Below, one piece after another: positions 1 to 64,000 of a stretch of DNA of 64,000 nt. How positions within the stretch are numbered: position 1 is the stretch's first letter; every line of letters begins with the position of its first letter. Origin of the DNA: Gammaproteobacteria bacterium (GTDB taxonomy: Bacteria; Pseudomonadota; Gammaproteobacteria; Eutrophobiales; Eutrophobiaceae); contig WLWS01000003.1 in the NCBI GenBank assembly GCA_012103475.1, forward strand, positions 186,001 through 250,000, written 5' to 3'. The notes below the pieces were generated by a model. The model saw nothing but the letters and a program-made list of their open reading frames with translations. It did not search any database and was not told the DNA's origin. The translations under genes were made by a program, and so were the position numbers.

Positions 1-1
1 T

Positions 2-115
2 CACGATCTGGCAACTGGAGTGATGACAGAAGAGAAAAGAATAAAACTGAAAGAGACGATCGATCGGATCGAAACTCTGACAGATATTAATTATCTTAGT
101 AATTTACTTTACTGA
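2..115 (+). CDS. 3' end of an unidentified gene (partial)
   Basis: The window opens inside a reading frame that ends at TGA 113-115, leaving 37 C-terminal residues. The tail is charged (Lys, Glu, Arg rich) and ends in NYLSNLLY. It stops 15 bases before the SDR gene on the same strand, so the two may be co-transcribed. Too little remains to name a family. Confidence 0.45.
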   Translation, partial: HDLATGVMTEEKRIKLKETIDRIETLTDINYLSNLLY

Positions 116-130
116 CTACGGAATAAAATC

Positions 131-913
131 ATGCAACAACTAAAAGATAAACGTGTACTGATTACAGGTGCGAGCAGTGGCATAGGTCGTTCTCTGGCAA
201 TCGAATTTGCCAGAGAGGGCGCGAAACTGATATTGCACGGAAGAAGCGAACATTCATTAGCGCCGGTTCTTGAAGAAATTCGAAAAAGCGGTATTACGCC
301 ACATGGTCTGTATGCGGATCTCAATGAGCGTGAAGCTGTAGTTCGTCTTTGTCAGGACGCTTCGATGAAATATGAAGGTATCGACATAGTAATTAACAAC
401 GCGGGTGCCGTAAGTAAGGCGCCTATCTCGACTACCAGCGAAGAAGAATGGGACAGAATTCTACAGGTCAATTTGACGACTCCTTATTTGATCAGCCACC
501 ATCTTGTTCCTGTAATCAAAAAAAATGAAGAAGGTGGCAGACTGATCTTTATTTCTTCCGTCGCGGCAAAATTACCGGATCCATTTGGTAGCGCCTACAA
601 CGCATCGAAAGCCGGCTTACTCGGTCTGGTTCGCTGTCTCGCTGCAGAGCTTGGCCGGAATAATATTACTGTCAACGCAATCTGTCCGGGCTGGGTCGAC
701 ACAGGAATGGCAGAGCGCTTGCATACTGAGATGCCATCGGCAAAAGAAAAACAGTTTGATGAATTCTACGATGCCTCAATTCGCGCAAATATGCTCAATG
801 CGAGAATAACGCCGGATAATATTGCAGAGTTTGCTGTGTATCTGGCCAGTGAGAAGGGTAAGTTCATGACCGCTCAGTCGATTAACGTTTGTGCCGGACT
901 ATGTCCCAGCTGA
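131..913 (+). CDS. SDR-family NAD(P)-dependent oxidoreductase
   Basis: A 260-residue classical short-chain dehydrogenase, the usual size of the family. Seen: the nucleotide-binding motif TGASSGIG at residues 12-19, the NNAG motif near residue 90, and the catalytic Tyr156-x3-Lys160 in YNASK with an upstream SS serine pair. The C-terminus (AQSINVCAG) matches the usual SDR end. It is cytoplasmic, with no signal peptide. It likely oxidises or reduces a hydroxyl/keto group of a small molecule. It is first in a run of oxidoreductase genes on the same strand, which suggests a step in the same catabolic route. The substrate cannot be inferred; the numerous family makes any finer name unsafe. Confidence 0.9.
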   Translation: MQQLKDKRVLITGASSGIGRSLAIEFAREGAKLILHGRSEHSLAPVLEEIRKSGITPHGLYADLNEREAVVRLCQDASMKYEGIDIVINNAGAVSKAPISTTSEEEWDRILQVNLTTPYLISHHLVPVIKKNEEGGRLIFISSVAAKLPDPFGSAYNASKAGLLGLVRCLAAELGRNNITVNAICPGWVDTGMAERLHTEMPSAKEKQFDEFYDASIRANMLNARITPDNIAEFAVYLASEKGKFMTAQSINVCAGLCPS

Positions 914-1008
914 TTCCATAAGACGAATCCAGCCCGAAGCCGAGTGCCTGAGCGATGTCGATCGTGGTATTATTCACGACGGTCAGGAATAGAATTGAGG
1001 GGTGGTAG

Positions 1009-2718
1009 TTGGGACTGAATCGACGACAATTTCTCGGCGGGCTGGGAGCTACGTGCCTGCTTAATGGTAGTAGCGCCGGACAGATCGTTCAGGCCGCTGG
1101 TCTGTCGGACACTCTGCCAGAAACCGATGTGTTAATAGTCGGCTCTGGCGCTTCAGGAGCGGCTGCGGCCTGGCACCTCGCTAGTGCCGGTTTCAGTGTT
1201 ACCTGTCTGGAACAGGGAGAATATGTTGATTATGCCGAGTCGCCGGCAGCCAAAAGCGACTGGGAACTGATTCGACAACGAAGCTGGAACCCTTCACCAA
1301 ACGCCCGTCATAGTGATAGCGATTACCCTGTCTCCGAAGCAGACAGTCCGATAAAGGCACTAATGTATAACGGTGTCGGTGGCAGTACGATCATGTGGTC
1401 CTGTCATTCACCCAGATTTCACCCATCCGATTTCAGAGTCAGATCACTCGATGGTGTGGCCGATGATTGGCCGCTTGATTATCAGGAACTCGAACCCTAC
1501 TACGATCTTAATGAAGAGATGGTGGGCATTGCCGGTGTCAGCGGCGATCCGGCCTACCCGCAAAGACCTCCACACCATATACCGCCGGTACCTATCGGTA
1601 AGGGGGCAGAACGTGTCGCCACAGCCATGGATGAACTCGGATGGCATTGGTGGCCAAGTGATATTCAGATTAATTCAGAGCAGCACGGTCATGGAAGAGG
1701 GGTCTGCAATCATTGTGGTCCTTGCGAACTGGGCTGTCCTTTTCGTGCCAAAGGCAGCAGTGATGTGACCTATTGGCCACTGGCACTTGATGCCGGAGCC
1801 AGACTCATTACCGGCGCGCGGGTTTTTGAAATTGAAACCGATTCGATGGGCCAGGCAACAGGAGCTGTATTCTATGATCGAAACGGCAAGATTCGTCGGC
1901 AAAAAGCATCTCTTGTCATTATTGGCGCGAATGGCATAGGCACTCCCCGCTTATTACTTCTTTCAGCAGCCGCGCAACACCCGAATGGCCTTGCGAATAG
2001 TTCAGGAATGCTTGGTCGTAACTTGATGTTTCATCCGGTTGCCGGTGTCACTGCTGTTTTTGATGAACCTGTGGATAGCTATAAGGGTATTACCGCCGTA
2101 TCAATTTGTTCACATGAGTTTTATGAATCAGATCCGCAAAGAGATTTTGTCCGTGGTTATATGCTGCAGCTGGTGCGTTCGATTGGTCCGGTAATCACCG
2201 CTCTGGGTGGTTATGGGGTTGCGCAAAAATGGGGAAGGGGACACCACCAGAGATTTCTTGAAGTCTTTAATCATACTGCAACCATGGCGATAGTTGCCGA
2301 GGATCTCCCCGATCCTGAAAACCGGGTGACGCTTGATTCCAGCCTTACTGACAGTGATGGACTGGCAGCACCCAAAATCACTTATCGCTTACAGAATAAT
2401 GCCCGTCGTATGCTTGATCATGGTATCGCTCGCAGCCATGATATTTTCAACAAAGCAGGCGCTGCTGAACTGCACGATGTTGACTTATTTGCGAATGGTG
2501 GCTTTCACCTGATGGGGACGGCGCGAATGGGAGATAATCCGGAAACATCGGTCACTAACCGTTGGGGTCGCACCCATGATATTAGTAACTTGTATATTAT
2601 TGACGGAAGTCTGTTTACGACTGCCGCCGCGGTAAATCCAACAATTACCATTCAGGCACTGGCCTTGCGTGCTGCCGACCATATCAAAGAGCATCGTCGT
2701 GATCTTGCAAAAGTCTGA
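1009..2718 (+). CDS. Tat-exported GMC-family FAD oxidoreductase (large subunit)
   Basis: A 569-residue GMC oxidoreductase. A stop codon (TAG 1006-1008) directly precedes the TTG at 1009 and a GAGGGG ribosome site lies at 997-1002, so TTG is the likely start. The N-terminus carries a twin-arginine motif (NRRQFLGG, residues 4-11), so folded FAD protein should be exported. The FAD-binding GSGASG is at residues 45-50. A cysteine cluster C233-x2-C236-x2-C239-x3-C243 resembles that of gluconate-type and fatty-alcohol GMC enzymes. The catalytic His500 lies in GGFHLMGT and Asn543 in AAVNPT. It probably oxidises an alcohol or polyol group in the periplasm. It is followed after 10 bases by a small-subunit gene, supporting a heteromeric dehydrogenase rather than an oxygen-using oxidase. 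Confidence 0.88.
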   Translation: MGLNRRQFLGGLGATCLLNGSSAGQIVQAAGLSDTLPETDVLIVGSGASGAAAAWHLASAGFSVTCLEQGEYVDYAESPAAKSDWELIRQRSWNPSPNARHSDSDYPVSEADSPIKALMYNGVGGSTIMWSCHSPRFHPSDFRVRSLDGVADDWPLDYQELEPYYDLNEEMVGIAGVSGDPAYPQRPPHHIPPVPIGKGAERVATAMDELGWHWWPSDIQINSEQHGHGRGVCNHCGPCELGCPFRAKGSSDVTYWPLALDAGARLITGARVFEIETDSMGQATGAVFYDRNGKIRRQKASLVIIGANGIGTPRLLLLSAAAQHPNGLANSSGMLGRNLMFHPVAGVTAVFDEPVDSYKGITAVSICSHEFYESDPQRDFVRGYMLQLVRSIGPVITALGGYGVAQKWGRGHHQRFLEVFNHTATMAIVAEDLPDPENRVTLDSSLTDSDGLAAPKITYRLQNNARRMLDHGIARSHDIFNKAGAAELHDVDLFANGGFHLMGTARMGDNPETSVTNRWGRTHDISNLYIIDGSLFTTAAAVNPTITIQALALRAADHIKEHRRDLAKV

Positions 2719-2728
2719 GCGATTGAAA

Positions 2729-3130
2729 ATGATACTGTCTCTGCTTGTTCCAGCGGAGGATGGCTGGCCTGCTGCCGGCGAGGCTGAAATTTTTGAGGCT
2801 TTTCTGCAAGATGTCTCAGCAGATAAGAACCAGAATTCTATTGGCGAGTTGATTCAGGCCCTGCCTGCAGATTTTGAAAAAGCCGCTACCCGGCTGCAGA
2901 TTGACTATCTCGAGACACTCGAGTCAAATCACACAAGCGCCTTTGCTTCTCTGTTGCGTCATACCTATAACGCCTATTACTCAAATTCGAAAGTCCTTAA
3001 GGTTCTTGAAGCAAAGTCCGGTTACCCCGCACGGCCGCCGCTTTTTCAAGGTTATGAAATGGAACCTTTTGATCCAGGAAGCCTCAAGACTCAGCAACAA
3101 CGAGCGCCATTCTGGCGTAAAACAAATTAA
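2729..3130 (+). CDS. Gluconate 2-dehydrogenase subunit 3-like small subunit
   Basis: A 133-residue protein starting at ATG 2729; a longer reading from 2669 would overlap the GMC gene and is less likely. The C-terminal half (LLRHTYNAYYSNSKV, then GYPARPPLFQGYEMEPFDP) resembles the gluconate 2-dehydrogenase subunit 3 family, which pairs with GMC catalytic subunits. In known three-part dehydrogenases the small subunit often carries the Tat signal and carries the catalytic subunit across. Here neither start gives a Tat or Sec signal, while the GMC partner has one, so the roles seem reversed. Family assignment is by motif memory and moderate. Confidence 0.62.
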   Translation: MILSLLVPAEDGWPAAGEAEIFEAFLQDVSADKNQNSIGELIQALPADFEKAATRLQIDYLETLESNHTSAFASLLRHTYNAYYSNSKVLKVLEAKSGYPARPPLFQGYEMEPFDPGSLKTQQQRAPFWRKTN

Positions 3131-3165
3131 TAAAATCACATAGAAAAATTCTTCAGGAAATCCCT

Positions 3166-5307
3166 ATGCTAATTAGTCGTACAGTGACATCTACCTTCTT
3201 GCCTGCGTTTTGCCAAAGCGGTCTGATGTTAGGGGTATCCATCCTGCTCACTCTGGCGCAAGTGCAGGCTGCTGAAAAGAAGGCTGATGTGAGCTTTGAT
3301 CGTCTTCTGAATGCTGAGCAAGAGCCTGGACAATGGCTTATACACGGACGCACATTTTTTGAGCAGAGGTTTAGTCCGCTTAAGCAAATTACTCAGGAAA
3401 ACATCAACAAACTCGGGCTTGACTGGCATTTTGATATTAATACTGATCGAGGCCTGGAGGGAACGCCTATCGTTGTTGATGGTGTGATGTATGCCGCAGG
3501 TGCCTGGAGTATTGTTTATGCACTGGATGCACGCAACGGAAGATTACTCTGGTCTTATGATCCGAAAATAGCAGCGGATGCGGCCAGTATTCAATGTTGC
3601 GACATAGTCGACAGAGGCATTGCTGTTTACAAAGACCGGGTCTACGTCGCTGCCTTTGATGGCAGACTCATTGCGCTGAATGCCGGCGACGGTACGCCCA
3701 TCTGGGAAGTAAACACTGTCACCGATGACTGGCCTTATACCATAACCGGCGCACCGAGGATTGTGCGTGACAAAATAGTTATTGGAAACTCCGGTGCCGA
3801 TCTTGGCGTGCGTGGTTATGTATCCGCTTATGATGCTGATAGCGGTAAACTGAGCTGGCGTTTTTATACAGTGCCTGGTAATCCAGCTAAAGGTTTTGAA
3901 AACCCGGCGATGGAGATGGCGGCGAAAACCTGGAAGGGTGAATGGTGGCAATATGGTGGCGGCGGTACGGTATGGGATTCCATTTCTTACGATCCTGCAT
4001 TAGATCTCGTTTATATCGGTGTTGGCAACGGCAGTCCCTGGCCACAGGATATTCGCAGTCCGGGGGGCGGGGACAATCTTTTTTTATCGTCTATTGTTGC
4101 TCTCAAAGCGAGTAGTGGGGAATACGTCTGGCACTACCAGACCACGCCTGGCGAAACCTGGGACTACACCGCAACCCAGCATATGATTCTAGCTGATATC
4201 GAGGTCGATGGTCGTTTACGTAAGGTGATCATGCAGGCACCCAAGAATGGTTTTTTCTATGTTCTCGACCGTGCGAATGGAGAACTACTTCGTGCTGATG
4301 CCTATGCGAAAGTCAACTGGGCCACGCATGTCGATATGAAAACCGGTCGACCAGTGGAAACAGCAGATGCGCGCTATGGCTTGACTCCGAAGTTCACGCT
4401 GCCTTCCGGTATGGGTGCGCATAACTGGCACCCTATGTCCTATAGCCCGAACACCGGTCTGGTTTACATTCCCGCTCAGGAAATTCCCGGAATGTTCAGC
4501 CAGAAAGCTGACTTTGTTTTTAGCAAGGGAAGCACCAACCTCGGTATCAGTCTGGCTAACGTTGCGCCCCCGGAAGATGAGGCAACTCTGAAAGAAGTTC
4601 TCTCGACTGTGCATGGTTATCTGATTGGCTGGGACCCGGTATCGGGTAAAGCCAAATGGAGCCATGAGCAGACTTCACCCGTTAATGGAGGTGTGCTAAC
4701 GACAGCAAGCGATTTGCTTTTTCAGGGTCGCGGAGACGGAAAGTTCGCAGCGCACAATGCTGTCAATGGCAAAGAACTCTGGACTCAGGAGGCCCAGACA
4801 GGCTTGATTGCACCGCCAATCACTTATGAGATTGATGGCGTACAGTATGTCAGTATTATGGCAGGCTGGGGCGGGGGCTTTAGTCTCGCATTCGGTCCAC
4901 TTGCCGCCCAACTCAAGGTGCGCAACGTCAGTCGTATATTGACCTATAGCCTGGATGGAAAAGACAAGTTACCTCCATTACCAGTGCTAAACGTACAAGC
5001 CGACTCACAAACGCTGCCAGCAGGAACGGATCCGGACCATATTGAAACCGGCAAGAATATTTATCATGAGAATTGCATGGTTTGTCACGGAGCAGGCGCG
5101 ATTGGTGGCGGTACCTTGCCGGATTTACGCTTCAGCAGCACGAAAACATTTGAGAGCTGGAAGACGATCGTTCTGAAAGGTGCCTTACGCTCAGGTGGTA
5201 TGCCGGCATTTGATAAATTAATAAGTAGTGAAGAACTTGAAAAGATACGTTTGTACATAATCAAGCGGGCTAATGATTTTGCCACTAGTAATCTAACGAA
5301 TAATTAA
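3166..5307 (+). CDS. PQQ-dependent quinohemoprotein alcohol dehydrogenase with C-terminal cytochrome c domain
   Basis: A 713-residue type II quinohemoprotein alcohol dehydrogenase, normal length for the class. An N-terminal Sec signal (about residues 1-36) places it in the periplasm. The eight-bladed PQQ propeller has the vicinal disulfide C144-C145 and the catalytic region WDYTATQ with Asp333. Residue 335 is Thr; lanthanide-dependent relatives have Asp two positions after the catalytic Asp, so this is predicted to be calcium type. The C-terminal cytochrome c domain has CMVCH (C637, C640, H641) and a probable axial Met679 in GGMPAF. It should oxidise alcohols to aldehydes, passing electrons from PQQ to haem to a periplasmic carrier. 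Its place between the GMC pair and a Tat amidohydrolase suggests a shared pathway. No PQQ biosynthesis gene is in the window. Confidence 0.93.
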   Translation: MLISRTVTSTFLPAFCQSGLMLGVSILLTLAQVQAAEKKADVSFDRLLNAEQEPGQWLIHGRTFFEQRFSPLKQITQENINKLGLDWHFDINTDRGLEGTPIVVDGVMYAAGAWSIVYALDARNGRLLWSYDPKIAADAASIQCCDIVDRGIAVYKDRVYVAAFDGRLIALNAGDGTPIWEVNTVTDDWPYTITGAPRIVRDKIVIGNSGADLGVRGYVSAYDADSGKLSWRFYTVPGNPAKGFENPAMEMAAKTWKGEWWQYGGGGTVWDSISYDPALDLVYIGVGNGSPWPQDIRSPGGGDNLFLSSIVALKASSGEYVWHYQTTPGETWDYTATQHMILADIEVDGRLRKVIMQAPKNGFFYVLDRANGELLRADAYAKVNWATHVDMKTGRPVETADARYGLTPKFTLPSGMGAHNWHPMSYSPNTGLVYIPAQEIPGMFSQKADFVFSKGSTNLGISLANVAPPEDEATLKEVLSTVHGYLIGWDPVSGKAKWSHEQTSPVNGGVLTTASDLLFQGRGDGKFAAHNAVNGKELWTQEAQTGLIAPPITYEIDGVQYVSIMAGWGGGFSLAFGPLAAQLKVRNVSRILTYSLDGKDKLPPLPVLNVQADSQTLPAGTDPDHIETGKNIYHENCMVCHGAGAIGGGTLPDLRFSSTKTFESWKTIVLKGALRSGGMPAFDKLISSEELEKIRLYIIKRANDFATSNLTNN

Positions 5308-5325
5308 ATAGAGGAGTCAGAGCTG

Positions 5326-6780
5326 ATGACAAGTTGCCACGATCCGGAAGGTACACGCTTACCAATTAAAATGGATTCAACGTCAAACGGCGAGGTCGCG
5401 CCCAAAGCACTTGATGAGGCTGCTACTCATGCAAACGAGACTGCCTTTAATCTGGCTAGCAAAGCCGCGAAAAGACTTGGCCAGAGCCGACGACAGTTTT
5501 TGACATCCATGACTGGTGCTGCGGCGACCTTGATTGGAATGAATCAGGGCTTCGCAGCAGCGGGCAAACGCGGCGGTGCTTATGATATCGACGCGGACGC
5601 GGCTTATGAACCGCAGTTGGCTGAGGCAAGTCTGGCAGGAAAGGAATTTATCTTCGATGTGCAGTTACACCATGTGAATCCCAAAGGCCCATGGCGTGGC
5701 AATTTTGACATGCTGGAACAGGTGCTGGGGCAGTGGCCACAAGGTGCATGCGGGCTCGAAGACAAGGTTAACTGTTACAGTGGAGAACATTTGGTAAAAG
5801 AAGTCTTTTTTGATTCTGATACGGATCTTGCAGTGCTTTCCATGGGACCGGCGATGCCCGATCAGGTGCCTCTTACAATTAACGAGGCGGCAGAGACGCA
5901 GGCACTGGTAAAAGAAAGAACTGGCGAACATCGCTTACTGCTCCACTCTCAGGTGAACCCGAATATCCCCGGTCATCTTGATGCGATGGATCGGGTTGCG
6001 GAAGAGTACTCTCCCGCCGCCTGGAAGAGTTATACCCAGTTCGGACCAGGTGGTGGTTTCTGGCTGGATGATCCTGAAGGTATTGCGATGATAGAAAAAG
6101 CCAGAGCTCTGGGTATAAAACGAGTATGTGTTCATAAAGGTTTACCGCTTGGTTTGATGGGGCATGAGTACTCAACTTGCGCCGATGTTGGCCGGGTGGC
6201 AAAGATGTTCCCTGATGTCACCTTCATCATATATCACTCCGGTTTTGAGCCGGACAGAGCCGAGGGTCCTTACCAGGCATCTGTCGATTACGGCATTAAC
6301 ACGCTGATTAATTCCCTGAAAGATAATGATATTGCTTCTTTAGGTAATGTCTATGCAGAACTCGGCAGCACCTGGCGCTTTGTCATGCGCGATCCGGATC
6401 AAAGTGCGCATGTCATCGGTAAGCTTCTGAAATATGTTGGTGAAGATCTCCTGTTGTGGGGAACGGACTGTATCTGGTACGGAAGCCCACAAGATCAGAT
6501 TCAGGCATTCAGAACCTTTCAAATATCGACAGAGTTTCAGGAAAAATACGGCTACCCGGAAATCACACCGCAGATTCGTGCCAAGGTGTTCGGACTAAAT
6601 GCCGCGATTGCTTATGCAATCGACCCTGAGGATATCCGTAAAAAAACCGCGAAGGATGCATTGGCAAAAGAGCGAAGCGATTATCTTCAGGCGCCCGATC
6701 CCAGTTTTCATACTTACGGTCCAAAAACCCGGAGAGAGTTTCTGGCTTTTAAAAAGCTTGAGGAAGCGGGTCTGGTTTAG
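5326..6780 (+). CDS. Tat-exported amidohydrolase-family (TIM-barrel) protein
   Basis: A 484-residue protein with a strong ribosome site (GAGGAG upstream of ATG 5326). A twin-arginine motif SRRQFLTS lies late, near residue 55, after a hydrophilic leader, followed by a short hydrophobic stretch and AAA cleavage region, so export of a folded metalloprotein is predicted. The rest fits the amidohydrolase_2 (ACMSD/decarboxylase-like) barrel: strand-end histidines in LLLHSQ, CVHKGLP and YHSGFEPD, and the catalytic-type Asp in LLWGTDCIWYGSP. The usual first HxH is Q113-L-H115, so one metal ligand is changed. It follows the PQQ dehydrogenase by 18 bases and is probably in its operon. Reaction is uncertain: hydrolysis or non-oxidative decarboxylation. 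Confidence 0.78.
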   Translation: MTSCHDPEGTRLPIKMDSTSNGEVAPKALDEAATHANETAFNLASKAAKRLGQSRRQFLTSMTGAAATLIGMNQGFAAAGKRGGAYDIDADAAYEPQLAEASLAGKEFIFDVQLHHVNPKGPWRGNFDMLEQVLGQWPQGACGLEDKVNCYSGEHLVKEVFFDSDTDLAVLSMGPAMPDQVPLTINEAAETQALVKERTGEHRLLLHSQVNPNIPGHLDAMDRVAEEYSPAAWKSYTQFGPGGGFWLDDPEGIAMIEKARALGIKRVCVHKGLPLGLMGHEYSTCADVGRVAKMFPDVTFIIYHSGFEPDRAEGPYQASVDYGINTLINSLKDNDIASLGNVYAELGSTWRFVMRDPDQSAHVIGKLLKYVGEDLLLWGTDCIWYGSPQDQIQAFRTFQISTEFQEKYGYPEITPQIRAKVFGLNAAIAYAIDPEDIRKKTAKDALAKERSDYLQAPDPSFHTYGPKTRREFLAFKKLEEAGLV

Positions 6781-6806
6781 TCGTCGTCCGTACGGGAACT
6801 GCTTGT

Positions 6807-8798
6807 CTACAGTTTCATAGCGATTGCATAACCTTCGGCTGTTGCATTCATTACGAAGCGTGGTGCCCAGCAGTCACCTACCAGATGTGGTTTCAGGCCT
6901 GCTTCTATGAGTGGTTGTACGAGTTCTGTATTCGGCAGGCGATTATTGGCGAAAGTAAACAGAGCGACATCGTTGATAATTTGAAGCGCGCCAGTAAATA
7001 CATTGGCATATTCGAGCTCTGCTTCTTCAAAGCGTGAGTGTTCTGTTGGTACCGAGGACACTATAATTTTTACGTTTTTCTGATGCAACCTGCGATAGAT
7101 TCCCTGACGATTAACCAGTGGCACATCCGAGGCAACCCGTTCACGTGGCGTGATGATTATTGTTTCATCAAATATTTCCGACATATATTCTGCTGCGGCA
7201 TAGGTCATTGAAGTATGGTCATGATCGTAAATCACTGCTCGACCTGATTCTTTGCTGTTGTGTCTAAGAAGTTCTTCGCAGCTTTCTCTTAAATCGGGGA
7301 TAAAACCTTCGGACTTATATTCCAGAGGCAAAAATTCGGGCCAGGCTATTTCCGAACCGCTGGCTAATACCACTTCATCAGGTTCGCAATTAAGAATATC
7401 ACTCAATTGCGCTTGCACACCATACTCAATTCTGACTCCGGCACGTTTTGCTGCAAGAGCCTGATAGTCATAAATACTGGAAAGATTTTCACCTCCCGGC
7501 AGGCTCGAATGTAATCGTGTTTTACCGCCGATGTTTGATGAACTGGCGAACAGGGTGACCATATGTCCGCGCTCCGCAGCGACCCATGCCGCCTCCATCC
7601 CTGCTACACCGCCACCGACAATGACAACACGTTTTTTGTTTTCAGCAACTTTTGGCTTCCAGTCTGCTTCATCACTACAAGCTACTCTCGGATTGTTATC
7701 GCACTGAAGATCTTCACCCGCAATAATGACACCCCAGCACGAGTTGCAGGATACGCAGTAACGTATTTGCGCTTCATGGCCGCTAAAGGATTTTTTGGCC
7801 CAGGCTGGATCTGTTACCAGCGGGCGACCCAGCATAATGAGATCTGCCGTTCCATCATCCAGTGCATGTTCGGCTTCATTCGGATCGGTAATATAGCCCA
7901 GGGCGCCGATCGGCGTATCAGGTAAGGCCGTTTTTAGCTTGCGGATTTTCTCCATGTAAGGATGTCTGGGGCCGTGCGCGTCAGGTAAATGCCAGTCAAG
8001 AGTGTCGGCGTGAGCTCCCCAGGCGAAGGTCAGGTAGTCACATTCCTTGCTGCCGGAAACCAAATGAGCGATGCTTTCTGCCTGTTCAAGATCGATACCG
8101 CCTTTGATGCCGTCCTCTCCGGGTAGCTTGGCACCAATGACAAAATCTTTTCCGCACTCACGACGGATACTGTGAATCAAGTCTGTAATTATCCGCACAC
8201 GTCCCTGTAGCTCACCACCATAACGATCTTCGCGTCTATTAGATTGCATTGAGAAAAACTGGTGAAACAAATGGCCGTGAGCTGCGGAAATTTCAACGCC
8301 ACTGAAGCCGGCGGATTTTAACCAGGCGGCGGACTTCGCCCATTCGTCTATGATGTCTTCAATTTCACTGACAGAATAAGCGTTTGGAACCGTCCAGCTT
8401 AAACCGTCAGGTAAAGCAGATACACCACGCGCGCGCATATTACGGCCACCGTCACGGTGGCCACGGCCTGAGTGTTGTATTTGCCCCAGCAGCCGGCAGT
8501 CAGCAGATTCGACAAGATCGGCCAGACGTTTTAATTTATCGGCATTGCGGCCTACCTGAACATTCAACTGTCGCGGATCGTTTTGCTGTGACAACATATT
8601 CAGCGGCTCGGTAATAGTCATCGCCGCGCCACCACGGGCCCTGTTCAAATGATAGTCGATAAATTTATCGGGTACTTCTGAGATTCTTGCGAATCGTGTT
8701 GACATGGATGCATGAACCACGCGATTTTTGAGCTTTTTACCGGCAAGTTCAAATCCGGAACTCAAGATAGGATAGGGCTGTGAAGTGCTATCAGACAA
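6807..8798 (-). CDS. TMADH/2,4-dienoyl-CoA reductase-like FMN, Fe-S and FAD oxidoreductase
   Basis: A 663-residue enzyme. An old-yellow-enzyme FMN barrel (about residues 1-340) includes HGHLFHQF, where relatives such as FadH have Tyr in place of the second His. Then come C348, C351, C354 and C366; this CxxCxxC spacing is like trimethylamine dehydrogenase, whereas FadH has CxxCxxxC. A C-terminal FAD/NAD(P) module starts with VVIVGGGVAGMEAAW. It may reduce enoyl or dienoyl substrates or demethylate amines; the sequence does not decide. It has no signal, so is cytoplasmic. It faces the amidohydrolase tail to tail and lies downstream of the transporter remnant on the same strand. Confidence 0.85.
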   Translation of the reverse strand: MSDSTSQPYPILSSGFELAGKKLKNRVVHASMSTRFARISEVPDKFIDYHLNRARGGAAMTITEPLNMLSQQNDPRQLNVQVGRNADKLKRLADLVESADCRLLGQIQHSGRGHRDGGRNMRARGVSALPDGLSWTVPNAYSVSEIEDIIDEWAKSAAWLKSAGFSGVEISAAHGHLFHQFFSMQSNRREDRYGGELQGRVRIITDLIHSIRRECGKDFVIGAKLPGEDGIKGGIDLEQAESIAHLVSGSKECDYLTFAWGAHADTLDWHLPDAHGPRHPYMEKIRKLKTALPDTPIGALGYITDPNEAEHALDDGTADLIMLGRPLVTDPAWAKKSFSGHEAQIRYCVSCNSCWGVIIAGEDLQCDNNPRVACSDEADWKPKVAENKKRVVIVGGGVAGMEAAWVAAERGHMVTLFASSSNIGGKTRLHSSLPGGENLSSIYDYQALAAKRAGVRIEYGVQAQLSDILNCEPDEVVLASGSEIAWPEFLPLEYKSEGFIPDLRESCEELLRHNSKESGRAVIYDHDHTSMTYAAAEYMSEIFDETIIITPRERVASDVPLVNRQGIYRRLHQKNVKIIVSSVPTEHSRFEEAELEYANVFTGALQIINDVALFTFANNRLPNTELVQPLIEAGLKPHLVGDCWAPRFVMNATAEGYAIAMKL

Positions 8799-8841
8799 TC
8801 GTGGTCGTTCTCAAATAGTCAGTTTATCGAAATTCAGTCTG

Positions 8842-9483
8842 TTAAAGCTTATCGTTTTGACTGCGAAAGTACAGTAACCAGGGCAGCAGAGGTATCCAGT
8901 TAGCGAAAGGATAGACGGCAGCGAGGAGTCCGTATTCAGGTCGACCGAGTATGCTGCTGGCGACCAACTGGGCCAGTGCGATATTCTGAAAACCGACTTC
9001 AACCGAAATGGTGAATTTGTCTACCCTTGCCAGCCGTGCCAGATGAGCAAGTGCCCAGGCCGAGAGACCTGCCACACAGGTCATAGCGAGAGCAGCAGGC
9101 GCCAGACTCCAGAAATTATCGAGTAGTCGTTGCCAGTTAAGAGTGAATATGACGACGAGTATGATCAGAAGCAGAAGTGAACTCAGGCGTTGCAGGTTAG
9201 GCTGAATTTTTCGTACTGCTTGCGGCGCTATTTTCTGCAGCACCATACCTGCCATAACAGGTAACAGAGTCAGCAGGAAGACGCGTTCCATTGTCGCCAA
9301 CACCGGCAGTCGTATACTTGCTTCGGCGTCCGCAAACAGGTTCAGGCCCCAATTGACGAATAGAGGAATCGTAATAAACGAGACGACACTGGTAATCGCT
9401 GTAAAGCTCACAGAAAGAGCAGTATTTGCACGCGCAAGATAACAGACCATATTGGATGTTGCGCCACCCGGGCAGGCTGCAAG
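8842..9483 (-). pseudogene. Bile acid:sodium symporter (BASS) family transporter, N-terminally truncated remnant
   Basis: The readable frame matches the C-terminal two thirds of a BASS transporter. From ATG 9448-9450 it gives 202 residues with about six membrane segments, but the family signature continues upstream of that ATG as LAACPGGATSN, reaching 9483. Intact members are about 300 residues and carry this motif near residue 110, so roughly 100 N-terminal residues (four helices) are missing. Beyond 9483 the frame reads the antisense of an EamA gene and ends at a stop near 9553. The protein is unlikely to transport. A deletion that joined two divergent genes, or an assembly join, would explain it. 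Confidence 0.75.
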
Positions 9484-9492
9484 GTGTGTTTT
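9477..9492. other. Fusion junction between two truncated divergent transporter genes
   Basis: On the minus strand BASS homology runs up to the Leu codon at 9481-9483 and stops. On the plus strand EamA homology begins at about 9485. The two gene bodies point away from each other, so both promoters, any intergenic region and both 5' ends are missing at one point. One deletion of several hundred bases, or a mis-join in assembly, would create this. Confidence 0.6.
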
Positions 9493-10265
9493 CGCTGCCG
9501 TTGTTCTGGCTCTGGGCTGTTTACTCAGCCGGTTTTCGGGCGATAGTTCGGGTTGATGCTAAAGGCTTGACGGCTTCACTGATAGCCGGCTTTGCTTGTT
9601 ACTATGTGGGTGGATCGATCGACTTTTATGCCTTGACCTTAATCGATGCGGGTCTCGAACGTGTCCTGCTTTATACCTATCCGACTATTATTGTGTTGAG
9701 CCTGGCTTTGCTGAATAAACGCTGGCCATCCTGGCAGGTGATCTTCTCTCTGCTCATTACTTATCTCGGAATTTTGCTGGCGATCGGCGCTTTTGATATG
9801 TCGCTATGGCGGGCCAATGCTTTTGGATCTTTTCTGGTTCTATTGTGCGCGGTCACTTATGCAGGTTATTTCTTCGCCAACGATATCGCCGGAAAACGAA
9901 TAGGCTCTGCTGTTTTTACGGTATACGCGATGAGCGCTGCAACACTTGCTCTGTTAATCCATTTTTCGCTTACTCACTCATTTAATGAGGTGACAATCAC
10001 TCCGCGTGCATGGACTTTACTTACTATTCTGGTGGTGTTTGTGACCGTCGTACCGCTTTTTCTTATGGCCGAAGGGGTAAAACAAATCGGAGCTCAACGA
10101 GCCGGACTTGTCAGTACAGTAGGACCGGCTTCAACGATTATCCTGGCCGCAATTATTCTGGGCGAAAAAATGCTCTGGTTCCAGTATCTCGGAGTCCTGA
10201 TAACGCTTTTTGGCATCATGTTTGTTGAGTGGAAGCAGAAGCAAATCGGGCCGGTAGCTGATTGA
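9485..10265 (+). pseudogene. EamA/DMT-family permease, N-terminally truncated remnant
   Basis: An EamA (drug/metabolite transporter) protein of which about 260 residues are recognisable, from FSLPLFWLW onward, with about nine helices and a conserved stretch ALTLIDAGLERVLLYTYP. Family members have ten helices and about 290-300 residues; the first helix is absent. A frame can be extended back to TTG 9426 or ATG 9456, but those codons (for example MLRHPGRL) are just the antisense of the BASS signature CPGGATSN, so they are not native coding. If still translated, a start at ATG 9456 is possible. Downstream genes encode a DUF3311 protein and a sodium:solute symporter. Confidence 0.7.
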
Positions 10266-10278
10266 ACATGACAATAGT

Positions 10279-10488
10279 ATGAAAACCGGAAAGCAGATTA
10301 TGGTCGTACTCATTTATCTGCTACTGCTATTGCTGGCAGTCCCCTGGTATTGGCCCGCCGACGATAGCCGACAGTTGGCTGGATTCCCACTCTGGGTATT
10401 GATGACTTTGTTCATTGCCTTTTGTGCATCGGTGTTCACCGCCTGGAATCTGATGACCAGCTCTGCTGAAGAAGAAACGGAGAACTGA
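10279..10488 (+). CDS. Small two-helix membrane protein, DUF3311-like
   Basis: A 69-residue protein with two membrane helices (about residues 7-24 and 37-58) and a short acidic tail (EEETEN). Its stop TGA shares its last base with the ATG of the following sodium:solute symporter, so translation is coupled. Short DUF3311-type proteins commonly precede SSS-family transporters and are thought to be accessory subunits; this location is the main support. The sequence is too short for a firm family call. Confidence 0.65.
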   Translation: MKTGKQIMVVLIYLLLLLLAVPWYWPADDSRQLAGFPLWVLMTLFIAFCASVFTAWNLMTSSAEEETEN

Positions 10489-11999
10489 TGGAGTCATTTC
10501 TTCCTTTTGGTGTCGGCGCATGGATTTTTATTTCCCTGTACATTGGTTCGTTATTGATAGTCGGTGCTCTTGCGTATAAAGAGCGTAAAGAAAATACACT
10601 GAAAGATTTTTATCTGGCTGGCTCTGGCTTTGGATTCGTGGTACTGGTTCTCACACTTTACGCGACCCAATACAGCGGTAACAGCCTGTTCGGTTTCACT
10701 GGAATGACTTACAGAATCGGTTTTTCCTGGATCATGAGTGTGCAGTTTATGATCGCGATCGTGATTTTTTATCAATTGATCGCAGTACGCCTGTATCGTC
10801 TCTGTGAAAAAAGAGCGTATATCACTCCGGTAGACTACATTCAGGATCGCTTTCAGAATCGCATGCTCAGTCTGCTGGCGTCGATTGTTATGATACTTGC
10901 CCTGAGCAATTTTCTGCTTGCCCAACTGATGGCCATGGGCCGGGCTTTGCAGGGGCTGGCCGGTGCCAACTCTGATCTGGCGTATCACTACGGTGTGATC
11001 ACTCTGGCCCTGATCATGGTTATCTATGGCACCCTTGGTGGCATTCGGGCTGTGGCCTGGACTGATATGCTACAAGGCAGCGTCCTGCTGTGTGGATTCC
11101 TGATTCTTTTATTTGTACTACACGCAGAATTTGGCTCACTGTCCGTCGCAACGACACTTATAGCAGATAGCGGTAAGGCAGACATGCTATCCAAGGTTCG
11201 CCCACCCGATGCTGCACGTTTGCGAGAATGGTTGAGTTATCTACTCATCGTTGGCATGGGCGGCGCCTTGTATCCCCATGCTATACAGAGAATCTACGCT
11301 GCCCGTTCAGAGCGAGTGTTGCGACTAAGTCTGTCAGTTATGGCATTTTTACCATTTTTCACCACTCTGGTTGCCGTAGTTGCCGGTATTTATGCGCTCG
11401 CCTATGTCGGAGGGTTTGAAGGTGCGGCGAGCGATCAGGTACTGGGTCGACTATTGCGTCAGGTACAGGAAGCCTCACTTTTTGGTTATTGTCTTGTGGT
11501 GCTTCTTTTTGCGGCCGTTCTCTCCGCTATCATGTCTACGGCTGACTCTGCCTTGTTGTCAATTTCTTCAATGCTGAGTAAAGATATCTACTCCGGTTTT
11601 ATTAATCCAGAGGCGAGTGAAGCTGACATGACCCGCGTCGGAAAAATGTGTTCCTGGAGCTTAGTTGTTGTTCTGGTCAGTCTGGCCATAGTGCTTAGGG
11701 AAGAATCGTCACTGGTTAAGTTACTGGATCGTAAGTTTGATGTGCTGGTGCAGCTGGTACCGGCCTTTATGCTGGGTCTGCGCTGGAGCGGGATGAGAGC
11801 CGACGCGACTCTTCTGGGCCTGTTTGTTGGCTTGATTGTCTCCTTGACGCTTGCTTTCGGACCTTTCACCTTTATTGAGGGCGGTAAGCTATGGGGATTT
11901 CATCCGGGTCTCTACGGTCTGTTGGTAAATTTGCTAATAGTGCTTGTTGGAAGTTATTTAGCTTCTAAGCGCTGGGTTCAAAACTCTCGGCTTCAGTAG
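10488..11999 (+). CDS. Sodium:solute symporter (SSS) family transporter
   Basis: A 503-residue polytopic protein with about 13 hydrophobic segments. Features of the SSS family are visible: DFYLAGSGFG near the N-terminus, the GGIRAVAWTDMLQG segment around residue 188, and STADSALLSISSMLSKDIY around residue 350. It should import an organic solute with sodium at the inner membrane. It begins on the last base of the upstream DUF3311-like gene. Given the oxidoreductases upstream, it may bring in the substrate or product of the same pathway, but SSS specificity cannot be read from sequence. Confidence 0.9.
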   Translation: MESFLPFGVGAWIFISLYIGSLLIVGALAYKERKENTLKDFYLAGSGFGFVVLVLTLYATQYSGNSLFGFTGMTYRIGFSWIMSVQFMIAIVIFYQLIAVRLYRLCEKRAYITPVDYIQDRFQNRMLSLLASIVMILALSNFLLAQLMAMGRALQGLAGANSDLAYHYGVITLALIMVIYGTLGGIRAVAWTDMLQGSVLLCGFLILLFVLHAEFGSLSVATTLIADSGKADMLSKVRPPDAARLREWLSYLLIVGMGGALYPHAIQRIYAARSERVLRLSLSVMAFLPFFTTLVAVVAGIYALAYVGGFEGAASDQVLGRLLRQVQEASLFGYCLVVLLFAAVLSAIMSTADSALLSISSMLSKDIYSGFINPEASEADMTRVGKMCSWSLVVVLVSLAIVLREESSLVKLLDRKFDVLVQLVPAFMLGLRWSGMRADATLLGLFVGLIVSLTLAFGPFTFIEGGKLWGFHPGLYGLLVNLLIVLVGSYLASKRWVQNSRLQ

Positions 12000-12063
12000 A
12001 AGGCAAACTTTGTAACTTTTTGAAATAAAAGGATTATTAATGGTTCAGGTAAGTTAATATGTG

Positions 12064-12092
12064 TTGACAGTTGCGACTCATAAAGATATGCT
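12064..12092 (+). promoter_or_regulatory. Sigma-70-type promoter for the PHA synthase gene
   Basis: A perfect -35 box TTGACA (12064-12069), a 17-base spacer and a -10 box TATGCT (12087-12092, four of six matches). Transcription would start near 12099, about 40 bases before ATG 12140. This makes the earlier in-frame TTG at 12071 untenable as a start because it lies inside the promoter. Confidence 0.6.
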
Positions 12093-12139
12093 GCGCCGCA
12101 ACATTATTCATTGTCACTTATAAATCAGGGGTAGCAGGA

Positions 12140-13924
12140 ATGGCAGGAAACATACCAAACAGCGATTTTGATCCGTCTAAACTCGCTGAAACCGTAAACG
12201 ATATCTCCGAACAATATCAGAGCATGTTGCAGGATTTCATTAGTTCTCAGGGGCAGTCTGATAAGTTGAATATGGATCCTCTGGGTTTGAATCAGGCTTT
12301 CCTCGATTTCACGGCGTCAATAGTCAAGAATCCGGAAAAGCTGATGGAGGCTCAAATGGAGGCCTGGAATGCCTATACAAATTTGTGGTTTGGTGCTGCT
12401 AACAAGGCGATGGGTCAAGCAAGTGAAGCGACTATCGCGCCGGAAAAAGGCGATCGTCGTTTTAAACACGAAGCCTGGGAAAATAATCCCTTCTTTGATT
12501 TTATCAAGCAATCCTATCTGGTGACTGCAAATTCAGTTCAGTCTCTGGTTGCAGACGCAGAAGGACTGGATGAAAAAGACGCACAAAAACTGCGTTTTTA
12601 CACTCAACAGTTTGTCGATACCCTCTCGCCAACAAACTTTGCCCTGACCAATCCACAGGTTCTTGAAGCCACACTGGAAAGTAAAGGTGAAAATCTCATC
12701 AAGGGCTTGCAGAATTTTTGCGAAGACTTTGACAGTGAGAACGGCAAACTGCGAATCAAGATGACCGATCAAAGCGCGTTTGAGTTGGGTAAAAATGTGG
12801 CTACCTCAAAGGGAAAGGTTGTTTTCCAGAACGAAATGCTTCAATTGATCCAGTATTCGCCACTCACTGAGGAAGTAAACAAGCGGCCATTGCTGATTAT
12901 TCCACCCTGGATTAATAAATTTTACATTCTTGATCTTCAGGAGAAAAACTCACTGATCAAATATCAGGTAGAACAAGGGCATACCGTCTTCGTGGTTTCC
13001 TGGGTGAATCCTGATGAAAAACACAGAGACAAAGATTTCGAGGATTACGTTCTTGAAGGCGCACTGGCTGCGGTCGATGCGATTGAAAAGGCAACCGGTG
13101 AAAAAGAAATTAATGCCATTGGTTATTGTATCGGTGGTACTTTACTGGCAGCGACACTGGCCTATATGAGTGCACAGGAAGACAAACGAATTGTGTCGGC
13201 AACATTCTATGTCACGCTGCTGGATTTTTCCGAGCCCGGTGATTTAGGCGTGTTCATTGACGAGCAACAGATAGCCAGTCTCGAAGAAGAAATGAACGAA
13301 CGTGGCTATCTGGATGGCTCGCAAATGGCCAACTCATTTAATATGCTGCGTTCAAACGACCTCATCTGGTCGTTTTATGTAAATAATTATTTACTCGGAA
13401 AAGAGCCCTTACCCTTTGATTTGCTTTACTGGAACTCTGATTCGACTCGCATGCCTGCGAAGATGCACAGTACTTATCTACGTAAGATGTATCTGGAGAA
13501 TCATTTTAAAGAGCCCGGCGGTATGATAGTTAATGATATTCCTGTTGATCTTCGTGATATCAAAACGCCGAGTTATTTCATTTCTACTGAAGAAGATCAT
13601 ATTGCACCATGGAAATCGACGCTTCTTGGTGCCCAGTTGCTTTCCGGACCAGTTCGTTTTGTACTGGGTAAGTCAGGACATATTGCTGGTGTTGTGAATC
13701 CGCCTGCAGCAAACAAGTATGGCTATTTGACAGGCGGGAAACCAAACACAGATGCGGATTCCTGGCACGAAAAGGCCAAAGCACATGAAGGTTCATGGTG
13801 GAAGGACTGGGACAAATGGATTAAGAAGCACGCTGGCGAGAAAGTGCAAGCGAGGCAGCCGGGCGAAGGTAGCCTGAAGGCTATTGAAGATGCACCTGGT
13901 TCCTATGTAAAAGTTCGGGCCTGA
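12140..13924 (+). CDS. phaC: Class I poly(3-hydroxyalkanoate) synthase
   Basis: A 594-residue PHA synthase, the usual length of class I enzymes. It polymerises 3-hydroxyacyl-CoA into storage polyester granules. The catalytic triad is visible: Cys330 in the lipase-like box GYCIGG, Asp486 in STEEDHIAPW and His514 in GKSGHIAG. The start ATG 12140 is chosen because an AGGGG site (12127-12131) lies eight bases upstream and a promoter lies just before it; an extension to TTG 12071 would overlap that promoter. No phaA, phaB, phasin or depolymerase gene is near, so monomer supply must be encoded elsewhere. Confidence 0.93.
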   Translation: MAGNIPNSDFDPSKLAETVNDISEQYQSMLQDFISSQGQSDKLNMDPLGLNQAFLDFTASIVKNPEKLMEAQMEAWNAYTNLWFGAANKAMGQASEATIAPEKGDRRFKHEAWENNPFFDFIKQSYLVTANSVQSLVADAEGLDEKDAQKLRFYTQQFVDTLSPTNFALTNPQVLEATLESKGENLIKGLQNFCEDFDSENGKLRIKMTDQSAFELGKNVATSKGKVVFQNEMLQLIQYSPLTEEVNKRPLLIIPPWINKFYILDLQEKNSLIKYQVEQGHTVFVVSWVNPDEKHRDKDFEDYVLEGALAAVDAIEKATGEKEINAIGYCIGGTLLAATLAYMSAQEDKRIVSATFYVTLLDFSEPGDLGVFIDEQQIASLEEEMNERGYLDGSQMANSFNMLRSNDLIWSFYVNNYLLGKEPLPFDLLYWNSDSTRMPAKMHSTYLRKMYLENHFKEPGGMIVNDIPVDLRDIKTPSYFISTEEDHIAPWKSTLLGAQLLSGPVRFVLGKSGHIAGVVNPPAANKYGYLTGGKPNTDADSWHEKAKAHEGSWWKDWDKWIKKHAGEKVQARQPGEGSLKAIEDAPGSYVKVRA

Positions 13925-13933
13925 GCTAATTAA

Positions 13934-14284
13934 TCAGGTTTTGACGAAACAATATTGCGCAGCCATCTGTCTGCGTATCTCGTCGAGATCTTGTTGGATT
14001 TCGTGGCGGCGATAATCATTAACATATTCTCTGCCAATTGAGAAACCAAAATAGTAATAGCCGATATTGGTGACTGTGCCTATTGCTGTTGCCAGCGCAT
14101 TGGTTTTCTCATTGAATAAAGGTGATCGATAATCCTGAGAGCCGGGTTCCAGTGCGGAAGCGAGCTTATAGAGCTCATGACAGGAAGCCATAGTTGATTC
14201 AGCATTATCCATGGCGCTTGCTGCCGTCACACATAGGTACAGCAAAAGAGCGGAGGAAGTGATAAGTCGCTTCTCTAAAAGCAT
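13934..14284 (-). CDS. Small secreted protein of unknown function
   Basis: A 116-residue protein with a clear Sec signal (hydrophobic residues about 9-22, cleavage near AASA-MD). The mature part has two cysteines (in SCHELY and QYCFVKT) that could form a disulfide, a central Ala/Gly/Tyr-rich hydrophobic stretch and a charged helix before the C-terminus. It converges on phaC with nine bases between stop codons and diverges from the DUF2333 gene. No family recognised. Confidence 0.6.
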   Translation of the reverse strand: MLLEKRLITSSALLLYLCVTAASAMDNAESTMASCHELYKLASALEPGSQDYRSPLFNEKTNALATAIGTVTNIGYYYFGFSIGREYVNDYRRHEIQQDLDEIRRQMAAQYCFVKT

Positions 14285-14382
14285 TTTTCATCTCAGTATT
14301 TAGTTACTCTGTCTTGTATCGACGGCATGGTCAATATTCTTGAATTTCACTTGAAAAGCCTTCTGACAGTCCCCATATTGGC

Positions 14383-15411
14383 ATGATACACATCACAGCC
14401 CTTCAGAGAAGAACTCTTATGGAACAGCTTTCTAGATTCGCCCGACCTCTGGCAATAGCCGCGCTGATATATCTGATAATCATACTCCTGCTTATTTTTA
14501 TTCTGGATAGTGAGCCGGATAGTTTCGATAACTCACAAATTGCGCGTAGCAGCGCAAATGCTGATAGCGAACTTGTTACCGGCTATGTCACAACTGCAAC
14601 TCTGGTTAAAGTTATGGACACCATCCTTAATAAACGTGGTGGCTATTTGAGTAACGATATTCTGCCACCGGGGGTGCTAATGGATAACATTCCTAACTGG
14701 GAATTCGGTGCCATTACTCAGGTTCGTGATATTGCCCGCGCATTCCGGAATGATTTTTCCCGGTCACAGACTCAATCAGTAGAAGATCAAGATCTAAAGG
14801 TCGCAGACCCACAGTTTCATTTTGATACTCAGTCCTGGATTTTACCAGCCAGCGAAAGTGAGTATGAAGCCGGTATCCAGGCATTACAGAGATATCTGAC
14901 CCGTCTCAGTGATAGCAACGAACAGGATGCGCAGTTTTTTGCACGGGCGGATAACCTGAAAGACTGGCTGGCCATTGTGGAAAAGCGACTTGGTAGTCTG
15001 TCACAGCGTCTGAGTGCCAGTGTGGGCCAGAACAGGGTAAATATCGATCTGCAGGGGGATTCGGCAGCGGAGCAGTCGACTGCGACGCCGGCGAACATGA
15101 CCGTAAAAACGCCATGGTTTGAAATAGATGATGTATTTTATGAAACCAGAGGCTCGGCCTGGGCTCTACTGCATTTTCTCAAGGCTGTCGAAATTGACTT
15201 TCGACAGGTACTTGAGAAGAAAAATGCGCTTGTCAGCTTACAGCAAATCATTCGAGAACTTGAAGCGACGCAGGACTCTGTCTGGAGTCCAATGATACTT
15301 AATGGTACAGGCTTCGGTTTTGTTGCCAATCACTCTCTGGTCATGTCCTCTTATATTTCCAGTGCGAACGCTGCCGTGATCGATTTGAGGAATTTACTCG
15401 AGCAAGGTTAA
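14383..15411 (+). CDS. DUF2333-family inner-membrane protein
   Basis: A 342-residue protein with one N-terminal membrane helix (about residues 23-42) followed by a large periplasmic domain. The region beginning VTTATLVKVMDTIL, then GGYLSNDILPPG and WEFGAITQVRDIARA, is typical of the DUF2333 family found in gammaproteobacteria. The function is not known. An alternative start at ATG 14419 (MEQLSRFARP) would remove 12 residues and is equally plausible. Confidence 0.75.
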   Translation: MIHITALQRRTLMEQLSRFARPLAIAALIYLIIILLLIFILDSEPDSFDNSQIARSSANADSELVTGYVTTATLVKVMDTILNKRGGYLSNDILPPGVLMDNIPNWEFGAITQVRDIARAFRNDFSRSQTQSVEDQDLKVADPQFHFDTQSWILPASESEYEAGIQALQRYLTRLSDSNEQDAQFFARADNLKDWLAIVEKRLGSLSQRLSASVGQNRVNIDLQGDSAAEQSTATPANMTVKTPWFEIDDVFYETRGSAWALLHFLKAVEIDFRQVLEKKNALVSLQQIIRELEATQDSVWSPMILNGTGFGFVANHSLVMSSYISSANAAVIDLRNLLEQG

Positions 15412-15426
15412 ATTTATTAAATCAGA

Positions 15427-16380
15427 CTACTTCTGCAGCACAAAACGGCCAAATGCTCGTGTTCCCTCACCGGTTTTGATGGTGTGCAATAATTTCATTG
15501 AACTGGAATCGACAACCGCTATGCTCCCGTCGAACCAGTTAGCGACGTAAACGAAATCGCCGGAGGGATGTAAGTCGATACCTTCCGGGTATTCTCCAAT
15601 ATCAATCGTCTCAAGCACCTCGTAGGCCTCAAGATCGATAACCGATACCGTATTGTCCCATTGATTGGTCACAAAAAGCCTGCTCAGTTTTTCCACGTAA
15701 GCGATAGCATAAGGGAAAAGCCCTACATCAATGTCTCTGATAACTTTTTTCTTTTCAAGATCAATCACGCTGACACTACTGCTTTGTACATTCGCGACAT
15801 AGAGTTGATTTTTATTATGTGACAGTGCAAGACCAAAAGGAGCTTTACCAACTGGTATAAGTGAGTCTATTGAAGCAGTATTTAAATTTACGATAGCAAC
15901 ATTGTTATCATCTCTATTGGCAACATAGATAACATCCCCGTCTATATCACTTACTATGCCTGCCGGAGAATGACCGACCCGAATGGAACTTGTTATTTCA
16001 AGTTTATCCGTGTCGAGAATCGAAACTGTATGGCGATACCAGTCGGCAATATAAACAGATTTTCCATCAGGGCTGATCTCTATGCCAAGAGGACCATCAC
16101 CCGTTGTAACATCGTGAATAACCCGATTGCTATTAGTATCGATAACGGAAATCGTTTTGCTTTCAGGGTTGGAAACGCATACCCGATTACTATCCGGCGA
16201 CACAACAACACCTGCCGGTTTATTACCGACCTTAATTTCATTAATAACGGTGTTTGATTGCAGATCGATAACTGAAACACTGTTTGAGCCCTGATTTGTA
16301 ACGTAGGCCAGAGTTGCCGTAAAGGCAGGAAAAGGGAAGAACAGGACGAGACCGGAAAAAAACAGCTTTCGTAATTTCAC
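15427..16380 (-). CDS. Periplasmic YVTN-family beta-propeller protein
   Basis: A 317-residue protein with a Sec signal (to about residue 22) and seven repeats of about 42 residues, each with a YVTN/YVAN-like strand, SVSVID, and a GxxPxGI turn, forming a seven-bladed propeller. Such propellers are often found near PQQ-dependent oxidation genes, and this one follows a MxaD-like gene after 25 bases in the same direction. It probably acts as a periplasmic scaffold or binding protein. No catalytic residue can be assigned. Confidence 0.82.
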   Translation of the reverse strand: MKLRKLFFSGLVLFFPFPAFTATLAYVTNQGSNSVSVIDLQSNTVINEIKVGNKPAGVVVSPDSNRVCVSNPESKTISVIDTNSNRVIHDVTTGDGPLGIEISPDGKSVYIADWYRHTVSILDTDKLEITSSIRVGHSPAGIVSDIDGDVIYVANRDDNNVAIVNLNTASIDSLIPVGKAPFGLALSHNKNQLYVANVQSSSVSVIDLEKKKVIRDIDVGLFPYAIAYVEKLSRLFVTNQWDNTVSVIDLEAYEVLETIDIGEYPEGIDLHPSGDFVYVANWFDGSIAVVDSSSMKLLHTIKTGEGTRAFGRFVLQK

Positions 16381-16405
16381 CGGCTTCGTCCCTGATTCGC
16401 AGTAA

Positions 16406-16936
16406 CTATTGTTCAGCCAACTCTTTTATTTTACCGAGACCGGCATCGTAAACTGCTGACACTGCAGTAACTGCTGCTTCGTCGCTCAATTCGGGAGGCG
16501 GATTGTTGTTCATATAACCGCGGTAAAACCCGCTCTTCCAGGTTAATACAGAGCCACCATTTTCTCCGGCCTGTACCATTATTGTCGATCCATACGAGCT
16601 CACAGGAAGAGCTTTTACGTTAGCCTCCTTAATCATGTACTGGTACATCATTTTTTCCGGCTTATGTTTTAAAAGCTGCTCAATTAGAACTTCACCATTG
16701 GCCAGAGTGAGCGTGCGCAATGTATTCGCTTCGTGACTGTCATCACTGGCACATTCCGTGACCGGGGGAAGCCAGTTCTTGATTGAGCAAAAATCGCTAA
16801 TTATTGCCCAGACTTTATCAGGGGAGGCATTGATTTCTATTTCTTTACTGACCTTTTGTCTACTGGGACCATGTGCAGATACCAGCGCGGGTAGAAGAAA
16901 AATACCTAATACTAGGCAAACTGTCGTTTTTTTCAT
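16406..16936 (-). CDS. Secreted SRPBCC-fold protein, MxaD-like
   Basis: A 176-residue protein starting at ATG 16936 (MKKTTVCLVL) after a GGAG site; a longer form from 16975 lacks a signal at its own start. A signal peptide ends at about VSA-HGP. The mature N-terminus (HGPSRQKV, then INASPDKVWAIISDF) and FYRGYMNNNPPPELSDEAA strongly resemble MxaD-type periplasmic proteins of methanol oxidation, which assist contact between a PQQ dehydrogenase and its cytochrome. Here it pairs with a YVTN propeller and no dehydrogenase is adjacent; the window's PQQ dehydrogenase lies 11 kb away. The MxaD link is by recalled motif similarity. Confidence 0.72.
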   Translation of the reverse strand: MKKTTVCLVLGIFLLPALVSAHGPSRQKVSKEIEINASPDKVWAIISDFCSIKNWLPPVTECASDDSHEANTLRTLTLANGEVLIEQLLKHKPEKMMYQYMIKEANVKALPVSSYGSTIMVQAGENGGSVLTWKSGFYRGYMNNNPPPELSDEAAVTAVSAVYDAGLGKIKELAEQ

Positions 16937-17031
16937 AAGCTTGTTGTCTCCTTTTACGGAATTTATTGATTTCACAAATATGCTAGCGGCATAGTATCTC
17001 TTAAATCCACTATCATCAAAACCTATAAGCT

Positions 17032-17499
17032 ATGAGAGCCGGACTACCAAATTTAGTTCTATTTTTTATTCTTGTTCTCTCATCCGCCTGCATGACACTG
17101 AAAAGCAGTCCGGATTTGGAGTCGCTTGCTATTTTTAAAGGTGACAATGAAATTGCTGCTTACACAGTAGAAGTAGCAAAAACCCGTTCGACCCGTAAAA
17201 AAGGTTTAATGTACAGAAAATTTATGGCAGAGGATCAGGGTATGCTGCTTTATTACAGAGATTCAGTACGAATGGCTATCTGGATGAAAAATACCTTTAT
17301 ACCGCTTGATATCATTTTCATAAATAAACGCGGCGAAATAGTGAAAACGCATACTTCTGCTGAACCTTTGTCTTTGGAAACAATTGATTCAGGAGAAAAA
17401 GTTCAGGCGGTGCTGGAATTAAATGCTGGCCAGATAGAAAAATACGGTATCAGTGTGGGTGACAGGATTAATCATAAAAAATTTCTTACGGTTCTTTAA
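17032..17499 (+). CDS. DUF192-family lipoprotein
   Basis: A 155-residue protein with a lipobox-like signal end (LSSAC, Cys20), so a membrane-anchored lipoprotein is predicted. The mature domain has the DUF192 hallmarks: VEVAKTRSTRKKGLMYR, GMLLYY, WMKNTFIPLDIIFI and VLELNAGQIEKYGI. The biochemical role of the family is unclear. It ends two bases before the GTG start of the M28 peptidase gene, so the two are probably one operon. Confidence 0.85.
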   Translation: MRAGLPNLVLFFILVLSSACMTLKSSPDLESLAIFKGDNEIAAYTVEVAKTRSTRKKGLMYRKFMAEDQGMLLYYRDSVRMAIWMKNTFIPLDIIFINKRGEIVKTHTSAEPLSLETIDSGEKVQAVLELNAGQIEKYGISVGDRINHKKFLTVL

Positions 17500-17501
17500 T
17501 A

Positions 17502-18512
17502 GTGTTCTGGAAAAACTTTAGAAATCAGCTCTTGCATGCCTCTGTCCTGTTTTTGATCGTCGTTGTTTTTCTGATTGTGGCCCTGTTCTATGGGACCAAT
17601 ATGCCGGGTGAAGCAGGTATTGATGAGTTGGTTGAGCTGGATGATGGAATGCTGACAAGCCGTGAGAGAATAAAATCAGATGTTTATATGCTTGCGCAGG
17701 AAATAGGAGAACGACATTACCGTCATGGTGACACGCTGGAGCAAAGCGCTGACTATATTGAAAATAGTTTCCGTGACATGGCCTACAACCCGGTTTCAGA
17801 AGTGTATGGCAAGAGATCTTTTCGAAATATTGTTGTCAATCATTATGGTGGCGAGGCCCGAAAGGAAATTATAATTGTCGGAGCGCATTATGATTCTGTT
17901 TTGTTGAGTCCCGGTGCAGATGACAACGCTTCCGGCGTTGCAACGATGCTGGAAATAGCCAGAAATCTCAAAGACAGACAGATGAAAAGAACAGTTCGTT
18001 TCGTCGCTTTTGCAAATGAGGAATGGCCATTCTTTGCTCGTGAGGATATGGGAAGTTTGGTGCATGCAGAAAAAGCGACTGATCGACAGGAAAAAATAGT
18101 CGCTATGCTTTCACTGGAAATGCTGGGTTTTTATTCCAGTGAGAACAACTCGCAGGGCTATCCACGCCCACTGAATTATTTCTATCCCAATACGGCTGAT
18201 TTCGTAGCCTTCATATCAAATATTGCGTCAAGACAGCTACTACATCAGAGTATTCGGGAATTCCGGGTAAGTAAAACCTTCCCCTCTGAGGGTTTGATAG
18301 CACCCCGTTTTCTTGTGCCAGATATCAGACGATCTGATAATTCTTCGTTCTGGGCGAAAGGTTTTCCGGCAATCATGATTACCGATACCTCGAATTATCG
18401 AAACCCGAACTACCACCGGCAGCAGGATACAGTTGATACACTTAATTACGATGCCATGACCCGGATTGTACAAGGTCTGACAATTACGATTGAAAGTCTG
18501 GCTAATAACTAA
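17502..18512 (+). CDS. M28-family zinc aminopeptidase-like protein, membrane anchored
   Basis: A 336-residue protein starting at GTG 17502. One N-terminal helix (about residues 11-30) anchors or exports it. The M28 di-zinc site is visible: His129-x-Asp131 in GAHYDSV, Asp140/Asp141 in GADDNASG, the Glu pair in FANEEWPF, and a late His in NYHRQQDT. It would cleave peptides or dipeptide-like substrates outside the cytoplasm. It follows the DUF192 lipoprotein gene by two bases. A short form without an extra domain, as in bacterial QC-like or Lap-like members; substrate unknown. Confidence 0.85.
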   Translation: MFWKNFRNQLLHASVLFLIVVVFLIVALFYGTNMPGEAGIDELVELDDGMLTSRERIKSDVYMLAQEIGERHYRHGDTLEQSADYIENSFRDMAYNPVSEVYGKRSFRNIVVNHYGGEARKEIIIVGAHYDSVLLSPGADDNASGVATMLEIARNLKDRQMKRTVRFVAFANEEWPFFAREDMGSLVHAEKATDRQEKIVAMLSLEMLGFYSSENNSQGYPRPLNYFYPNTADFVAFISNIASRQLLHQSIREFRVSKTFPSEGLIAPRFLVPDIRRSDNSSFWAKGFPAIMITDTSNYRNPNYHRQQDTVDTLNYDAMTRIVQGLTITIESLANN

Positions 18513-18583
18513 GCTGAACTTGTTTGTCGCCACGCATCACGTACACTACGCCTCTATTTTAATCAGCTGCAAATTTACTCTGA

Positions 18584-19741
18584 ATGAAAATACTTATCGC
18601 ACCAGATTCTTTCAAAGGCAATTTAAGTTCTCTGAAGGTGGCCAGGGCAATTGAGAAAGGAATACGCCGTGTTCTACCCTCGGCCGACTGTATTGCAGTG
18701 CCAATGGCTGATGGCGGCGAGGGTACTGTTCGCTCGATGCTGGATGCACTGGGTGGCAAATATATTCGTAAACAGGTGTGTGGTCCGGACACTCAAAAAG
18801 TTAAAGCTCGTTATGGTTTGCTGGCAGACGGAAGGACTGCTGTCATCGAAATGGCGGAAGCCTCAGGTTTGCCTCTGGTCGCGTCAACAAAGAAAAACCC
18901 GCTGACCGCGACCAGTTATGGTACTGGCGAATTAATAGTCGATGCACTGAATAAAGGTGCGAATAAGATAATTATTGGTATTGGCGGTTCAGCAACAAAT
19001 GATGCTGGTGCCGGAATGGCACAAGCACTTGGAGTCAGGTTTTTTAATGCTCGTGGGGCCGAGATAAGGACTCCTGCAGCCGGAGGCATGCTGGACAAAA
19101 TATTTGAAATCAATACAGACAATCTTCATCCCGGCTTAAAGAAGTGCAGGGTTGTTGTTGCCAGCGATGTTGATAATCCCCTGTGTGGCAGGCGAGGTGC
19201 ATCTGCCATATTCGGCCCGCAAAAAGGGGCGACAGAAAAAATGGTTAAGCAACTAGATGAGAACCTGAAACAATTCGCCAAGCTGATTAAACAGGAGTTA
19301 CAAATTGATGTACGTACTTTGAAAGGTGCGGGTGCAGCTGGTGGTCTTGGTGCCGGTCTGGTCGCATTTGCCAATGCCAGATTACGTAGCGGCATAGATA
19401 TTGTAATAGAAGCCACCCAATTGAAAGCTCAACTTAAAACAGCTGATCTGGTGTTCACTGGCGAGGGCAGGGTTGATTTGCAAACGGCCTTTGGGAAAAC
19501 GCCCGCCGGAGTGGCCAGAGCGGCCAGGCGCTACCGCATACCGGTGGTGGCAATAGGCGGTGGCTTGTCTGATGATGCAAGAGGTGTCTTTGACTACGGT
19601 ATCGATGCACTTGATAGCGCTATTGCACGAGATATGTCATTAGATGTCGCCTTAAAAGATTCTCGGAAATTTATTGCTAATGCCAGCGAACGTGCTTTGC
19701 GTCTGATACTGGTAGGCAAAAAAATGACTAAACGCCGCTAA
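18584..19741 (+). CDS. Glycerate 2-kinase (GarK/GlxK type)
   Basis: A 385-residue glycerate kinase of the GarK/GlxK family. Seen: MKILIAPDSFKGNLSS at the N-terminus, VPMADGGEGT near residue 44, GIGGSATNDAGAGMAQALG near residue 130 and VFTGEGRVDLQTAFGK near 290, all typical. It phosphorylates D-glycerate with ATP, feeding it to lower glycolysis as 2-phosphoglycerate. It sits 25 bases upstream of avtA on the same strand, so carbon from C2/C3 acids and pyruvate amination may be co-expressed. Confidence 0.92.
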   Translation: MKILIAPDSFKGNLSSLKVARAIEKGIRRVLPSADCIAVPMADGGEGTVRSMLDALGGKYIRKQVCGPDTQKVKARYGLLADGRTAVIEMAEASGLPLVASTKKNPLTATSYGTGELIVDALNKGANKIIIGIGGSATNDAGAGMAQALGVRFFNARGAEIRTPAAGGMLDKIFEINTDNLHPGLKKCRVVVASDVDNPLCGRRGASAIFGPQKGATEKMVKQLDENLKQFAKLIKQELQIDVRTLKGAGAAGGLGAGLVAFANARLRSGIDIVIEATQLKAQLKTADLVFTGEGRVDLQTAFGKTPAGVARAARRYRIPVVAIGGGLSDDARGVFDYGIDALDSAIARDMSLDVALKDSRKFIANASERALRLILVGKKMTKRR

Positions 19742-19766
19742 ATTAACTATCGCTCAGATCAAAGTA

Positions 19767-21020
19767 ATGGAATTTTCAAAATTCGCAAAAAAGTTTACTG
19801 AACACTCCGGCATCAATCAGCTCATGGAAGATCTTGGTGAGGCGATGGCGGGGGACAACGACATGTTGATGCTGGGTGGCGGCAACCCGGCGCATATTCC
19901 GGAAGTGCAGGCTTTTTTTCAGGACCGTATGCAGCGTATTGCTGCAAAACCCGCAGAGTTTGCACACATTATAGGAAACTATGATCCACCCAAGGGCGAC
20001 AAGCAGTTTATCAGGGCACTCGTTGACTTAATTCGTGACCAGTATGGCTGGGATGTCGGGCCGGATAATATTGCTCTTACGGCAGGCAGTCAGGCAGGTT
20101 TTTTTCTTTTATTCAATATACTGGCGGGAGAATTTGAAAATGGTTTGCGTAAACAGATTCTATTACCAATGTCGCCTGAATATATTGGTTATGCGGAGCT
20201 TGGACTAACAGATGACCTGTTTGTCGCCAATATTCCTGAAATTGAAACTTTTGAAGATCGAACATTCAAATACCATGTGAATTTTGAGCAACTGAAAGTT
20301 GATGAGTCTATCGGTGCAATTTGTGTTTCACGCCCTTCAAACCCGACAGGTAATGTTATCAGCGATGATGAATTGCAGAGTTTGTCAAAATTGGCTGCAG
20401 ACAATAATATTCCGCTTATTGTCGATAATGCCTATGGAATGCCATTCCCGAATATCATTTTTACCGAGGCTCAGCTTTTCTGGGATTCAAATACGATTCT
20501 TTGTATGAGCCTTTCGAAACTAGGATTGCCGGGTATGCGTTCTGGCATCGTCATTGCCAATGAAACGATTATTGATGCCATTGCAAAATTTAACGGAATT
20601 ATTAATCTGGCTCTAGGTAGTTTCGGCCCGGCACTGGCTCACGATCTGGTGACGAGTGGTGAAATTATCTCTCTTAGTAATAATGTTATTCGACCTTATT
20701 ATCAGCGTAAGGCGGAAACGGCAATGTCGCTTTTGAAGCGGGAACTCGATGGCGTCGATTTCTTTATTCACAAAGCCGAAGGCGCTCTGTTTCTCTGGCT
20801 CTGGTTACCCGGATTGAGCATTAGTAGCGAAGCTCTCTACGCGCGTCTGAAAAAACGTGGAGTTCTGGTATTGTCTGGCCATTATTTCTTTCCGGGACTG
20901 CAAGAGGAATGGCGACACAAAGATGAGTGTCTTCGAATCACTTACTCAATGAACGATGATGTCGTAAGTGCCGGGATTAAACTTATTGCTGAAGAAGTAA
21001 AAGCAGTAATGAATATCTGA
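19767..21020 (+). CDS. avtA: Valine--pyruvate aminotransferase
   Basis: A 417-residue fold-type I PLP aminotransferase. It opens with FSKFAKKFTEHSGINQLMEDLGEA and GGGNPAHIPEV, characteristic of AvtA. The PLP-binding Lys251 is in MSLSKLGLPG, the SRPSNPTGNV segment precedes it, and the carboxylate-binding Arg lies in CLRITYS near the C-terminus. It moves the amino group between valine and pyruvate in the cytoplasm. Its stop codon abuts the stop of sohB on the opposite strand with no base between (TGATCA, 21018-21023). Confidence 0.93.
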   Translation: MEFSKFAKKFTEHSGINQLMEDLGEAMAGDNDMLMLGGGNPAHIPEVQAFFQDRMQRIAAKPAEFAHIIGNYDPPKGDKQFIRALVDLIRDQYGWDVGPDNIALTAGSQAGFFLLFNILAGEFENGLRKQILLPMSPEYIGYAELGLTDDLFVANIPEIETFEDRTFKYHVNFEQLKVDESIGAICVSRPSNPTGNVISDDELQSLSKLAADNNIPLIVDNAYGMPFPNIIFTEAQLFWDSNTILCMSLSKLGLPGMRSGIVIANETIIDAIAKFNGIINLALGSFGPALAHDLVTSGEIISLSNNVIRPYYQRKAETAMSLLKRELDGVDFFIHKAEGALFLWLWLPGLSISSEALYARLKKRGVLVLSGHYFFPGLQEEWRHKDECLRITYSMNDDVVSAGIKLIAEEVKAVMNI

Positions 21021-22031
21021 TCAATATTTTTCATCCTGAAACAATTTTATTGTGGAAGAAAATATCTTTTCTGCTAAAGGTTTCTTACGCTCATATTGTA
21101 TTGAATAAATATCGGCCTCAGCTGAGGCAATGGCAAGATAATCATCACTGGTTCGAATCTCATCAACCAGTCCGAGTTCAAGGGCCTGACTTCCGTACCA
21201 GTGTTCACCGGTGGCTATCTTGTCAATATCCACCTTGTCTCTGTTTTCTTTTACAAAGTCCTTGAATAGTATGTGAGTTTCTTCCAGTTCTTCTTTTAAT
21301 TTATCTCGATCGGCCTCGGTGTTTTCACCAAACATTGTCAGAGTACGTTTGTATTTGCCTGCGGCAATTTGCTCAAAATCAATATCGTGTTTCTTTAGAA
21401 GTCTGTGAAAGTTAGGTATTTGTGCGAGCACGCCAATGGAACCAACAATAGCGAAAGGCGCCGCAATAACATGATCAGCGACGCAGGCCATCATGTAACC
21501 ACCACTGGCTGCGACCTTGTCTACCGAAACCGTGAGCTTTATACCCCTGTCGCGAACCCGGTGTAATTGCGAGGCTGCCAGACCATAGCCATGGACAGTC
21601 CCACCACCGCTTTCGACCAGCACAAGCACCTCATCTCCTTTTTTTGTTACTGTGAGCAAGGAAGATATCTCCTCTCGCAAGGAAGAGACTTCTGATGCGC
21701 GAATGTCACCCTTGAAATCAAGCACAAATACCCGCTTGCGCGGGTCAGAATCCTCATTCTGCTTTTCCCGTTTCTTTTGTGCCGCTTTTTCGTCTTTGGC
21801 CTTTTGTTTCAACTCTTTCTTGCTGAGAATCGCTGATTCCAGTATGAAGCGCATTTGCTCATATTTGTGATTAATATTCTTGATATTGAGGTGTTCGTCA
21901 TCGCCTGCTTTCGCACGTAGCACCATCATCAGGATGAGCAGAAGAACCGCGACAACAACTATTAATACAGTACTGAATTTGGCGAGAAACATTCCGTATT
22001 CAAAAAGGAATTCTGTTAAGTTCGAAGGCAT
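21021..22031 (-). CDS. sohB: SohB-type S49 inner-membrane protease
   Basis: A 336-residue protein with an N-terminal membrane helix (about residues 15-36), a Lys/Glu-rich linker (residues 50-100) and an S49 peptidase domain. The serine nucleophile is Ser176 in VAASGGYMMA and the partner Lys lies in AGKYKRTLTM about 55 residues on, giving a Ser-Lys dyad. In E. coli SohB is a periplasmic-facing protease. Length and order match the family. It has its own possible promoter near 22072 and ends flush with avtA. Confidence 0.93.
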   Translation of the reverse strand: MPSNLTEFLFEYGMFLAKFSTVLIVVVAVLLLILMMVLRAKAGDDEHLNIKNINHKYEQMRFILESAILSKKELKQKAKDEKAAQKKREKQNEDSDPRKRVFVLDFKGDIRASEVSSLREEISSLLTVTKKGDEVLVLVESGGGTVHGYGLAASQLHRVRDRGIKLTVSVDKVAASGGYMMACVADHVIAAPFAIVGSIGVLAQIPNFHRLLKKHDIDFEQIAAGKYKRTLTMFGENTEADRDKLKEELEETHILFKDFVKENRDKVDIDKIATGEHWYGSQALELGLVDEIRTSDDYLAIASAEADIYSIQYERKKPLAEKIFSSTIKLFQDEKY

Positions 22032-22071
22032 ATCTATTAGTATTCTTGGAAAAGTGCGTTTGCGGGCGCCT

Positions 22072-22077
22072 ATTATA
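22072..22077 (-). promoter_or_regulatory. Possible -10 box for sohB
   Basis: A perfect TATAAT on the minus strand, about 40 bases before the sohB start codon. The -35 position has only a poor match, so the promoter is tentative or activator dependent. Confidence 0.35.
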
Positions 22078-22213
22078 CCTGTAAACGCATCATGATTGAT
22101 TAGAATTATCCAAGTCGTGTCATCAGCGAGACAGAATCACGTCAGGCGCTACATCGACGGACGAAATAATGTTAGTCTCTCCGCTTTTTGGGAATCACAG
22201 TAAGCAGTAAGCA

Positions 22214-24025
22214 ATGTCGAATACTAACCAAAGTGAACGTCCGCGAGCGAGCAGCATCCAGCCGCTGAAGCTGACCTTACCCTTTCTCAAACCCTACAGC
22301 GGCCGGCTGATTCTGGCGTTTGTCTGTTTGACTATCGCATCCATATCCATGTTGGGTATGCCGGTGGCGATTCGTTATGTCATTGATTATGGTTTTTCCG
22401 GTGACAATGTGGAATCGATTAACCTGTATTTCATGGCTTTGCTTGGCCTGGCTCTCGTATATTCACTTTTCGCCTCGCTTAGATATTACCTGGTCATGTG
22501 GATCGGGGAGCGTGTTGTCGCTGACATCCGTACAGCGGTCTACTGTCACGTGATTAAAATGAGTCCTACCTTTTTTGAGGTAACCCGGACAGGCGAAGTT
22601 CTGTCGCGACTGACTACTGATACTACTCTGGTGCAATCGGTCGTCGGGGCAGGTATTTCGATAGCATTGCGTAGTTCTTTTGCGGTGATAGGCTGCCTTA
22701 TTATGCTGTTTGTGACCAGTGCCAAACTGACACTAATGATTATTGCTCTGGTACCTCTTGTTGTGTTGCCGGTCTGGCTGTATAGCCGTAAAGTCAGAAA
22801 ACTATCACGCGCGACTCAGGATCGTATTGCGGATTCCAGCAGTATTGCCGGTGAATCGCTCAACGCAATACAGATAGTTCAGGCCTTTACTCTGGAGAAA
22901 CTGCAGGGGCAGCGCTTTTCTGAATCGGTTGAAAACTCTTTTCAGGCGGCTCGCAAGAGACTCAAAGTCAGTTCCTTGCTATCGGGGCTTATCGTTCTGA
23001 CTGCGTTTAGTGCGATTGTTGTCGTCCTCTGGATTGGCGCACACGCGGTTATAGAAAACACCATAAGTCCGGGAACACTCGGGCAGTTTTTGCTATACGC
23101 CACCTTTCTTGCCGGAAGTACGACAGCGCTTGGCGAAGTCTGGGCGGATGTACAGCGAGCGGCCGGAGCGATGGAGCGACTCATGGAATTACTCAGTTCT
23201 GAAGCCGAAATTAAAGCACCAGCCGAACCACAGTCATTACCGGAATCCGGTCGGGGCCATCTCGATATTCAGAATATCAGTTTTCATTATCCTTCCCGTC
23301 CTGAGCAAAATGCTCTGGATGGATTTTCACTTGAGATCCAGCCGGGTGAGACGGTAGCGCTGGTTGGTCCGTCCGGGGCTGGTAAAAGCACCGTTTTCCA
23401 GTTATTGCTGCGTTTCTATGATCCACAGGCGGGTCAGATTATGTTTGATGGCGTGGACATTGCAAGAGCAGCACCTGAACAAGTCAGGGAGCGGATTGCC
23501 ATTGTTCCGCAGGACACAGTCCTGTTTGCGGAGAGCGCGATGGAAAATATTCGCTTTGGCAGACCGCAGGCCAGCGATGAGGAAGTCAGGCTGGCGGCAA
23601 AAGCTGCGCTCGCCGACGAATTTATTGAACGACAGGCTGATGGTTATGAGACTTTTCTTGGCGAAAAAGGTATGCGTCTGTCGGGCGGCCAACAACAACG
23701 TCTTGCTATTGCCAGGGCGATACTGAAAAACCCACCTGTGATGCTTCTCGATGAAGCGACCAGCGCCTTGGATTCAGAAAGCGAAAAGCTGGTGCAGGAA
23801 GCGCTGGATCATCTCATGCAGGATCATACCAGTCTGGTCATTGCGCATCGGCTATCAACCGTTATCAAAGCCGACCGGATTGTGGTTATGGATGAAGGAA
23901 AAATTGTCGACATCGGCCGACACGACGAATTAATAATTAAGGGTGGTCTCTATGCACGTCTCGCCGAGCTCCAGTTCAAACAAAATCTGGCTGATGTAAC
24001 AGGTCAATTGAAACAGGCAGGATAA
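22214..24025 (+). CDS. MsbA-like ABC exporter (fused permease and ATPase)
   Basis: A 603-residue half-transporter. The N-terminal part (residues 1-310) has six helices and the TRTGEVLSRLTTDT loop; the ATPase has Walker A GPSGAGKST near residue 388, signature LSGGQQQRLAIA near 490, Walker B VMLLDEATSALD and H-loop IAHRLST. It should act as a homodimer moving lipids or hydrophobic compounds outward. It resembles the MsbA and multidrug group, but lpxK is not adjacent, so the lipid A flippase name is not given. Start ATG 22214 lies in a divergent 180-base gap shared with sohB. Confidence 0.9.
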   Translation: MSNTNQSERPRASSIQPLKLTLPFLKPYSGRLILAFVCLTIASISMLGMPVAIRYVIDYGFSGDNVESINLYFMALLGLALVYSLFASLRYYLVMWIGERVVADIRTAVYCHVIKMSPTFFEVTRTGEVLSRLTTDTTLVQSVVGAGISIALRSSFAVIGCLIMLFVTSAKLTLMIIALVPLVVLPVWLYSRKVRKLSRATQDRIADSSSIAGESLNAIQIVQAFTLEKLQGQRFSESVENSFQAARKRLKVSSLLSGLIVLTAFSAIVVVLWIGAHAVIENTISPGTLGQFLLYATFLAGSTTALGEVWADVQRAAGAMERLMELLSSEAEIKAPAEPQSLPESGRGHLDIQNISFHYPSRPEQNALDGFSLEIQPGETVALVGPSGAGKSTVFQLLLRFYDPQAGQIMFDGVDIARAAPEQVRERIAIVPQDTVLFAESAMENIRFGRPQASDEEVRLAAKAALADEFIERQADGYETFLGEKGMRLSGGQQQRLAIARAILKNPPVMLLDEATSALDSESEKLVQEALDHLMQDHTSLVIAHRLSTVIKADRIVVMDEGKIVDIGRHDELIIKGGLYARLAELQFKQNLADVTGQLKQAG

Positions 24026-24049
24026 AAACATACGCACTTTGTGGATTAT

Positions 24050-25189
24050 CTATGATCCGCTCTCACCTTCGTAGCTAATCCGGTAAATCACACCTTGATA
24101 GTCATCAGATACAAGAATTGATCCATCTGGCAATTGGAGTATATCAACCGGTCGCCCCCAGGCCTCACCACTATTCAACCAACCGTCCGCGAATACTTCT
24201 TTAGTTTTAGCTTTGCCTTTATCGTCAAATTTGATGCGCATGAGTCGATAGCCGAATGCTTCGCTACGATTCCAGGAACCATGTTGAGCAATCAGAGCAT
24301 CGTTACGATACTCTGCCGGAAACGTATTACCAGTGTAAAACAGAGTTCCGAGAGCGGCAGCATGGGCACCGAATTCTATGACCGGGAAGGTGACGTTGGC
24401 CGGCGGCTTTTTCTTATTCCAGTCCTTATGACGTTCTTTACCTCCGGCATAATAGGGGAAACCGAAATGCAGACCCGCTTTATCGGCCGCATTGAACTCA
24501 CCGGGCGGAATAAGATCACCCATCATATCGACACCATTATCAGTAAAATGCAGAACATCTGTCAGCGGATGAAAGTCAAAACCAACCGAGTTTCGAATTC
24601 CATGTGCAAACACTTCCATATTGCTGCCGTTAGCATCCATCCGAATTATCGTGCCCTCGATACCTTTTACCTTACAAATATTGCAGGGTGCACCGACGCT
24701 GACATAGAGTTTGTTGTCTTTGGAGAATCGTATGTAATGCCAGCCATGATGAAGGCTGGTGGGCATTCCCTCATAAATCACCTCGGCCATTTCTTCCCAC
24801 GGCAGTTCCAGGCTGAAACCGACACCAGGGTAGCGAACAATACGATGATTCTCAGCAATGTAAAGGAAGCCCTGATGCATAGCGACACCATTTGGCATTT
24901 TTAAATCACTCATCATTTTTACGACTTTGTCAGCGTTTCGATCTTTATCCTTGTCAACGACTCCATATACTTCGCCGCTACGAGTACCAACAAAGATATT
25001 CCCCATTGACTGGCCGAATGCCATTTGCCTTGCGCCGGGTACTTCAGCAAATATTGATATCTTAAAACCCTCGGGTAAACTGATTTTGTCCAGATTTTTC
25101 CTGGCCCCGGCCATATCCGCATACACCGATACGAAAACCGGCAGTAACATAAATATAGTTAACAACTGTCTAAGTAGTGTCGTTCTCAT
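24050..25189 (-). CDS. Secreted soluble PQQ-dependent sugar (sorbosone-type) dehydrogenase-like protein
   Basis: A 379-residue protein with a Sec signal (to about residue 24) and a six-bladed propeller of the soluble glucose/sorbosone dehydrogenase type. Seen: LPEGFKISIFAEVPGARQMAFG, MPNGVAMHQGFLYIAENHRIVRY, VSVGAPCNICK (a close Cys pair), GIRNSVGFDFHP, and QHGSWNRSEAFGYRLMRI. It may oxidise sugars or related aldehydes with PQQ in the periplasm, although many relatives have no known substrate. It adds to two other PQQ-linked loci in this window. It converges on the ABC exporter gene, 24 bases apart. Confidence 0.82.
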   Translation of the reverse strand: MRTTLLRQLLTIFMLLPVFVSVYADMAGARKNLDKISLPEGFKISIFAEVPGARQMAFGQSMGNIFVGTRSGEVYGVVDKDKDRNADKVVKMMSDLKMPNGVAMHQGFLYIAENHRIVRYPGVGFSLELPWEEMAEVIYEGMPTSLHHGWHYIRFSKDNKLYVSVGAPCNICKVKGIEGTIIRMDANGSNMEVFAHGIRNSVGFDFHPLTDVLHFTDNGVDMMGDLIPPGEFNAADKAGLHFGFPYYAGGKERHKDWNKKKPPANVTFPVIEFGAHAAALGTLFYTGNTFPAEYRNDALIAQHGSWNRSEAFGYRLMRIKFDDKGKAKTKEVFADGWLNSGEAWGRPVDILQLPDGSILVSDDYQGVIYRISYEGESGS

Positions 25190-25312
25190 TTAATGACCTC
25201 AGTAAAAAGTAATAATCTGATCACAGCTTAGTGCTATCTGAATGACGAAGCAAAAACAATTATGCCGGTCGGTAGATATTATTTTACTGTAGATGCCGTT
25301 AGAATCTCATCC

Positions 25313-25774
25313 ATGCGAAATTTGTTGATAGTTTCCCACAGCCCTTCAGTCAACGCGCAGGCTCTCACCGACGCCGTAAGCAGGGGCGCGAGCCACACTG
25401 ATATCGATAATGTAGACCTTCGTGTACTGCCACCCCTGCAGGCCAGAGAAGAAGATGTCTACTGGGCCGACTGTATAATTCTCGGAACAACTGAAAATTT
25501 TGGTTATATGAGTGGTGCCATGAAAGATTTTTTTGACCGAGTTTATTATCCCTGTCTGGAAAAAACACAGGGCTTATCTTATGCGTTATTTATAAAAGCC
25601 GGTCTTGATGGTGAGGGAGCAAAAACCAGTATGGAGCGAATAATCACAGGATTAAAATGGAAAGCGGTTCAGGCTCCTCTTATCTGTCAGGGAGAGTTTA
25701 AAGAAGATTTTCTCACACAGTGTGAAGAATTGGGTATGACAGTTGCCGCGGCTCTGGAGTCAGGTATATTTTGA
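25313..25774 (+). CDS. Flavodoxin-like NADPH-dependent FMN reductase family protein
   Basis: A 153-residue protein if started at ATG 25313 (MRNLLIVSHSPS), which places the phosphate-binding loop SHSPS at the usual distance from the N-terminus; an in-frame ATG at 25262 would add 17 residues with no homology-like content. The flavin loop TTENFGYMSGAMKDFFDRVYYP is typical of this reductase/quinone-reductase family. It may act as an FMN-dependent reductase in the cytoplasm. Partner unknown. The next gene (DUF3014) starts 41 bases later on the same strand. Confidence 0.75.
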   Translation: MRNLLIVSHSPSVNAQALTDAVSRGASHTDIDNVDLRVLPPLQAREEDVYWADCIILGTTENFGYMSGAMKDFFDRVYYPCLEKTQGLSYALFIKAGLDGEGAKTSMERIITGLKWKAVQAPLICQGEFKEDFLTQCEELGMTVAAALESGIF

Positions 25775-25815
25775 ATATTACAGTGCATTCTCAAATTCGT
25801 GTCATAATATAAATA

Positions 25816-26664
25816 ATGGATAAACCAATAGTTTTCTCTCTGATTCTGATAGTGGCCAGCGGGCTTGCCTATTATCTCTGGCAGGAACGTGAAGCTGAAG
25901 CAGTACTGTCCAGAAATATGCCAGTAGAGAAGACTGTTAATCAGAGTGAAAAGCCTGACGAAGAAGTTGAAAAGAAAATTGAATACCCGTTGCCTGACAA
26001 CTTGGTTGCAGCTGTGCAGGAAGAGCCTGATGAAGTAGTAGCTGAGCCGCAGGCGGAGGCCTTTGTTTTGCCGGAGCTGGATGCGAGCGACCAGGCGATT
26101 CAGGCTGCCGTATCAGAAGCTACTCGTTACACAGTTCTTGTGCAAAAACTCATATTTGCCAATATCATCAGACATCTTGTAGTCACTATCGATAACCTGA
26201 CAGCAAAAAAACTACCACGACAATTTGCTTTTACTCAGCGACCGGATAACAAATTTGTTGTTGAGAAAACGGAACTGGATACTGAGTTTTTTCTGAATGA
26301 AGAAAATTACAAACGTTACCAGCCATATATGGACTTACTCAGTAAAATTGATAATCAACAATTAGTGTCGATGTATGTCCGCTATTATCCACTGTTTCAG
26401 GAAGCTTATGATGAACTTGGCTATTCGAATCGATATTTTAACGATCGCGTCGTTGAAATTCTTGATCATCTCCTGCAAACACCAGCTGTCTCTACACCGA
26501 TAAAGCTGATTCAGCCGAAAGTCTATTTTCAATTTGCCGATCCGAATCTGGAAAAATTATCTGCCGGCCAAAAAGTACTGGTACGTATCGGTGCAAAGAA
26601 TGGCCGAATTGTTCGCCAGCGTCTGCAGGAGTTACGAAAAATCCTGACAACGTTTAAGCCCTGA
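25816..26664 (+). CDS. DUF3014-family membrane-anchored protein
   Basis: A 282-residue protein with an N-terminal helix (about residues 5-22), then an acidic, Glu/Pro/Val-rich linker (residues 40-90) and a conserved C-terminal domain with LPELDASDQAIQAAV, RHLVVTIDNLTAKKLPRQFAF and YMDLLSKIDNQQLVSMYVRYYPLFQEAYDELGY, typical of DUF3014. The domain should lie in the periplasm. Function unknown; the linker suggests reach through the cell-wall layer. It precedes a diguanylate cyclase gene. Confidence 0.8.
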   Translation: MDKPIVFSLILIVASGLAYYLWQEREAEAVLSRNMPVEKTVNQSEKPDEEVEKKIEYPLPDNLVAAVQEEPDEVVAEPQAEAFVLPELDASDQAIQAAVSEATRYTVLVQKLIFANIIRHLVVTIDNLTAKKLPRQFAFTQRPDNKFVVEKTELDTEFFLNEENYKRYQPYMDLLSKIDNQQLVSMYVRYYPLFQEAYDELGYSNRYFNDRVVEILDHLLQTPAVSTPIKLIQPKVYFQFADPNLEKLSAGQKVLVRIGAKNGRIVRQRLQELRKILTTFKP

Positions 26665-26710
26665 GTGAGCAGTAAAATCCAAGACACATCTACCATAAAA
26701 ATCTATTTGC

Positions 26711-27943
26711 ATGTCCTGGATTAGCGTTCGTAAATTATCTAGTCCAGTATTGTTCGTGGTACTGGCGTTGCTTGTAAGAAAGCATGTGGACAGCTTGCAG
26801 CCTGCTTACAAGGATTTACTACACTACATTCCCTACCTTTCCTTGAGCATCGTGATTGTATTGAGCGTTTATTACAATCGTGCCCGCCTGTTATGTGCAA
26901 CACTGACCCTGTTGTTCATTTTTTATCTGATACAAAATTATTTACAAACCACTTTAAGCAATCAGCATACTATGCTGATTTACACTACGATCAGCGTGTT
27001 GCATCCTCTCTATCTACTAAGCTTACTGTTTTTACCCGAGCGTGGTTTGCGCAATCGACATGGAATGCTGCTAATTGCCGGTTTGCTCGGGCTCTGCATA
27101 GGATTCTGGTTTGTTTTTAATAACTACGCACTTTTCCTAAGCGAAATCGTTGTTCAGTGGTTTCGTGTCAAACCTGTTTCCGGTCTTGTTCTGTCATTCT
27201 CTGCCAGTGCCATGTACTTGCTGTTGATATTTATCTGCGGACTGGTTTTCTACAGGCAAAGTGATGAATTTGCAATAGTAATTATCAGTGTGGCTTTATT
27301 CAGTTTTATTACTCTGGCTAAACTGGATTTGGCTTATATTTCGGCTGTGATGTTTATTGGTGCATCTGTTAGTTTAATAGTCGGTATTTTAGGAAGCTCT
27401 TATGATATGGCTTACCGGGATGAGTTAACCGGTTTGCTCGGGCGAAGGGCTTTGAATGATCGACTGAAGGGACTGGGGCGACATTATGTTATTGCCATGA
27501 TGGATATAGATCATTTCAAGAAATTTAATGATACCCATGGACATGATATCGGTGATGAGGTGTTAAAGATGGTTGCTCAACAGATAGCGAGGGTAGACGG
27601 AGGTGGTACAGCCTATCGCTATGGTGGTGAAGAATTCTGTGTCATTTTTTCCAATAGAGATATGGAATATGCTGAACCCTATCTGGAAGATGTTCGTCTC
27701 GATATTCAGGATTATGAAATGCGCTTACGCAATAATGCAGAGCGAGCTAAAAATGGAGAAGAGGCAAAGCAAAGACGTGGGCGCCGCGCCAGGGACAGAA
27801 ATACAGTGCGTGTGTCCGTTACAATCAGTATTGGTATGGCAGAGCCAGATGAGAACAACAGAAAGCCCGATGAAGTCCTGAAAGCAGCCGATCAGGCTTT
27901 GTACAAAGCCAAGAAAAAGGGACGAAACTGTCTCGCCAGCTAA
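26711..27943 (+). CDS. Membrane-bound diguanylate cyclase (GGDEF)
   Basis: A 410-residue protein with about seven membrane helices in the first 230 residues and a GGDEF domain after them. The domain starts with DMAYRDELTGLLGRRALNDRL and has the substrate and metal Asp in MMDIDHFKKFND and the active-site loop GGEEF (a functional variant of GGDEF). It should make cyclic di-GMP in response to a membrane or external signal. An unusual basic/polar insert (residues about 340-365, with KNGEEAKQRRGRRARDR) lies within the cyclase domain. A member of a 7TM-GGDEF group; signal unknown. Confidence 0.88.
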   Translation: MSWISVRKLSSPVLFVVLALLVRKHVDSLQPAYKDLLHYIPYLSLSIVIVLSVYYNRARLLCATLTLLFIFYLIQNYLQTTLSNQHTMLIYTTISVLHPLYLLSLLFLPERGLRNRHGMLLIAGLLGLCIGFWFVFNNYALFLSEIVVQWFRVKPVSGLVLSFSASAMYLLLIFICGLVFYRQSDEFAIVIISVALFSFITLAKLDLAYISAVMFIGASVSLIVGILGSSYDMAYRDELTGLLGRRALNDRLKGLGRHYVIAMMDIDHFKKFNDTHGHDIGDEVLKMVAQQIARVDGGGTAYRYGGEEFCVIFSNRDMEYAEPYLEDVRLDIQDYEMRLRNNAERAKNGEEAKQRRGRRARDRNTVRVSVTISIGMAEPDENNRKPDEVLKAADQALYKAKKKGRNCLAS

Positions 27944-27961
27944 ACCCGACAACTATAGACA

Positions 27962-29110
27962 ATGAAAAAAACTTACCGCTTCATAGATAATAACGAAGCT
28001 CTTCAGCAACTGTGTTCTGAGTTGAGTAATTCGAGCTGGCTGGCTGTAGATACAGAGTTTGAAAGAGAAAGGACATTTTCCCCTGAACTTTGTCTTGTGC
28101 AGGTAGCAAACGTAAGCGAGGTAGCGATCATTGACCCGCTTTCGATCAATGACCTGGAACCAATGTATGAGTTGCTCTTTGACCCCGGGATAGTAAAAGT
28201 TTTTCATGCAGCGCGACAGGACCTGGAAATATTTTTTAACAGTCATAAAAAAATACCTGTACCGATATTTGATACACAGCTGGCGGCACCGCTGGTCGGA
28301 TTTGACGAGCAAATTGGTTACGCTAATCTTGTCAGTAAGATGCTCGGTATTAACCTTAGTAAAGCGCATACGAGAACAGACTGGAAGCGGCGTCCTTTGC
28401 AGGAAGCTCAGCTTCAATACGCCGCAGACGATGTTATCTATCTGGCTGAAATATATCCTTTGTTGCTACAGGATTTGACCAAACGTGGTCGAATTGACTG
28501 GTTGAGAGCCGAATTTGAAGCACTTGATGATCCGCAATTATATCTGCCGGATGTTGATAGTGTCTGGAAAAAAACATCGTGGTGCAAAAAACTCAAGGGA
28601 CAGAAATTGTGTGCACTGCAACACCTGACAGCGTGGAGAGAGAAGAAAGCACGTGCAGATAATTTACCAAGGAGCTGGTTGATGAAAGATGATCTGATAC
28701 TTAACCTGGCCCAATTACAGCCGGAATCGTTATCAGAGTTGAAAGATATCAAAGGCATCCAGGAGCGCCTTGTTCGAAAGTATGGTGAGGAAATTATTAC
28801 CACACTTGATAGTGCAAAACAGTCAGAGCCTCAATCGGCGCCAGACGATAAAACACGTAAGCCATTGAATAAAAAAGAAGAAGCAATGGTCGATGTATTA
28901 ACGGCCATTGTCAAAATGCACGCTGACAATCACAATTTACATCCGGCAATTCTGGCACCAAAAAAAGAATTAGAAAAACTGATTCGGCGCGATTCGCAAA
29001 CTCTGTTGCTCAAAGGCTGGCGGCGCCCTTTAATAGGGGAAACCCTGAATGATTTTATTTCGGGTAAGACATCTGTAAAAGTCATTCAGGACAAGCTCGT
29101 TTGCGAGTAG
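27962..29110 (+). CDS. rnd: Ribonuclease D
   Basis: A 382-residue 3'-5' exoribonuclease that trims tRNA and other small RNA ends. The DEDDy exonuclease motifs are present: Exo I WLAVDTEFERERTF near residue 23, Exo II VFHAARQDLE near residue 80 and Exo III YAADDVIYLAEIY near residue 155. Two HRDC-like helical domains follow (from about residues 205 and 300). Length is near that of E. coli RNase D (375). It starts 18 bases after the diguanylate cyclase gene. Confidence 0.94.
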   Translation: MKKTYRFIDNNEALQQLCSELSNSSWLAVDTEFERERTFSPELCLVQVANVSEVAIIDPLSINDLEPMYELLFDPGIVKVFHAARQDLEIFFNSHKKIPVPIFDTQLAAPLVGFDEQIGYANLVSKMLGINLSKAHTRTDWKRRPLQEAQLQYAADDVIYLAEIYPLLLQDLTKRGRIDWLRAEFEALDDPQLYLPDVDSVWKKTSWCKKLKGQKLCALQHLTAWREKKARADNLPRSWLMKDDLILNLAQLQPESLSELKDIKGIQERLVRKYGEEIITTLDSAKQSEPQSAPDDKTRKPLNKKEEAMVDVLTAIVKMHADNHNLHPAILAPKKELEKLIRRDSQTLLLKGWRRPLIGETLNDFISGKTSVKVIQDKLVCE

Positions 29111-29334
29111 ATTCGATTCTGCGAGAGCGGGCTAAGCCTTTCATATTTTTACAATTCAGGCTTAAAAAAGTGTAGATTCTTATGGAAAGATGGTATACGG
29201 TCGCATTATTAGCAATATTTGATGCGGTTGGGGGAATTGGTTGTGGCAGTGTATACAGCATGTTCTACCGTAATATTTCAGCAAAGTATTCTTGCTAATA
29301 CATTGACCAATTAATTTCTAACGAGGTAAGTAGC
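29111..29334 (+). promoter_or_regulatory. Long untranslated leader before the cold-shock gene
   Basis: About 220 bases without a convincing gene between rnd and the cold-shock ORF. Cold-shock messages often have long structured leaders acting as temperature-responsive elements, and the position fits. A weak inverted repeat TAAGCCT/AGGCTTA lies at 29133-29164. A 39-codon frame (29181-29300) is present but has no ribosome site and no recognisable product. A well-placed GAGGT site precedes the Csp ATG. The transcription start was not identified. Confidence 0.4.
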
Positions 29335-29538
29335 ATGGCACAAGGTACAGTAAAGTGGTTTAACGACAGCAAGGGTTTTGGTTTCATTACGCCTGCTGAT
29401 GGTAGCAATGATGTTTTCGTGCATCATAGTTCAATTAAAGCTGAAGGCTTTCGTTCTCTAGCAGAAGGCCAGCAGGTTAGTTATGACGTAGAGCAAGGTC
29501 CGAAAGGTCCAAGCGCGGTGAACGTAACCGGCGTATAA
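29335..29538 (+). CDS. Cold-shock protein, CspA family
   Basis: A 67-residue single cold-shock domain. The RNA-binding motifs KGFGFI (RNP1) and VFVHHS (RNP2) are intact, and length equals the family norm. It binds single-stranded RNA or DNA and melts RNA structure. A clear ribosome site (GAGGT) lies just upstream and an intrinsic terminator follows 24 bases after the stop, so it is a monocistronic unit with a long leader. Confidence 0.96.
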
Positions 29539-29561
29539 ATTAACTCTGTGTGAGTAATCAA

Positions 29562-29588
29562 AACCCTGCTCAGGCAGGGTTTTTTTTG
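29562..29588 (+). terminator. Rho-independent terminator after the cold-shock gene
   Basis: An eight-base stem AACCCTGC/GCAGGGTT with a TCAG loop (29562-29581), followed directly by a run of T. It ends the cold-shock transcript. Confidence 0.92.
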
Positions 29589-29609
29589 TCTGGTATTACT
29601 GCCGTTCTG

Positions 29610-30509
29610 CTAATTTACCTTTTCGCGAATAAAATCACCTATTTTGGCAATAGCGCTTCGCCCCTCAGACAAATGTGGATAGAACAATTGCCAGACATGA
29701 ATCATTTCAGGCCACTTATCTAGTACCACATCGAGCTTTGCTTCTTTCGCGTTTTCCGCTAGTCGTTCAGAGTCACTTAATAGTATTTCACATTCACCAA
29801 CCTGAATAAGCAGCGGAGGAAAGCCCTGCAGGTCAACATGCAGCGGAGATGCCTTGTCTTGCGCAGGATCCTGCTCTGCCATGTATGCAGAAACCATTTT
29901 GGACAGGACTTCAGTGTCTATGATCGGGTCCACCTCTTTGCAGGATTCGACGCTCTCACCGGTAAATTCCAGGTCGAGCCAGGGTGACAAACAAATCGCT
30001 GCGCCGGGCAGTGCTGAGCCGGATTCTTTAAGAGCGGCGATACTGGCAATAACCAGACCACCGCCGGCCGAGTCACCAGCAAATATAATTTTTTCAGCCT
30101 GCGTGCCACCGGCCAGCAGAGCGTTATAAACACTGCAGGTATCTTCAATCGGCGCCGGAAATTGATGTTCAGGGGCAAGCCTGTAATCAACTTGCAAGAC
30201 CCGGCAGGCAGCTGCCTTGCCTATTTCCGAAGCAAGTCCGGCGTGGCTTTGTAATGAACCCAGCACGTAGCCACCTCCATGAAGGTAAACTATTACACGT
30301 TCATCGTCAGCGGTGGCAGGCAGCAGTATCTGGCAGCTTACTCCACCTAGTTCGATGGCTTCCATTTTTACATCATCAGTGACCGGTGTTCCCAGACTGT
30401 CCATTGCCGCGCGGGCATCGGGCAGAGGTTCAGGGAATGGATTTGCCTTGATCATTTCCACCAGAGCTTCAATCTCGCTTTTTTGATCACTTGTCGATGA
30501 ATTTGTCAT
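29610..30509 (-). CDS. Alpha/beta hydrolase, hormone-sensitive-lipase-type esterase
   Basis: A 299-residue esterase of the HSL (bacterial family IV) group. The oxyanion motif HGGG lies in VYLHGGGYVLGS, the nucleophile is the Ser in FAGDSAGGG, an acidic residue lies in QVGECEILLSDS and the His in MIHVWQLF. It hydrolyses short acyl or carboxylic esters in the cytoplasm. No signal. It shares a direction with the GST gene upstream, 18 bases apart, so the two may be co-transcribed. Confidence 0.9.
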   Translation of the reverse strand: MTNSSTSDQKSEIEALVEMIKANPFPEPLPDARAAMDSLGTPVTDDVKMEAIELGGVSCQILLPATADDERVIVYLHGGGYVLGSLQSHAGLASEIGKAAACRVLQVDYRLAPEHQFPAPIEDTCSVYNALLAGGTQAEKIIFAGDSAGGGLVIASIAALKESGSALPGAAICLSPWLDLEFTGESVESCKEVDPIIDTEVLSKMVSAYMAEQDPAQDKASPLHVDLQGFPPLLIQVGECEILLSDSERLAENAKEAKLDVVLDKWPEMIHVWQLFYPHLSEGRSAIAKIGDFIREKVN

Positions 30510-30527
30510 AGTCTCAGTCCCCGGTAT

Positions 30528-31130
30528 TCATCCTATTTCTGCAAGAGCTTTTTCAACAGAAGGCCTGCTCTGTATTCGCGTCTGATAGGCGGCAATATTT
30601 TTGTATTCTGATATGTCCATACTAAACAGGGCAGGCCAGGTCGTAATCATATACAAATAGGCATCAGCAACGGAAAAATGTTCACCAAACAGATAATCGT
30701 TAGTTGCCAGGTGTTCATCAACGAAGGCCAGGCGTGTCTTGAGTTTCTCTGTAGCAAGCTCCCTCATCGGACCTTCAAGTTCGGGTTTGAAAAACAGGCC
30801 CATTGTCATATGCACCTCTGAATTCAGATAGGAAAGCCATTCCAGAACCCGCAGGCGCCGCAAGTCGCCACTGGGCGCTAACAATCCCGATTCCGGCTGT
30901 TTGTCAGCGATATATTGCATAATAACGCTGATTTCTGTAAGTAGTTCGCCATTATCGAGTTCAAGTAGAGGGACATAACCCTTCGGGTTGATGTCGTTAA
31001 AGTTGCGACCGTCTTCGAGCTTTCGATCGCCGAACAAATTCACTTTAATCACCTGGAAGTCGAGACCGGTTTCAAGTAATGCAATGTGTACTGACGATGA
31101 GCAGGAACCGGGATGTGAATAAAGTTTCAT
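30528..31130 (-). CDS. Glutathione S-transferase, beta-like
   Basis: A 200-residue GST. ATG 31130 is chosen because MKLYSHPGSCSSS is the normal start of the N-terminal thioredoxin-like domain; a longer frame from 31193 adds 21 unconserved residues. The Cys in HPGSCSSS, the cis-Pro loop KGYVPLLEL and the glutathione-binding ELLTEISVIMQYIAD are visible, followed by a helical C-terminal domain with FSVADAYLYMITTW. It conjugates or binds glutathione adducts in the cytoplasm. It diverges from the LLM monooxygenase gene. Confidence 0.9.
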   Translation of the reverse strand: MKLYSHPGSCSSSVHIALLETGLDFQVIKVNLFGDRKLEDGRNFNDINPKGYVPLLELDNGELLTEISVIMQYIADKQPESGLLAPSGDLRRLRVLEWLSYLNSEVHMTMGLFFKPELEGPMRELATEKLKTRLAFVDEHLATNDYLFGEHFSVADAYLYMITTWPALFSMDISEYKNIAAYQTRIQSRPSVEKALAEIG

Positions 31131-31202
31131 ATTATTTTTTTCCGTGTAGTGTTTGGTTGCAGCGTTTATTATACCCCAGAGACATTCATTCAAAGTTTTT
31201 TT

Positions 31203-32210
31203 ATGACAACTATCCCGCTTTCAGTTCTGGATCAATCACCCATTCGTCGTGGTGGCTCGGCAGCGGATGCGATTAACGAAACTCTGCAGCTTGCGAAACA
31301 TTGCGAAGATTGGGGTTATCACAGGTACTGGCTGGCTGAGCATCACGCAAGCGAAGGACTTGCCGGTTGTTCACCAGAGGTATTGCTTGCCAGGCTTGGT
31401 TCTGAAACGAAAAAAATACGAATTGGTTCGGGCGGTATCATGCTTCCTCACTATAGTCCTTATAAGGTAGCTGAAAATTTCAAGCTTCTGTCTATCATGT
31501 ATCCGCGACGAGTCGATCTTGGTGTTGGTCGCGCACCGGGTAGCAGTCCTTATATAAATTCAGTGCTGGCCTACGGTTCTCAGATTGGCGCAGAGTATTT
31601 CCCGCAAATGGTGGCGGATTTGGATGCCCTGCTTCGAGATGTGGATCCGGTCACTCCCGGCATGGAAAAAGCCCGGGCCTATCCGAGGACGGATACGCCA
31701 CCGGCATTGTGGATGCTCGGATCGAGCGATGATAGCGCGGGTCTCGCCGCCGCTCAGGGCTTGCCTTATTGTTTTGCCTATTTCATCAATTCAAATATCC
31801 GTTCCGACATAATTCATTCTTACAGAAATAATTTTAAAGAAAGTGAAGTAGCAGATGTACCATATAGTTGTTTGTGTCCATTCGTTATTTGTGCGGAAAG
31901 TGATGAAGAAGCGCAACGTCTGGCAAAAAGCCGTGAGCTCTGGTACCTGGGCTTACTCACGGGTCGAGAACCGGGTGCGGTTCCCAGTGTTGAGGAGGCA
32001 GAGGCCTACCAGTATAACGAGCAGGAGAGAGCGGCGCTGCGCGCTAATCCAAGGCATATCATTGTTGGTTCTTCCTCTACCGTAACAGAAGAATTAATAA
32101 AATTATGTGATAAATTCAAACCGGATGAACTGATGATACTAACCATTACCTTTGATTTTGAAGCACGTTGTCGCTCCTATGAGTTACTTGCTCAGGCGTG
32201 GAATGCCTGA
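31203..32210 (+). CDS. LLM-class flavin-dependent oxidoreductase (luciferase-like)
   Basis: A 335-residue bacterial-luciferase-like protein. ATG 31203 begins PLSVLDQSPIRRGGSAADAI, the standard N-terminus of the MsnO8/YhbW-type group; an extension to 31149 is not supported. Other marks are YWLAEHHASEGLAGCSPEV, RIGSGGIMLPHYSPYKVAENF and RVDLGVGRAPG. It is probably an FMNH2-dependent monooxygenase in the cytoplasm. Substrate unknown. The next gene starts at or just past its stop codon. Confidence 0.88.
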   Translation: MTTIPLSVLDQSPIRRGGSAADAINETLQLAKHCEDWGYHRYWLAEHHASEGLAGCSPEVLLARLGSETKKIRIGSGGIMLPHYSPYKVAENFKLLSIMYPRRVDLGVGRAPGSSPYINSVLAYGSQIGAEYFPQMVADLDALLRDVDPVTPGMEKARAYPRTDTPPALWMLGSSDDSAGLAAAQGLPYCFAYFINSNIRSDIIHSYRNNFKESEVADVPYSCLCPFVICAESDEEAQRLAKSRELWYLGLLTGREPGAVPSVEEAEAYQYNEQERAALRANPRHIIVGSSSTVTEELIKLCDKFKPDELMILTITFDFEARCRSYELLAQAWNA

Positions 32211-32211
32211 C

Positions 32212-32946
32212 ATGAGTCTGGTAAATTTTTTCCAGTCAAACCAGGAGCTCCTCTGGTTACTTACAATCGTTCTAGATCTGAGTTTCGCCATTTGCCTGTA
32301 TCGTTTTTTTGGACGTTACGGTCTTTATGGCAGCATCGTTTTCAGTCTTCTTCTGGCGAATATTCAGGGCCCGAAACTGACAATGATTTTCGGCATGCAA
32401 ACCAGCATGGCTGTAATTTTATATTCCAGTATTTTCTTTGCTACTGACCTGCTCAGCGAAAAGTATGGCAGGGCCGAGGCACAGCGAGCCGTAATGCTAG
32501 GTTTTGCTGTCAGTGTGATGACCGTGGTCATCACCCAGATCAGTTTGCTTTATGAACCTTCCAGCGATCCGAGTACCCGTGAATTTGCTTTTACTGTACA
32601 CAATGCCACAGTTGTACTTTTTGATATTACCCCACGCTTTGTATTTGGTTCACTGCTTGCCTACCTGATCAGCCAGAGTTTTGATGTATGGATTTTCCAT
32701 CGAATCAAAGAGCTGACAAACGATAAACATTTGTGGCTTCGCAATACGGGTTCAACCTTGATTTCTCAGGCTATTGATACACTGATTTATGGTCTTGTTG
32801 TCTGGTGGGGTATAGTCGATCTTGTTACCGCGCTTCAGCTGGCGGCGGCCAAATATGTGTTCAAGTTTTTTATCGCCGTTGTTGATACGCCTTTTATTTA
32901 TCTGGCACGTTCGTGGCCGGTGCGTGACACAGACAGGAATTACTAG
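32212..32946 (+). CDS. yhhQ: Queuosine precursor transporter (YhhQ/QPTR family)
   Basis: A 244-residue membrane protein with about six helices. Family marks are LLLANIQGPKLTMIFGMQTSMAVILYSSIFFATDLLSEKYG and the late GSTLISQAIDTLIY and FFIAVVDTPFIYLARSW. It takes up preQ0/preQ1 or queuine for tRNA modification. ATG 32203 or 32212 are both possible; 32212 directly follows the LLM stop. Its last base is the first base of the next gene's GTG (32946), so the run from here to the kinase is translationally linked. Confidence 0.87.
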   Translation: MSLVNFFQSNQELLWLLTIVLDLSFAICLYRFFGRYGLYGSIVFSLLLANIQGPKLTMIFGMQTSMAVILYSSIFFATDLLSEKYGRAEAQRAVMLGFAVSVMTVVITQISLLYEPSSDPSTREFAFTVHNATVVLFDITPRFVFGSLLAYLISQSFDVWIFHRIKELTNDKHLWLRNTGSTLISQAIDTLIYGLVVWWGIVDLVTALQLAAAKYVFKFFIAVVDTPFIYLARSWPVRDTDRNY

Positions 32947-33578
32947 TGGAAAAAGAATTCTGGCAGGATAAATGGCAGGCTGATGACATTGCTTTTCATC
33001 AGGATCAGGCGCATCCATTTTTGGAAAAGCATCTGTCTGAATTTAAAGCTGGTGAGAAAGCACGTGTTTTTGTTCCTTTGTGTGGAAAATCAAACGATAT
33101 GCTTTTCTGGGCAAAGCACAGATATGAGGTTATTGGTCTGGAGTTAAGCCCAATAGCAGCAGAAGCCTTTTATAGTGAAAACGGGATCTCATTTAAACAG
33201 TCAGTCACTGAAGGTTTTCAATTATTTTCCGCCAGTCAGATTCAGATCTTATGCGGAGATTATTTTTCAGTTAGTGCCAGGCATATAGGAAGTGTCTCCA
33301 CCGTTTTTGACCGGGCCGCACTGATTGCACTTCCGCCAGTAATGCGACGAGACTATGCAGATAAAATGAGAAGCTTGTTAGCAGCAGGGACAGAAATATT
33401 CCTGATTGCACTGGAGTATGAACAGGATCTGGTAAAAGCACCGCCGTTCTCGATCTCCGATGAAGAAATTCTCGAATTGTATAATAGCTGGTGCAATATA
33501 AGGCTCATGGAAAAAGCGGAGGCGCAAGTCAAAGGTAAACCCTGTTTTGAACGTTTTTATCGTATGGAGGTGCGCTAA
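32946..33578 (+). CDS. tpm: Thiopurine S-methyltransferase
   Basis: A 210-residue SAM-dependent methyltransferase with a GTG start at 32946. The N-terminus (EFWQDKWQADDIAFHQ) and RVFVPLCGKSNDMLFWA with VIGLELSP are characteristic of bacterial Tpm. It methylates thiopurines and, in bacteria, selenium and tellurium compounds. It overlaps the neighbours by one base on each side (start with the transporter stop, stop TAA with the ATG of the phosphatase), so it is in a compact operon. Confidence 0.93.
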   Translation: MEKEFWQDKWQADDIAFHQDQAHPFLEKHLSEFKAGEKARVFVPLCGKSNDMLFWAKHRYEVIGLELSPIAAEAFYSENGISFKQSVTEGFQLFSASQIQILCGDYFSVSARHIGSVSTVFDRAALIALPPVMRRDYADKMRSLLAAGTEIFLIALEYEQDLVKAPPFSISDEEILELYNSWCNIRLMEKAEAQVKGKPCFERFYRMEVR

Positions 33579-34081
33579 TGGCTGTTTCTGAAAAGAAAGT
33601 TAAGGTCTTATTTGTCTGTATGGGTAATATCTATCGTTCGCCGAGTGGTGAAGGCGTTTTTCAACATCATGTAGAGACCGCAGGTTATAGTGAGAGGATT
33701 GTAGTCGATTCAGCCGGAACTATTGGTTATCACACGGGCAACCCGGCTGACTCTAGAATGCAGGCAGCTGCAATAAAACGTGGCTATTCACTCGACTCGC
33801 TGGCACGTCAGGTGAACGTGCAGGATTTTCATGAATTTGATTTGATAATCGCCATGGATGTGGAGAATCTCGAGAATCTGGATCACCTCGCCGGTGAACG
33901 ATTAGCGCATGTGCGAATGCTCGGCAGTTTTCTCAAGGGAATAGAGGATCCTGTCAGGGGACCGTCTGTACCGGACCCCTATTATGGCGGTGAGGCTGGT
34001 TTTGAGCAGGTTCTGGACATGATTGAGGAGGCTTGCCCGGCAATATTGGCGCATTGTCAGGCATTATTAAAGCAAAACTGA
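33578..34081 (+). CDS. Low-molecular-weight protein-tyrosine phosphatase family protein
   Basis: A 167-residue LMW phosphatase. The P-loop is C14-MGNIY-R20-S, matching CX5R; the second Cys usually found in CxGNxCRS is Tyr19 here. The general acid Asp is in VPDPYYGG. The ATG shares a base with the TAA of tpm, and its stop shares a base with the ATG of the fructosamine-kinase gene. Family members can act on phosphotyrosine, but some dephosphorylate ribulosamine 5-phosphates in protein repair; the coupled kinase favours the latter. Confidence 0.92.
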   Translation: MAVSEKKVKVLFVCMGNIYRSPSGEGVFQHHVETAGYSERIVVDSAGTIGYHTGNPADSRMQAAAIKRGYSLDSLARQVNVQDFHEFDLIIAMDVENLENLDHLAGERLAHVRMLGSFLKGIEDPVRGPSVPDPYYGGEAGFEQVLDMIEEACPAILAHCQALLKQN

Positions 34082-34959
34082 TGTCACTGAGTCAGTCTGA
34101 GGTTGAAGCTTCAATTTCGACGGCCTGTCAAAAGTCATTACGTATTGTCAGTTCCCGTCCCTGCCCTGGTGGATCGATCAACGATTGCCAGATCGTGAGC
34201 GTGGACGATGGCCGCGAATTTTTTCTTAAAACCAATAAAGCGGCGCAGAGCCTGACAGGAATGTTTGAACTTGAATTCAAGGCTTTACTATTACTTTCTC
34301 AGGCCTGTGTTATTCGCGTACCCCAGCCCCTGCTCTATACAGATAAGTATATAGTGATGGAAACCTTTGTCGTCGGACAGCAGGCTGGCAATTGGGCTGA
34401 GCTGATGGGTCGGCAACTGGCCCAACTACATAAGGCAACAGCAAATAATTCTTATGGTTTTGAGGCGGATAATTATCTGGGCACCACCTTGCAAAAAAAT
34501 ACCTGGTGTGAATCCTGGATGGAGTTCTGGCGAGAGAACCGCCTTGCCACGCAGCTAAATAGTTTCGCTAACAAATCATCAGTGGATGACAGATTGCTTC
34601 GACTGGGTTGGAAATTAGTAGATAAACTCGACTCCATTCTCGGCCAGGTGCGGACGCCTGCCGCATTACTGCATGGCGATCTCTGGTCCGGAAATGCGAG
34701 CGCGGATGAAAAAGGCGAACCGGTTATTTTCGATCCGGCAATCTACTACGGACATAACGAAGCCGAGATTGGCATGATGCGAATGTTCGGTGGTTTCGGA
34801 CCGCGCTGTGAGGCCGCTTATGTGGAAATCTGGCCCTTTGACGATGACTCGGAGCGGCGCATAGATCTCTACCGGCTCTACCATGAACTGAATCATCTGA
34901 ATTTGTTTGGTAACAGCTATTACGATAGTTGTCTGTCTACTTTAAAGACTCTGCTCTAG
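34081..34959 (+). CDS. Fructosamine/ribulosamine 3-kinase family protein
   Basis: A 292-residue kinase-like protein starting at ATG 34081, which overlaps the phosphatase stop by one base; a longer frame from 34033 lies inside that gene. Seen: GGSINDCQIVSVDDGREFFLKTN (ATP-binding Lys), LLHGDLWSGN (catalytic Asp region) and VIFDPAIYYGHNEAEIGMM (metal Asp). Such enzymes phosphorylate sugar adducts on protein lysines so that they fall off. Paired with the LMW phosphatase, this is a likely deglycation module. Confidence 0.93.
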   Translation: MSLSQSEVEASISTACQKSLRIVSSRPCPGGSINDCQIVSVDDGREFFLKTNKAAQSLTGMFELEFKALLLLSQACVIRVPQPLLYTDKYIVMETFVVGQQAGNWAELMGRQLAQLHKATANNSYGFEADNYLGTTLQKNTWCESWMEFWRENRLATQLNSFANKSSVDDRLLRLGWKLVDKLDSILGQVRTPAALLHGDLWSGNASADEKGEPVIFDPAIYYGHNEAEIGMMRMFGGFGPRCEAAYVEIWPFDDDSERRIDLYRLYHELNHLNLFGNSYYDSCLSTLKTLL

Positions 34960-34978
34960 GCCAAAGTACCTGAATAAT

Positions 34979-35851
34979 TTATCCGAGCCATTCCAGAGAT
35001 GGCTCATCCAGCATGGCTGCCTGTTCCCGTAGAGACAGGATATGCTCCTCCCAGTATTTTTGCGTGTTAAATGAGGGAAACGCAAGTGGGAAGGCCGGGT
35101 CTTCCCAGCGATGTGCTATCCAGCCGGCATGATGCATGATGCGCATCGTCCGCAGTGGCTCGATAAGCTGAAGTTCTCTGCGATCAAAATCAACCAGACA
35201 GGGTGAATCATCACGCCAGAGAATATTACCAAGATGGCAGTCTCCATGCAGTCGGATAAAATCAAGCTCTCCTGCTCTTTCAAAAGCTTTCTCTACTCTA
35301 TCGATGATATCAGTAGTCAGACTTTCATAGGCCAGCAATAAATCATTTGGAATAAAGTCATTTTCCAGTATGAACTCACGTTGTTCATTGCAATAACTCT
35401 TGATGTTTATGTGTGGTCGATGCTGAAAGGGCTTAACTGCTCCGACATTATGCAGTCTGGCCAGACAATGTCCGAGTTGAAGCAGGTGGTCAGGGTTGTC
35501 AAGTTCGGGCGTACGTCCTCCTACTCGTCTGAACAGGGAGAAACGATAATCATTAAAGTGAATCAGTGATTTTTGATCCTGGCTAAGTAGTGGCGAGACA
35601 ACCGGAATTTCGTGTTCTTCGAGTTCGGCCGAGAAAGCATGTTCTTCCACAATACTCTCATCGCTCCAGCGACCGGGCCGATAGAATTTGGCGACGATAT
35701 AGCTGCCATCTTCCAGTCCTACCTGATAGACACGGTTTTCATAACTGTTAAGTGCCGATACGTGGCCATCGCAAGCGAAACCAGCACTCTCGACCGCATC
35801 GAGAATGGCATCCGGGCCGAGGTTCCTGTAGACGAGCGTTTCATTATCCAT
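34979..35851 (-). CDS. srkA: Stress response kinase A (YihE/SrkA)
   Basis: A 290-residue APH-fold Ser/Thr kinase, a little shorter than E. coli SrkA (328). The N-terminus (LGPDAILDAVE, LNSYENRVYQVGLEDG, VAKFYRPGRWSDESI) and FIRLHGDCHLGNILW with LVDFDRREL (catalytic and metal Asp) match the family, and the tail EDPAFPLAFPSF is conserved. It protects cells during envelope or toxic stress by phosphorylating protein targets. It converges on the fructosamine-kinase gene and diverges from the Sel1 gene; dsbA, its common neighbour, is absent. Confidence 0.92.
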   Translation of the reverse strand: MDNETLVYRNLGPDAILDAVESAGFACDGHVSALNSYENRVYQVGLEDGSYIVAKFYRPGRWSDESIVEEHAFSAELEEHEIPVVSPLLSQDQKSLIHFNDYRFSLFRRVGGRTPELDNPDHLLQLGHCLARLHNVGAVKPFQHRPHINIKSYCNEQREFILENDFIPNDLLLAYESLTTDIIDRVEKAFERAGELDFIRLHGDCHLGNILWRDDSPCLVDFDRRELQLIEPLRTMRIMHHAGWIAHRWEDPAFPLAFPSFNTQKYWEEHILSLREQAAMLDEPSLEWLG

Positions 35852-36034
35852 ATGCCAGATCCAGATGTGTCCCGATAGTTATTAGAAAATGGAGAATACA
35901 GATAATCAACCTGTTTTGCCTCTCCGATGTTCTTATAATACATTTCATACTTTTGGAGAATTAGCTAAGCCCTTAAGCTGCCTGTATAGTTTACGCGCTA
36001 ATCACAGGTATAAGTCCGGCTGAGAACAGGAAAC

Positions 36035-37291
36035 ATGTCAATAGATATAGCCAATATGACGAAAGAGGCCAACGCAGGGGACATTGATGTCCAGCTGCAG
36101 TTGGCGGAAATGTATGAAACCGGTTTCGGAGTACCCACCGATCGCGGACAGGCAGCTTATTGGTATCGTAAAGCAGCAGAGCAGGGCTCGGCAAAAGCAC
36201 AGGCCACGTTGGGACAAATGTATATTCGCGGCGTAGGTGTTCCGGAAGATCATAACGAAGCGGTGATCTGGCTGGAGAAGGCCTCCGAACAAAATGATTC
36301 AGTGGCTCAGGCAAATCTTGCCTGGTGTTATCAGCATGGTCTTGGTGTAGAGGCTGATCTGGAGGAAGCACTTTCCTATTATCTTAAAGCCGCAAATCAC
36401 GGTCATGCAGGAGCCCGTTATAATCTTGGTTATATGTATGCCAATGGTATCGGTACACAGAGAAATTATATTGAAGCCGTATCCTGGTACAACCGTGCGG
36501 CGGAGCAGGGCCACGTTAAAGCACAATTGAACGTTGGCTTACTTTATGCTTTTGGACAGGGCGTTGAGAAAAGCGAAGAAACCGCTGTTATGTGGTATGA
36601 GAAAGCGGCCAGGCAGGGTTACGATAAAGCCCAATACAATCTGGCTCTGATGTACGCCGGTGGTCATGGCATCACTCAAGATGACGTCGCTGCTGCTGAA
36701 TGGCAAACGAAAGCGGCTATGCAGGGTTACGCACGAGCAGAATTTAACCTGGGTTTATTGTACTCCTATGGCCTTGGTGTAGAGCAGGATTACCAAAAAG
36801 CAGTCGAGTGGTTTATGCGTGCGTCCGCGCAAGCTTATGCAAAGGCGGATTATCAGCTTGGTAAAATGTATCAGGATGGTCACGGAGTAATTGCCAATGA
36901 AATTGAGTCTGCCAAGCATTACCAACTTTCTGCCGAAGGTGGGTACGCCAAGGCTCAATACCGTTTGGGGCGACTCTATCTTGACGGAACCGGAGTACAG
37001 GGTGATCAAAAGATAGCTTGTCAATGGTTCGAGAAATCAGCTCTGCAGGGTTTCGTTAAAGCACAATATATTATGGGCGTATGTTACGGTCGTGGTATAG
37101 GTGTCACTAAAGATTACGTTATGGCTCATGCCTGGTTGTCGTTGGCTTCAAAATCGGGTGACGATTTTGTAAAGAAAGTATTTGATAATGTTCGTAATAA
37201 AGTGACTGCGGAAGAAATTGCTGAAGCCGGGAAACTCGCTGAAAAATGGCAGGCTGCCTATCAGGAAAATACTATAATACCGGAGAGTTGA
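36035..37291 (+). CDS. Sel1-repeat protein
   Basis: A 418-residue protein made almost wholly of about ten to eleven Sel1-like repeats of 36 residues (pattern AQxxLGxMYxxGxGVxxDxxxAxxWYxKAAxQG). No signal peptide, so it is probably a cytoplasmic protein-binding scaffold. A ribosome site AGGAAAC precedes the ATG. The 36-codon periodicity gives repeated DNA words across 36090-37180. The 3' end overlaps the convergent mltF gene by 20 bases. The partner is unknown. Confidence 0.9.
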   Translation: MSIDIANMTKEANAGDIDVQLQLAEMYETGFGVPTDRGQAAYWYRKAAEQGSAKAQATLGQMYIRGVGVPEDHNEAVIWLEKASEQNDSVAQANLAWCYQHGLGVEADLEEALSYYLKAANHGHAGARYNLGYMYANGIGTQRNYIEAVSWYNRAAEQGHVKAQLNVGLLYAFGQGVEKSEETAVMWYEKAARQGYDKAQYNLALMYAGGHGITQDDVAAAEWQTKAAMQGYARAEFNLGLLYSYGLGVEQDYQKAVEWFMRASAQAYAKADYQLGKMYQDGHGVIANEIESAKHYQLSAEGGYAKAQYRLGRLYLDGTGVQGDQKIACQWFEKSALQGFVKAQYIMGVCYGRGIGVTKDYVMAHAWLSLASKSGDDFVKKVFDNVRNKVTAEEIAEAGKLAEKWQAAYQENTIIPES

Positions 37292-38687
37292 TAGACACAC
37301 TGTCTGCCAGTTGTGCTCTGGGTCTTGTGTTTTCCTGTGTAAGATTTACCAGCACGTTGTAGTATTTACGTATTTTTCTGACAAACTTTACCGGTTCATT
37401 TCCACGCGCATAGCCATGTTTTGTTTGTTTATACCACTTACTTTTGCTCAGCAAAGGTAAGCGTTGTTTAACATCTTCCCATAAATCCGGATTGCCGCCG
37501 TCGCGTTCCGTGAGTATTCGCGCATCTTCCAGATGTCCAAAGCCGACATTATAAGCCGCCAGAGCAAGCCATGTTCTGTCTGGTTCCGTAATGCGTTTCG
37601 GAACACGATCTATAAGAGATTTAAGATATTTTGCACCGCCTTCGATACTTTGTTTCGGATCAAGGCGATCTTTAACACCGACCTGTTTGGCAGTGGTTCT
37701 GGTAAGCATCATCAAACCACGTACGCCGGTATGAGAACGGGCATTTTTGTTCCAGTGTGATTCCTGATAGCTTAGCGCTGCCAGCAATCGCCAGTCTATG
37801 CTATATTCATAGGCGCTTCGCTTGAAGTAAGCTTTAAGAGCAGGCAGGCTTTTTCGATATTTGTCTACGAATTTTCTCGAGTCAACATAATCAAAAAAAC
37901 CGCTTGGCCCATAGAAGCGCTCTATCAGATCGGCCAGCTGGCCGCTGTCGGCAATATTCTGGTGAAATTTCTCAATTTCATTCAACAGGCTCCGATCTTC
38001 AGAGTAGCGTATTGCCCACGATAGAGGTTCGGGTTCTGTCAAATTAAAAGCTGGTCGGATTTCGGGATAGGATTCTCTGGCAAGAATGACATCGTTGGAA
38101 TAAGCCACGGCATAGAGTATTTCACCGTTTTCCACAAGAGCAAGAAGATCAAGGTTTTCCTTATCATCGTGAATATTCCAGGCTAGCGAGGGTACTTCCT
38201 TTTTTAGTTTGTTTAGTACGAGAGGAGGTACGGTCCCGGCAACTGTATGAAGCTCATCCGGATGGATATCGGCGAGTGAGCTCGGTCGCCAGTAGCTGGT
38301 TCGATAAATAATTTGCCGAGTTACCCACTGATAGCCCGGGCCATAGAGTAAAAGGGAATCCGGTTGCTTGACCTGAGCTATACTTCCGACAGCAACATCG
38401 GCTTCATCACTTTTAACGAGCTGCTTTGTCTCCGCATCGTTATTGGCAATTATTAACGAAAGATTGACGCCCAGATACCCGGCAAACTGCGTGGCCAGTT
38501 CGAACTCGAGACCGTTTTCACCGTCTTTGTCGACATAGTAGCTGGCGGGTCCGGTTCTGACGGCAAATCTGATTTCTCCTCTTTTTTTAATTTCCTCAAG
38601 GCTGGTCGGTTTTTCGCTACAGCCACTTACAAGCAAACAAAAAATGCAGAAAGCGGAAAAAGACTGTAAATGAAATAATCTCAACAT
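37272..38687 (-). CDS. mltF: Membrane-bound lytic murein transglycosylase F
   Basis: A 471-residue lipoprotein (lipobox LVSGC near residue 23). The first part is a periplasmic solute-binding-like domain (EIKKRGEIRFAVRTGP to about residue 270); the second is a SLT domain with the catalytic Glu309 in LSYQESHW and LMMLTRTTAKQVGV. It cleaves peptidoglycan glycan strands with anhydromuropeptide formation at the outer membrane. Order and length fit MltF. Its last 20 bases overlap the Sel1 gene end. Confidence 0.94.
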   Translation of the reverse strand: MLRLFHLQSFSAFCIFCLLVSGCSEKPTSLEEIKKRGEIRFAVRTGPASYYVDKDGENGLEFELATQFAGYLGVNLSLIIANNDAETKQLVKSDEADVAVGSIAQVKQPDSLLLYGPGYQWVTRQIIYRTSYWRPSSLADIHPDELHTVAGTVPPLVLNKLKKEVPSLAWNIHDDKENLDLLALVENGEILYAVAYSNDVILARESYPEIRPAFNLTEPEPLSWAIRYSEDRSLLNEIEKFHQNIADSGQLADLIERFYGPSGFFDYVDSRKFVDKYRKSLPALKAYFKRSAYEYSIDWRLLAALSYQESHWNKNARSHTGVRGLMMLTRTTAKQVGVKDRLDPKQSIEGGAKYLKSLIDRVPKRITEPDRTWLALAAYNVGFGHLEDARILTERDGGNPDLWEDVKQRLPLLSKSKWYKQTKHGYARGNEPVKFVRKIRKYYNVLVNLTQENTRPRAQLADSVSINSPVL

Positions 38688-38873
38688 AGTTAAGGTAATT
38701 ACCTGAGCTTTTGGAGTATCTTCGTCCTCATTCTGTTCATTTATAGTACCTAAGCTGATTCAAGCATAATAGTTATTGGATGAGACTGGAACTTTATATT
38801 GTTATTTTCAGGTGCTTCATTGAAAATGCCCTGATAAGCTAAGTTGTTATAAACAAAACCGAATTAGATTTCA

Positions 38874-38963
<90 letters not shown>

Positions 38964-39041
38964 TTTATGAGGTCTAAGCCCGGTTTGGAACGAATCAAGC
39001 TGCCCGGCAAGGAAATCTTTCTCTACTAGTCTAGCGAAACC

Positions 39042-40463
39042 ATGAATACACTTAAAAAAATTTGTCGCTTAGTCTGTAATCGCTACACATTCTATTTAAG
39101 TCTGCTTGTTCTGGCTTTTGTTGGCGGTGGGCTGGCCAGAGAAAAAATAAATGCACCAGACTTACATCGCCTGTATATGGAAAGCATGATGGTGAATGAT
39201 CAGGCACCAGTTGTGTTTATACATGGTGTGCTGGGTAGTAAATTGCGGGAAGATAGTGGCGGTGATGATTTATGGCTGGGGTCGCTTGACAGAATCCTGC
39301 TCAGTGAATACGAAGAACTAGCTTATAAAATTGATCCGGAAACGCTTGAACCGGAAAAAGGTTCTATTCATGCCTACACCGTAGCTGACGATGCAGTGGG
39401 CAAGGATTTTTACGGAAAGATTATCAGGACGCTAAAAGATGCAGGTAACTACCGCAAGGTCGAAATTGGTCAATCAGTAAACCCGAAGCAAAAGAATTTT
39501 TATGTGTTTTTTTATGACTGGCGACAGGATAATGTTAAAACTGCTGCTCAGCTCACTGAATTCATAGATCAAATAAGAGTCGACTATGAGCAACCGGACC
39601 TCAAGGTTGATATTGTGGCCCACAGTATGGGTGGTCTGATTACACGTTACTACATTCGTTATGGTAGTCAGGATGTTGTAAAGGACAATGACTTTGATAA
39701 GAAAGTGACCATGTATGGAGGTGACAGGGTAAGGCGAGTCGTTTTACTTGGCACCCCCAATCTGGGCTCTACCAAAACCCTCAATCGTTTTATTAACGGT
39801 GTCAAAATCGGTCTGAAACGAATTGGCACGGAAACTTTGGCGACAATGCCGAGTCTATACCAGCTATTCCCGCATCCATTGAATGACTGGCTGGTGACTA
39901 ATGAGGGTAAAGCTCTGGACAGAGATCTCTACGACGTCGAAATATGGCGACGCTTTCAATGGTCGATTTTCGATCCGGAAGTCAGAAAAAGAATTCTATC
40001 GAGATATGAAGATGAAGCGACGGGGCAGGCTTATCTAAAGACACTGGAAGCCTATTTTGAAAAAAATCTGGAACGGGCAAGACGTTTCGTCTGGTCATTA
40101 ACGACTCCCTTACCCGAAACACATCCCAAGCTGATTGTGTTCGGTGGTGGTTGCACGCTGACTTCAGCCAGAATTATTGTAGAAGAAGTAAACGGGGAGT
40201 CGATAATCAGGTTGTATCCTGAAGATGTTGTAAACAAGGTTGCAGGTGTGGATTATGATGCACTAATGCTTGAACCCGGAGACGGTTCAGTGACCAAGGC
40301 ATCGTTATTAGCGAGAAATATACTTGATCCCAGTGTTAAACGACATAAGTACAGTTTCTTCCCGCTGGATTATTCGCTCATCCTCTGTGAGAAGCACAAT
40401 AGTCTGACGGGCAATATTAATTTTCAGGACAATTTACTGAATGCGCTGTTATCGCGCGATTGA
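39042..40463 (+). CDS. LCAT/PDAT-like alpha/beta hydrolase, membrane anchored
   Basis: A 473-residue protein with one N-terminal helix (about residues 14-30) followed by an alpha/beta hydrolase of the lecithin:cholesterol acyltransferase type. Seen: VVFIHGVLGSKLRE (oxyanion loop) and the nucleophile Ser in DIVAHSMGGLITRYYI, followed by RVVLLGTPNLGS; the C-terminal EPGDGSVTKASLL resembles the family's Asp region and a His lies in KRHKYSF. It would cleave or transfer acyl groups of lipids at the membrane or in the periplasm. Confidence 0.84.
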   Translation: MNTLKKICRLVCNRYTFYLSLLVLAFVGGGLAREKINAPDLHRLYMESMMVNDQAPVVFIHGVLGSKLREDSGGDDLWLGSLDRILLSEYEELAYKIDPETLEPEKGSIHAYTVADDAVGKDFYGKIIRTLKDAGNYRKVEIGQSVNPKQKNFYVFFYDWRQDNVKTAAQLTEFIDQIRVDYEQPDLKVDIVAHSMGGLITRYYIRYGSQDVVKDNDFDKKVTMYGGDRVRRVVLLGTPNLGSTKTLNRFINGVKIGLKRIGTETLATMPSLYQLFPHPLNDWLVTNEGKALDRDLYDVEIWRRFQWSIFDPEVRKRILSRYEDEATGQAYLKTLEAYFEKNLERARRFVWSLTTPLPETHPKLIVFGGGCTLTSARIIVEEVNGESIIRLYPEDVVNKVAGVDYDALMLEPGDGSVTKASLLARNILDPSVKRHKYSFFPLDYSLILCEKHNSLTGNINFQDNLLNALLSRD

Positions 40464-40487
40464 AAGAGAAAACAAACGGATCGAAAA

Positions 40488-40751
40488 ATGTCTGGAAAAA
40501 TTTACCTGATAGTTACTCTTGTGAGTCTGGTATGCAAAACTGCCAGTGCCGGAGAACCAAGCTTGTTCGACAAACTTGCGCTTGAGCTGAACAATGTCAG
40601 GTATCTGGAGCAGAACTGGGAAAGCAGCGACAGGGATTATTTTTACTACACCGATCAGGGCTCACGGCTGCTACCCTATGATCTTTTTCTGAACCTGGAA
40701 CAGGCGGATAACGATGAGTTGTTCAGAAGTGCTGCCAATTTTTGTTTATGA
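40488..40751 (+). pseudogene. 5' fragment of a secreted protein gene
   Basis: An 87-residue frame with a Sec signal (about residues 1-21) and a mature segment with WESSDRDYFYYTDQGSRLLPYDLFLNLEQADND. That segment looks like the N-terminus of a longer secreted protein; I do not recognise the family with certainty. The frame ends abruptly 38 bases into the next ORF. Together with the missing first part of the acyltransferase, this suggests a fusion at about 40728-40735 that removed its 3' part. It could instead be a complete small gene; evidence is modest. Confidence 0.45.
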
Positions 40752-41862
40752 AGTTGTCCATCCCCAGCATAGCGTCGACAGCCTGATAAATGAGCTGGGG
40801 CTTAGCTGGGCCTGGGCGTGGAATGGCGACAAGGGTGTTGATGTTTTCTTTGTTATGAGCGGCTTTCTGATATCAGGTATTCTGATGAAGCAGCTCAAGG
40901 CCACAGGGAGTATTGGTCTGCGTAATTTTTATGTGCGCCGATATCTACGTCTCACTCCTGCTTATTATTTTGCACTTTGCGCATACTGGTTCATGAATGG
41001 GCCACATAGCGAGTGGTTATGGGCAAATTTTTTGTACGTCAGTAATTTTATCCATTATTCACATCAGGCAATGGGCTGGACCTGGAGTCTGGCCGTCGAA
41101 GAACAATTCTATTTTATTTATCCCTTATTGCTGGTACTGATAATAAGATATTCAAAAAAACCGGGTTATGTTTTGCTCGGAATATTCCTCAGTTCTTTTC
41201 TTATTCGTTATGGTGTAATCGTTAGTGATGAATTCATCAGAAACTCACCAAGCAGCCGCATGTATTCAGACAAGGAATACTTTAACCATTTTTTTACCGT
41301 ACTTTACGACAATTTGTACACGCGTTTCGGTGCTATGGTAGTTGGCTGTATGATGGCCTATTGCTTTCACTATTATCGGGAAAAACTCGAAGAGTTTGCA
41401 AATTCCCCTGCAGGTGTCATCACGACTATTGTTGGCGTGTTTATGATACTTTTCTTTATGATATTTCCCATTTGGTCAAGCGCTTACGACGAGCAACTGA
41501 CATTGCATTTTCTCTACAATATATTTAACCGGAATCTCTTCTCACTCGGGATTGGCATTGTTATTATCGCCACCTTGCTACAGAAGCACCTGATCGCAGA
41601 CATTCTGAGACGATTCTTTTCCAGTCCTATCTGGTATCCAATGGCGACTCTTTCCTATTCTCTTTACTTGATTCATCTTGTTGTGATGTCCCTGATAATC
41701 CCTGCAATCGTTAACCTGACCACGATGATGCCTGAGGAATATCCATGGAGCATTCTTGAAAGCCCGTTTTACAGCTTCGTAATCAGCACAGTGTTAAGCA
41801 TGGCAATATCTGCCTTGATTTATCTTTTCATTGAAAAACCTGTCATGAATCTGCGTAAATAG
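40714..41862 (+). CDS. Acyltransferase-3 family membrane protein, N-terminus apparently missing
   Basis: A 382-residue protein with about ten helices. Family marks: GVDVFFVMSGFLISGILM, FYVRRYLRLTPAYYF and WSLAVEEQFYFIYPLL. It should move acyl (often acetyl) groups to surface carbohydrate. Members normally begin with a DGLRG-like stretch about 15-20 residues before the first helix; here that is absent and the first codons (MSCSE) are in the preceding truncated ORF. The helix-1 position usually holding His reads VYEVVHP. If functional it would use ATG 40714. Likely harmed by the upstream fusion, or an assembly join. Confidence 0.72.
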   Translation: MSCSEVLPIFVYEVVHPQHSVDSLINELGLSWAWAWNGDKGVDVFFVMSGFLISGILMKQLKATGSIGLRNFYVRRYLRLTPAYYFALCAYWFMNGPHSEWLWANFLYVSNFIHYSHQAMGWTWSLAVEEQFYFIYPLLLVLIIRYSKKPGYVLLGIFLSSFLIRYGVIVSDEFIRNSPSSRMYSDKEYFNHFFTVLYDNLYTRFGAMVVGCMMAYCFHYYREKLEEFANSPAGVITTIVGVFMILFFMIFPIWSSAYDEQLTLHFLYNIFNRNLFSLGIGIVIIATLLQKHLIADILRRFFSSPIWYPMATLSYSLYLIHLVVMSLIIPAIVNLTTMMPEEYPWSILESPFYSFVISTVLSMAISALIYLFIEKPVMNLRK

Positions 41863-41876
41863 AGTCAGGATTTTTG

Positions 41877-42983
41877 ATGCGTATAATCAGGCCATTATTA
41901 TTCGCTATTTTCTGCCTGCTATTATTTCTAAGCGTATTCCTCGCTTATCATTTTTATAGTGATGTGGCTGTGACTAGTGAAGAAGTATTTCGGGAAGATG
42001 AAGCTGAACAAAGCCAGCGAGCGGCGCAAAATTTCATTAATGTCATTGAGGAGACGCGTGGCAATTATGCTGCCAGGGGGGCACACGCTAAAGGACATGC
42101 CTGTGTAAAAGCTTATTTTGAAGTCGAGCAGTCACTGAGTGAGGAATTACAGCATGGTGTCTTCAGTCAGCCTGGCCAGGTGTTTAAGAGCTGGATTCGT
42201 TTTTCAAACGGCGCCTCAAACCTGGCAAAGAGCCACGATGCCAAAAAAGACTCGCGCGGTATGGCCATAAAACTGATAAATATCGACAAGGCTAATTTGC
42301 AGGACAAGGCCGGGCAAGGGCCTGGGCAACAGGACTTCCTGATGCATAACAACCCGGTGTTTTTTTCAGCCAATATTGAAGATTACAATCGACTTGTTGA
42401 AAGTGACAATAAAATATTGTCCTTTTTTAACAGCCCAAATCCGTTTAAATGGCGACTAAGAGAATTAACACACGTGTTTGACACACTCGCCAAGCCACCT
42501 TTCAGTCCGCTGTGGGATGACTATTTCAGCAATACTGCATACAAGCTCGGTCCGCACAATATCAAGTTCAATGCGCAGTCCTGCAGTGCAGCGCCTGCTG
42601 AGATAAACCCTGATCTGGATAATCCTGATTTTCTGCAGCAGACCATGCGGGCAGAACTTGCCGGTTCTGAGGCCTGTTTCAAGTTCAGAGTGCAATTACA
42701 GGACACACAGAAATACATGCCTATCGAAGATCCGAGTATTGAATGGAAGGAGGATGATTCGCCATATCACGATGTCGCTACGATACGGATTCCAAAGCAG
42801 GACATTGGTGATGAAGAACAAAAACAATTCTGCGAGGACCTGTCATTTTCTCCCTGGCATGCACTGAATGCTCATCGCCCGATCGGGCAATTGAACAGGA
42901 TCCGCAAACAGGTTTACGCCGCTAGCTCGAAATATCGCCACAATAGCAACGAGAGTCGCGTACCCGACTCCCTAGATTGGTGA
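41877..42983 (+). CDS. SrpA-type catalase-like haem protein
   Basis: A 368-residue protein from ATG 41877 (a TTG just before is not needed), with an N-terminal helix or signal (residues 5-27). It resembles the small catalase-like family: distal His in AHAKGHACVKAYF, KSWIRFSNG and DSRGMAIKL, and a C-terminal HRPIGQLNRIRKQVYAASSKYR where Arg and Tyr would bind the haem iron. It lacks the size of classical catalase and probably acts as a peroxidase-like or lipid-peroxide enzyme in the periplasm. No lipoxygenase partner is next to it. Confidence 0.82.
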   Translation: MRIIRPLLFAIFCLLLFLSVFLAYHFYSDVAVTSEEVFREDEAEQSQRAAQNFINVIEETRGNYAARGAHAKGHACVKAYFEVEQSLSEELQHGVFSQPGQVFKSWIRFSNGASNLAKSHDAKKDSRGMAIKLINIDKANLQDKAGQGPGQQDFLMHNNPVFFSANIEDYNRLVESDNKILSFFNSPNPFKWRLRELTHVFDTLAKPPFSPLWDDYFSNTAYKLGPHNIKFNAQSCSAAPAEINPDLDNPDFLQQTMRAELAGSEACFKFRVQLQDTQKYMPIEDPSIEWKEDDSPYHDVATIRIPKQDIGDEEQKQFCEDLSFSPWHALNAHRPIGQLNRIRKQVYAASSKYRHNSNESRVPDSLDW

Positions 42984-43118
42984 GCTATCTGCGTAAACCT
43001 TGTGTTATATTACTGATTATCAATAATAAACTGACACCAAAGCTGCTTTCAGCTTGACTCATAATGGTTCTGAAACAGGGTCAGAAATCGGCGCTTATGT
43101 GTTTATTGCGAGGGGAAT

Positions 43119-44858
43119 ATGAGTTTTCTTGATCAGTTCAATGCGATAATCGGCGGTATTGCCGCTTTTTTGTTTCAGGATGCATTTTTGTTCGTCCTGC
43201 TTGGTACCGGCGTTTTGTTTACCATCTGGTCTGGTTTTTGCCAGTTCAGAGCACTGAGTCATGGTACTGCCGTATTGCGCGGTTTATACGACGATAAATC
43301 TGATCCCGGCGCTATCAATCACTTTCAGGCACTGTCAGCCGCCCTGTCTGCCACCGTCGGGCTTGGCAATATAGGCGGTGTCGCGCTGGCGGTTGCGCTA
43401 GGTGGTCCCGGTGCCGTGTTCTGGATGTGGCTGGTCGGTTTGCTGGGAATGTCCATCAAGATGACCGAAGTCACCCTGTCTATGCTCTATCGGAACACCG
43501 ATGATCCGGACAATCCTCATGGCGGGCCCATGTGGGTGGTGTCGAAGGGACTTGCTGAGTTGAATCCAAAATACACTCTGCTGGGTAAAGCAATCGGTGC
43601 GATTTTCTGCGTTACCTTACTGGCTTACACAATAACCGGCGGAGTAATGTTTCAAGCCTGGAACGTTGGCGCCATCACGCAGGAATATTTCCATGTTCCC
43701 AGCTGGATGACAGGAATCGTTCTGGCAATTGTTGTTGGCATGGTGATTATTGGTGGCATCAAGCGAATAGGGGCAGTGGCGAGCAGACTGGTGCCCTTGA
43801 TGGTTGTCTTATATCTGCTCGGTGGTTCCTACGTACTGGCGCTGAATATTGAAGCTATACCGGGTTTGTTCAAGCTAATCGTGGTATCCGCCTTTAATCC
43901 ACAAGAGGCAAGTGGCGCGTTTATTGGTGGAACTGTCGGTTACGCAATAATGATTGGCATGCGGCGTGCGTTATTTTCCTCCGAGGCGGGTGCAGGTTCT
44001 TCACCGATTGCTCACTCTGCTGCAAAAACCGACGAGCCGGTTCGTGAGGGTGTTGTCGGTGGTCTTGAACCCTTTATTGATACGATAGTCGTGTGCACTT
44101 TCACTGCCATGGTGATTCTTTCCAGTGGTCTGTGGGAACGAGGAGGTGAGGCTGTATATGATCAAACACCAGAAATAGTGGAAGTTGGCTCTGGTGTATG
44201 GAGTGTGGAAAAATCGCTTGCACCGGTAAAAGCAGATGGCAGCAACTGGCGCGACGGGGAAAAAGTATTTGTTATCTTAAAAGGCGATTCAAACTCTGAC
44301 ACGGGTAACGATTTACATCGTCTTAATGCCTCAGTGCTGATATCAGAAACTGGTGCAGCCTCACTTGAATATGCGCAGATTTCCATGGGAGCAGCACCTC
44401 AACTTCTTGATCCATCAATATACGCGACTTATCCCGGTGCTACCCTAACTGCCAAGGCCTTTGATAGCGCCTTGCCTGGACTTGGCAAGTGGCTGGTCAC
44501 ACTGGCCTCCTGGTTTTTTGCCATATCTACCATGATTTCCTGGAGTTACTATGGTGAGCAGGGCATTGTTTATCTATTCAGTGAAGGCGCTGTCAGTCGT
44601 TATCGTTACCTCTTGTGCTTGCTGGTTGTGGTAGCAACCATGGGCTTTATCGAAACGCCACAGGAGCTGGATAATTTTTCCGCGCTTGGTAATGGTCTGA
44701 TGCTTTGGGCGAATGTGCCCATCACATTGTTTTTCGGGTACAAGGCTATGGCGGCCTACAAGGAATACATAGGTCGTCTCAAGGCAGGTGAGATACAACG
44801 TAATCCCAACGCACCTTCTTTCTTTCGTGAAGTACTAACTGGTAAGGATGTGGAATAG
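43119..44858 (+). CDS. Sodium:alanine symporter (AGCS family) with large extramembrane insert
   Basis: A 579-residue AGCS transporter for alanine or glycine with sodium. Typical regions are LSATVGLGNIGGVALA, FSSEAGAGSSPIAHSAA and AISTMISWSYYGEQGI. Between FTAMVILSSGLW and LVTLASWFF there is a segment of about 130 residues, where compact members such as E. coli YaaJ have about 25. The insert (residues about 345-450) is soluble and polar, probably periplasmic. Start ATG 43119 has a GAGGGG site seven bases upstream. Confidence 0.92.
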   Translation: MSFLDQFNAIIGGIAAFLFQDAFLFVLLGTGVLFTIWSGFCQFRALSHGTAVLRGLYDDKSDPGAINHFQALSAALSATVGLGNIGGVALAVALGGPGAVFWMWLVGLLGMSIKMTEVTLSMLYRNTDDPDNPHGGPMWVVSKGLAELNPKYTLLGKAIGAIFCVTLLAYTITGGVMFQAWNVGAITQEYFHVPSWMTGIVLAIVVGMVIIGGIKRIGAVASRLVPLMVVLYLLGGSYVLALNIEAIPGLFKLIVVSAFNPQEASGAFIGGTVGYAIMIGMRRALFSSEAGAGSSPIAHSAAKTDEPVREGVVGGLEPFIDTIVVCTFTAMVILSSGLWERGGEAVYDQTPEIVEVGSGVWSVEKSLAPVKADGSNWRDGEKVFVILKGDSNSDTGNDLHRLNASVLISETGAASLEYAQISMGAAPQLLDPSIYATYPGATLTAKAFDSALPGLGKWLVTLASWFFAISTMISWSYYGEQGIVYLFSEGAVSRYRYLLCLLVVVATMGFIETPQELDNFSALGNGLMLWANVPITLFFGYKAMAAYKEYIGRLKAGEIQRNPNAPSFFREVLTGKDVE

Positions 44859-44903
44859 AGCTTCAAACTAATAAAGTTTGCTACATCACGAGAGTATTTA
44901 AAA

Positions 44904-45596
44904 ATGATTTATGACGTCCTTCGAAAATTCTTTCAGGTATTTATTCTGCTGCTGTGCACAGCTGGCTGGGCACAGGCGGAAGAGGTCATTGAATTCGATA
45001 ATCTAGCCACCAGTACCTTCTGGAAGAAACTCTATCCCGGCGGCGGTTGGTCTTTGTACTGCGGTTATAAATTTGCCAATACCAGAAAAACAAAAAACGG
45101 GCATAGAATCGATATTGAACACATTTTTCCAGCAAATCGTATGGCTGAACACAGTGGATGTGAAAACCGTATGCAGTGTCGAGAGGCGAACAATCAGAAC
45201 TTTATCCGCATGGAGGCCGATCTGCATAACCTGTATCCGGTCTGGCAGACCGTGATTACCCATCGCTACGATTTTCGCTTCGGATTGATAAATGGTGAAG
45301 AGTGGCGTTTTCAGGATTGTGACATTGAATGGAAAGCCGGGATTGTTGAACCCAGGCAAATCGCACGGGGCAATATTGCCCGGGCTATGTTGTACATGCA
45401 TTCGAAGTACGATATCCCCTTGCAACAACAGGATCTGATTCTATTTAAAGTTTGGAATAAAATGGATCCACCAAGCAAACAGGAAAAAGTGCGCAATAAT
45501 ATTATTGAAAGACTACAGGGGAATCGAAACCCTTATGTGGACAGGCCCAGACTTGCCGAAACCAGTAAACTAACGCTGTTGAAACTGAAGCCTTAG
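44904..45596 (+). CDS. Periplasmic endonuclease I
   Basis: A 230-residue non-specific nuclease with a Sec signal (cleavage near QAEE). The beta-beta-alpha-metal active site is in HRIDIEHIFPANRMA with catalytic His73, followed by CREANNQNFIRMEADLHNLYPV and RGNIARAMLYM. Two cysteine pairs probably form disulfides. It should cut incoming or environmental DNA and RNA outside the cytoplasm (EndA/Vvn type). It stands alone between AGCS and the convergent egtD. Confidence 0.93.
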   Translation: MIYDVLRKFFQVFILLLCTAGWAQAEEVIEFDNLATSTFWKKLYPGGGWSLYCGYKFANTRKTKNGHRIDIEHIFPANRMAEHSGCENRMQCREANNQNFIRMEADLHNLYPVWQTVITHRYDFRFGLINGEEWRFQDCDIEWKAGIVEPRQIARGNIARAMLYMHSKYDIPLQQQDLILFKVWNKMDPPSKQEKVRNNIIERLQGNRNPYVDRPRLAETSKLTLLKLKP

Positions 45597-45604
45597 CAGA
45601 GTTT

Positions 45605-46606
45605 TCAGAGAGCGCGAGCCAGCCACAGCGAAAAATACTCGTTGTCAGGCTGATAACAACGAACTATTTCCATCTCATGTTCTTCAAGTAAACTGACAAT
45701 ATCTTCTTTATCGAACTTGCGACTTATCTCTGTCAAAATACGCTCCCCTTTCTCAAGCTGAATCGAAGCGTCTTCTGACTCAAAGTGAATTTCCTGATCA
45801 CGAAGAGAAACAAGATACATTTCAATCTGTTTCTTCGATGAATTAAAACAGGCCTGATGCTGGAAATGGTTTAAATCAAAATTACTTCCGACTTCCTGAT
45901 TTAATACTCTGAGCACATTCAGATTAAATGCAGCGGTAATACCCTCACTGTCATTATAAGCCGCGTTCAAAATATTCTCGTCTTTGATTCTATCCGCACC
46001 AATCAGGAAGTAGTCGCCAGCTGTCATGCAGCTTCGTAATTCTTTAACAAACTCGCCCGCGGCCGTTGAGTCAAAATTACCAATAGTACTACCGAGAAAA
46101 ACATACAGCTGGTTACCATCGGATTCCGGCATATTGGCCAGACCGGCATTGTAATCTCCTAACAGTGGCATAACTTCCAGCCAGTCGTAATCGGAAGTCA
46201 AATCTGTAGCCGTTGTTTCAAGTAGAGATTCACAGACATCAAAAGGCAGGTAGTCACATTTCTGCTCAAGTTGTTCGCAGGCATCCAGCAAGCGACGCGT
46301 TTTTGTCGATGTCCCGCTGCCGAGTTCGATAATCCGGTCAGGTCTGGCTTCAGCTATGATATTGGTGGAATTACTCAGAAGCAGAGCGTCTTCAGTGCGG
46401 GTCGGGTAATATTCGGAAGTTGCACAAATCTGGTCAAACAATTCAGAACCACGATCATCATAAAAGTATTTGGGCGGTAGTGACCTCGGTTTTACGAACA
46501 ATCCCGAATGAACGTCCTCAATTATCGTGGGTACGTTTCGACTGGGATGTATATGTAGACATTTTCTGGCATCGTTCTGCTGGCTTTTGCTTTGGCCACT
46601 TTGCAT
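45605..46606 (-). CDS. egtD: L-histidine N-alpha-methyltransferase
   Basis: A 333-residue EgtD. Marks: SLPPKYFYDDRGSELFDQICATSEYYPTRTE, the SAM-binding IIELGSGTSTKTRRLLDA, and VFLGSTIGNF. It trimethylates histidine to hercynine with three SAM, the first ergothioneine step. The partner EgtB (or Egt1/OvoA) is not in the window. It converges on endonuclease I and diverges from the AddB-like gene. Confidence 0.93.
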   Translation of the reverse strand: MQSGQSKSQQNDARKCLHIHPSRNVPTIIEDVHSGLFVKPRSLPPKYFYDDRGSELFDQICATSEYYPTRTEDALLLSNSTNIIAEARPDRIIELGSGTSTKTRRLLDACEQLEQKCDYLPFDVCESLLETTATDLTSDYDWLEVMPLLGDYNAGLANMPESDGNQLYVFLGSTIGNFDSTAAGEFVKELRSCMTAGDYFLIGADRIKDENILNAAYNDSEGITAAFNLNVLRVLNQEVGSNFDLNHFQHQACFNSSKKQIEMYLVSLRDQEIHFESEDASIQLEKGERILTEISRKFDKEDIVSLLEEHEMEIVRCYQPDNEYFSLWLARAL

Positions 46607-46729
46607 AAAAATTCCCTGATACGGATGATAGTGATTAAGTTATTTTTAAGCAGAGGCTAACATAGAGGCTGGTGAGAATGCGAATAGTTGCTTGAATATG
46701 ACAACCTTGTCACTACAGTTTAAATTAAT

Positions 46730-49423
46730 GTGAGTATGAATGAGAGTTTCCTGACACTGCTGGAAAAGGGCTATAGCTTGCTCACTCCGACCATGCGAAT
46801 GAGCCGAGTATTGAGTAATCAGTATGCGATATATCGTCTGAATAGTGGTGCACTCGCCTGGGAAAGTGCGGATATTCTCCCCTGGCAAACGTGGTTGCAT
46901 CGTTTCTGGGAAAATTACAGCATAGGACGTAGTGATGTACCGGTTTACCTGAATTCGGCTCAGCAGCAAAGTATCTGGTTGCAGATAATTGAGAGTTCTA
47001 CTTACGCCGCACATATCTTACAGGCGCAGAATGTGGCCAGACAGGCCATGCAGGCCTGGGAGCTTTCGCATTTGTGGAACATCCCGCTGTTTCCAGATGA
47101 GGTATATATAAATCACGATGTTCGTGCTTTTCAGATCTGGGCCAATGACTACCAGACCTTGTGCGAGCGCAATAACTGGGTAGATGATGCTTGCGTACCC
47201 GGGATATTGATGCAGAATCTGAAAGAAGATGAGACAGCAATTAATATGAAGTTAGCGCTTATTGGTCACGATAATTTGCTACCTCAACAGCTGTCTTTGC
47301 TTGAAGCCCTCAAACAGAAGGGAGCTGAGGTGACTGTTGAGGAGTCACTGTCGCGCAACAGGTCTGTTCGGTCATTGTCTTTTATTGACAGCGAAGACGA
47401 AATCCGGGCAGCTGCAGAATGGGCGGCAAGTATTGTTGAAGAGGATTTCACGGCAAGTGTCGGTATTATTGTTCCGGATTTACATGCAAAACGAGCAGAA
47501 ATCGAAGACGGATTTGATGATGTTCTGACACCCGAAGACATTTTGCTGGCAGCAGAATCTGCATCAAAAGCTTATAGTATTTCGCTAGGGCAGCCATTGA
47601 GTACTTATCCGGTGGTTGCCACGGCTCTCGCCATTCTTGAACTTGTCGGGCAAAAAGCAGACTACGAGGATATTAGCAAAGTACTTCTTTCGCCATATAT
47701 TAAAAGCAGCCAGAAAGAAAAAAGCAGGCGAGCTCAGCTTGACGCGATACTTCGTGAGTTTGGTGAGGAAAAAACTTCGCTCAGGCAAATTCTGTTTTTG
47801 AGTAACGGACATATTGCGGAGCAAAGTCGCAGCGAAGATTTTCTCAGCTGTATGCAAAGCCTGTCTGAGCTGAATAATGATTTACCACGAGTACAAAGCC
47901 TGCATAAATGGGCGAAAGTGATAACCAGGTGTCTTGCAGTGTTTGACTGGCCCGGTGAGCGAAGTCTTAATAGCGCTGAGTATCAGGCAATCGAAGCCTG
48001 GCAAAAGCTAATGAGTCAGTTTGTCAGTCTTGACGGAGTTTGTCGGGTTGGTGGTTTCAGAGCCGCGCTTGGTCAACTTCGACAGTTGAGCCAGAATGTC
48101 AGTTTTCAACCAGAAACCAGCGAGTCTTCTATTCAGATTATGGGCCATGCAGGTGCCGCTGGCATGGAGTTTGAGAATTTGTGGGTACTCGGACTGCACG
48201 AAGAAGCCTGGCCAAAACCAATCAGACCAAACCCTTTCATCCCACTAGCCTTACAAAAAGAACATGAGTTGCCAGCTGCAAGTGCTGACAATCAATTTGA
48301 CTACGCCAGAGAAATCGGCAACAAGTTGATTGCATCGTCAGTCAATACCATCTTTAGTTATCCTCGCAACGAGTCGGACAGGAGTCTTAAACCCAGCCCC
48401 TTAATCAGATCTTATCTGGACGAAAACGACGACTTCCCTTTTGTTGTCAGTCCTCACTACAGTGAACTGATTTTTGACTCGAAATTAATCGAAGAATTAA
48501 ATGATGAAAATGCGCCAGCTCTGAGACCTGGTTTGTATAGCGGCGGTGGCAGCGCTTTGTTTAAAGATCAGGCAGCCTGCGCTTTTCGGGCCTTCGCCAG
48601 ACATCGCCTGTATGCCAGAGGTCTGGCCGAACCCGACATTGGTTTGAACGCCCTGGAACGTGGGCTGATTGTGCATGAGCTGATGCAGAATTTCTGGAAC
48701 AAAGTACAGACATTATCTCAGTTGAAAAGTTTAAGCGATGATGAGGAAGCAGAAATTGTGCTTGTTGCGATAAGAAAAGCACTGACACCCTGGCGTCGAT
48801 TAAAACCGGAAACCTTCACCAATCGATTTATGCAACTGGAAGAACAGCGCCTGCAAACTCTCGCGGGTGAATGGCTTAAACTTGAAAAACAACGTGATAA
48901 TTTTCGAGTCATCGCGAGTGAAGAAAAAAGAAACTTCAAACTGGCTGATATTGAAATTCATACGCGTATCGATCGTGTAGACGAAATCGCCGGATCACAA
49001 CAGGTGATCATCGATTACAAAACTGGTAATGCCAGTGTCAGTAGTTGGTTTGATGAACGTCCGGAGGATCCACAACTGCCACTTTATACAATATCAAGCG
49101 AAAAGAATATTGCGGCTATTGCCTTTGCCAGTCTAAAACCGGGTAAATCCCGTTTCATCGGTGTGTCTGCTGAAGAGCATGTTTTACCTGAGGTAAAGTC
49201 ACTGGCGAAATTAAAGAACCGGGTAGAGATTGAGAACTGGGATGTTCTCGTTTCAGAGTGGCGGGCTATACTTCTGCGCATCGGCATGCAGTTTCGTCAG
49301 GGAGATGCTCGGGTAAATCCGAAAAACCAGAACACTTGTCAATATTGCGATCTGCAGGCTTTTTGTCGGGTGCATGAGATAAAGCCACTTATTCTCGATG
49401 AGGCAAGCAGCGCAAATGAATGA
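46730..49423 (+). CDS. AddB-like repair protein with PD-(D/E)XK nuclease and Fe-S cluster cysteines
   Basis: An 897-residue protein starting at GTG 46730 (ATG 46736 is also possible). A degenerate helicase-like body is followed by a RecB-type nuclease at the end: ALERGLIVHELMQNFW, RIDRVDEIAG and IDYKTG (Asp762, Lys764). The cysteines (one in KDQAACAF, three in CQYCDLQAFC) should form the Fe-S cluster of AddB-type nucleases. It overlaps the AddA-like gene by 8 bases (ATGAATGA). It is likely a double-strand-break resection subunit, of the kind named probable DNA repair protein in gammaproteobacteria. Confidence 0.88.
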   Translation: MSMNESFLTLLEKGYSLLTPTMRMSRVLSNQYAIYRLNSGALAWESADILPWQTWLHRFWENYSIGRSDVPVYLNSAQQQSIWLQIIESSTYAAHILQAQNVARQAMQAWELSHLWNIPLFPDEVYINHDVRAFQIWANDYQTLCERNNWVDDACVPGILMQNLKEDETAINMKLALIGHDNLLPQQLSLLEALKQKGAEVTVEESLSRNRSVRSLSFIDSEDEIRAAAEWAASIVEEDFTASVGIIVPDLHAKRAEIEDGFDDVLTPEDILLAAESASKAYSISLGQPLSTYPVVATALAILELVGQKADYEDISKVLLSPYIKSSQKEKSRRAQLDAILREFGEEKTSLRQILFLSNGHIAEQSRSEDFLSCMQSLSELNNDLPRVQSLHKWAKVITRCLAVFDWPGERSLNSAEYQAIEAWQKLMSQFVSLDGVCRVGGFRAALGQLRQLSQNVSFQPETSESSIQIMGHAGAAGMEFENLWVLGLHEEAWPKPIRPNPFIPLALQKEHELPAASADNQFDYAREIGNKLIASSVNTIFSYPRNESDRSLKPSPLIRSYLDENDDFPFVVSPHYSELIFDSKLIEELNDENAPALRPGLYSGGGSALFKDQAACAFRAFARHRLYARGLAEPDIGLNALERGLIVHELMQNFWNKVQTLSQLKSLSDDEEAEIVLVAIRKALTPWRRLKPETFTNRFMQLEEQRLQTLAGEWLKLEKQRDNFRVIASEEKRNFKLADIEIHTRIDRVDEIAGSQQVIIDYKTGNASVSSWFDERPEDPQLPLYTISSEKNIAAIAFASLKPGKSRFIGVSAEEHVLPEVKSLAKLKNRVEIENWDVLVSEWRAILLRIGMQFRQGDARVNPKNQNTCQYCDLQAFCRVHEIKPLILDEASSANE

Positions 49424-52400
49424 AGTTAGCGATCAGGTGCAAAGACAGCGGGCATTGAACCCTGCCGAGTCTTTCATCATTCAGGCACCGGCCGGATCAG
49501 GCAAAACTGAATTACTTATTCAACGATATTTACGAATGTTGTCTCTGGTCGATGCACCTGAAGAAATTATCGCGATTACTTTTACCAGAAAAGCGGCTGC
49601 TGAAATGCGAGCCCGCATTATTGCCGCTCTTGAACTGGCGCAGTTGGATGAGAGCGGGAACGGGAATGCAGTTACCTTTAAACTTTCACGAGAGGCCTTA
49701 CAACAGGATGCACGACAGGGCTGGGACCTCTGTCAGAATACTGCTCGATTGCGGATACAGACGATTGATTCGCTAACGGCTTCATTGACCAGACAAATGC
49801 CGATACTGTCCCGTTTCGGAGCACAACCAGAAACGCTGGAAAGGGCAGATGAATTGTACCGGCTGGCTGCAGCGAGAACTCTGGCTGAACTGGAAAGTGG
49901 TGAAGGTTGGTCTGAAGCCATTGCGATTCTTTTACAGCATCTCGACAATGATTTGCCAAGAGTCAGAACCATGCTGGCGGGTATGCTGGCGCGCCGGGAT
50001 CAGTGGATGCGGCACGTGGCCAGACAGGAACAAAGACAGAATCTGGAAGCTGCACTAGGGCATCTCGTGCAGGCTAAACTGGAACAGGTGAGTCTGGCTA
50101 TTCCTGCAGAACTTCATGCTGAACTAATCGAATTGCTTCATTTCGCAGCCGCTAATTTGCAAGAATCTGAAAGTGATTCGCTTATTTGTAGCTACGCAGA
50201 CAGGCAGCCATTACCGGAGGCAAAGGCTGAAAATTTAGATCATTGGCGGGCTCTGGGCAGATTTTTGCTAACAAATGACGGTAACTGGCGTAAACAGGCT
50301 GACGTTCGTCTAGGCTTCCCGCCGGCAAACGCCAGTAAAAGCGGTGCTGAAGAGCGTGCCGCGATGAAAAATCGTTTTAAGACTCTGCTTGGTAATTTAT
50401 CAGAAAATGCGAATAAGGATTTATTGCAGCAGGTGTCCATACTGCCCGATGTCTTTTACAGCGATTCTGACTGGGAGCTTATTGATGCCCTCTACCAGTT
50501 ATTGAAACTGGCTGATGCTCAACTCAGGCTGATATTTGCCGAACGTAATCAGATGGATTTCAGTGGCATCACACAGGCGGCGATCGATGCTCTGGGCAAT
50601 GCGGATGAACCTAGCGAGTTGGCCATGCAACTGGATTACCGAATCAGACACATATTAGTGGACGAGTTTCAGGATATATCCATTAATCAATATGTATTGC
50701 TGGAACGCCTCACCGCAGGCTGGAGCGAAGAGGATCAACACAGCCTGTTTGTGGTTGGCGATCCTATGCAATCGATTTATCGTTTCCGCGAGGCCGAGGT
50801 GGCTTTGTTCCTGAATACCTGGCAGCAAAAACGACTCTATCAGCTTGCTCTTGTGCCACTGGCAATATCAGTTAATTTTCGTTCTCATGCCGGCATTGTT
50901 AACTGGGTCAATTCCGCTTTTACTAAAGTGCTGCCGGCAAAAGCGGATCTCGCCAGCGGTGCGGTAAGATATGCAGAAGCTGAGGCTTATCACAGTGAGG
51001 AAAGACAAAATCCGGTTCGTATTCATCCAATGACAGGCCGCGATGATCAACTTGAGGCCGAAACAGTAGCAAAGCTTGTTGTACAGTCGAAAACAGAAAA
51101 CCCAGGGGATTCTATTGCCATTCTGGTTAGAAACCGAAGTCATCTTGTTGAGGTTATTCCGGAGTTGGTGAAAAAGGGTATTGCCTATCGGGCAGTAGAT
51201 ATTGAATCGATGGGACAGCAAACAGCGGTTCAGGATCTACTCGCTCTTACACTTGGATTGACACATCTGGCTGACCGCGCTGCATGGCTGGCGATTCTAC
51301 GGGCCCCATGGTGTGGACTCAGGCTAACCGACCTGAGCATTTTACTCGCAGACAGTAAAAACATCACAGTGTGGGATTGTCTGCAGGATAGCTCGAGGCT
51401 CGCGGGGCTAAGTGATGATGCTCAACAACGCCTGCAAAAATTGTTGTCTCCACTGCAAGCGGCTTTGTCGAACCGGGGTCGGCGACGGCTGCGCCGTTGG
51501 CTTGAATCAGCCTGGATGGGAATTGGTGGTCCAGCCAGTCTGCCGGACAAAAGCGATTTAAAAAATTGTAAGACTTTTTTTGCTTTACTGGATGAGTTTG
51601 ATAATAACGGCGAGCTATCTGATCGCGGGCTATTTCAAGACGAGGTGGCCTCACTATATGCTGCCACTGATGTCAGCAGTGATAATCAGGTTCAGATAAT
51701 GACCATGCATAAAGCGAAAGGGCTGGAGTTTGATACGGTGATATTGCCTGGCTTATCCCGACGTGGCGCAAACGACGAGGCCAGATTGTTAATGTGGATG
51801 GAAACGCCGCATGCCGAACATCAGGATTTACTTCTGGCGCCGATTAAGCATGCTGGACAGTCAAACTCTTCAATCTATGACTACCTGCGAAGACTGGAGA
51901 ACGATAAACAATATTACGAACAAGGACGCTTACTTTATGTCGCAGTAACCCGGGCCAGGAAAGCTCTTCATATTCTGGCTAGTGCGGAACGAAAACAGAA
52001 TGAGGGGCAATCAGAATTGCTGATGCCCCCACGTAATAGTCTGAGTGCTCAGCTTTGGCCGGTACTCGAACAGTCATTTCGAGACTGCCTGAATGTAAAT
52101 GAGGTCGAGCATGATGACGAGATCCACAAGCGGATTCCTGTCACAAACAATCTGCGACGATTGAAATCTGACTGGAAATTACCAAGTGCGGCCGCAAGCA
52201 GAGGACTCAGTGCAAATTCCAGCACAGAAGAAGCTGAGTTTTCTGCACTGGAATTCGAATGGGCAGGAGAGACTATCAAACATGTCGGTACTGTCGTGCA
52301 TCGCTGTATTCAGTGGCTCGGGGAGCAAAATTCATATGATTACAGTAAGTCAACAATTGACTCTTTACAGCCTTATCAGGAATCCTTGTTGCTTCGTCTT

Positions 52401-52799
52401 GGAGTTGTTGAAGATGAAATCGATGGGGCCCTTAATCAAGTTCAACTGAATCTTCAGAATATGTTCAGTGACCCTCGAGGACAGTGGTTGTTTTCAGGCG
52501 AACATCGGGCTGCGAAGAACGAATACGCAATAAGTGGTATGCATGCGGGTAAACTGGTGAATGCCGTAATCGACCGGACCTTTATTGATGAGAAGGGTGT
52601 TCGCTGGATCATTGACTATAAGACAAGTCGTCATGAAGGCAGTAATCTGCAGGGCTTTCTCGACTTGCAGCGGGAAAGATATCAGCAGCAGCTTGAAAAA
52701 TACGCGCAACTCATGCTCACTATGGAAGACAGACCTGTTAAATTGGCTCTGTATTTTCCTATGTTGCAGGGCTGGCGAGAGTGGAGATACCAAAAATAG
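49416..52799 (+). CDS. AddA-like UvrD-family helicase with C-terminal PD-(D/E)XK nuclease
   Basis: A 1127-residue helicase-nuclease from ATG 49416, which overlaps the AddB-like stop. Walker A APAGSGKT (Lys30), motif II VDEFQD, motif III VVGDPMQSIYRFREAE, motif V MTMHKAKGLEFD and motif VI LLYVAVTRARKAL are intact. The nuclease at the end has VIDRTFIDEKG and IIDYKTS (Asp1067, Lys1069). With the AddB-like partner it should unwind and resect broken DNA ends. RecB, RecC and RecD are not in this window. Confidence 0.93.
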   Translation: MNEVSDQVQRQRALNPAESFIIQAPAGSGKTELLIQRYLRMLSLVDAPEEIIAITFTRKAAAEMRARIIAALELAQLDESGNGNAVTFKLSREALQQDARQGWDLCQNTARLRIQTIDSLTASLTRQMPILSRFGAQPETLERADELYRLAAARTLAELESGEGWSEAIAILLQHLDNDLPRVRTMLAGMLARRDQWMRHVARQEQRQNLEAALGHLVQAKLEQVSLAIPAELHAELIELLHFAAANLQESESDSLICSYADRQPLPEAKAENLDHWRALGRFLLTNDGNWRKQADVRLGFPPANASKSGAEERAAMKNRFKTLLGNLSENANKDLLQQVSILPDVFYSDSDWELIDALYQLLKLADAQLRLIFAERNQMDFSGITQAAIDALGNADEPSELAMQLDYRIRHILVDEFQDISINQYVLLERLTAGWSEEDQHSLFVVGDPMQSIYRFREAEVALFLNTWQQKRLYQLALVPLAISVNFRSHAGIVNWVNSAFTKVLPAKADLASGAVRYAEAEAYHSEERQNPVRIHPMTGRDDQLEAETVAKLVVQSKTENPGDSIAILVRNRSHLVEVIPELVKKGIAYRAVDIESMGQQTAVQDLLALTLGLTHLADRAAWLAILRAPWCGLRLTDLSILLADSKNITVWDCLQDSSRLAGLSDDAQQRLQKLLSPLQAALSNRGRRRLRRWLESAWMGIGGPASLPDKSDLKNCKTFFALLDEFDNNGELSDRGLFQDEVASLYAATDVSSDNQVQIMTMHKAKGLEFDTVILPGLSRRGANDEARLLMWMETPHAEHQDLLLAPIKHAGQSNSSIYDYLRRLENDKQYYEQGRLLYVAVTRARKALHILASAERKQNEGQSELLMPPRNSLSAQLWPVLEQSFRDCLNVNEVEHDDEIHKRIPVTNNLRRLKSDWKLPSAAASRGLSANSSTEEAEFSALEFEWAGETIKHVGTVVHRCIQWLGEQNSYDYSKSTIDSLQPYQESLLLRLGVVEDEIDGALNQVQLNLQNMFSDPRGQWLFSGEHRAAKNEYAISGMHAGKLVNAVIDRTFIDEKGVRWIIDYKTSRHEGSNLQGFLDLQRERYQQQLEKYAQLMLTMEDRPVKLALYFPMLQGWREWRYQK

Positions 52800-52816
52800 C
52801 AGTTACACGATACATA

Positions 52817-54064
52817 ATGAAATCAATTCTGTTTAAAGTCCCCTTATTTATAATTTTGTTCCTGCCTCCGGCAATGGCAGAAACAAATGAGCTCGAAGTT
52901 GAAATTGAAAAGGGCGACGAGCTTCCGACAGGTAACTGGGAGCAGGATTATTCGCTGAAAATAAGTCATCTGGAAAGGGAATTTGGTGCCTATCACGTAA
53001 CATTGATAGCGCCGCTCAATGATCTTGCCATGGCCTATCAGAAGAGCGGTGCTGTGCTGAAAGCGATTGAAATGTACGAGCGGGCCTTACATATTAACAA
53101 AGTGAATCTGGGTGTTCACAATCTGAGTCAGGCTGACTTAATCGAGCGATTGATTGAAAATTACTCTTCGCTACAGGACTGGCAACAAGTCGCTGCAAAA
53201 ATGCATTATCTGTTATGGGTCTATAGACGGAACTTCGATAGCAGCGATGACCGTCTGGTTGCGATGATGGAAAGGGTCGGGCGTTGGTATCGGCAGGCCT
53301 ACTGGCAACATCAGGGAGGAGAAGCGCTGTCTTTTCTTGTAGAGGCAGACGACCTTGTTGACGAAGCGCTGGCGATAGTGGAATTACAGGCCGGGCCTGA
53401 CGCAAATCAGTTGGTTAGCCTGTTACACCTTTCATCGATCATTAATGCACAGATCGCCAGTGACGTAAAAAATGTATTTCGACAATCTCATCGTGATATT
53501 CGTGAGGCCATGATACCAAATAACAGAGGAACTCCCTATGCTAACGAAATTGCGGTACGTGAATATTATTTTGAGCAGAGCTTTTATAAAGGCAGACGAG
53601 CTCTGAATCGTGTTATCAAAATATTCGAAAAAAACCTGCCGGAGACGACAGTTGATTACGCTCAGATACTGGTTTATCAGGGAGATTACTATCTCGCCCT
53701 GAATAGAAAATGGAACGCTATGAAAAATTACCGCAAAGCCTTTGCTGTATTAATGGATAATAATGCAAGCGAGGAAGAGATACGTTTTATATTTGGTGAA
53801 CCAAGACGAGTGAAGCCATTCACTCTTCCGGGCCAGGAGCTGAGTACATTGACAGATAAGTCTTATATTGATGCACTTGTAGATATACCGGCGAATGGTT
53901 GGCCACGAAATATCCGTATTCTCGCAAGTCAGCCGAATAATGGTGGTGAGCGGGCGAAACGAGGGAAACACAGTGTTGCGGCGACACGTTATCGGCCACG
54001 TTTTGAAAACGCTGAGCCTGTTCCCACTGAAAATGTTTCGCTCAGGTATGTATTCAGAAAATGA
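52817..54064 (+). CDS. Secreted TPR-repeat protein of unknown function
   Basis: A 415-residue protein starting at ATG 52817; a longer frame from 52781 overlaps the helicase gene. A Sec signal ends near AMAE. Tetratricopeptide-like helices include LNDLAMAYQKSGAVLKAIEMYERALHINK and VDYAQILVYQGDYYLALNRKWNAMKNYRKAF. The C-terminal part holds PANGWPRNIRIL, often seen in envelope proteins of this class, and is basic. It probably acts as a periplasmic binding scaffold. No adjacent partner is clear. Confidence 0.7.
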   Translation: MKSILFKVPLFIILFLPPAMAETNELEVEIEKGDELPTGNWEQDYSLKISHLEREFGAYHVTLIAPLNDLAMAYQKSGAVLKAIEMYERALHINKVNLGVHNLSQADLIERLIENYSSLQDWQQVAAKMHYLLWVYRRNFDSSDDRLVAMMERVGRWYRQAYWQHQGGEALSFLVEADDLVDEALAIVELQAGPDANQLVSLLHLSSIINAQIASDVKNVFRQSHRDIREAMIPNNRGTPYANEIAVREYYFEQSFYKGRRALNRVIKIFEKNLPETTVDYAQILVYQGDYYLALNRKWNAMKNYRKAFAVLMDNNASEEEIRFIFGEPRRVKPFTLPGQELSTLTDKSYIDALVDIPANGWPRNIRILASQPNNGGERAKRGKHSVAATRYRPRFENAEPVPTENVSLRYVFRK

Positions 54065-54080
54065 TAATAGAGGGTAAGCT

Positions 54081-54383
54081 ATGATTAAGCACATCGTCAT
54101 GTGGAAGTTAAAAGAAGAAGCGGAAGGTAATGATAAAGACACTAACGCGAAATTAATGAAGGAAAAACTCGAGGCTATCGCTAATCTTGTTCCCGGGATG
54201 CTGAAACTGGAAGTCGGATTTGATCTGGGACTCGACGCAACAGGCTATGATGTCATTTTATACAGTGAGTTCGAAAATAAAGCAGCGCTCGCTGCCTATC
54301 AGGAGCATCCGCAACATAAAGCGGTATTTCCCTTCATCGGCGCGGTTAGAGAATCACGAGTTGCTGTGGATTACGCCGTTTGA
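54081..54383 (+). CDS. Dabb-family stress-responsive alpha/beta-barrel protein
   Basis: A 100-residue ferredoxin-like dimeric alpha/beta-barrel. MIKHIVMWKLKEEA at the start and LDATGYDVILYSEFENKAALAAYQEHPQHKAV are typical of the family. Such proteins are small cytoplasmic dimers, some cyclases, many of unknown role. It starts 16 bases after the TPR gene with a GAGGGTAAGCT ribosome region, and the DUF938 gene follows closely. Confidence 0.88.
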   Translation: MIKHIVMWKLKEEAEGNDKDTNAKLMKEKLEAIANLVPGMLKLEVGFDLGLDATGYDVILYSEFENKAALAAYQEHPQHKAVFPFIGAVRESRVAVDYAV

Positions 54384-54400
54384 AATTAAAATCAGAAAAT

Positions 54401-55003
54401 ATGAATGAAATGAATAAGCCTTACTCAGCAGCCTGCGATAATAATCGTGATCCGATATTTAATGAATTACAAAAATTGTTGAGAAACTCTGCTACGGTAC
54501 TGGAGATTGGTAGTGGCACCGGTCAGCACGCTGTCCATTTCGCCAGAGGGCTGCCACATTTAAGCTGGCAATGCAGTGATTTACCTGAAAATCACGAGGG
54601 CATTATGCAATGGCTTGATGAAGCGGCTTTGCCTAACACACCTGTACCCTTATCACTTGATGTTACGCAGAGTGAATGGCCTGAATCTGATTTTGATGCG
54701 ATTTTTTCGGCCAATGCGATTCATATAATGAGCTGGAATTCAGTTAAAGCCTTGTTTAGAGGTATATCTCAGGCACTAGCGAAAAACGGCCTATGTGTTT
54801 TTTATGGCCCGTTTAATTACAACAATGAATATACCAGCGAGAGCAATGCGCGTTTCGATGACTGGCTAAAAAATCGCAACCATGAAAGCGGAATTAGAAA
54901 TTTCGAAGACATAGAGCAACTGGCGCACGACGCAGAGTTAATTTTGCAGGAAGATATTACAATGCCCGCCAATAACCGTTTATTGTGCTGGCAAAAACAA
55001 TAA
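54401..55003 (+). CDS. DUF938-family SAM-dependent methyltransferase
   Basis: A 200-residue class I methyltransferase. The start is set at ATG 54401, close to the conserved KPYSAACDNNRDPI; ATG 54410 is also possible, while TTG 54380 overlaps the Dabb gene. The SAM-binding motif is VLEIGSGTGQHAVHFA, followed by WQCSDLPENHEGI and AIHIMSW. The substrate is not known for the family. It overlaps slightly in coding region order with the next methyltransferase, which starts 23 bases after its stop. Confidence 0.82.
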   Translation: MNEMNKPYSAACDNNRDPIFNELQKLLRNSATVLEIGSGTGQHAVHFARGLPHLSWQCSDLPENHEGIMQWLDEAALPNTPVPLSLDVTQSEWPESDFDAIFSANAIHIMSWNSVKALFRGISQALAKNGLCVFYGPFNYNNEYTSESNARFDDWLKNRNHESGIRNFEDIEQLAHDAELILQEDITMPANNRLLCWQKQ

Positions 55004-55026
55004 GAGAGGAAATCGAGGGAAAAATA

Positions 55027-55869
55027 ATGGGTACTTACGATAAAGAGTCGGATTCACAGCTTTACTGGAACGAAGAAGGCGGGAGCAAGTGGGTAGAAAA
55101 TATCGATTTGGTCGAAACAATGATGGTGCCGATGAGTGATGAACTTCTCAACGCTATCGCTGCAAAATCAGGCGAACAGGTTCTCGATGTCGGTTGCGGA
55201 GGAGGTGTGACCAGTATGAAGCTGGCACAGCAAGTTGGAGAGGAAGGGAAAGTAATTGGTGTGGATGTTTCAGAACCTATTTTGTCGGTAGCACGAGACC
55301 GCGCCGCTGGCATTGCCAATATTGAGTTTGAACACAGTGACGCTACCAGTGCCAAGTTGGGTAAGGAGCGATTTGATATAATCACTTCTCGTTTTGGTGT
55401 TATGTTTTTTGATGATCCGGTAATAGCATTCAGCAATATGCATGGATCTCTGAAACCAGAAGGCAGATTAGTTTTTATGTGCTGGCGTGGAATCGAAGAA
55501 AACCCCTGGCTTGGCGCAACAGCGAAAGCGGCTTTTGACATCGTCGGTGCACCGGCAGAGAAACCTGACCCAAAAGCGCCCGGACCTTTTTCACTGGGAG
55601 ATTCAGTTCACCTTCAGAACATTCTGCAGACATCAGGTTTTCATAGTGTAAATCTCACCGCGACGGACAAGACGATGCCTATGGGATCGCTGGACAATGC
55701 GCTTGGCTTCCTTATGAAAATGGGACCGGTTGCAGAAGCTATTAAGGAAGCTTCTGTCGAGCAGAAAGAATTGGTTACAAGTGCAGTTAGCGAAGTATTG
55801 AGCAGTTTTAACAGCAACAAGGGACTCATGGTGCCGGGAGCGACCTGGATCGTGACTGCGTCAAAGTAA
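55027..55869 (+). CDS. Class I SAM-dependent methyltransferase (UbiE/COQ5-like)
   Basis: A 280-residue methyltransferase from ATG 55027 with GAGGG upstream; an in-frame ATG at 54985 lies within the DUF938 gene. SAM-binding motif VLDVGCGGGVTSMKLAQQVG near residue 54, GVDVSEPIL and DIITSRFGVMFFDDP are visible. Its YWNEEGGSKWV start is found in small-molecule methyltransferases of unknown substrate. It is cytoplasmic and is probably in one transcript with the Dabb and DUF938 genes. Confidence 0.82.
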   Translation: MGTYDKESDSQLYWNEEGGSKWVENIDLVETMMVPMSDELLNAIAAKSGEQVLDVGCGGGVTSMKLAQQVGEEGKVIGVDVSEPILSVARDRAAGIANIEFEHSDATSAKLGKERFDIITSRFGVMFFDDPVIAFSNMHGSLKPEGRLVFMCWRGIEENPWLGATAKAAFDIVGAPAEKPDPKAPGPFSLGDSVHLQNILQTSGFHSVNLTATDKTMPMGSLDNALGFLMKMGPVAEAIKEASVEQKELVTSAVSEVLSSFNSNKGLMVPGATWIVTASK

Positions 55870-55899
55870 TCAGACGCATCAAAGCAAAGGTAATATTCT

Positions 55900-56646
55900 G
55901 TGAAAAAGTTTTCAAAAGCTTTGCTAATTATTCTGGTTCTGGCATTGATCGGACCGCTTCTGGTCGCTTGCAGCGGTAGTATAAAACTCGGACAGAATTG
56001 GCGCACCGCCGATCGTTCAAGCACCGGAATCGCACCTAAGCCAGATCTAAACGAAGAAGCTTTAGTCCAGATTTACGCCGCGAGAGCTTTTAACTGGCGA
56101 GGCATATTTGCGGTACACACCTGGATTGCGACCAAGGAAAAAAATGCCAGTAATTACCGTGTGCACCAGGTTGTTGGCTGGCGTGCATGGAATAGTCTGC
56201 CAGTGGTAGTTTCGGAGGAAGACTTGCCCGATCGTTCCTGGTACGGCTATACCCCGGAAATTCTTGTCGATCTACGAGGAGCAGACGCGGAAGTGGCGAT
56301 AAAGGCTATCTATCAAGCGGTTCAGGAATACAATTACCAATATCGTTACAGCGTATGGCCGGGCCCGAACAGCAATAGCTTTGTCGCTGAAATCGGTAGG
56401 CGCGTACCCAAACTAAGTTTAAAACTGCCCGCTACTGCAATAGGCAAGGACTTTCTGGTTAGTTCTGTATTGTTTGATAAAGCACCGAGCGCGACGGGTT
56501 ATCAGTTTTCTTTATATGGATTGCTCGGTATTACACTCGCACGCGAAGAGGGTCTGGAAGTGAATTTTCTGGGGCTGAATTTTGGTATTAACCCATTGAA
56601 GTTAATGATAAATTTACCCGGTTTGGGCCATTTGGGACTGATTTAA
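55900..56646 (+). CDS. DUF3750-family membrane or lipoprotein
   Basis: A 248-residue protein with a GTG start at 55900 and an N-terminal hydrophobic stretch ending in LLVACSGS, a possible lipobox (Cys24). DUF3750 marks: IYAARAFNWRGIFAVHTWIATK, SWYGYTPEILVDLRGADAE and WPGPNSNSFVAEIGRRVP. The conserved His, Asn and Ser in the last motif hint at a papain-like or NlpC-like hydrolase fold, but this is not proven. It is the last gene before a structured intergenic region. Confidence 0.8.
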   Translation: MKKFSKALLIILVLALIGPLLVACSGSIKLGQNWRTADRSSTGIAPKPDLNEEALVQIYAARAFNWRGIFAVHTWIATKEKNASNYRVHQVVGWRAWNSLPVVVSEEDLPDRSWYGYTPEILVDLRGADAEVAIKAIYQAVQEYNYQYRYSVWPGPNSNSFVAEIGRRVPKLSLKLPATAIGKDFLVSSVLFDKAPSATGYQFSLYGLLGITLAREEGLEVNFLGLNFGINPLKLMINLPGLGHLGLI

Positions 56647-56877
56647 AGTGAATCAACCCGGTAGTACTCAATGAGGGGGAGGAGGGTAGAGTACCAACCG
56701 GGTCGTTCAAAGCATCAATTGGGAGGAATGATTGCTTGGTAAGAATAATAGCCAAGTAGAGAATCATCTGCTGTGACAAAGCTCACAGTTTCTATTCAAG
56801 CGTCAAAATACTTTTAAAACTGTGAACGGAGTCACGTATCTGCTTAAGAGCTTCAGGGGAAGGGGCGCAACCGGTGA
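56647..56877. ncRNA. Structured intergenic region with GGA-loop hairpins (candidate small RNA)
   Basis: A 231-base gap between convergent genes with no believable ORF. Hairpin 1 (56657-56702): stem CCCGGT-A-GTACTC with GAGTAC-CA-ACCGGG, 12 pairs, 19-base purine loop with G5AGGAG3. Hairpin 2 (56711-56736): nine pairs with two single-base bulges, loop GGGAGG. Hairpin 3 (56735-56756, CTTGG/CCAAG). Hairpin 4 (56771-56788, CTGTGA/TCACAG), followed by a short T-rich stretch. A last small hairpin GTGA/TCAC shows ACGGAG in its loop (56822-56835). On the plus strand the GGA loops resemble CsrA-binding RNAs; on the minus strand the loops are CCUCC-rich. Transcription is not shown. Confidence 0.4.
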
Positions 56878-58692
56878 TTATAGTGCTCTGACTGGCTCTT
56901 CAGTATTTTGAATCAGGCTAACAATGGTCCAACCGGCTTCCGGTTGAGGCGGGTTTTCGATAACAAATGGATGTAGCCGAACTTTCTCGTCCAGTGCAAA
57001 AAGTGGAATACACTTGTCTTTGTTTCGTTCCAGATAGTTTTCAAAACTGAATTCTTCACTCAGCTGTGTACTGCGAATTTCTGCGGCATTTCGAATCCAG
57101 TTTGCCAGAAACCCATGGGTGATTTCTTCACCGAACAGAAGCTGGCCCCGGTGACGGTTTGATATTTTGTGTTTATCGGTAATCATCTGGTCGCGGGTAG
57201 TCGCCACTTCGAAAATATTGTTTTGGCCAAAGTCCGCCCTGAAGCGAAGACCGGCCAGTGCATCCATGTTGACGCGTCCGGACATCGCCAGCATGCGACC
57301 GACACCGACCAGATCCAGATGTCTGTCTGCGTGTTCGGAGATCGGATTACCATAATAGGTTTCCAGGCCTTCCATTCTGGCAGTGCGGGTGTTTTCCCAG
57401 TTGCTATCTGTCAGCACGACTTTAAAATCCAGATCCTGCAGAGCTTTACCGATTGCTCTGGCAACAATGCCCGCACCTATGATTAAGACTCCTTTTGGTG
57501 GTGGTTCACGAACTCCAAGCAAATGAGCCAGCTGTTTTGCCGACAGGCTTTGAATAAGTACGGTGCCAACGATGACTAAAAATGCCAGTGGTACGAACAG
57601 ACTGGCTTCGGCATATCCGGCTTCTTCAAGCCGAATTGCAAACAGGGCAGCAACGGCAGCGCAGACAATACCACGTGGTCCAATCCATGAAATCATCAGG
57701 CGTTCACGAATATTCAAATCGGAACCGATCGTTGAAGCGAACACCGCCAACGGTCGTGCCACAAACATAATCACAGCCAGAACGATGAGTGCAGGAAAAC
57801 CAATGTTCAGCAGCTGATTAATGTCAATTCGAGCTGCAAGCACGATGAACAGGCCTGAAATCAGTATTACGCTCAGACTTTCCTTGAAATCTAGAATATC
57901 ATCAATATCGAGTCCCTTCATATTGGCGAGAGTCATGCCCATAATGGTGACTGCAAGCAGTCCAGACTCATGTTCGATCATATCTGCAATAGCATAAACT
58001 GCGAAAACCAGGGTCAGGACCAGAACGTTACGCAGATATTCAGCGATCAGATGGCGTTTTAATACATAGCCGAGAGCGAGGGCTGAAAGTGCGCCAATTA
58101 CGCTGCCTATCAATACGATATTGCCGAATATAGCGAGGATGTTGCCGAGGGTATTTTCTCCTTGTGCGGAGATAATGAAATTAAATACCAGTACAGCCAG
58201 CAGGGCACCAAGTGGATCAATGACGATACCTTCCCAGCGCAGAATATTTGAGATATTCGCATTGGGTCGAACTGTTCGTAACATCGGTATGATTACTGTC
58301 GGACCGGTGACGACAACAACCGCACCAAAAAGAAAAGCCAGCGCCATGTCGAATTTAAGAACGTAGTGAGTGGCTATCGCTGTTATGGCCCAGGTAATTA
58401 GCGCACCGATACTAATTAAATTACGGACAACTCTGCCCAGCCCTCTTATTTCTTCTATTTTCAGTGTAAGACTGCCTTCGAAGAGAATGACCGCTACTGA
58501 AAGTGATATCAGAGGAAAAAGCAGATCACCAAAGAGTTGATCCGGATTGAGAATACCGCTTACCGGCCCGATAAGAACACCACAGATAAGCAGGAATAGA
58601 ATCGAAGGTAATCGGATTGCCCATGCCAGCCATTGACAGCTGATGCCGAGAACTGCGATGCCTGCGAGTGACACCATAATATCGGCTTGCAT
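56878..58692 (-). CDS. CPA1-type sodium/proton antiporter with NAD-binding (TrkA-N) domain
   Basis: A 604-residue protein: about 12-13 helices in residues 1-390 with the CPA core (FGAVVVVTGPTVIIPML, then EGIVIDPLGALLAV holding the ion-binding Asp), and a cytoplasmic Rossmann domain starting VLIIGAGIVARAIGKALQ. A C-terminal regulatory region follows. It should exchange sodium or potassium for protons at the inner membrane with nucleotide control. The first ATG at 58692 is used. It is followed on the minus strand by the structured region, which would be its 3' UTR. Confidence 0.9.
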   Translation of the reverse strand: MQADIMVSLAGIAVLGISCQWLAWAIRLPSILFLLICGVLIGPVSGILNPDQLFGDLLFPLISLSVAVILFEGSLTLKIEEIRGLGRVVRNLISIGALITWAITAIATHYVLKFDMALAFLFGAVVVVTGPTVIIPMLRTVRPNANISNILRWEGIVIDPLGALLAVLVFNFIISAQGENTLGNILAIFGNIVLIGSVIGALSALALGYVLKRHLIAEYLRNVLVLTLVFAVYAIADMIEHESGLLAVTIMGMTLANMKGLDIDDILDFKESLSVILISGLFIVLAARIDINQLLNIGFPALIVLAVIMFVARPLAVFASTIGSDLNIRERLMISWIGPRGIVCAAVAALFAIRLEEAGYAEASLFVPLAFLVIVGTVLIQSLSAKQLAHLLGVREPPPKGVLIIGAGIVARAIGKALQDLDFKVVLTDSNWENTRTARMEGLETYYGNPISEHADRHLDLVGVGRMLAMSGRVNMDALAGLRFRADFGQNNIFEVATTRDQMITDKHKISNRHRGQLLFGEEITHGFLANWIRNAAEIRSTQLSEEFSFENYLERNKDKCIPLFALDEKVRLHPFVIENPPQPEAGWTIVSLIQNTEEPVRAL

Positions 58693-58720
58693 AGATTTTC
58701 TGTGCCCGCCTTGTTGTCAG

Positions 58721-59935
58721 CTAGACCGTCTTTTGAAATACAAGGCTGGCATTGGTGCCGCCAAAACCGAAACTATTGGATATCACAGTTTCCAGTCCGG
58801 CATTATCAAGCCGTTCTGTAATGATGGGTAAGCCCTCTGCTGTATCATCAAGTTCATCGACATTTGCAGTACCAAAAACGAAATCTTCTTCAAGCATGAT
58901 TAAAGAATAGATCGCTTCATTGACTCCGGCTGCACCAAGCGCATGTCCAGTGATGGATTTTGTTGCACTGATCATAGGAATATTGCTACCAAATACTTCT
59001 CTTGCCGCAACCAGTTCGCTGACATCACCAACAGGCGTACTGGTGGCATGTGCATTGATGTGTTGTATGGGCTTATCAACGGTGCTAAGGGCCTGTTGCA
59101 TACATCGTGTTGCACCTTCGCCTGATGGTTTTACCATGTCCATTCCATCAGACGTGGCACCGTAACCAACCAGTTCAGCATAAATATGTGCTCCTCTGGC
59201 TTGAGCGTGTTCGAGTTCTTCAAGTACGACAATGCCACCGCCACCTGAAATCACAAAGCCATCCCTTATTTTGTCGAACGGTCTTGAGGCTTGAGTGGGG
59301 TCGTCATTAAAATTAGAAGAAAGCGCGCCCATACTGTCGAATAAAAGTGTACTGGTCCAGTGCACTTCATCCCCACCTCCGGCAAATATAATATCCTGTT
59401 TGCCATTCTGGATGAGTTCCCAGGCATTTCCAATGCAGTGGGCACTGGTCGCGCAGGCGGAACTGATGGAATAATTTACGCCTTTGATTTTATAAGCGAC
59501 AGACAGACAGGCACTGGCTGTACTGGACATAATCCGGGGCACCATGGTTGGACCTACTTTTTTCGCACCTTTCTCGCGCAGAGTATCAACCGCAAGTACC
59601 AAATTCTCATTTGACGCACCACCGCTACCGACTATCAGACCGGTACGGACGTTGGAGACCAGGTCGTCATCGAGACCGGCATCGCTAATGGCGTCCTGCA
59701 TGGCCAAATAGGCAAAGGCTGATGTGTCGCCCATGAATCGTTTTAACTTGCGGTCAATAAGACTGTTAAGATCGAGCCGGATAGGACCGTGGACATGTGA
59801 TCGAAAACCGAGTTCAGCGTATTCCTGCGAGTGCTCAATGCCGCTTCGCGCTTCTCGCAGAGATGCTGATACTTCTTTTTTGGAATTGCCAATACTGGAT
59901 TTTATGCCGAGACCGGTGATAACAACACGTTTCAC
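58721..59935 (-). CDS. fabB: 3-oxoacyl-[ACP] synthase I
   Basis: A 404-residue condensing enzyme. The catalytic triad is visible: Cys161 in [12 protein letters not shown], His in [12 protein letters not shown] and His in [29 protein letters not shown] is the C-terminal glycine loop. It elongates acyl-ACP and, with FabA, makes unsaturated fatty acids. It lies 9 bases downstream of fabA on the minus strand, the common fabAB operon. Confidence 0.96.
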
Positions 59936-59944
59936 TTTACACTC

Positions 59945-60460
59945 CTAAAAATTTTCGGTGGTTGTGAATAAGCCTGCCCTGAGATCGTTGGCCAGGTAAA
60001 TGTCTTTGCCGTCAACTTCCAGACGGCCATCGGCGACGCCCATGGTAAGCTTGCGTTGGACGACGCGCTTTATATCAATGTGATATCTGACCAGCTTGTT
60101 TTTCGGTGTAACCTGACCGGTAAATTTGACCTGACCCGAACCAAGCGCACGACCACGACCCTCAGCGCCCAGCCAACCCAGATAAAACCCTAGTAATTGC
60201 CACATTGCATCCAGACCCAGACAGCCGGGCATAACCGGATCTCCCTGAAAATGACAATCAAAAAACCAGAGTTCCGGATTTATATCCAGTTCGGCGATAA
60301 TGTGCCCCTTGCCTGCACTGCCACCGTCTTCGCTGATACTGCTAATACGATCAAACATGAGCATGTCGGGAAGCGGCAACTGGGCATTTCCTTCACCGAA
60401 TAATTCGCCTCTGCCACAGGCAAGTAAATCGTCTCTGCTGTAATTATTTTTCTTTTGCAT
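59945..60460 (-). CDS. fabA: 3-hydroxydecanoyl-[ACP] dehydratase/isomerase
   Basis: A 171-residue FabA, the normal length. His70 in [11 protein letters not shown] and Asp84 in [10 protein letters not shown] match the E. coli active site. It dehydrates 3-hydroxydecanoyl-ACP and isomerises the product, the branching point for unsaturated fatty acids. It is first in the fabA-fabB operon and diverges from ispG. I saw no clear FabR or DesT palindrome in the 213-base gap. Confidence 0.97.
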
Positions 60461-60614
60461 GAATTTCCAAGTATCTCATGATGACTATTCATTTTCCTGC
60501 CTATTTTTTTGAAAAAACAGACAGATGCGTGTGAAATCGAGGCGTATGTAAACTGATAGACTGGCGAATGTCCAGTAGATTTCGTCTGCAAGTGATCGCG
60601 ATGGTCATAATGGC

Positions 60615-60642
60615 TTGACAGCTAATTCGCAAGGCTTAGACT
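60615..60642 (+). promoter_or_regulatory. Sigma-70-type promoter for ispG
   Basis: A perfect -35 box TTGACA (60615-60620), 16-base spacer and -10 box TAGACT (60637-60642, four of six). Transcription would start about 24 bases before the ispG ATG. Confidence 0.55.
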
Positions 60643-60673
60643 CAGCGCAACGAAAACTTCAGGAATCCAGGTA

Positions 60674-61903
60674 ATGCTTGAATCAGGTGCTCACCCAACC
60701 AGACATCGGACCAGTGCTGTAAAAGTCGGTGCCATTAATATTGGCGGATCTGCACCTATTGTCGTGCAGTCCATGACCAATACCGATACCGCTGATGCCC
60801 TCGGCACGGCAAAGCAAATCCAGCAATTGGCCGCAGCAGGCTCTGAATTAGTGAGAATTACAGTCAATACTGAGGAAGCTGCCAGTCAGGTGGCCACAAT
60901 CTGGGAAAAGCTGGATTCCTGGGGCTGTAATGTACCTATCATCGGTGATTTCCACTACAACGGCCATATGTTGCTGGATAAATATCCGGAATGCGCTCAG
61001 GCTCTGGCAAAATACCGCATCAACCCGGGTAATGTCGGATTTGGGCGAAAAAAAGACGCTCAGTTCAGTACTATGATAGAAAAAGCCATCGAATACGATA
61101 AGCCGGTTCGAATTGGCGTCAACTGGGGCAGTCTCGATCAGGTCCTGTTGACTGAAATGATGGACAAAAACGCGAGTCTGTCCACGCCGCGGGAAGCGGA
61201 AGAGGTTATGCGAGAGGCTCTGATAGTTTCAGCAATCAGTAATGCCGAAAAAGCGCAGGAGATCGGCCTTGGCAAAGATAAAATCATACTCTCCTGTAAA
61301 GTCAGCGGTGTTCAGAAACTAATCGGTGTTTATCGGGATCTTGCCGCTCGTTGTGATTACGCCCTGCATCTTGGTCTTACCGAAGCCGGTATGGGTTCCA
61401 AAGGCATAGTCGCCTCTACGGCTGCATTGTCAGTTCTGTTGCAGGAAGGAATCGGGGATACCATCCGGATATCCCTGACGCCGGAACCAGGTGGAGACAG
61501 GGCCAAGGAAGTAATCGTGGCCCAGGAGATTTTGCAAACCATGGGTTTGCGCTCTTTTACCCCTCTGGTTACTGCCTGTCCGGGCTGCGGTCGTACTACA
61601 AGCACGGTTTTTCAGGAACTGGCGGATAGTATTCAGGCCTATGTCCGCGCGCAAATGCCAGTCTGGCGGGAAAATTATCCCGGTGTGGAAGACATGAGTC
61701 TGGCCGTCATGGGTTGCATTGTGAACGGCCCGGGTGAAAGCAAACATGCTGATATCGGTATCAGTCTGCCGGGTACTGGCGAGACGCCGACTGCGCCGGT
61801 TTTCATTGATGGTAAAAAGGCAATGACACTACGTGGTGATAATATTGCCAACGAATTTCAGACAATCGTAAACGATTATGTGATTCAGCGTTATTCAAGC
61901 TGA
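60674..61903 (+). CDS. ispG: (E)-4-hydroxy-3-methylbut-2-enyl-diphosphate synthase (flavodoxin)
   Basis: A 409-residue IspG (GcpE), the penultimate enzyme of the MEP isoprenoid route. The 4Fe-4S cysteines are Cys302 and Cys305 in CPGCGRT and Cys348 in [10 protein letters not shown]. The N-terminus ([29 protein letters not shown]) is characteristic. It is longer than the E. coli enzyme (372), the type with longer spacing between the second and third Cys. A ribosome site and promoter lie upstream and a strong terminator downstream, so it is a single-gene unit. Confidence 0.96.
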
Positions 61904-61942
61904 ATATCACTTTGCAAGGTGTAATGTAGCCACATAAAAAAA

Positions 61943-61970
61943 GGGCTTGCCAATTGGCAGGCCCTTTTTT
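61943..61970 (+). terminator. Bidirectional rho-independent terminator between ispG and the YqaE-like gene
   Basis: A nine-pair stem GGGCTTGCC/GGCAGGCCC with an AATT loop (61943-61964), flanked by an A run on the left and T run on the right, so it can stop both ispG and the opposing short gene. Confidence 0.93.
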
Positions 61971-61992
61971 ATTTTTCAGGATAAATTAGCTT

Positions 61993-62154
61993 TTACTTGG
62001 TCACCAGCCAGATTGCATGGATGACCCCCGGCAAGAAGAAAAGCAAACACAAGACAATATTGATAATCAGATCCTTGCCAGCCCCTTTCTTCAGAAATAC
62101 GGCAATTGGTGGTAGTAGAATTGCGAGTATTATAAGTACGATTTTATTATCCAT
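61993..62154 (-). CDS. Small YqaE/Pmp3-family membrane protein
   Basis: A 53-residue protein (ATG 62152-62154 on the minus strand, stop at 61993-61995), preceded by GGGGGAAAGGG. Two hydrophobic helices and the family signature IVLIILAILLPPIAVFL, then INIVLCLLFFLPGVIHAIWLV, are intact. Pmp3/YqaE proteins are small inner-membrane proteins linked to stress and ion balance. It ends just inside the shared terminator. It is short enough to be missed by length-limited gene calls. Confidence 0.9.
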   Translation of the reverse strand: MDNKIVLIILAILLPPIAVFLKKGAGKDLIINIVLCLLFFLPGVIHAIWLVTK

Positions 62155-62248
62155 TACCCTTTCCCCCAAAATGTTGTGAATGTCGCTAAATTGAATTTGT
62201 TATACTGGTGAAAACACAGAATCGTTTAACCCGGAGTTCACAAAGCCT

Positions 62249-63025
62249 ATGCTAACCAGAATTCAGACTTGTTTCTACGTAGTTTCTCTTCCTTTATTGC
62301 TCCTGTTCAGTATTAATGCTCATGCAGGCTGGCGTGATCTACTTAAAGTCTTTGGTGGAGACGAGGAAGAGCCAGTTGAAATGGCGACTCAGGCACTGGG
62401 TGGTTTGTCTGAATCTGACATCGTTGAAGGCCTGAAGGAGGCTCTTAGTAAAGGTACAAAGAGCGCTGTTTCGTTGCTGGGTCGGGAGGACGGTTTTTTG
62501 GCAAACCCCAAAGTTAAGATTCCGATGCCGAAGACTCTCAGGAAGGTGGAAAAAGGCTTACGAAAAATCGGAAAAGATGAATTGGCTGACGATTTTGTCA
62601 TGACCATGAACAGAGCGGCTGAAAAAGCGGTACCGGAAGCCGCAAGTGTGTTTGCTGATTCGGTCAAAAATATGTCTATTCAGGATGCCAAGTCGATATT
62701 AAAGGGCGATGATGATGCCGCGACTCAGTACTTTCGAGAGAATAGCGGCGAGAAACTGAAAGAAAGGTTTTTGCCAATCGTTAAACAGGCAACCAGTCAG
62801 ACGGGACTTACTTCGAATTACAAAAAGATGGTCGATAAGCTGGGCATGTTTTCAAGCTTCATAGACACCGACAGTCTGGATCTGGATAACTATGTAGCGG
62901 ACAAAGCGATGGATGGATTGTTTACTATTGTCGCCGAAGAGGAAAAAAAGATTCGTGAGAATCCGCTCGAACGCAGTACCGAGTTATTGAAAAAAGTGTT
63001 TGGAAGTGCAGGCCTGGGTAATTAA
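62249..63025 (+). CDS. DUF4197-family secreted protein
   Basis: A 258-residue protein with a Sec signal ending near HAGW. The mature part (LGGLSESDIVEGLKEALSKGTKSAVSLLG, then ADDFVMTMNRAAEKAVPEA and NSGEKLKERFLPIVKQA) is typical of DUF4197, a helical periplasmic family with no assigned role. It is followed after 66 bases by acs on the same strand. Confidence 0.9.
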   Translation: MLTRIQTCFYVVSLPLLLLFSINAHAGWRDLLKVFGGDEEEPVEMATQALGGLSESDIVEGLKEALSKGTKSAVSLLGREDGFLANPKVKIPMPKTLRKVEKGLRKIGKDELADDFVMTMNRAAEKAVPEAASVFADSVKNMSIQDAKSILKGDDDAATQYFRENSGEKLKERFLPIVKQATSQTGLTSNYKKMVDKLGMFSSFIDTDSLDLDNYVADKAMDGLFTIVAEEEKKIRENPLERSTELLKKVFGSAGLGN

Positions 63026-63091
63026 TGATTGATTTAGATCATCTGCTCAGGTTCGGCTATAAAGTAACATTTCGATTTTTGGAGGAAACTC

Positions 63092-64000
63092 ATGTTTGAA
63101 ACGAAGACCCATCAAGTGGCCGACGATGTTAAAAACAGAGCACACATAGATAATGAGAAATATCTAAGTCTTTATAAACGTTCGATTGAAGATTCTGATA
63201 ATTTTTGGGCCGAGCAGGCAGATCAGTTTCTAAGCTGGTTTAAAAAATGGGACAGGGTCGAAAATTGTGATTTCAGTACAGCTTCAATCAAATGGTTTGA
63301 AGGCGGTACCTTAAATGTCAGCTACAACTGTCTCGACAGACATCTCGACAGCAGAGGTGATCAGACTGCAATTATCTGGGAAGGCGATGATCCTGCGGTT
63401 GATAAACAAATAACTTATCGACAGTTGCATGAGGAAGTTTGTAAATTTGCAAACGTACTGAAAGCAAGAGGCGTGCGCAAAGGAGATTGCGTGTCTATCT
63501 ATATGCCTATGATTCCGGAGGCAAGTGTGGCAATGCTCGCCTGTGCCCGAATAGGCGCTATTCATTCGATTGTTTTCGGTGGCTTTTCACCGGAAGCTCT
63601 GAAAGACCGGGTCCTTGATTGTAATTGTAAGGTGATTATAACTGCTGATGAAAGTGTACGTGGAGGGCGCAATACACCTTTAAAGACCAACGCCGATAAG
63701 GCTGTTGCAAGTTGCCCTGATGTGCATACGGTAGTAGTGGTCAAAAATACCGGCGGCGAAGTTGCCTGGAATTCGCAGCATGATGTCTGGTATCACGAAG
63801 CAATGAGCGAGGCCGACAGCGAATGTGAGCCTGAGGCAATGGACGCTGAAGACCCCTTGTTTATTCTCTACACATCCGGCTCAACAGGAAAGCCGAAAGG
63901 TGTTCTGCACACCACAGGCGGCTATTTGCTTTACGCTGCAATGACGCACAAGTATGTGTTTGATTATCATGATGGTGATGTTTATTGGTGCACAGCCGAT
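63092..64000 (+). CDS. acs: Acetyl-CoA synthetase (5' part, runs off the window)
   Basis: The first 303 residues of an AMP-forming acetyl-CoA synthetase; the frame is open to the window end. GGAGG lies eight bases before ATG 63092. Marks: [55 protein letters not shown], and the P-loop [15 protein letters not shown]. It activates acetate to acetyl-CoA with ATP. Full-length enzymes are about 650 residues, so just over half is missing beyond the edge. Confidence 0.95.

Follow-up and report, generated by a model that had tools for sequence, protein, structure and literature searches.

The window, by which we mean the whole stretch of 64,000 nucleotides that was analyzed, contains a hairpin-rich region of 231 nt between a DUF3750 lipoprotein gene and a CPA1-type antiporter gene with a TrkA-N domain, the latter being followed by fabB and then by fabA (coordinates are given in Table 1). 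An earlier note on this DNA had proposed a regulatory RNA on one of the two strands. Its two main hairpins (56656-56703 and about 56711-56736) are present as drawn, each with a purine loop on the plus strand. What was described beside them as 'two further small stems' and a 'third loop with ACGGAG' corresponds to the palindromes of two CRP boxes, not to RNA hairpins of the gene. The GGGGAAGGGG seen near 56857 is present as well, but lies outside the conserved unit.

Table 1. Genes, promoter elements and parts of the predicted small RNA around the hairpin region
Feature	Position in window	Strand	Remark
DUF3750 lipoprotein gene	55900-56646	+	neighbour on one side of the hairpin region
CPA1-type antiporter gene with TrkA-N domain	56878-58692	-	neighbour on the other side
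CRP box 2, CGTGACTCCGTTCACA, one mismatch	56821-56836	-	49 bp upstream of box 1; formerly read as the ACGGAG loop
CRP box 1, TGTGAGCTTTGTCACA, perfect palindrome	56772-56787	-	centred 41.5 bp before the predicted start
-10 hexamer TATTAT	56745-56750	-	starts 29 bp downstream of the box 1 centre
Small-RNA gene (predicted), about 99 nt	56740-56642	-	covariance model match, family homologues, fold z
Predicted 5' end of the small RNA	56738-56740	-	
5' hairpin	56711-56736	-	exposes CCTCCC at 56721-56726, first candidate seed
Terminator hairpin	56656-56703	-	stem covariation, loop conservation
Terminator loop TACCCTCCTCCCCCTCATT, 19 nt	56670-56688	-	second candidate seed
Terminator tail TGATTCACTTTAAA	56642-56655	-	T-poor in the window copy
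Predicted 3' end of the small RNA	about 56642-56648	-	

Read on the plus strand, the 231 nt fold no better than shuffled sequences (z -0.73). On the minus strand the same region reaches a fold z of -4.83 and the small RNA (sRNA) unit of about 110 nt alone a z of -7.0, while the minus-strand values in ten relatives range from -2.5 to -8.4. In addition, the terminator stem covaries strongly. An alignment of 34 distinct sequences that was fitted to the structure shows two-sided changes in 13 of the 15 pairs, with 103 two-sided cells (28 in shuffles) and a covariation score of 0.540 (0.231 in shuffles); sliding the partner by one column lowers this score from 0.54 to 0.11-0.16. The result is the same for 15 members aligned with MAFFT without fitting to the structure (37 two-sided cells against 12.5). 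The poor structure returned by RNAalifold on the first alignment of seven sequences is due to misalignment of the stem there. Covariation had been asked for in both stems: it is found in the terminator stem, whereas the 5' stem is not kept in all members. In minus orientation the terminator stem contains 50 G-U against 17 A-C pairs, an asymmetry that favours the minus strand as the transcribed one.

These results bear directly on the suggestion, made because of the GGA motifs in the plus-strand loops, that the region encodes a CsrB/RsmY/RsmZ-like RNA titrating CsrA/RsmA. Both this and the alternative that the DUF3750 lipoprotein gene has a GGA-rich 3' UTR here are extremely unlikely, given that the plus-strand fold is at chance level, that no consensus plus-strand promoter was found in the hairpin region and that DUF3750 adjoins the RNA in only a minority of relatives. 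The Rfam models of CsrB, RsmY and RsmZ yield no match at the gathering threshold in the window and none at E <= 10 locally. Moreover, the wobble asymmetry, the promoter (see below) and the T runs, which follow the stem on the minus strand only, put the gene on the strand opposite to the GGA loops. What stands is the more general proposal that one of the strands encodes a regulatory RNA, which is well supported.

In the predicted transcript, ACCAAGCAATCATTCCTCCCAATTGATGCTTTGAACGACCCGGTTGGTACTCTACCCTCCTCCCCCTCATTGAGTACTACCGGGTTGATTCACTTTAAA, a linker joins a 5' hairpin to a long terminator hairpin whose loop reads UACCCUCCUCCCCC. The window copy matches the covariance model (built from 15 members and containing no CRP box) at 56642-56751(-) with 84.5 bits. 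Among the first 15 aligned members the CCTCC of the 5' segment is invariant and the loop sequence CCTCCTCCCCC is the best-conserved stretch; the stem of the 5' hairpin is absent from some members, and it is the CCUCC that stays. A clean T run comes after the second stem in most relatives and gives an intrinsic terminator with a U tail, as is typical of Hfq-type trans-acting sRNAs, although the run is weaker in the window copy. The predicted 3' end (56642-56646) touches the stop codon of DUF3750, which is transcribed towards the sRNA gene, and a tail-to-tail overlap between both transcripts is therefore possible.

No promoter had been seen in the earlier note, but on the minus strand CRP box 1 (TGTGACAAAGCTCACA), the TATTAT hexamer and CRP box 2 (TGTGAACGGAGTCACG) lie upstream of the RNA. 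The distance of the hexamer from the centre of box 1 places this box at -41.5 with respect to a start at about 56738. A CRP box at -41.5 is the class II layout of CRP-activated promoters, and the window sequence contains both the box centred there and the -10 hexamer that belong to it. The arrangement is widely kept: all 34 distinct members have an upstream CRP box that deviates by no more than two mismatches (24 perfect and 9 with one mismatch, against 0 and 8, respectively, in 3,400 shuffles), the -10 lies exactly 29 bp from the box centre in 27 of them (TAGACT being the commonest hexamer) and about 27 have a second upstream box within the same mismatch limit. In L025 and L030 (genus g18) the box is situated 18 bp further from the -10, with its centre at about -59, which fits neither class well; possibly this promoter belongs to a different class or uses a different -10.

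On the minus strand the loops become CCUCC-rich and anti-Shine-Dalgarno-like, and they lie downstream of the antiporter gene. This part of the earlier description is well supported, but the RNA is not merely a piece of 3' UTR since it has its own CRP-type promoter. In nearly all family copies the RNA is found directly downstream of either the antiporter gene or fabB, on the same strand, and its last hairpin could terminate read-through transcripts, as would suit a 3' UTR element or terminator that is processed from the mRNA of the antiporter gene (or of fabB) and has no independent promoter. We nevertheless regard such an origin as quite unlikely: in nearly all members the RNA is directly preceded by the CRP box and -10 at fixed spacing, and the upstream gene can be either of the two or neither (L037, L055-L058), the promoter being retained in these last cases too.

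A first DNA search returned one congener at 81% and fragments in other genera. The gapped pattern CCTCC-N-CCCTCCTCCCCC was found in 14 of the 53 family genomes and in none of the controls, and the covariance model extends the family further, with matches of at least 50 bits in 28 of the 53 genomes and matches at E <= 0.1 in 31 family genomes covering 16 of the 18 genera (the order-level genome set is here the same single family). The relatives with named records, RBG_16_51_14 and SI037_bin171 among them, are Gammaproteobacteria assembled from metagenomes. In a class sample of 369 genomes there are few other carriers, namely G191, G047, G215, G184 and G296 (three other families) and G264 (a fourth), and each of the six shows CRP boxes and a similarly spaced -10 even though the model includes no CRP box; in other families this architecture is seen at L054-L058 and L111. 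The phylum sample contained no further convincing copy. Weak class and phylum matches (L059, L112, L173, L174) lack a CRP box in the right position and were left uncounted, and L008 was rejected as a member, having matched only via a CRP-like palindrome inside other sequence. Two genomes have two copies of the RNA (G073, and G010 in tandem). At L051, the antiporter gene is followed by two diverged tandem copies (1501-1606 and 1729-1834), both of which have a CRP-like box and a -10 reading TATAGT.

The genome studied here encodes a CRP orthologue (NF008732, 315 bits against a cut-off of 266) as well as Hfq (105 bits). Within the family, the RNA occurs in 28 of the 41 genomes with a CRP over the cut-off and in 2 of the 12 without (Fisher p 0.002, uncorrected for kinship), and these two are both incomplete drafts. 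The seven genomes of genus g15 (G016, G027, G033, G059-G062) have neither a CRP orthologue nor the RNA, which looks like a joint loss.

Very probably, then, the hairpin region contains a free-standing minus-strand gene for a CRP-activated, trans-acting sRNA of the anti-Shine-Dalgarno kind. We propose that cAMP-CRP bound at -41.5 (class II) would switch the sRNA on, helped by the second site about 50 bp upstream, and the sRNA is then expected to rise once the preferred carbon runs out. An RNA of roughly 100 nt would terminate at the intrinsic terminator hairpin and, probably together with Hfq, expose two C-rich seeds: the 5' CCUCCC and the loop ACCCUCCUCCCCC. These would pair in trans with G-rich Shine-Dalgarno regions of target mRNAs and thereby block translation. 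By analogy with CyaR, NfeR1 and sX13, we expect ribosome-binding sites on target mRNAs to be covered by the CCUCC seeds at high cAMP.

The opposite direction of control has precedents. CRP represses both Spot 42 and vcdRP, and at translation starts VcdR employs four consecutive C (PMC8672173). These are likewise CRP-controlled sRNAs (VcdRP also encodes a protein), and if CRP acted here as it does there, the RNA would be made on rich carbon. We consider this unlikely, as the -41.5 position is that of a class II activator and is held to the base pair in 27 of the 34 members.

A closer parallel is CyaR (RyeE) of enterobacteria, a CRP-activated and Hfq-dependent RNA whose seed pairs with the ompX Shine-Dalgarno (PMC11795201). 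Both are short and combine a CRP promoter (CRP dependence being deduced here from the sequence alone) with a conserved Shine-Dalgarno-pairing seed, a candidate one in our case, and a conserved terminator loop. They differ in that the present RNA has two CCUCC seeds, one of them in the terminator loop, and is found in other gammaproteobacterial lineages; the CyaR model has no match at E <= 10 in 56400-57100 and none at E <= 1 in nine relatives. In rhizobia, NfeR1 (alpha-r14) silences mRNAs at the translation start through CCUCCUCCC anti-Shine-Dalgarno motifs in hairpin loops (PMC10746234). The alpha-r14 RNAs have three such hairpins, are Hfq-independent and stand under LsrB/NtrC, whereas here we find one terminator loop with CCUCCUCCCCC plus one 5' CCUCCC, under putative CRP control. 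Against 56400-57100 the alpha-r14 model scores 12.6 bits (E 8.1), below its cut-off of 58.8. The C-rich loops of sX13 from Xanthomonas repress mRNAs with G-rich motifs near their translation starts (PMC3771888); sX13 has three stems with such loops and acts without Hfq, and the likeness lies in the C-rich loops, no sequence relation having been shown. No family of Rfam release 15 matches this RNA, and a literature search in which few subscription journals were covered retrieved no paper describing this RNA. We conclude that it represents an undescribed sRNA family that would work like the CRP-linked and anti-Shine-Dalgarno sRNAs and falls outside the CyaR and alpha-r14 models.

Results of target searches are less distinct. 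A genome scan with GGGGGAGGAGG gave 23 sites, fewer than the 27 of the reversed control; with no excess over this control, no target set is demonstrated. The pattern GGGAGG-N-ATG was found 69 times against 44, in a mixed list of genes with no clear theme. From these scans it might be argued that the element is only a CRP-regulated terminator or DNA element that does not act in trans, but this is very unlikely considering that the 5' CCUCC and the loop CCUCCUCCCCC, which are dispensable for CRP binding and termination, are the most conserved parts. The best single target candidate for the sRNA in this genome is crp itself: its start region GGGGGGAGGUAAGUAACAUG and the terminator loop pair at -23.3 kcal/mol, a value that none of the 52 window genes reaches with its best start region. 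This pairing is weak in several relatives, and crp is therefore not a consistent candidate among them. The gene (G000:C17 about 1063473, L108/L166) carries a G-rich Shine-Dalgarno of unusual length, ATGGGGGGAGGTAAGTAACATG, which pairs with this loop and is kept in only part of the relatives. It is a speculative suggestion, to which we assign a rather low probability, that CRP is itself subject to feedback from the RNA, or that the latter serves under carbon starvation as a general brake on genes whose Shine-Dalgarno sites are G-rich.

A well-defined sRNA family missing from Rfam release 15 is of value because its hosts are uncultivated Gammaproteobacteria, in which post-transcriptional control is hardly known. 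It would tie CRP, and hence carbon status, to an anti-Shine-Dalgarno RNA beyond enterobacteria and vibrios, which suggests that such a circuit either arises repeatedly or predates the current view. With the covariance model, promoter coordinates and neighbours at hand, the RNA is directly testable, also in metatranscriptomes. Finally, in a genome outside the close relatives a hairpin RNA-like element (L174:1501-1603, minus strand) carries CCUCCUCCC twice and a T tail, without CRP boxes, and may be another anti-Shine-Dalgarno sRNA of the alpha-r14/CcsR style.
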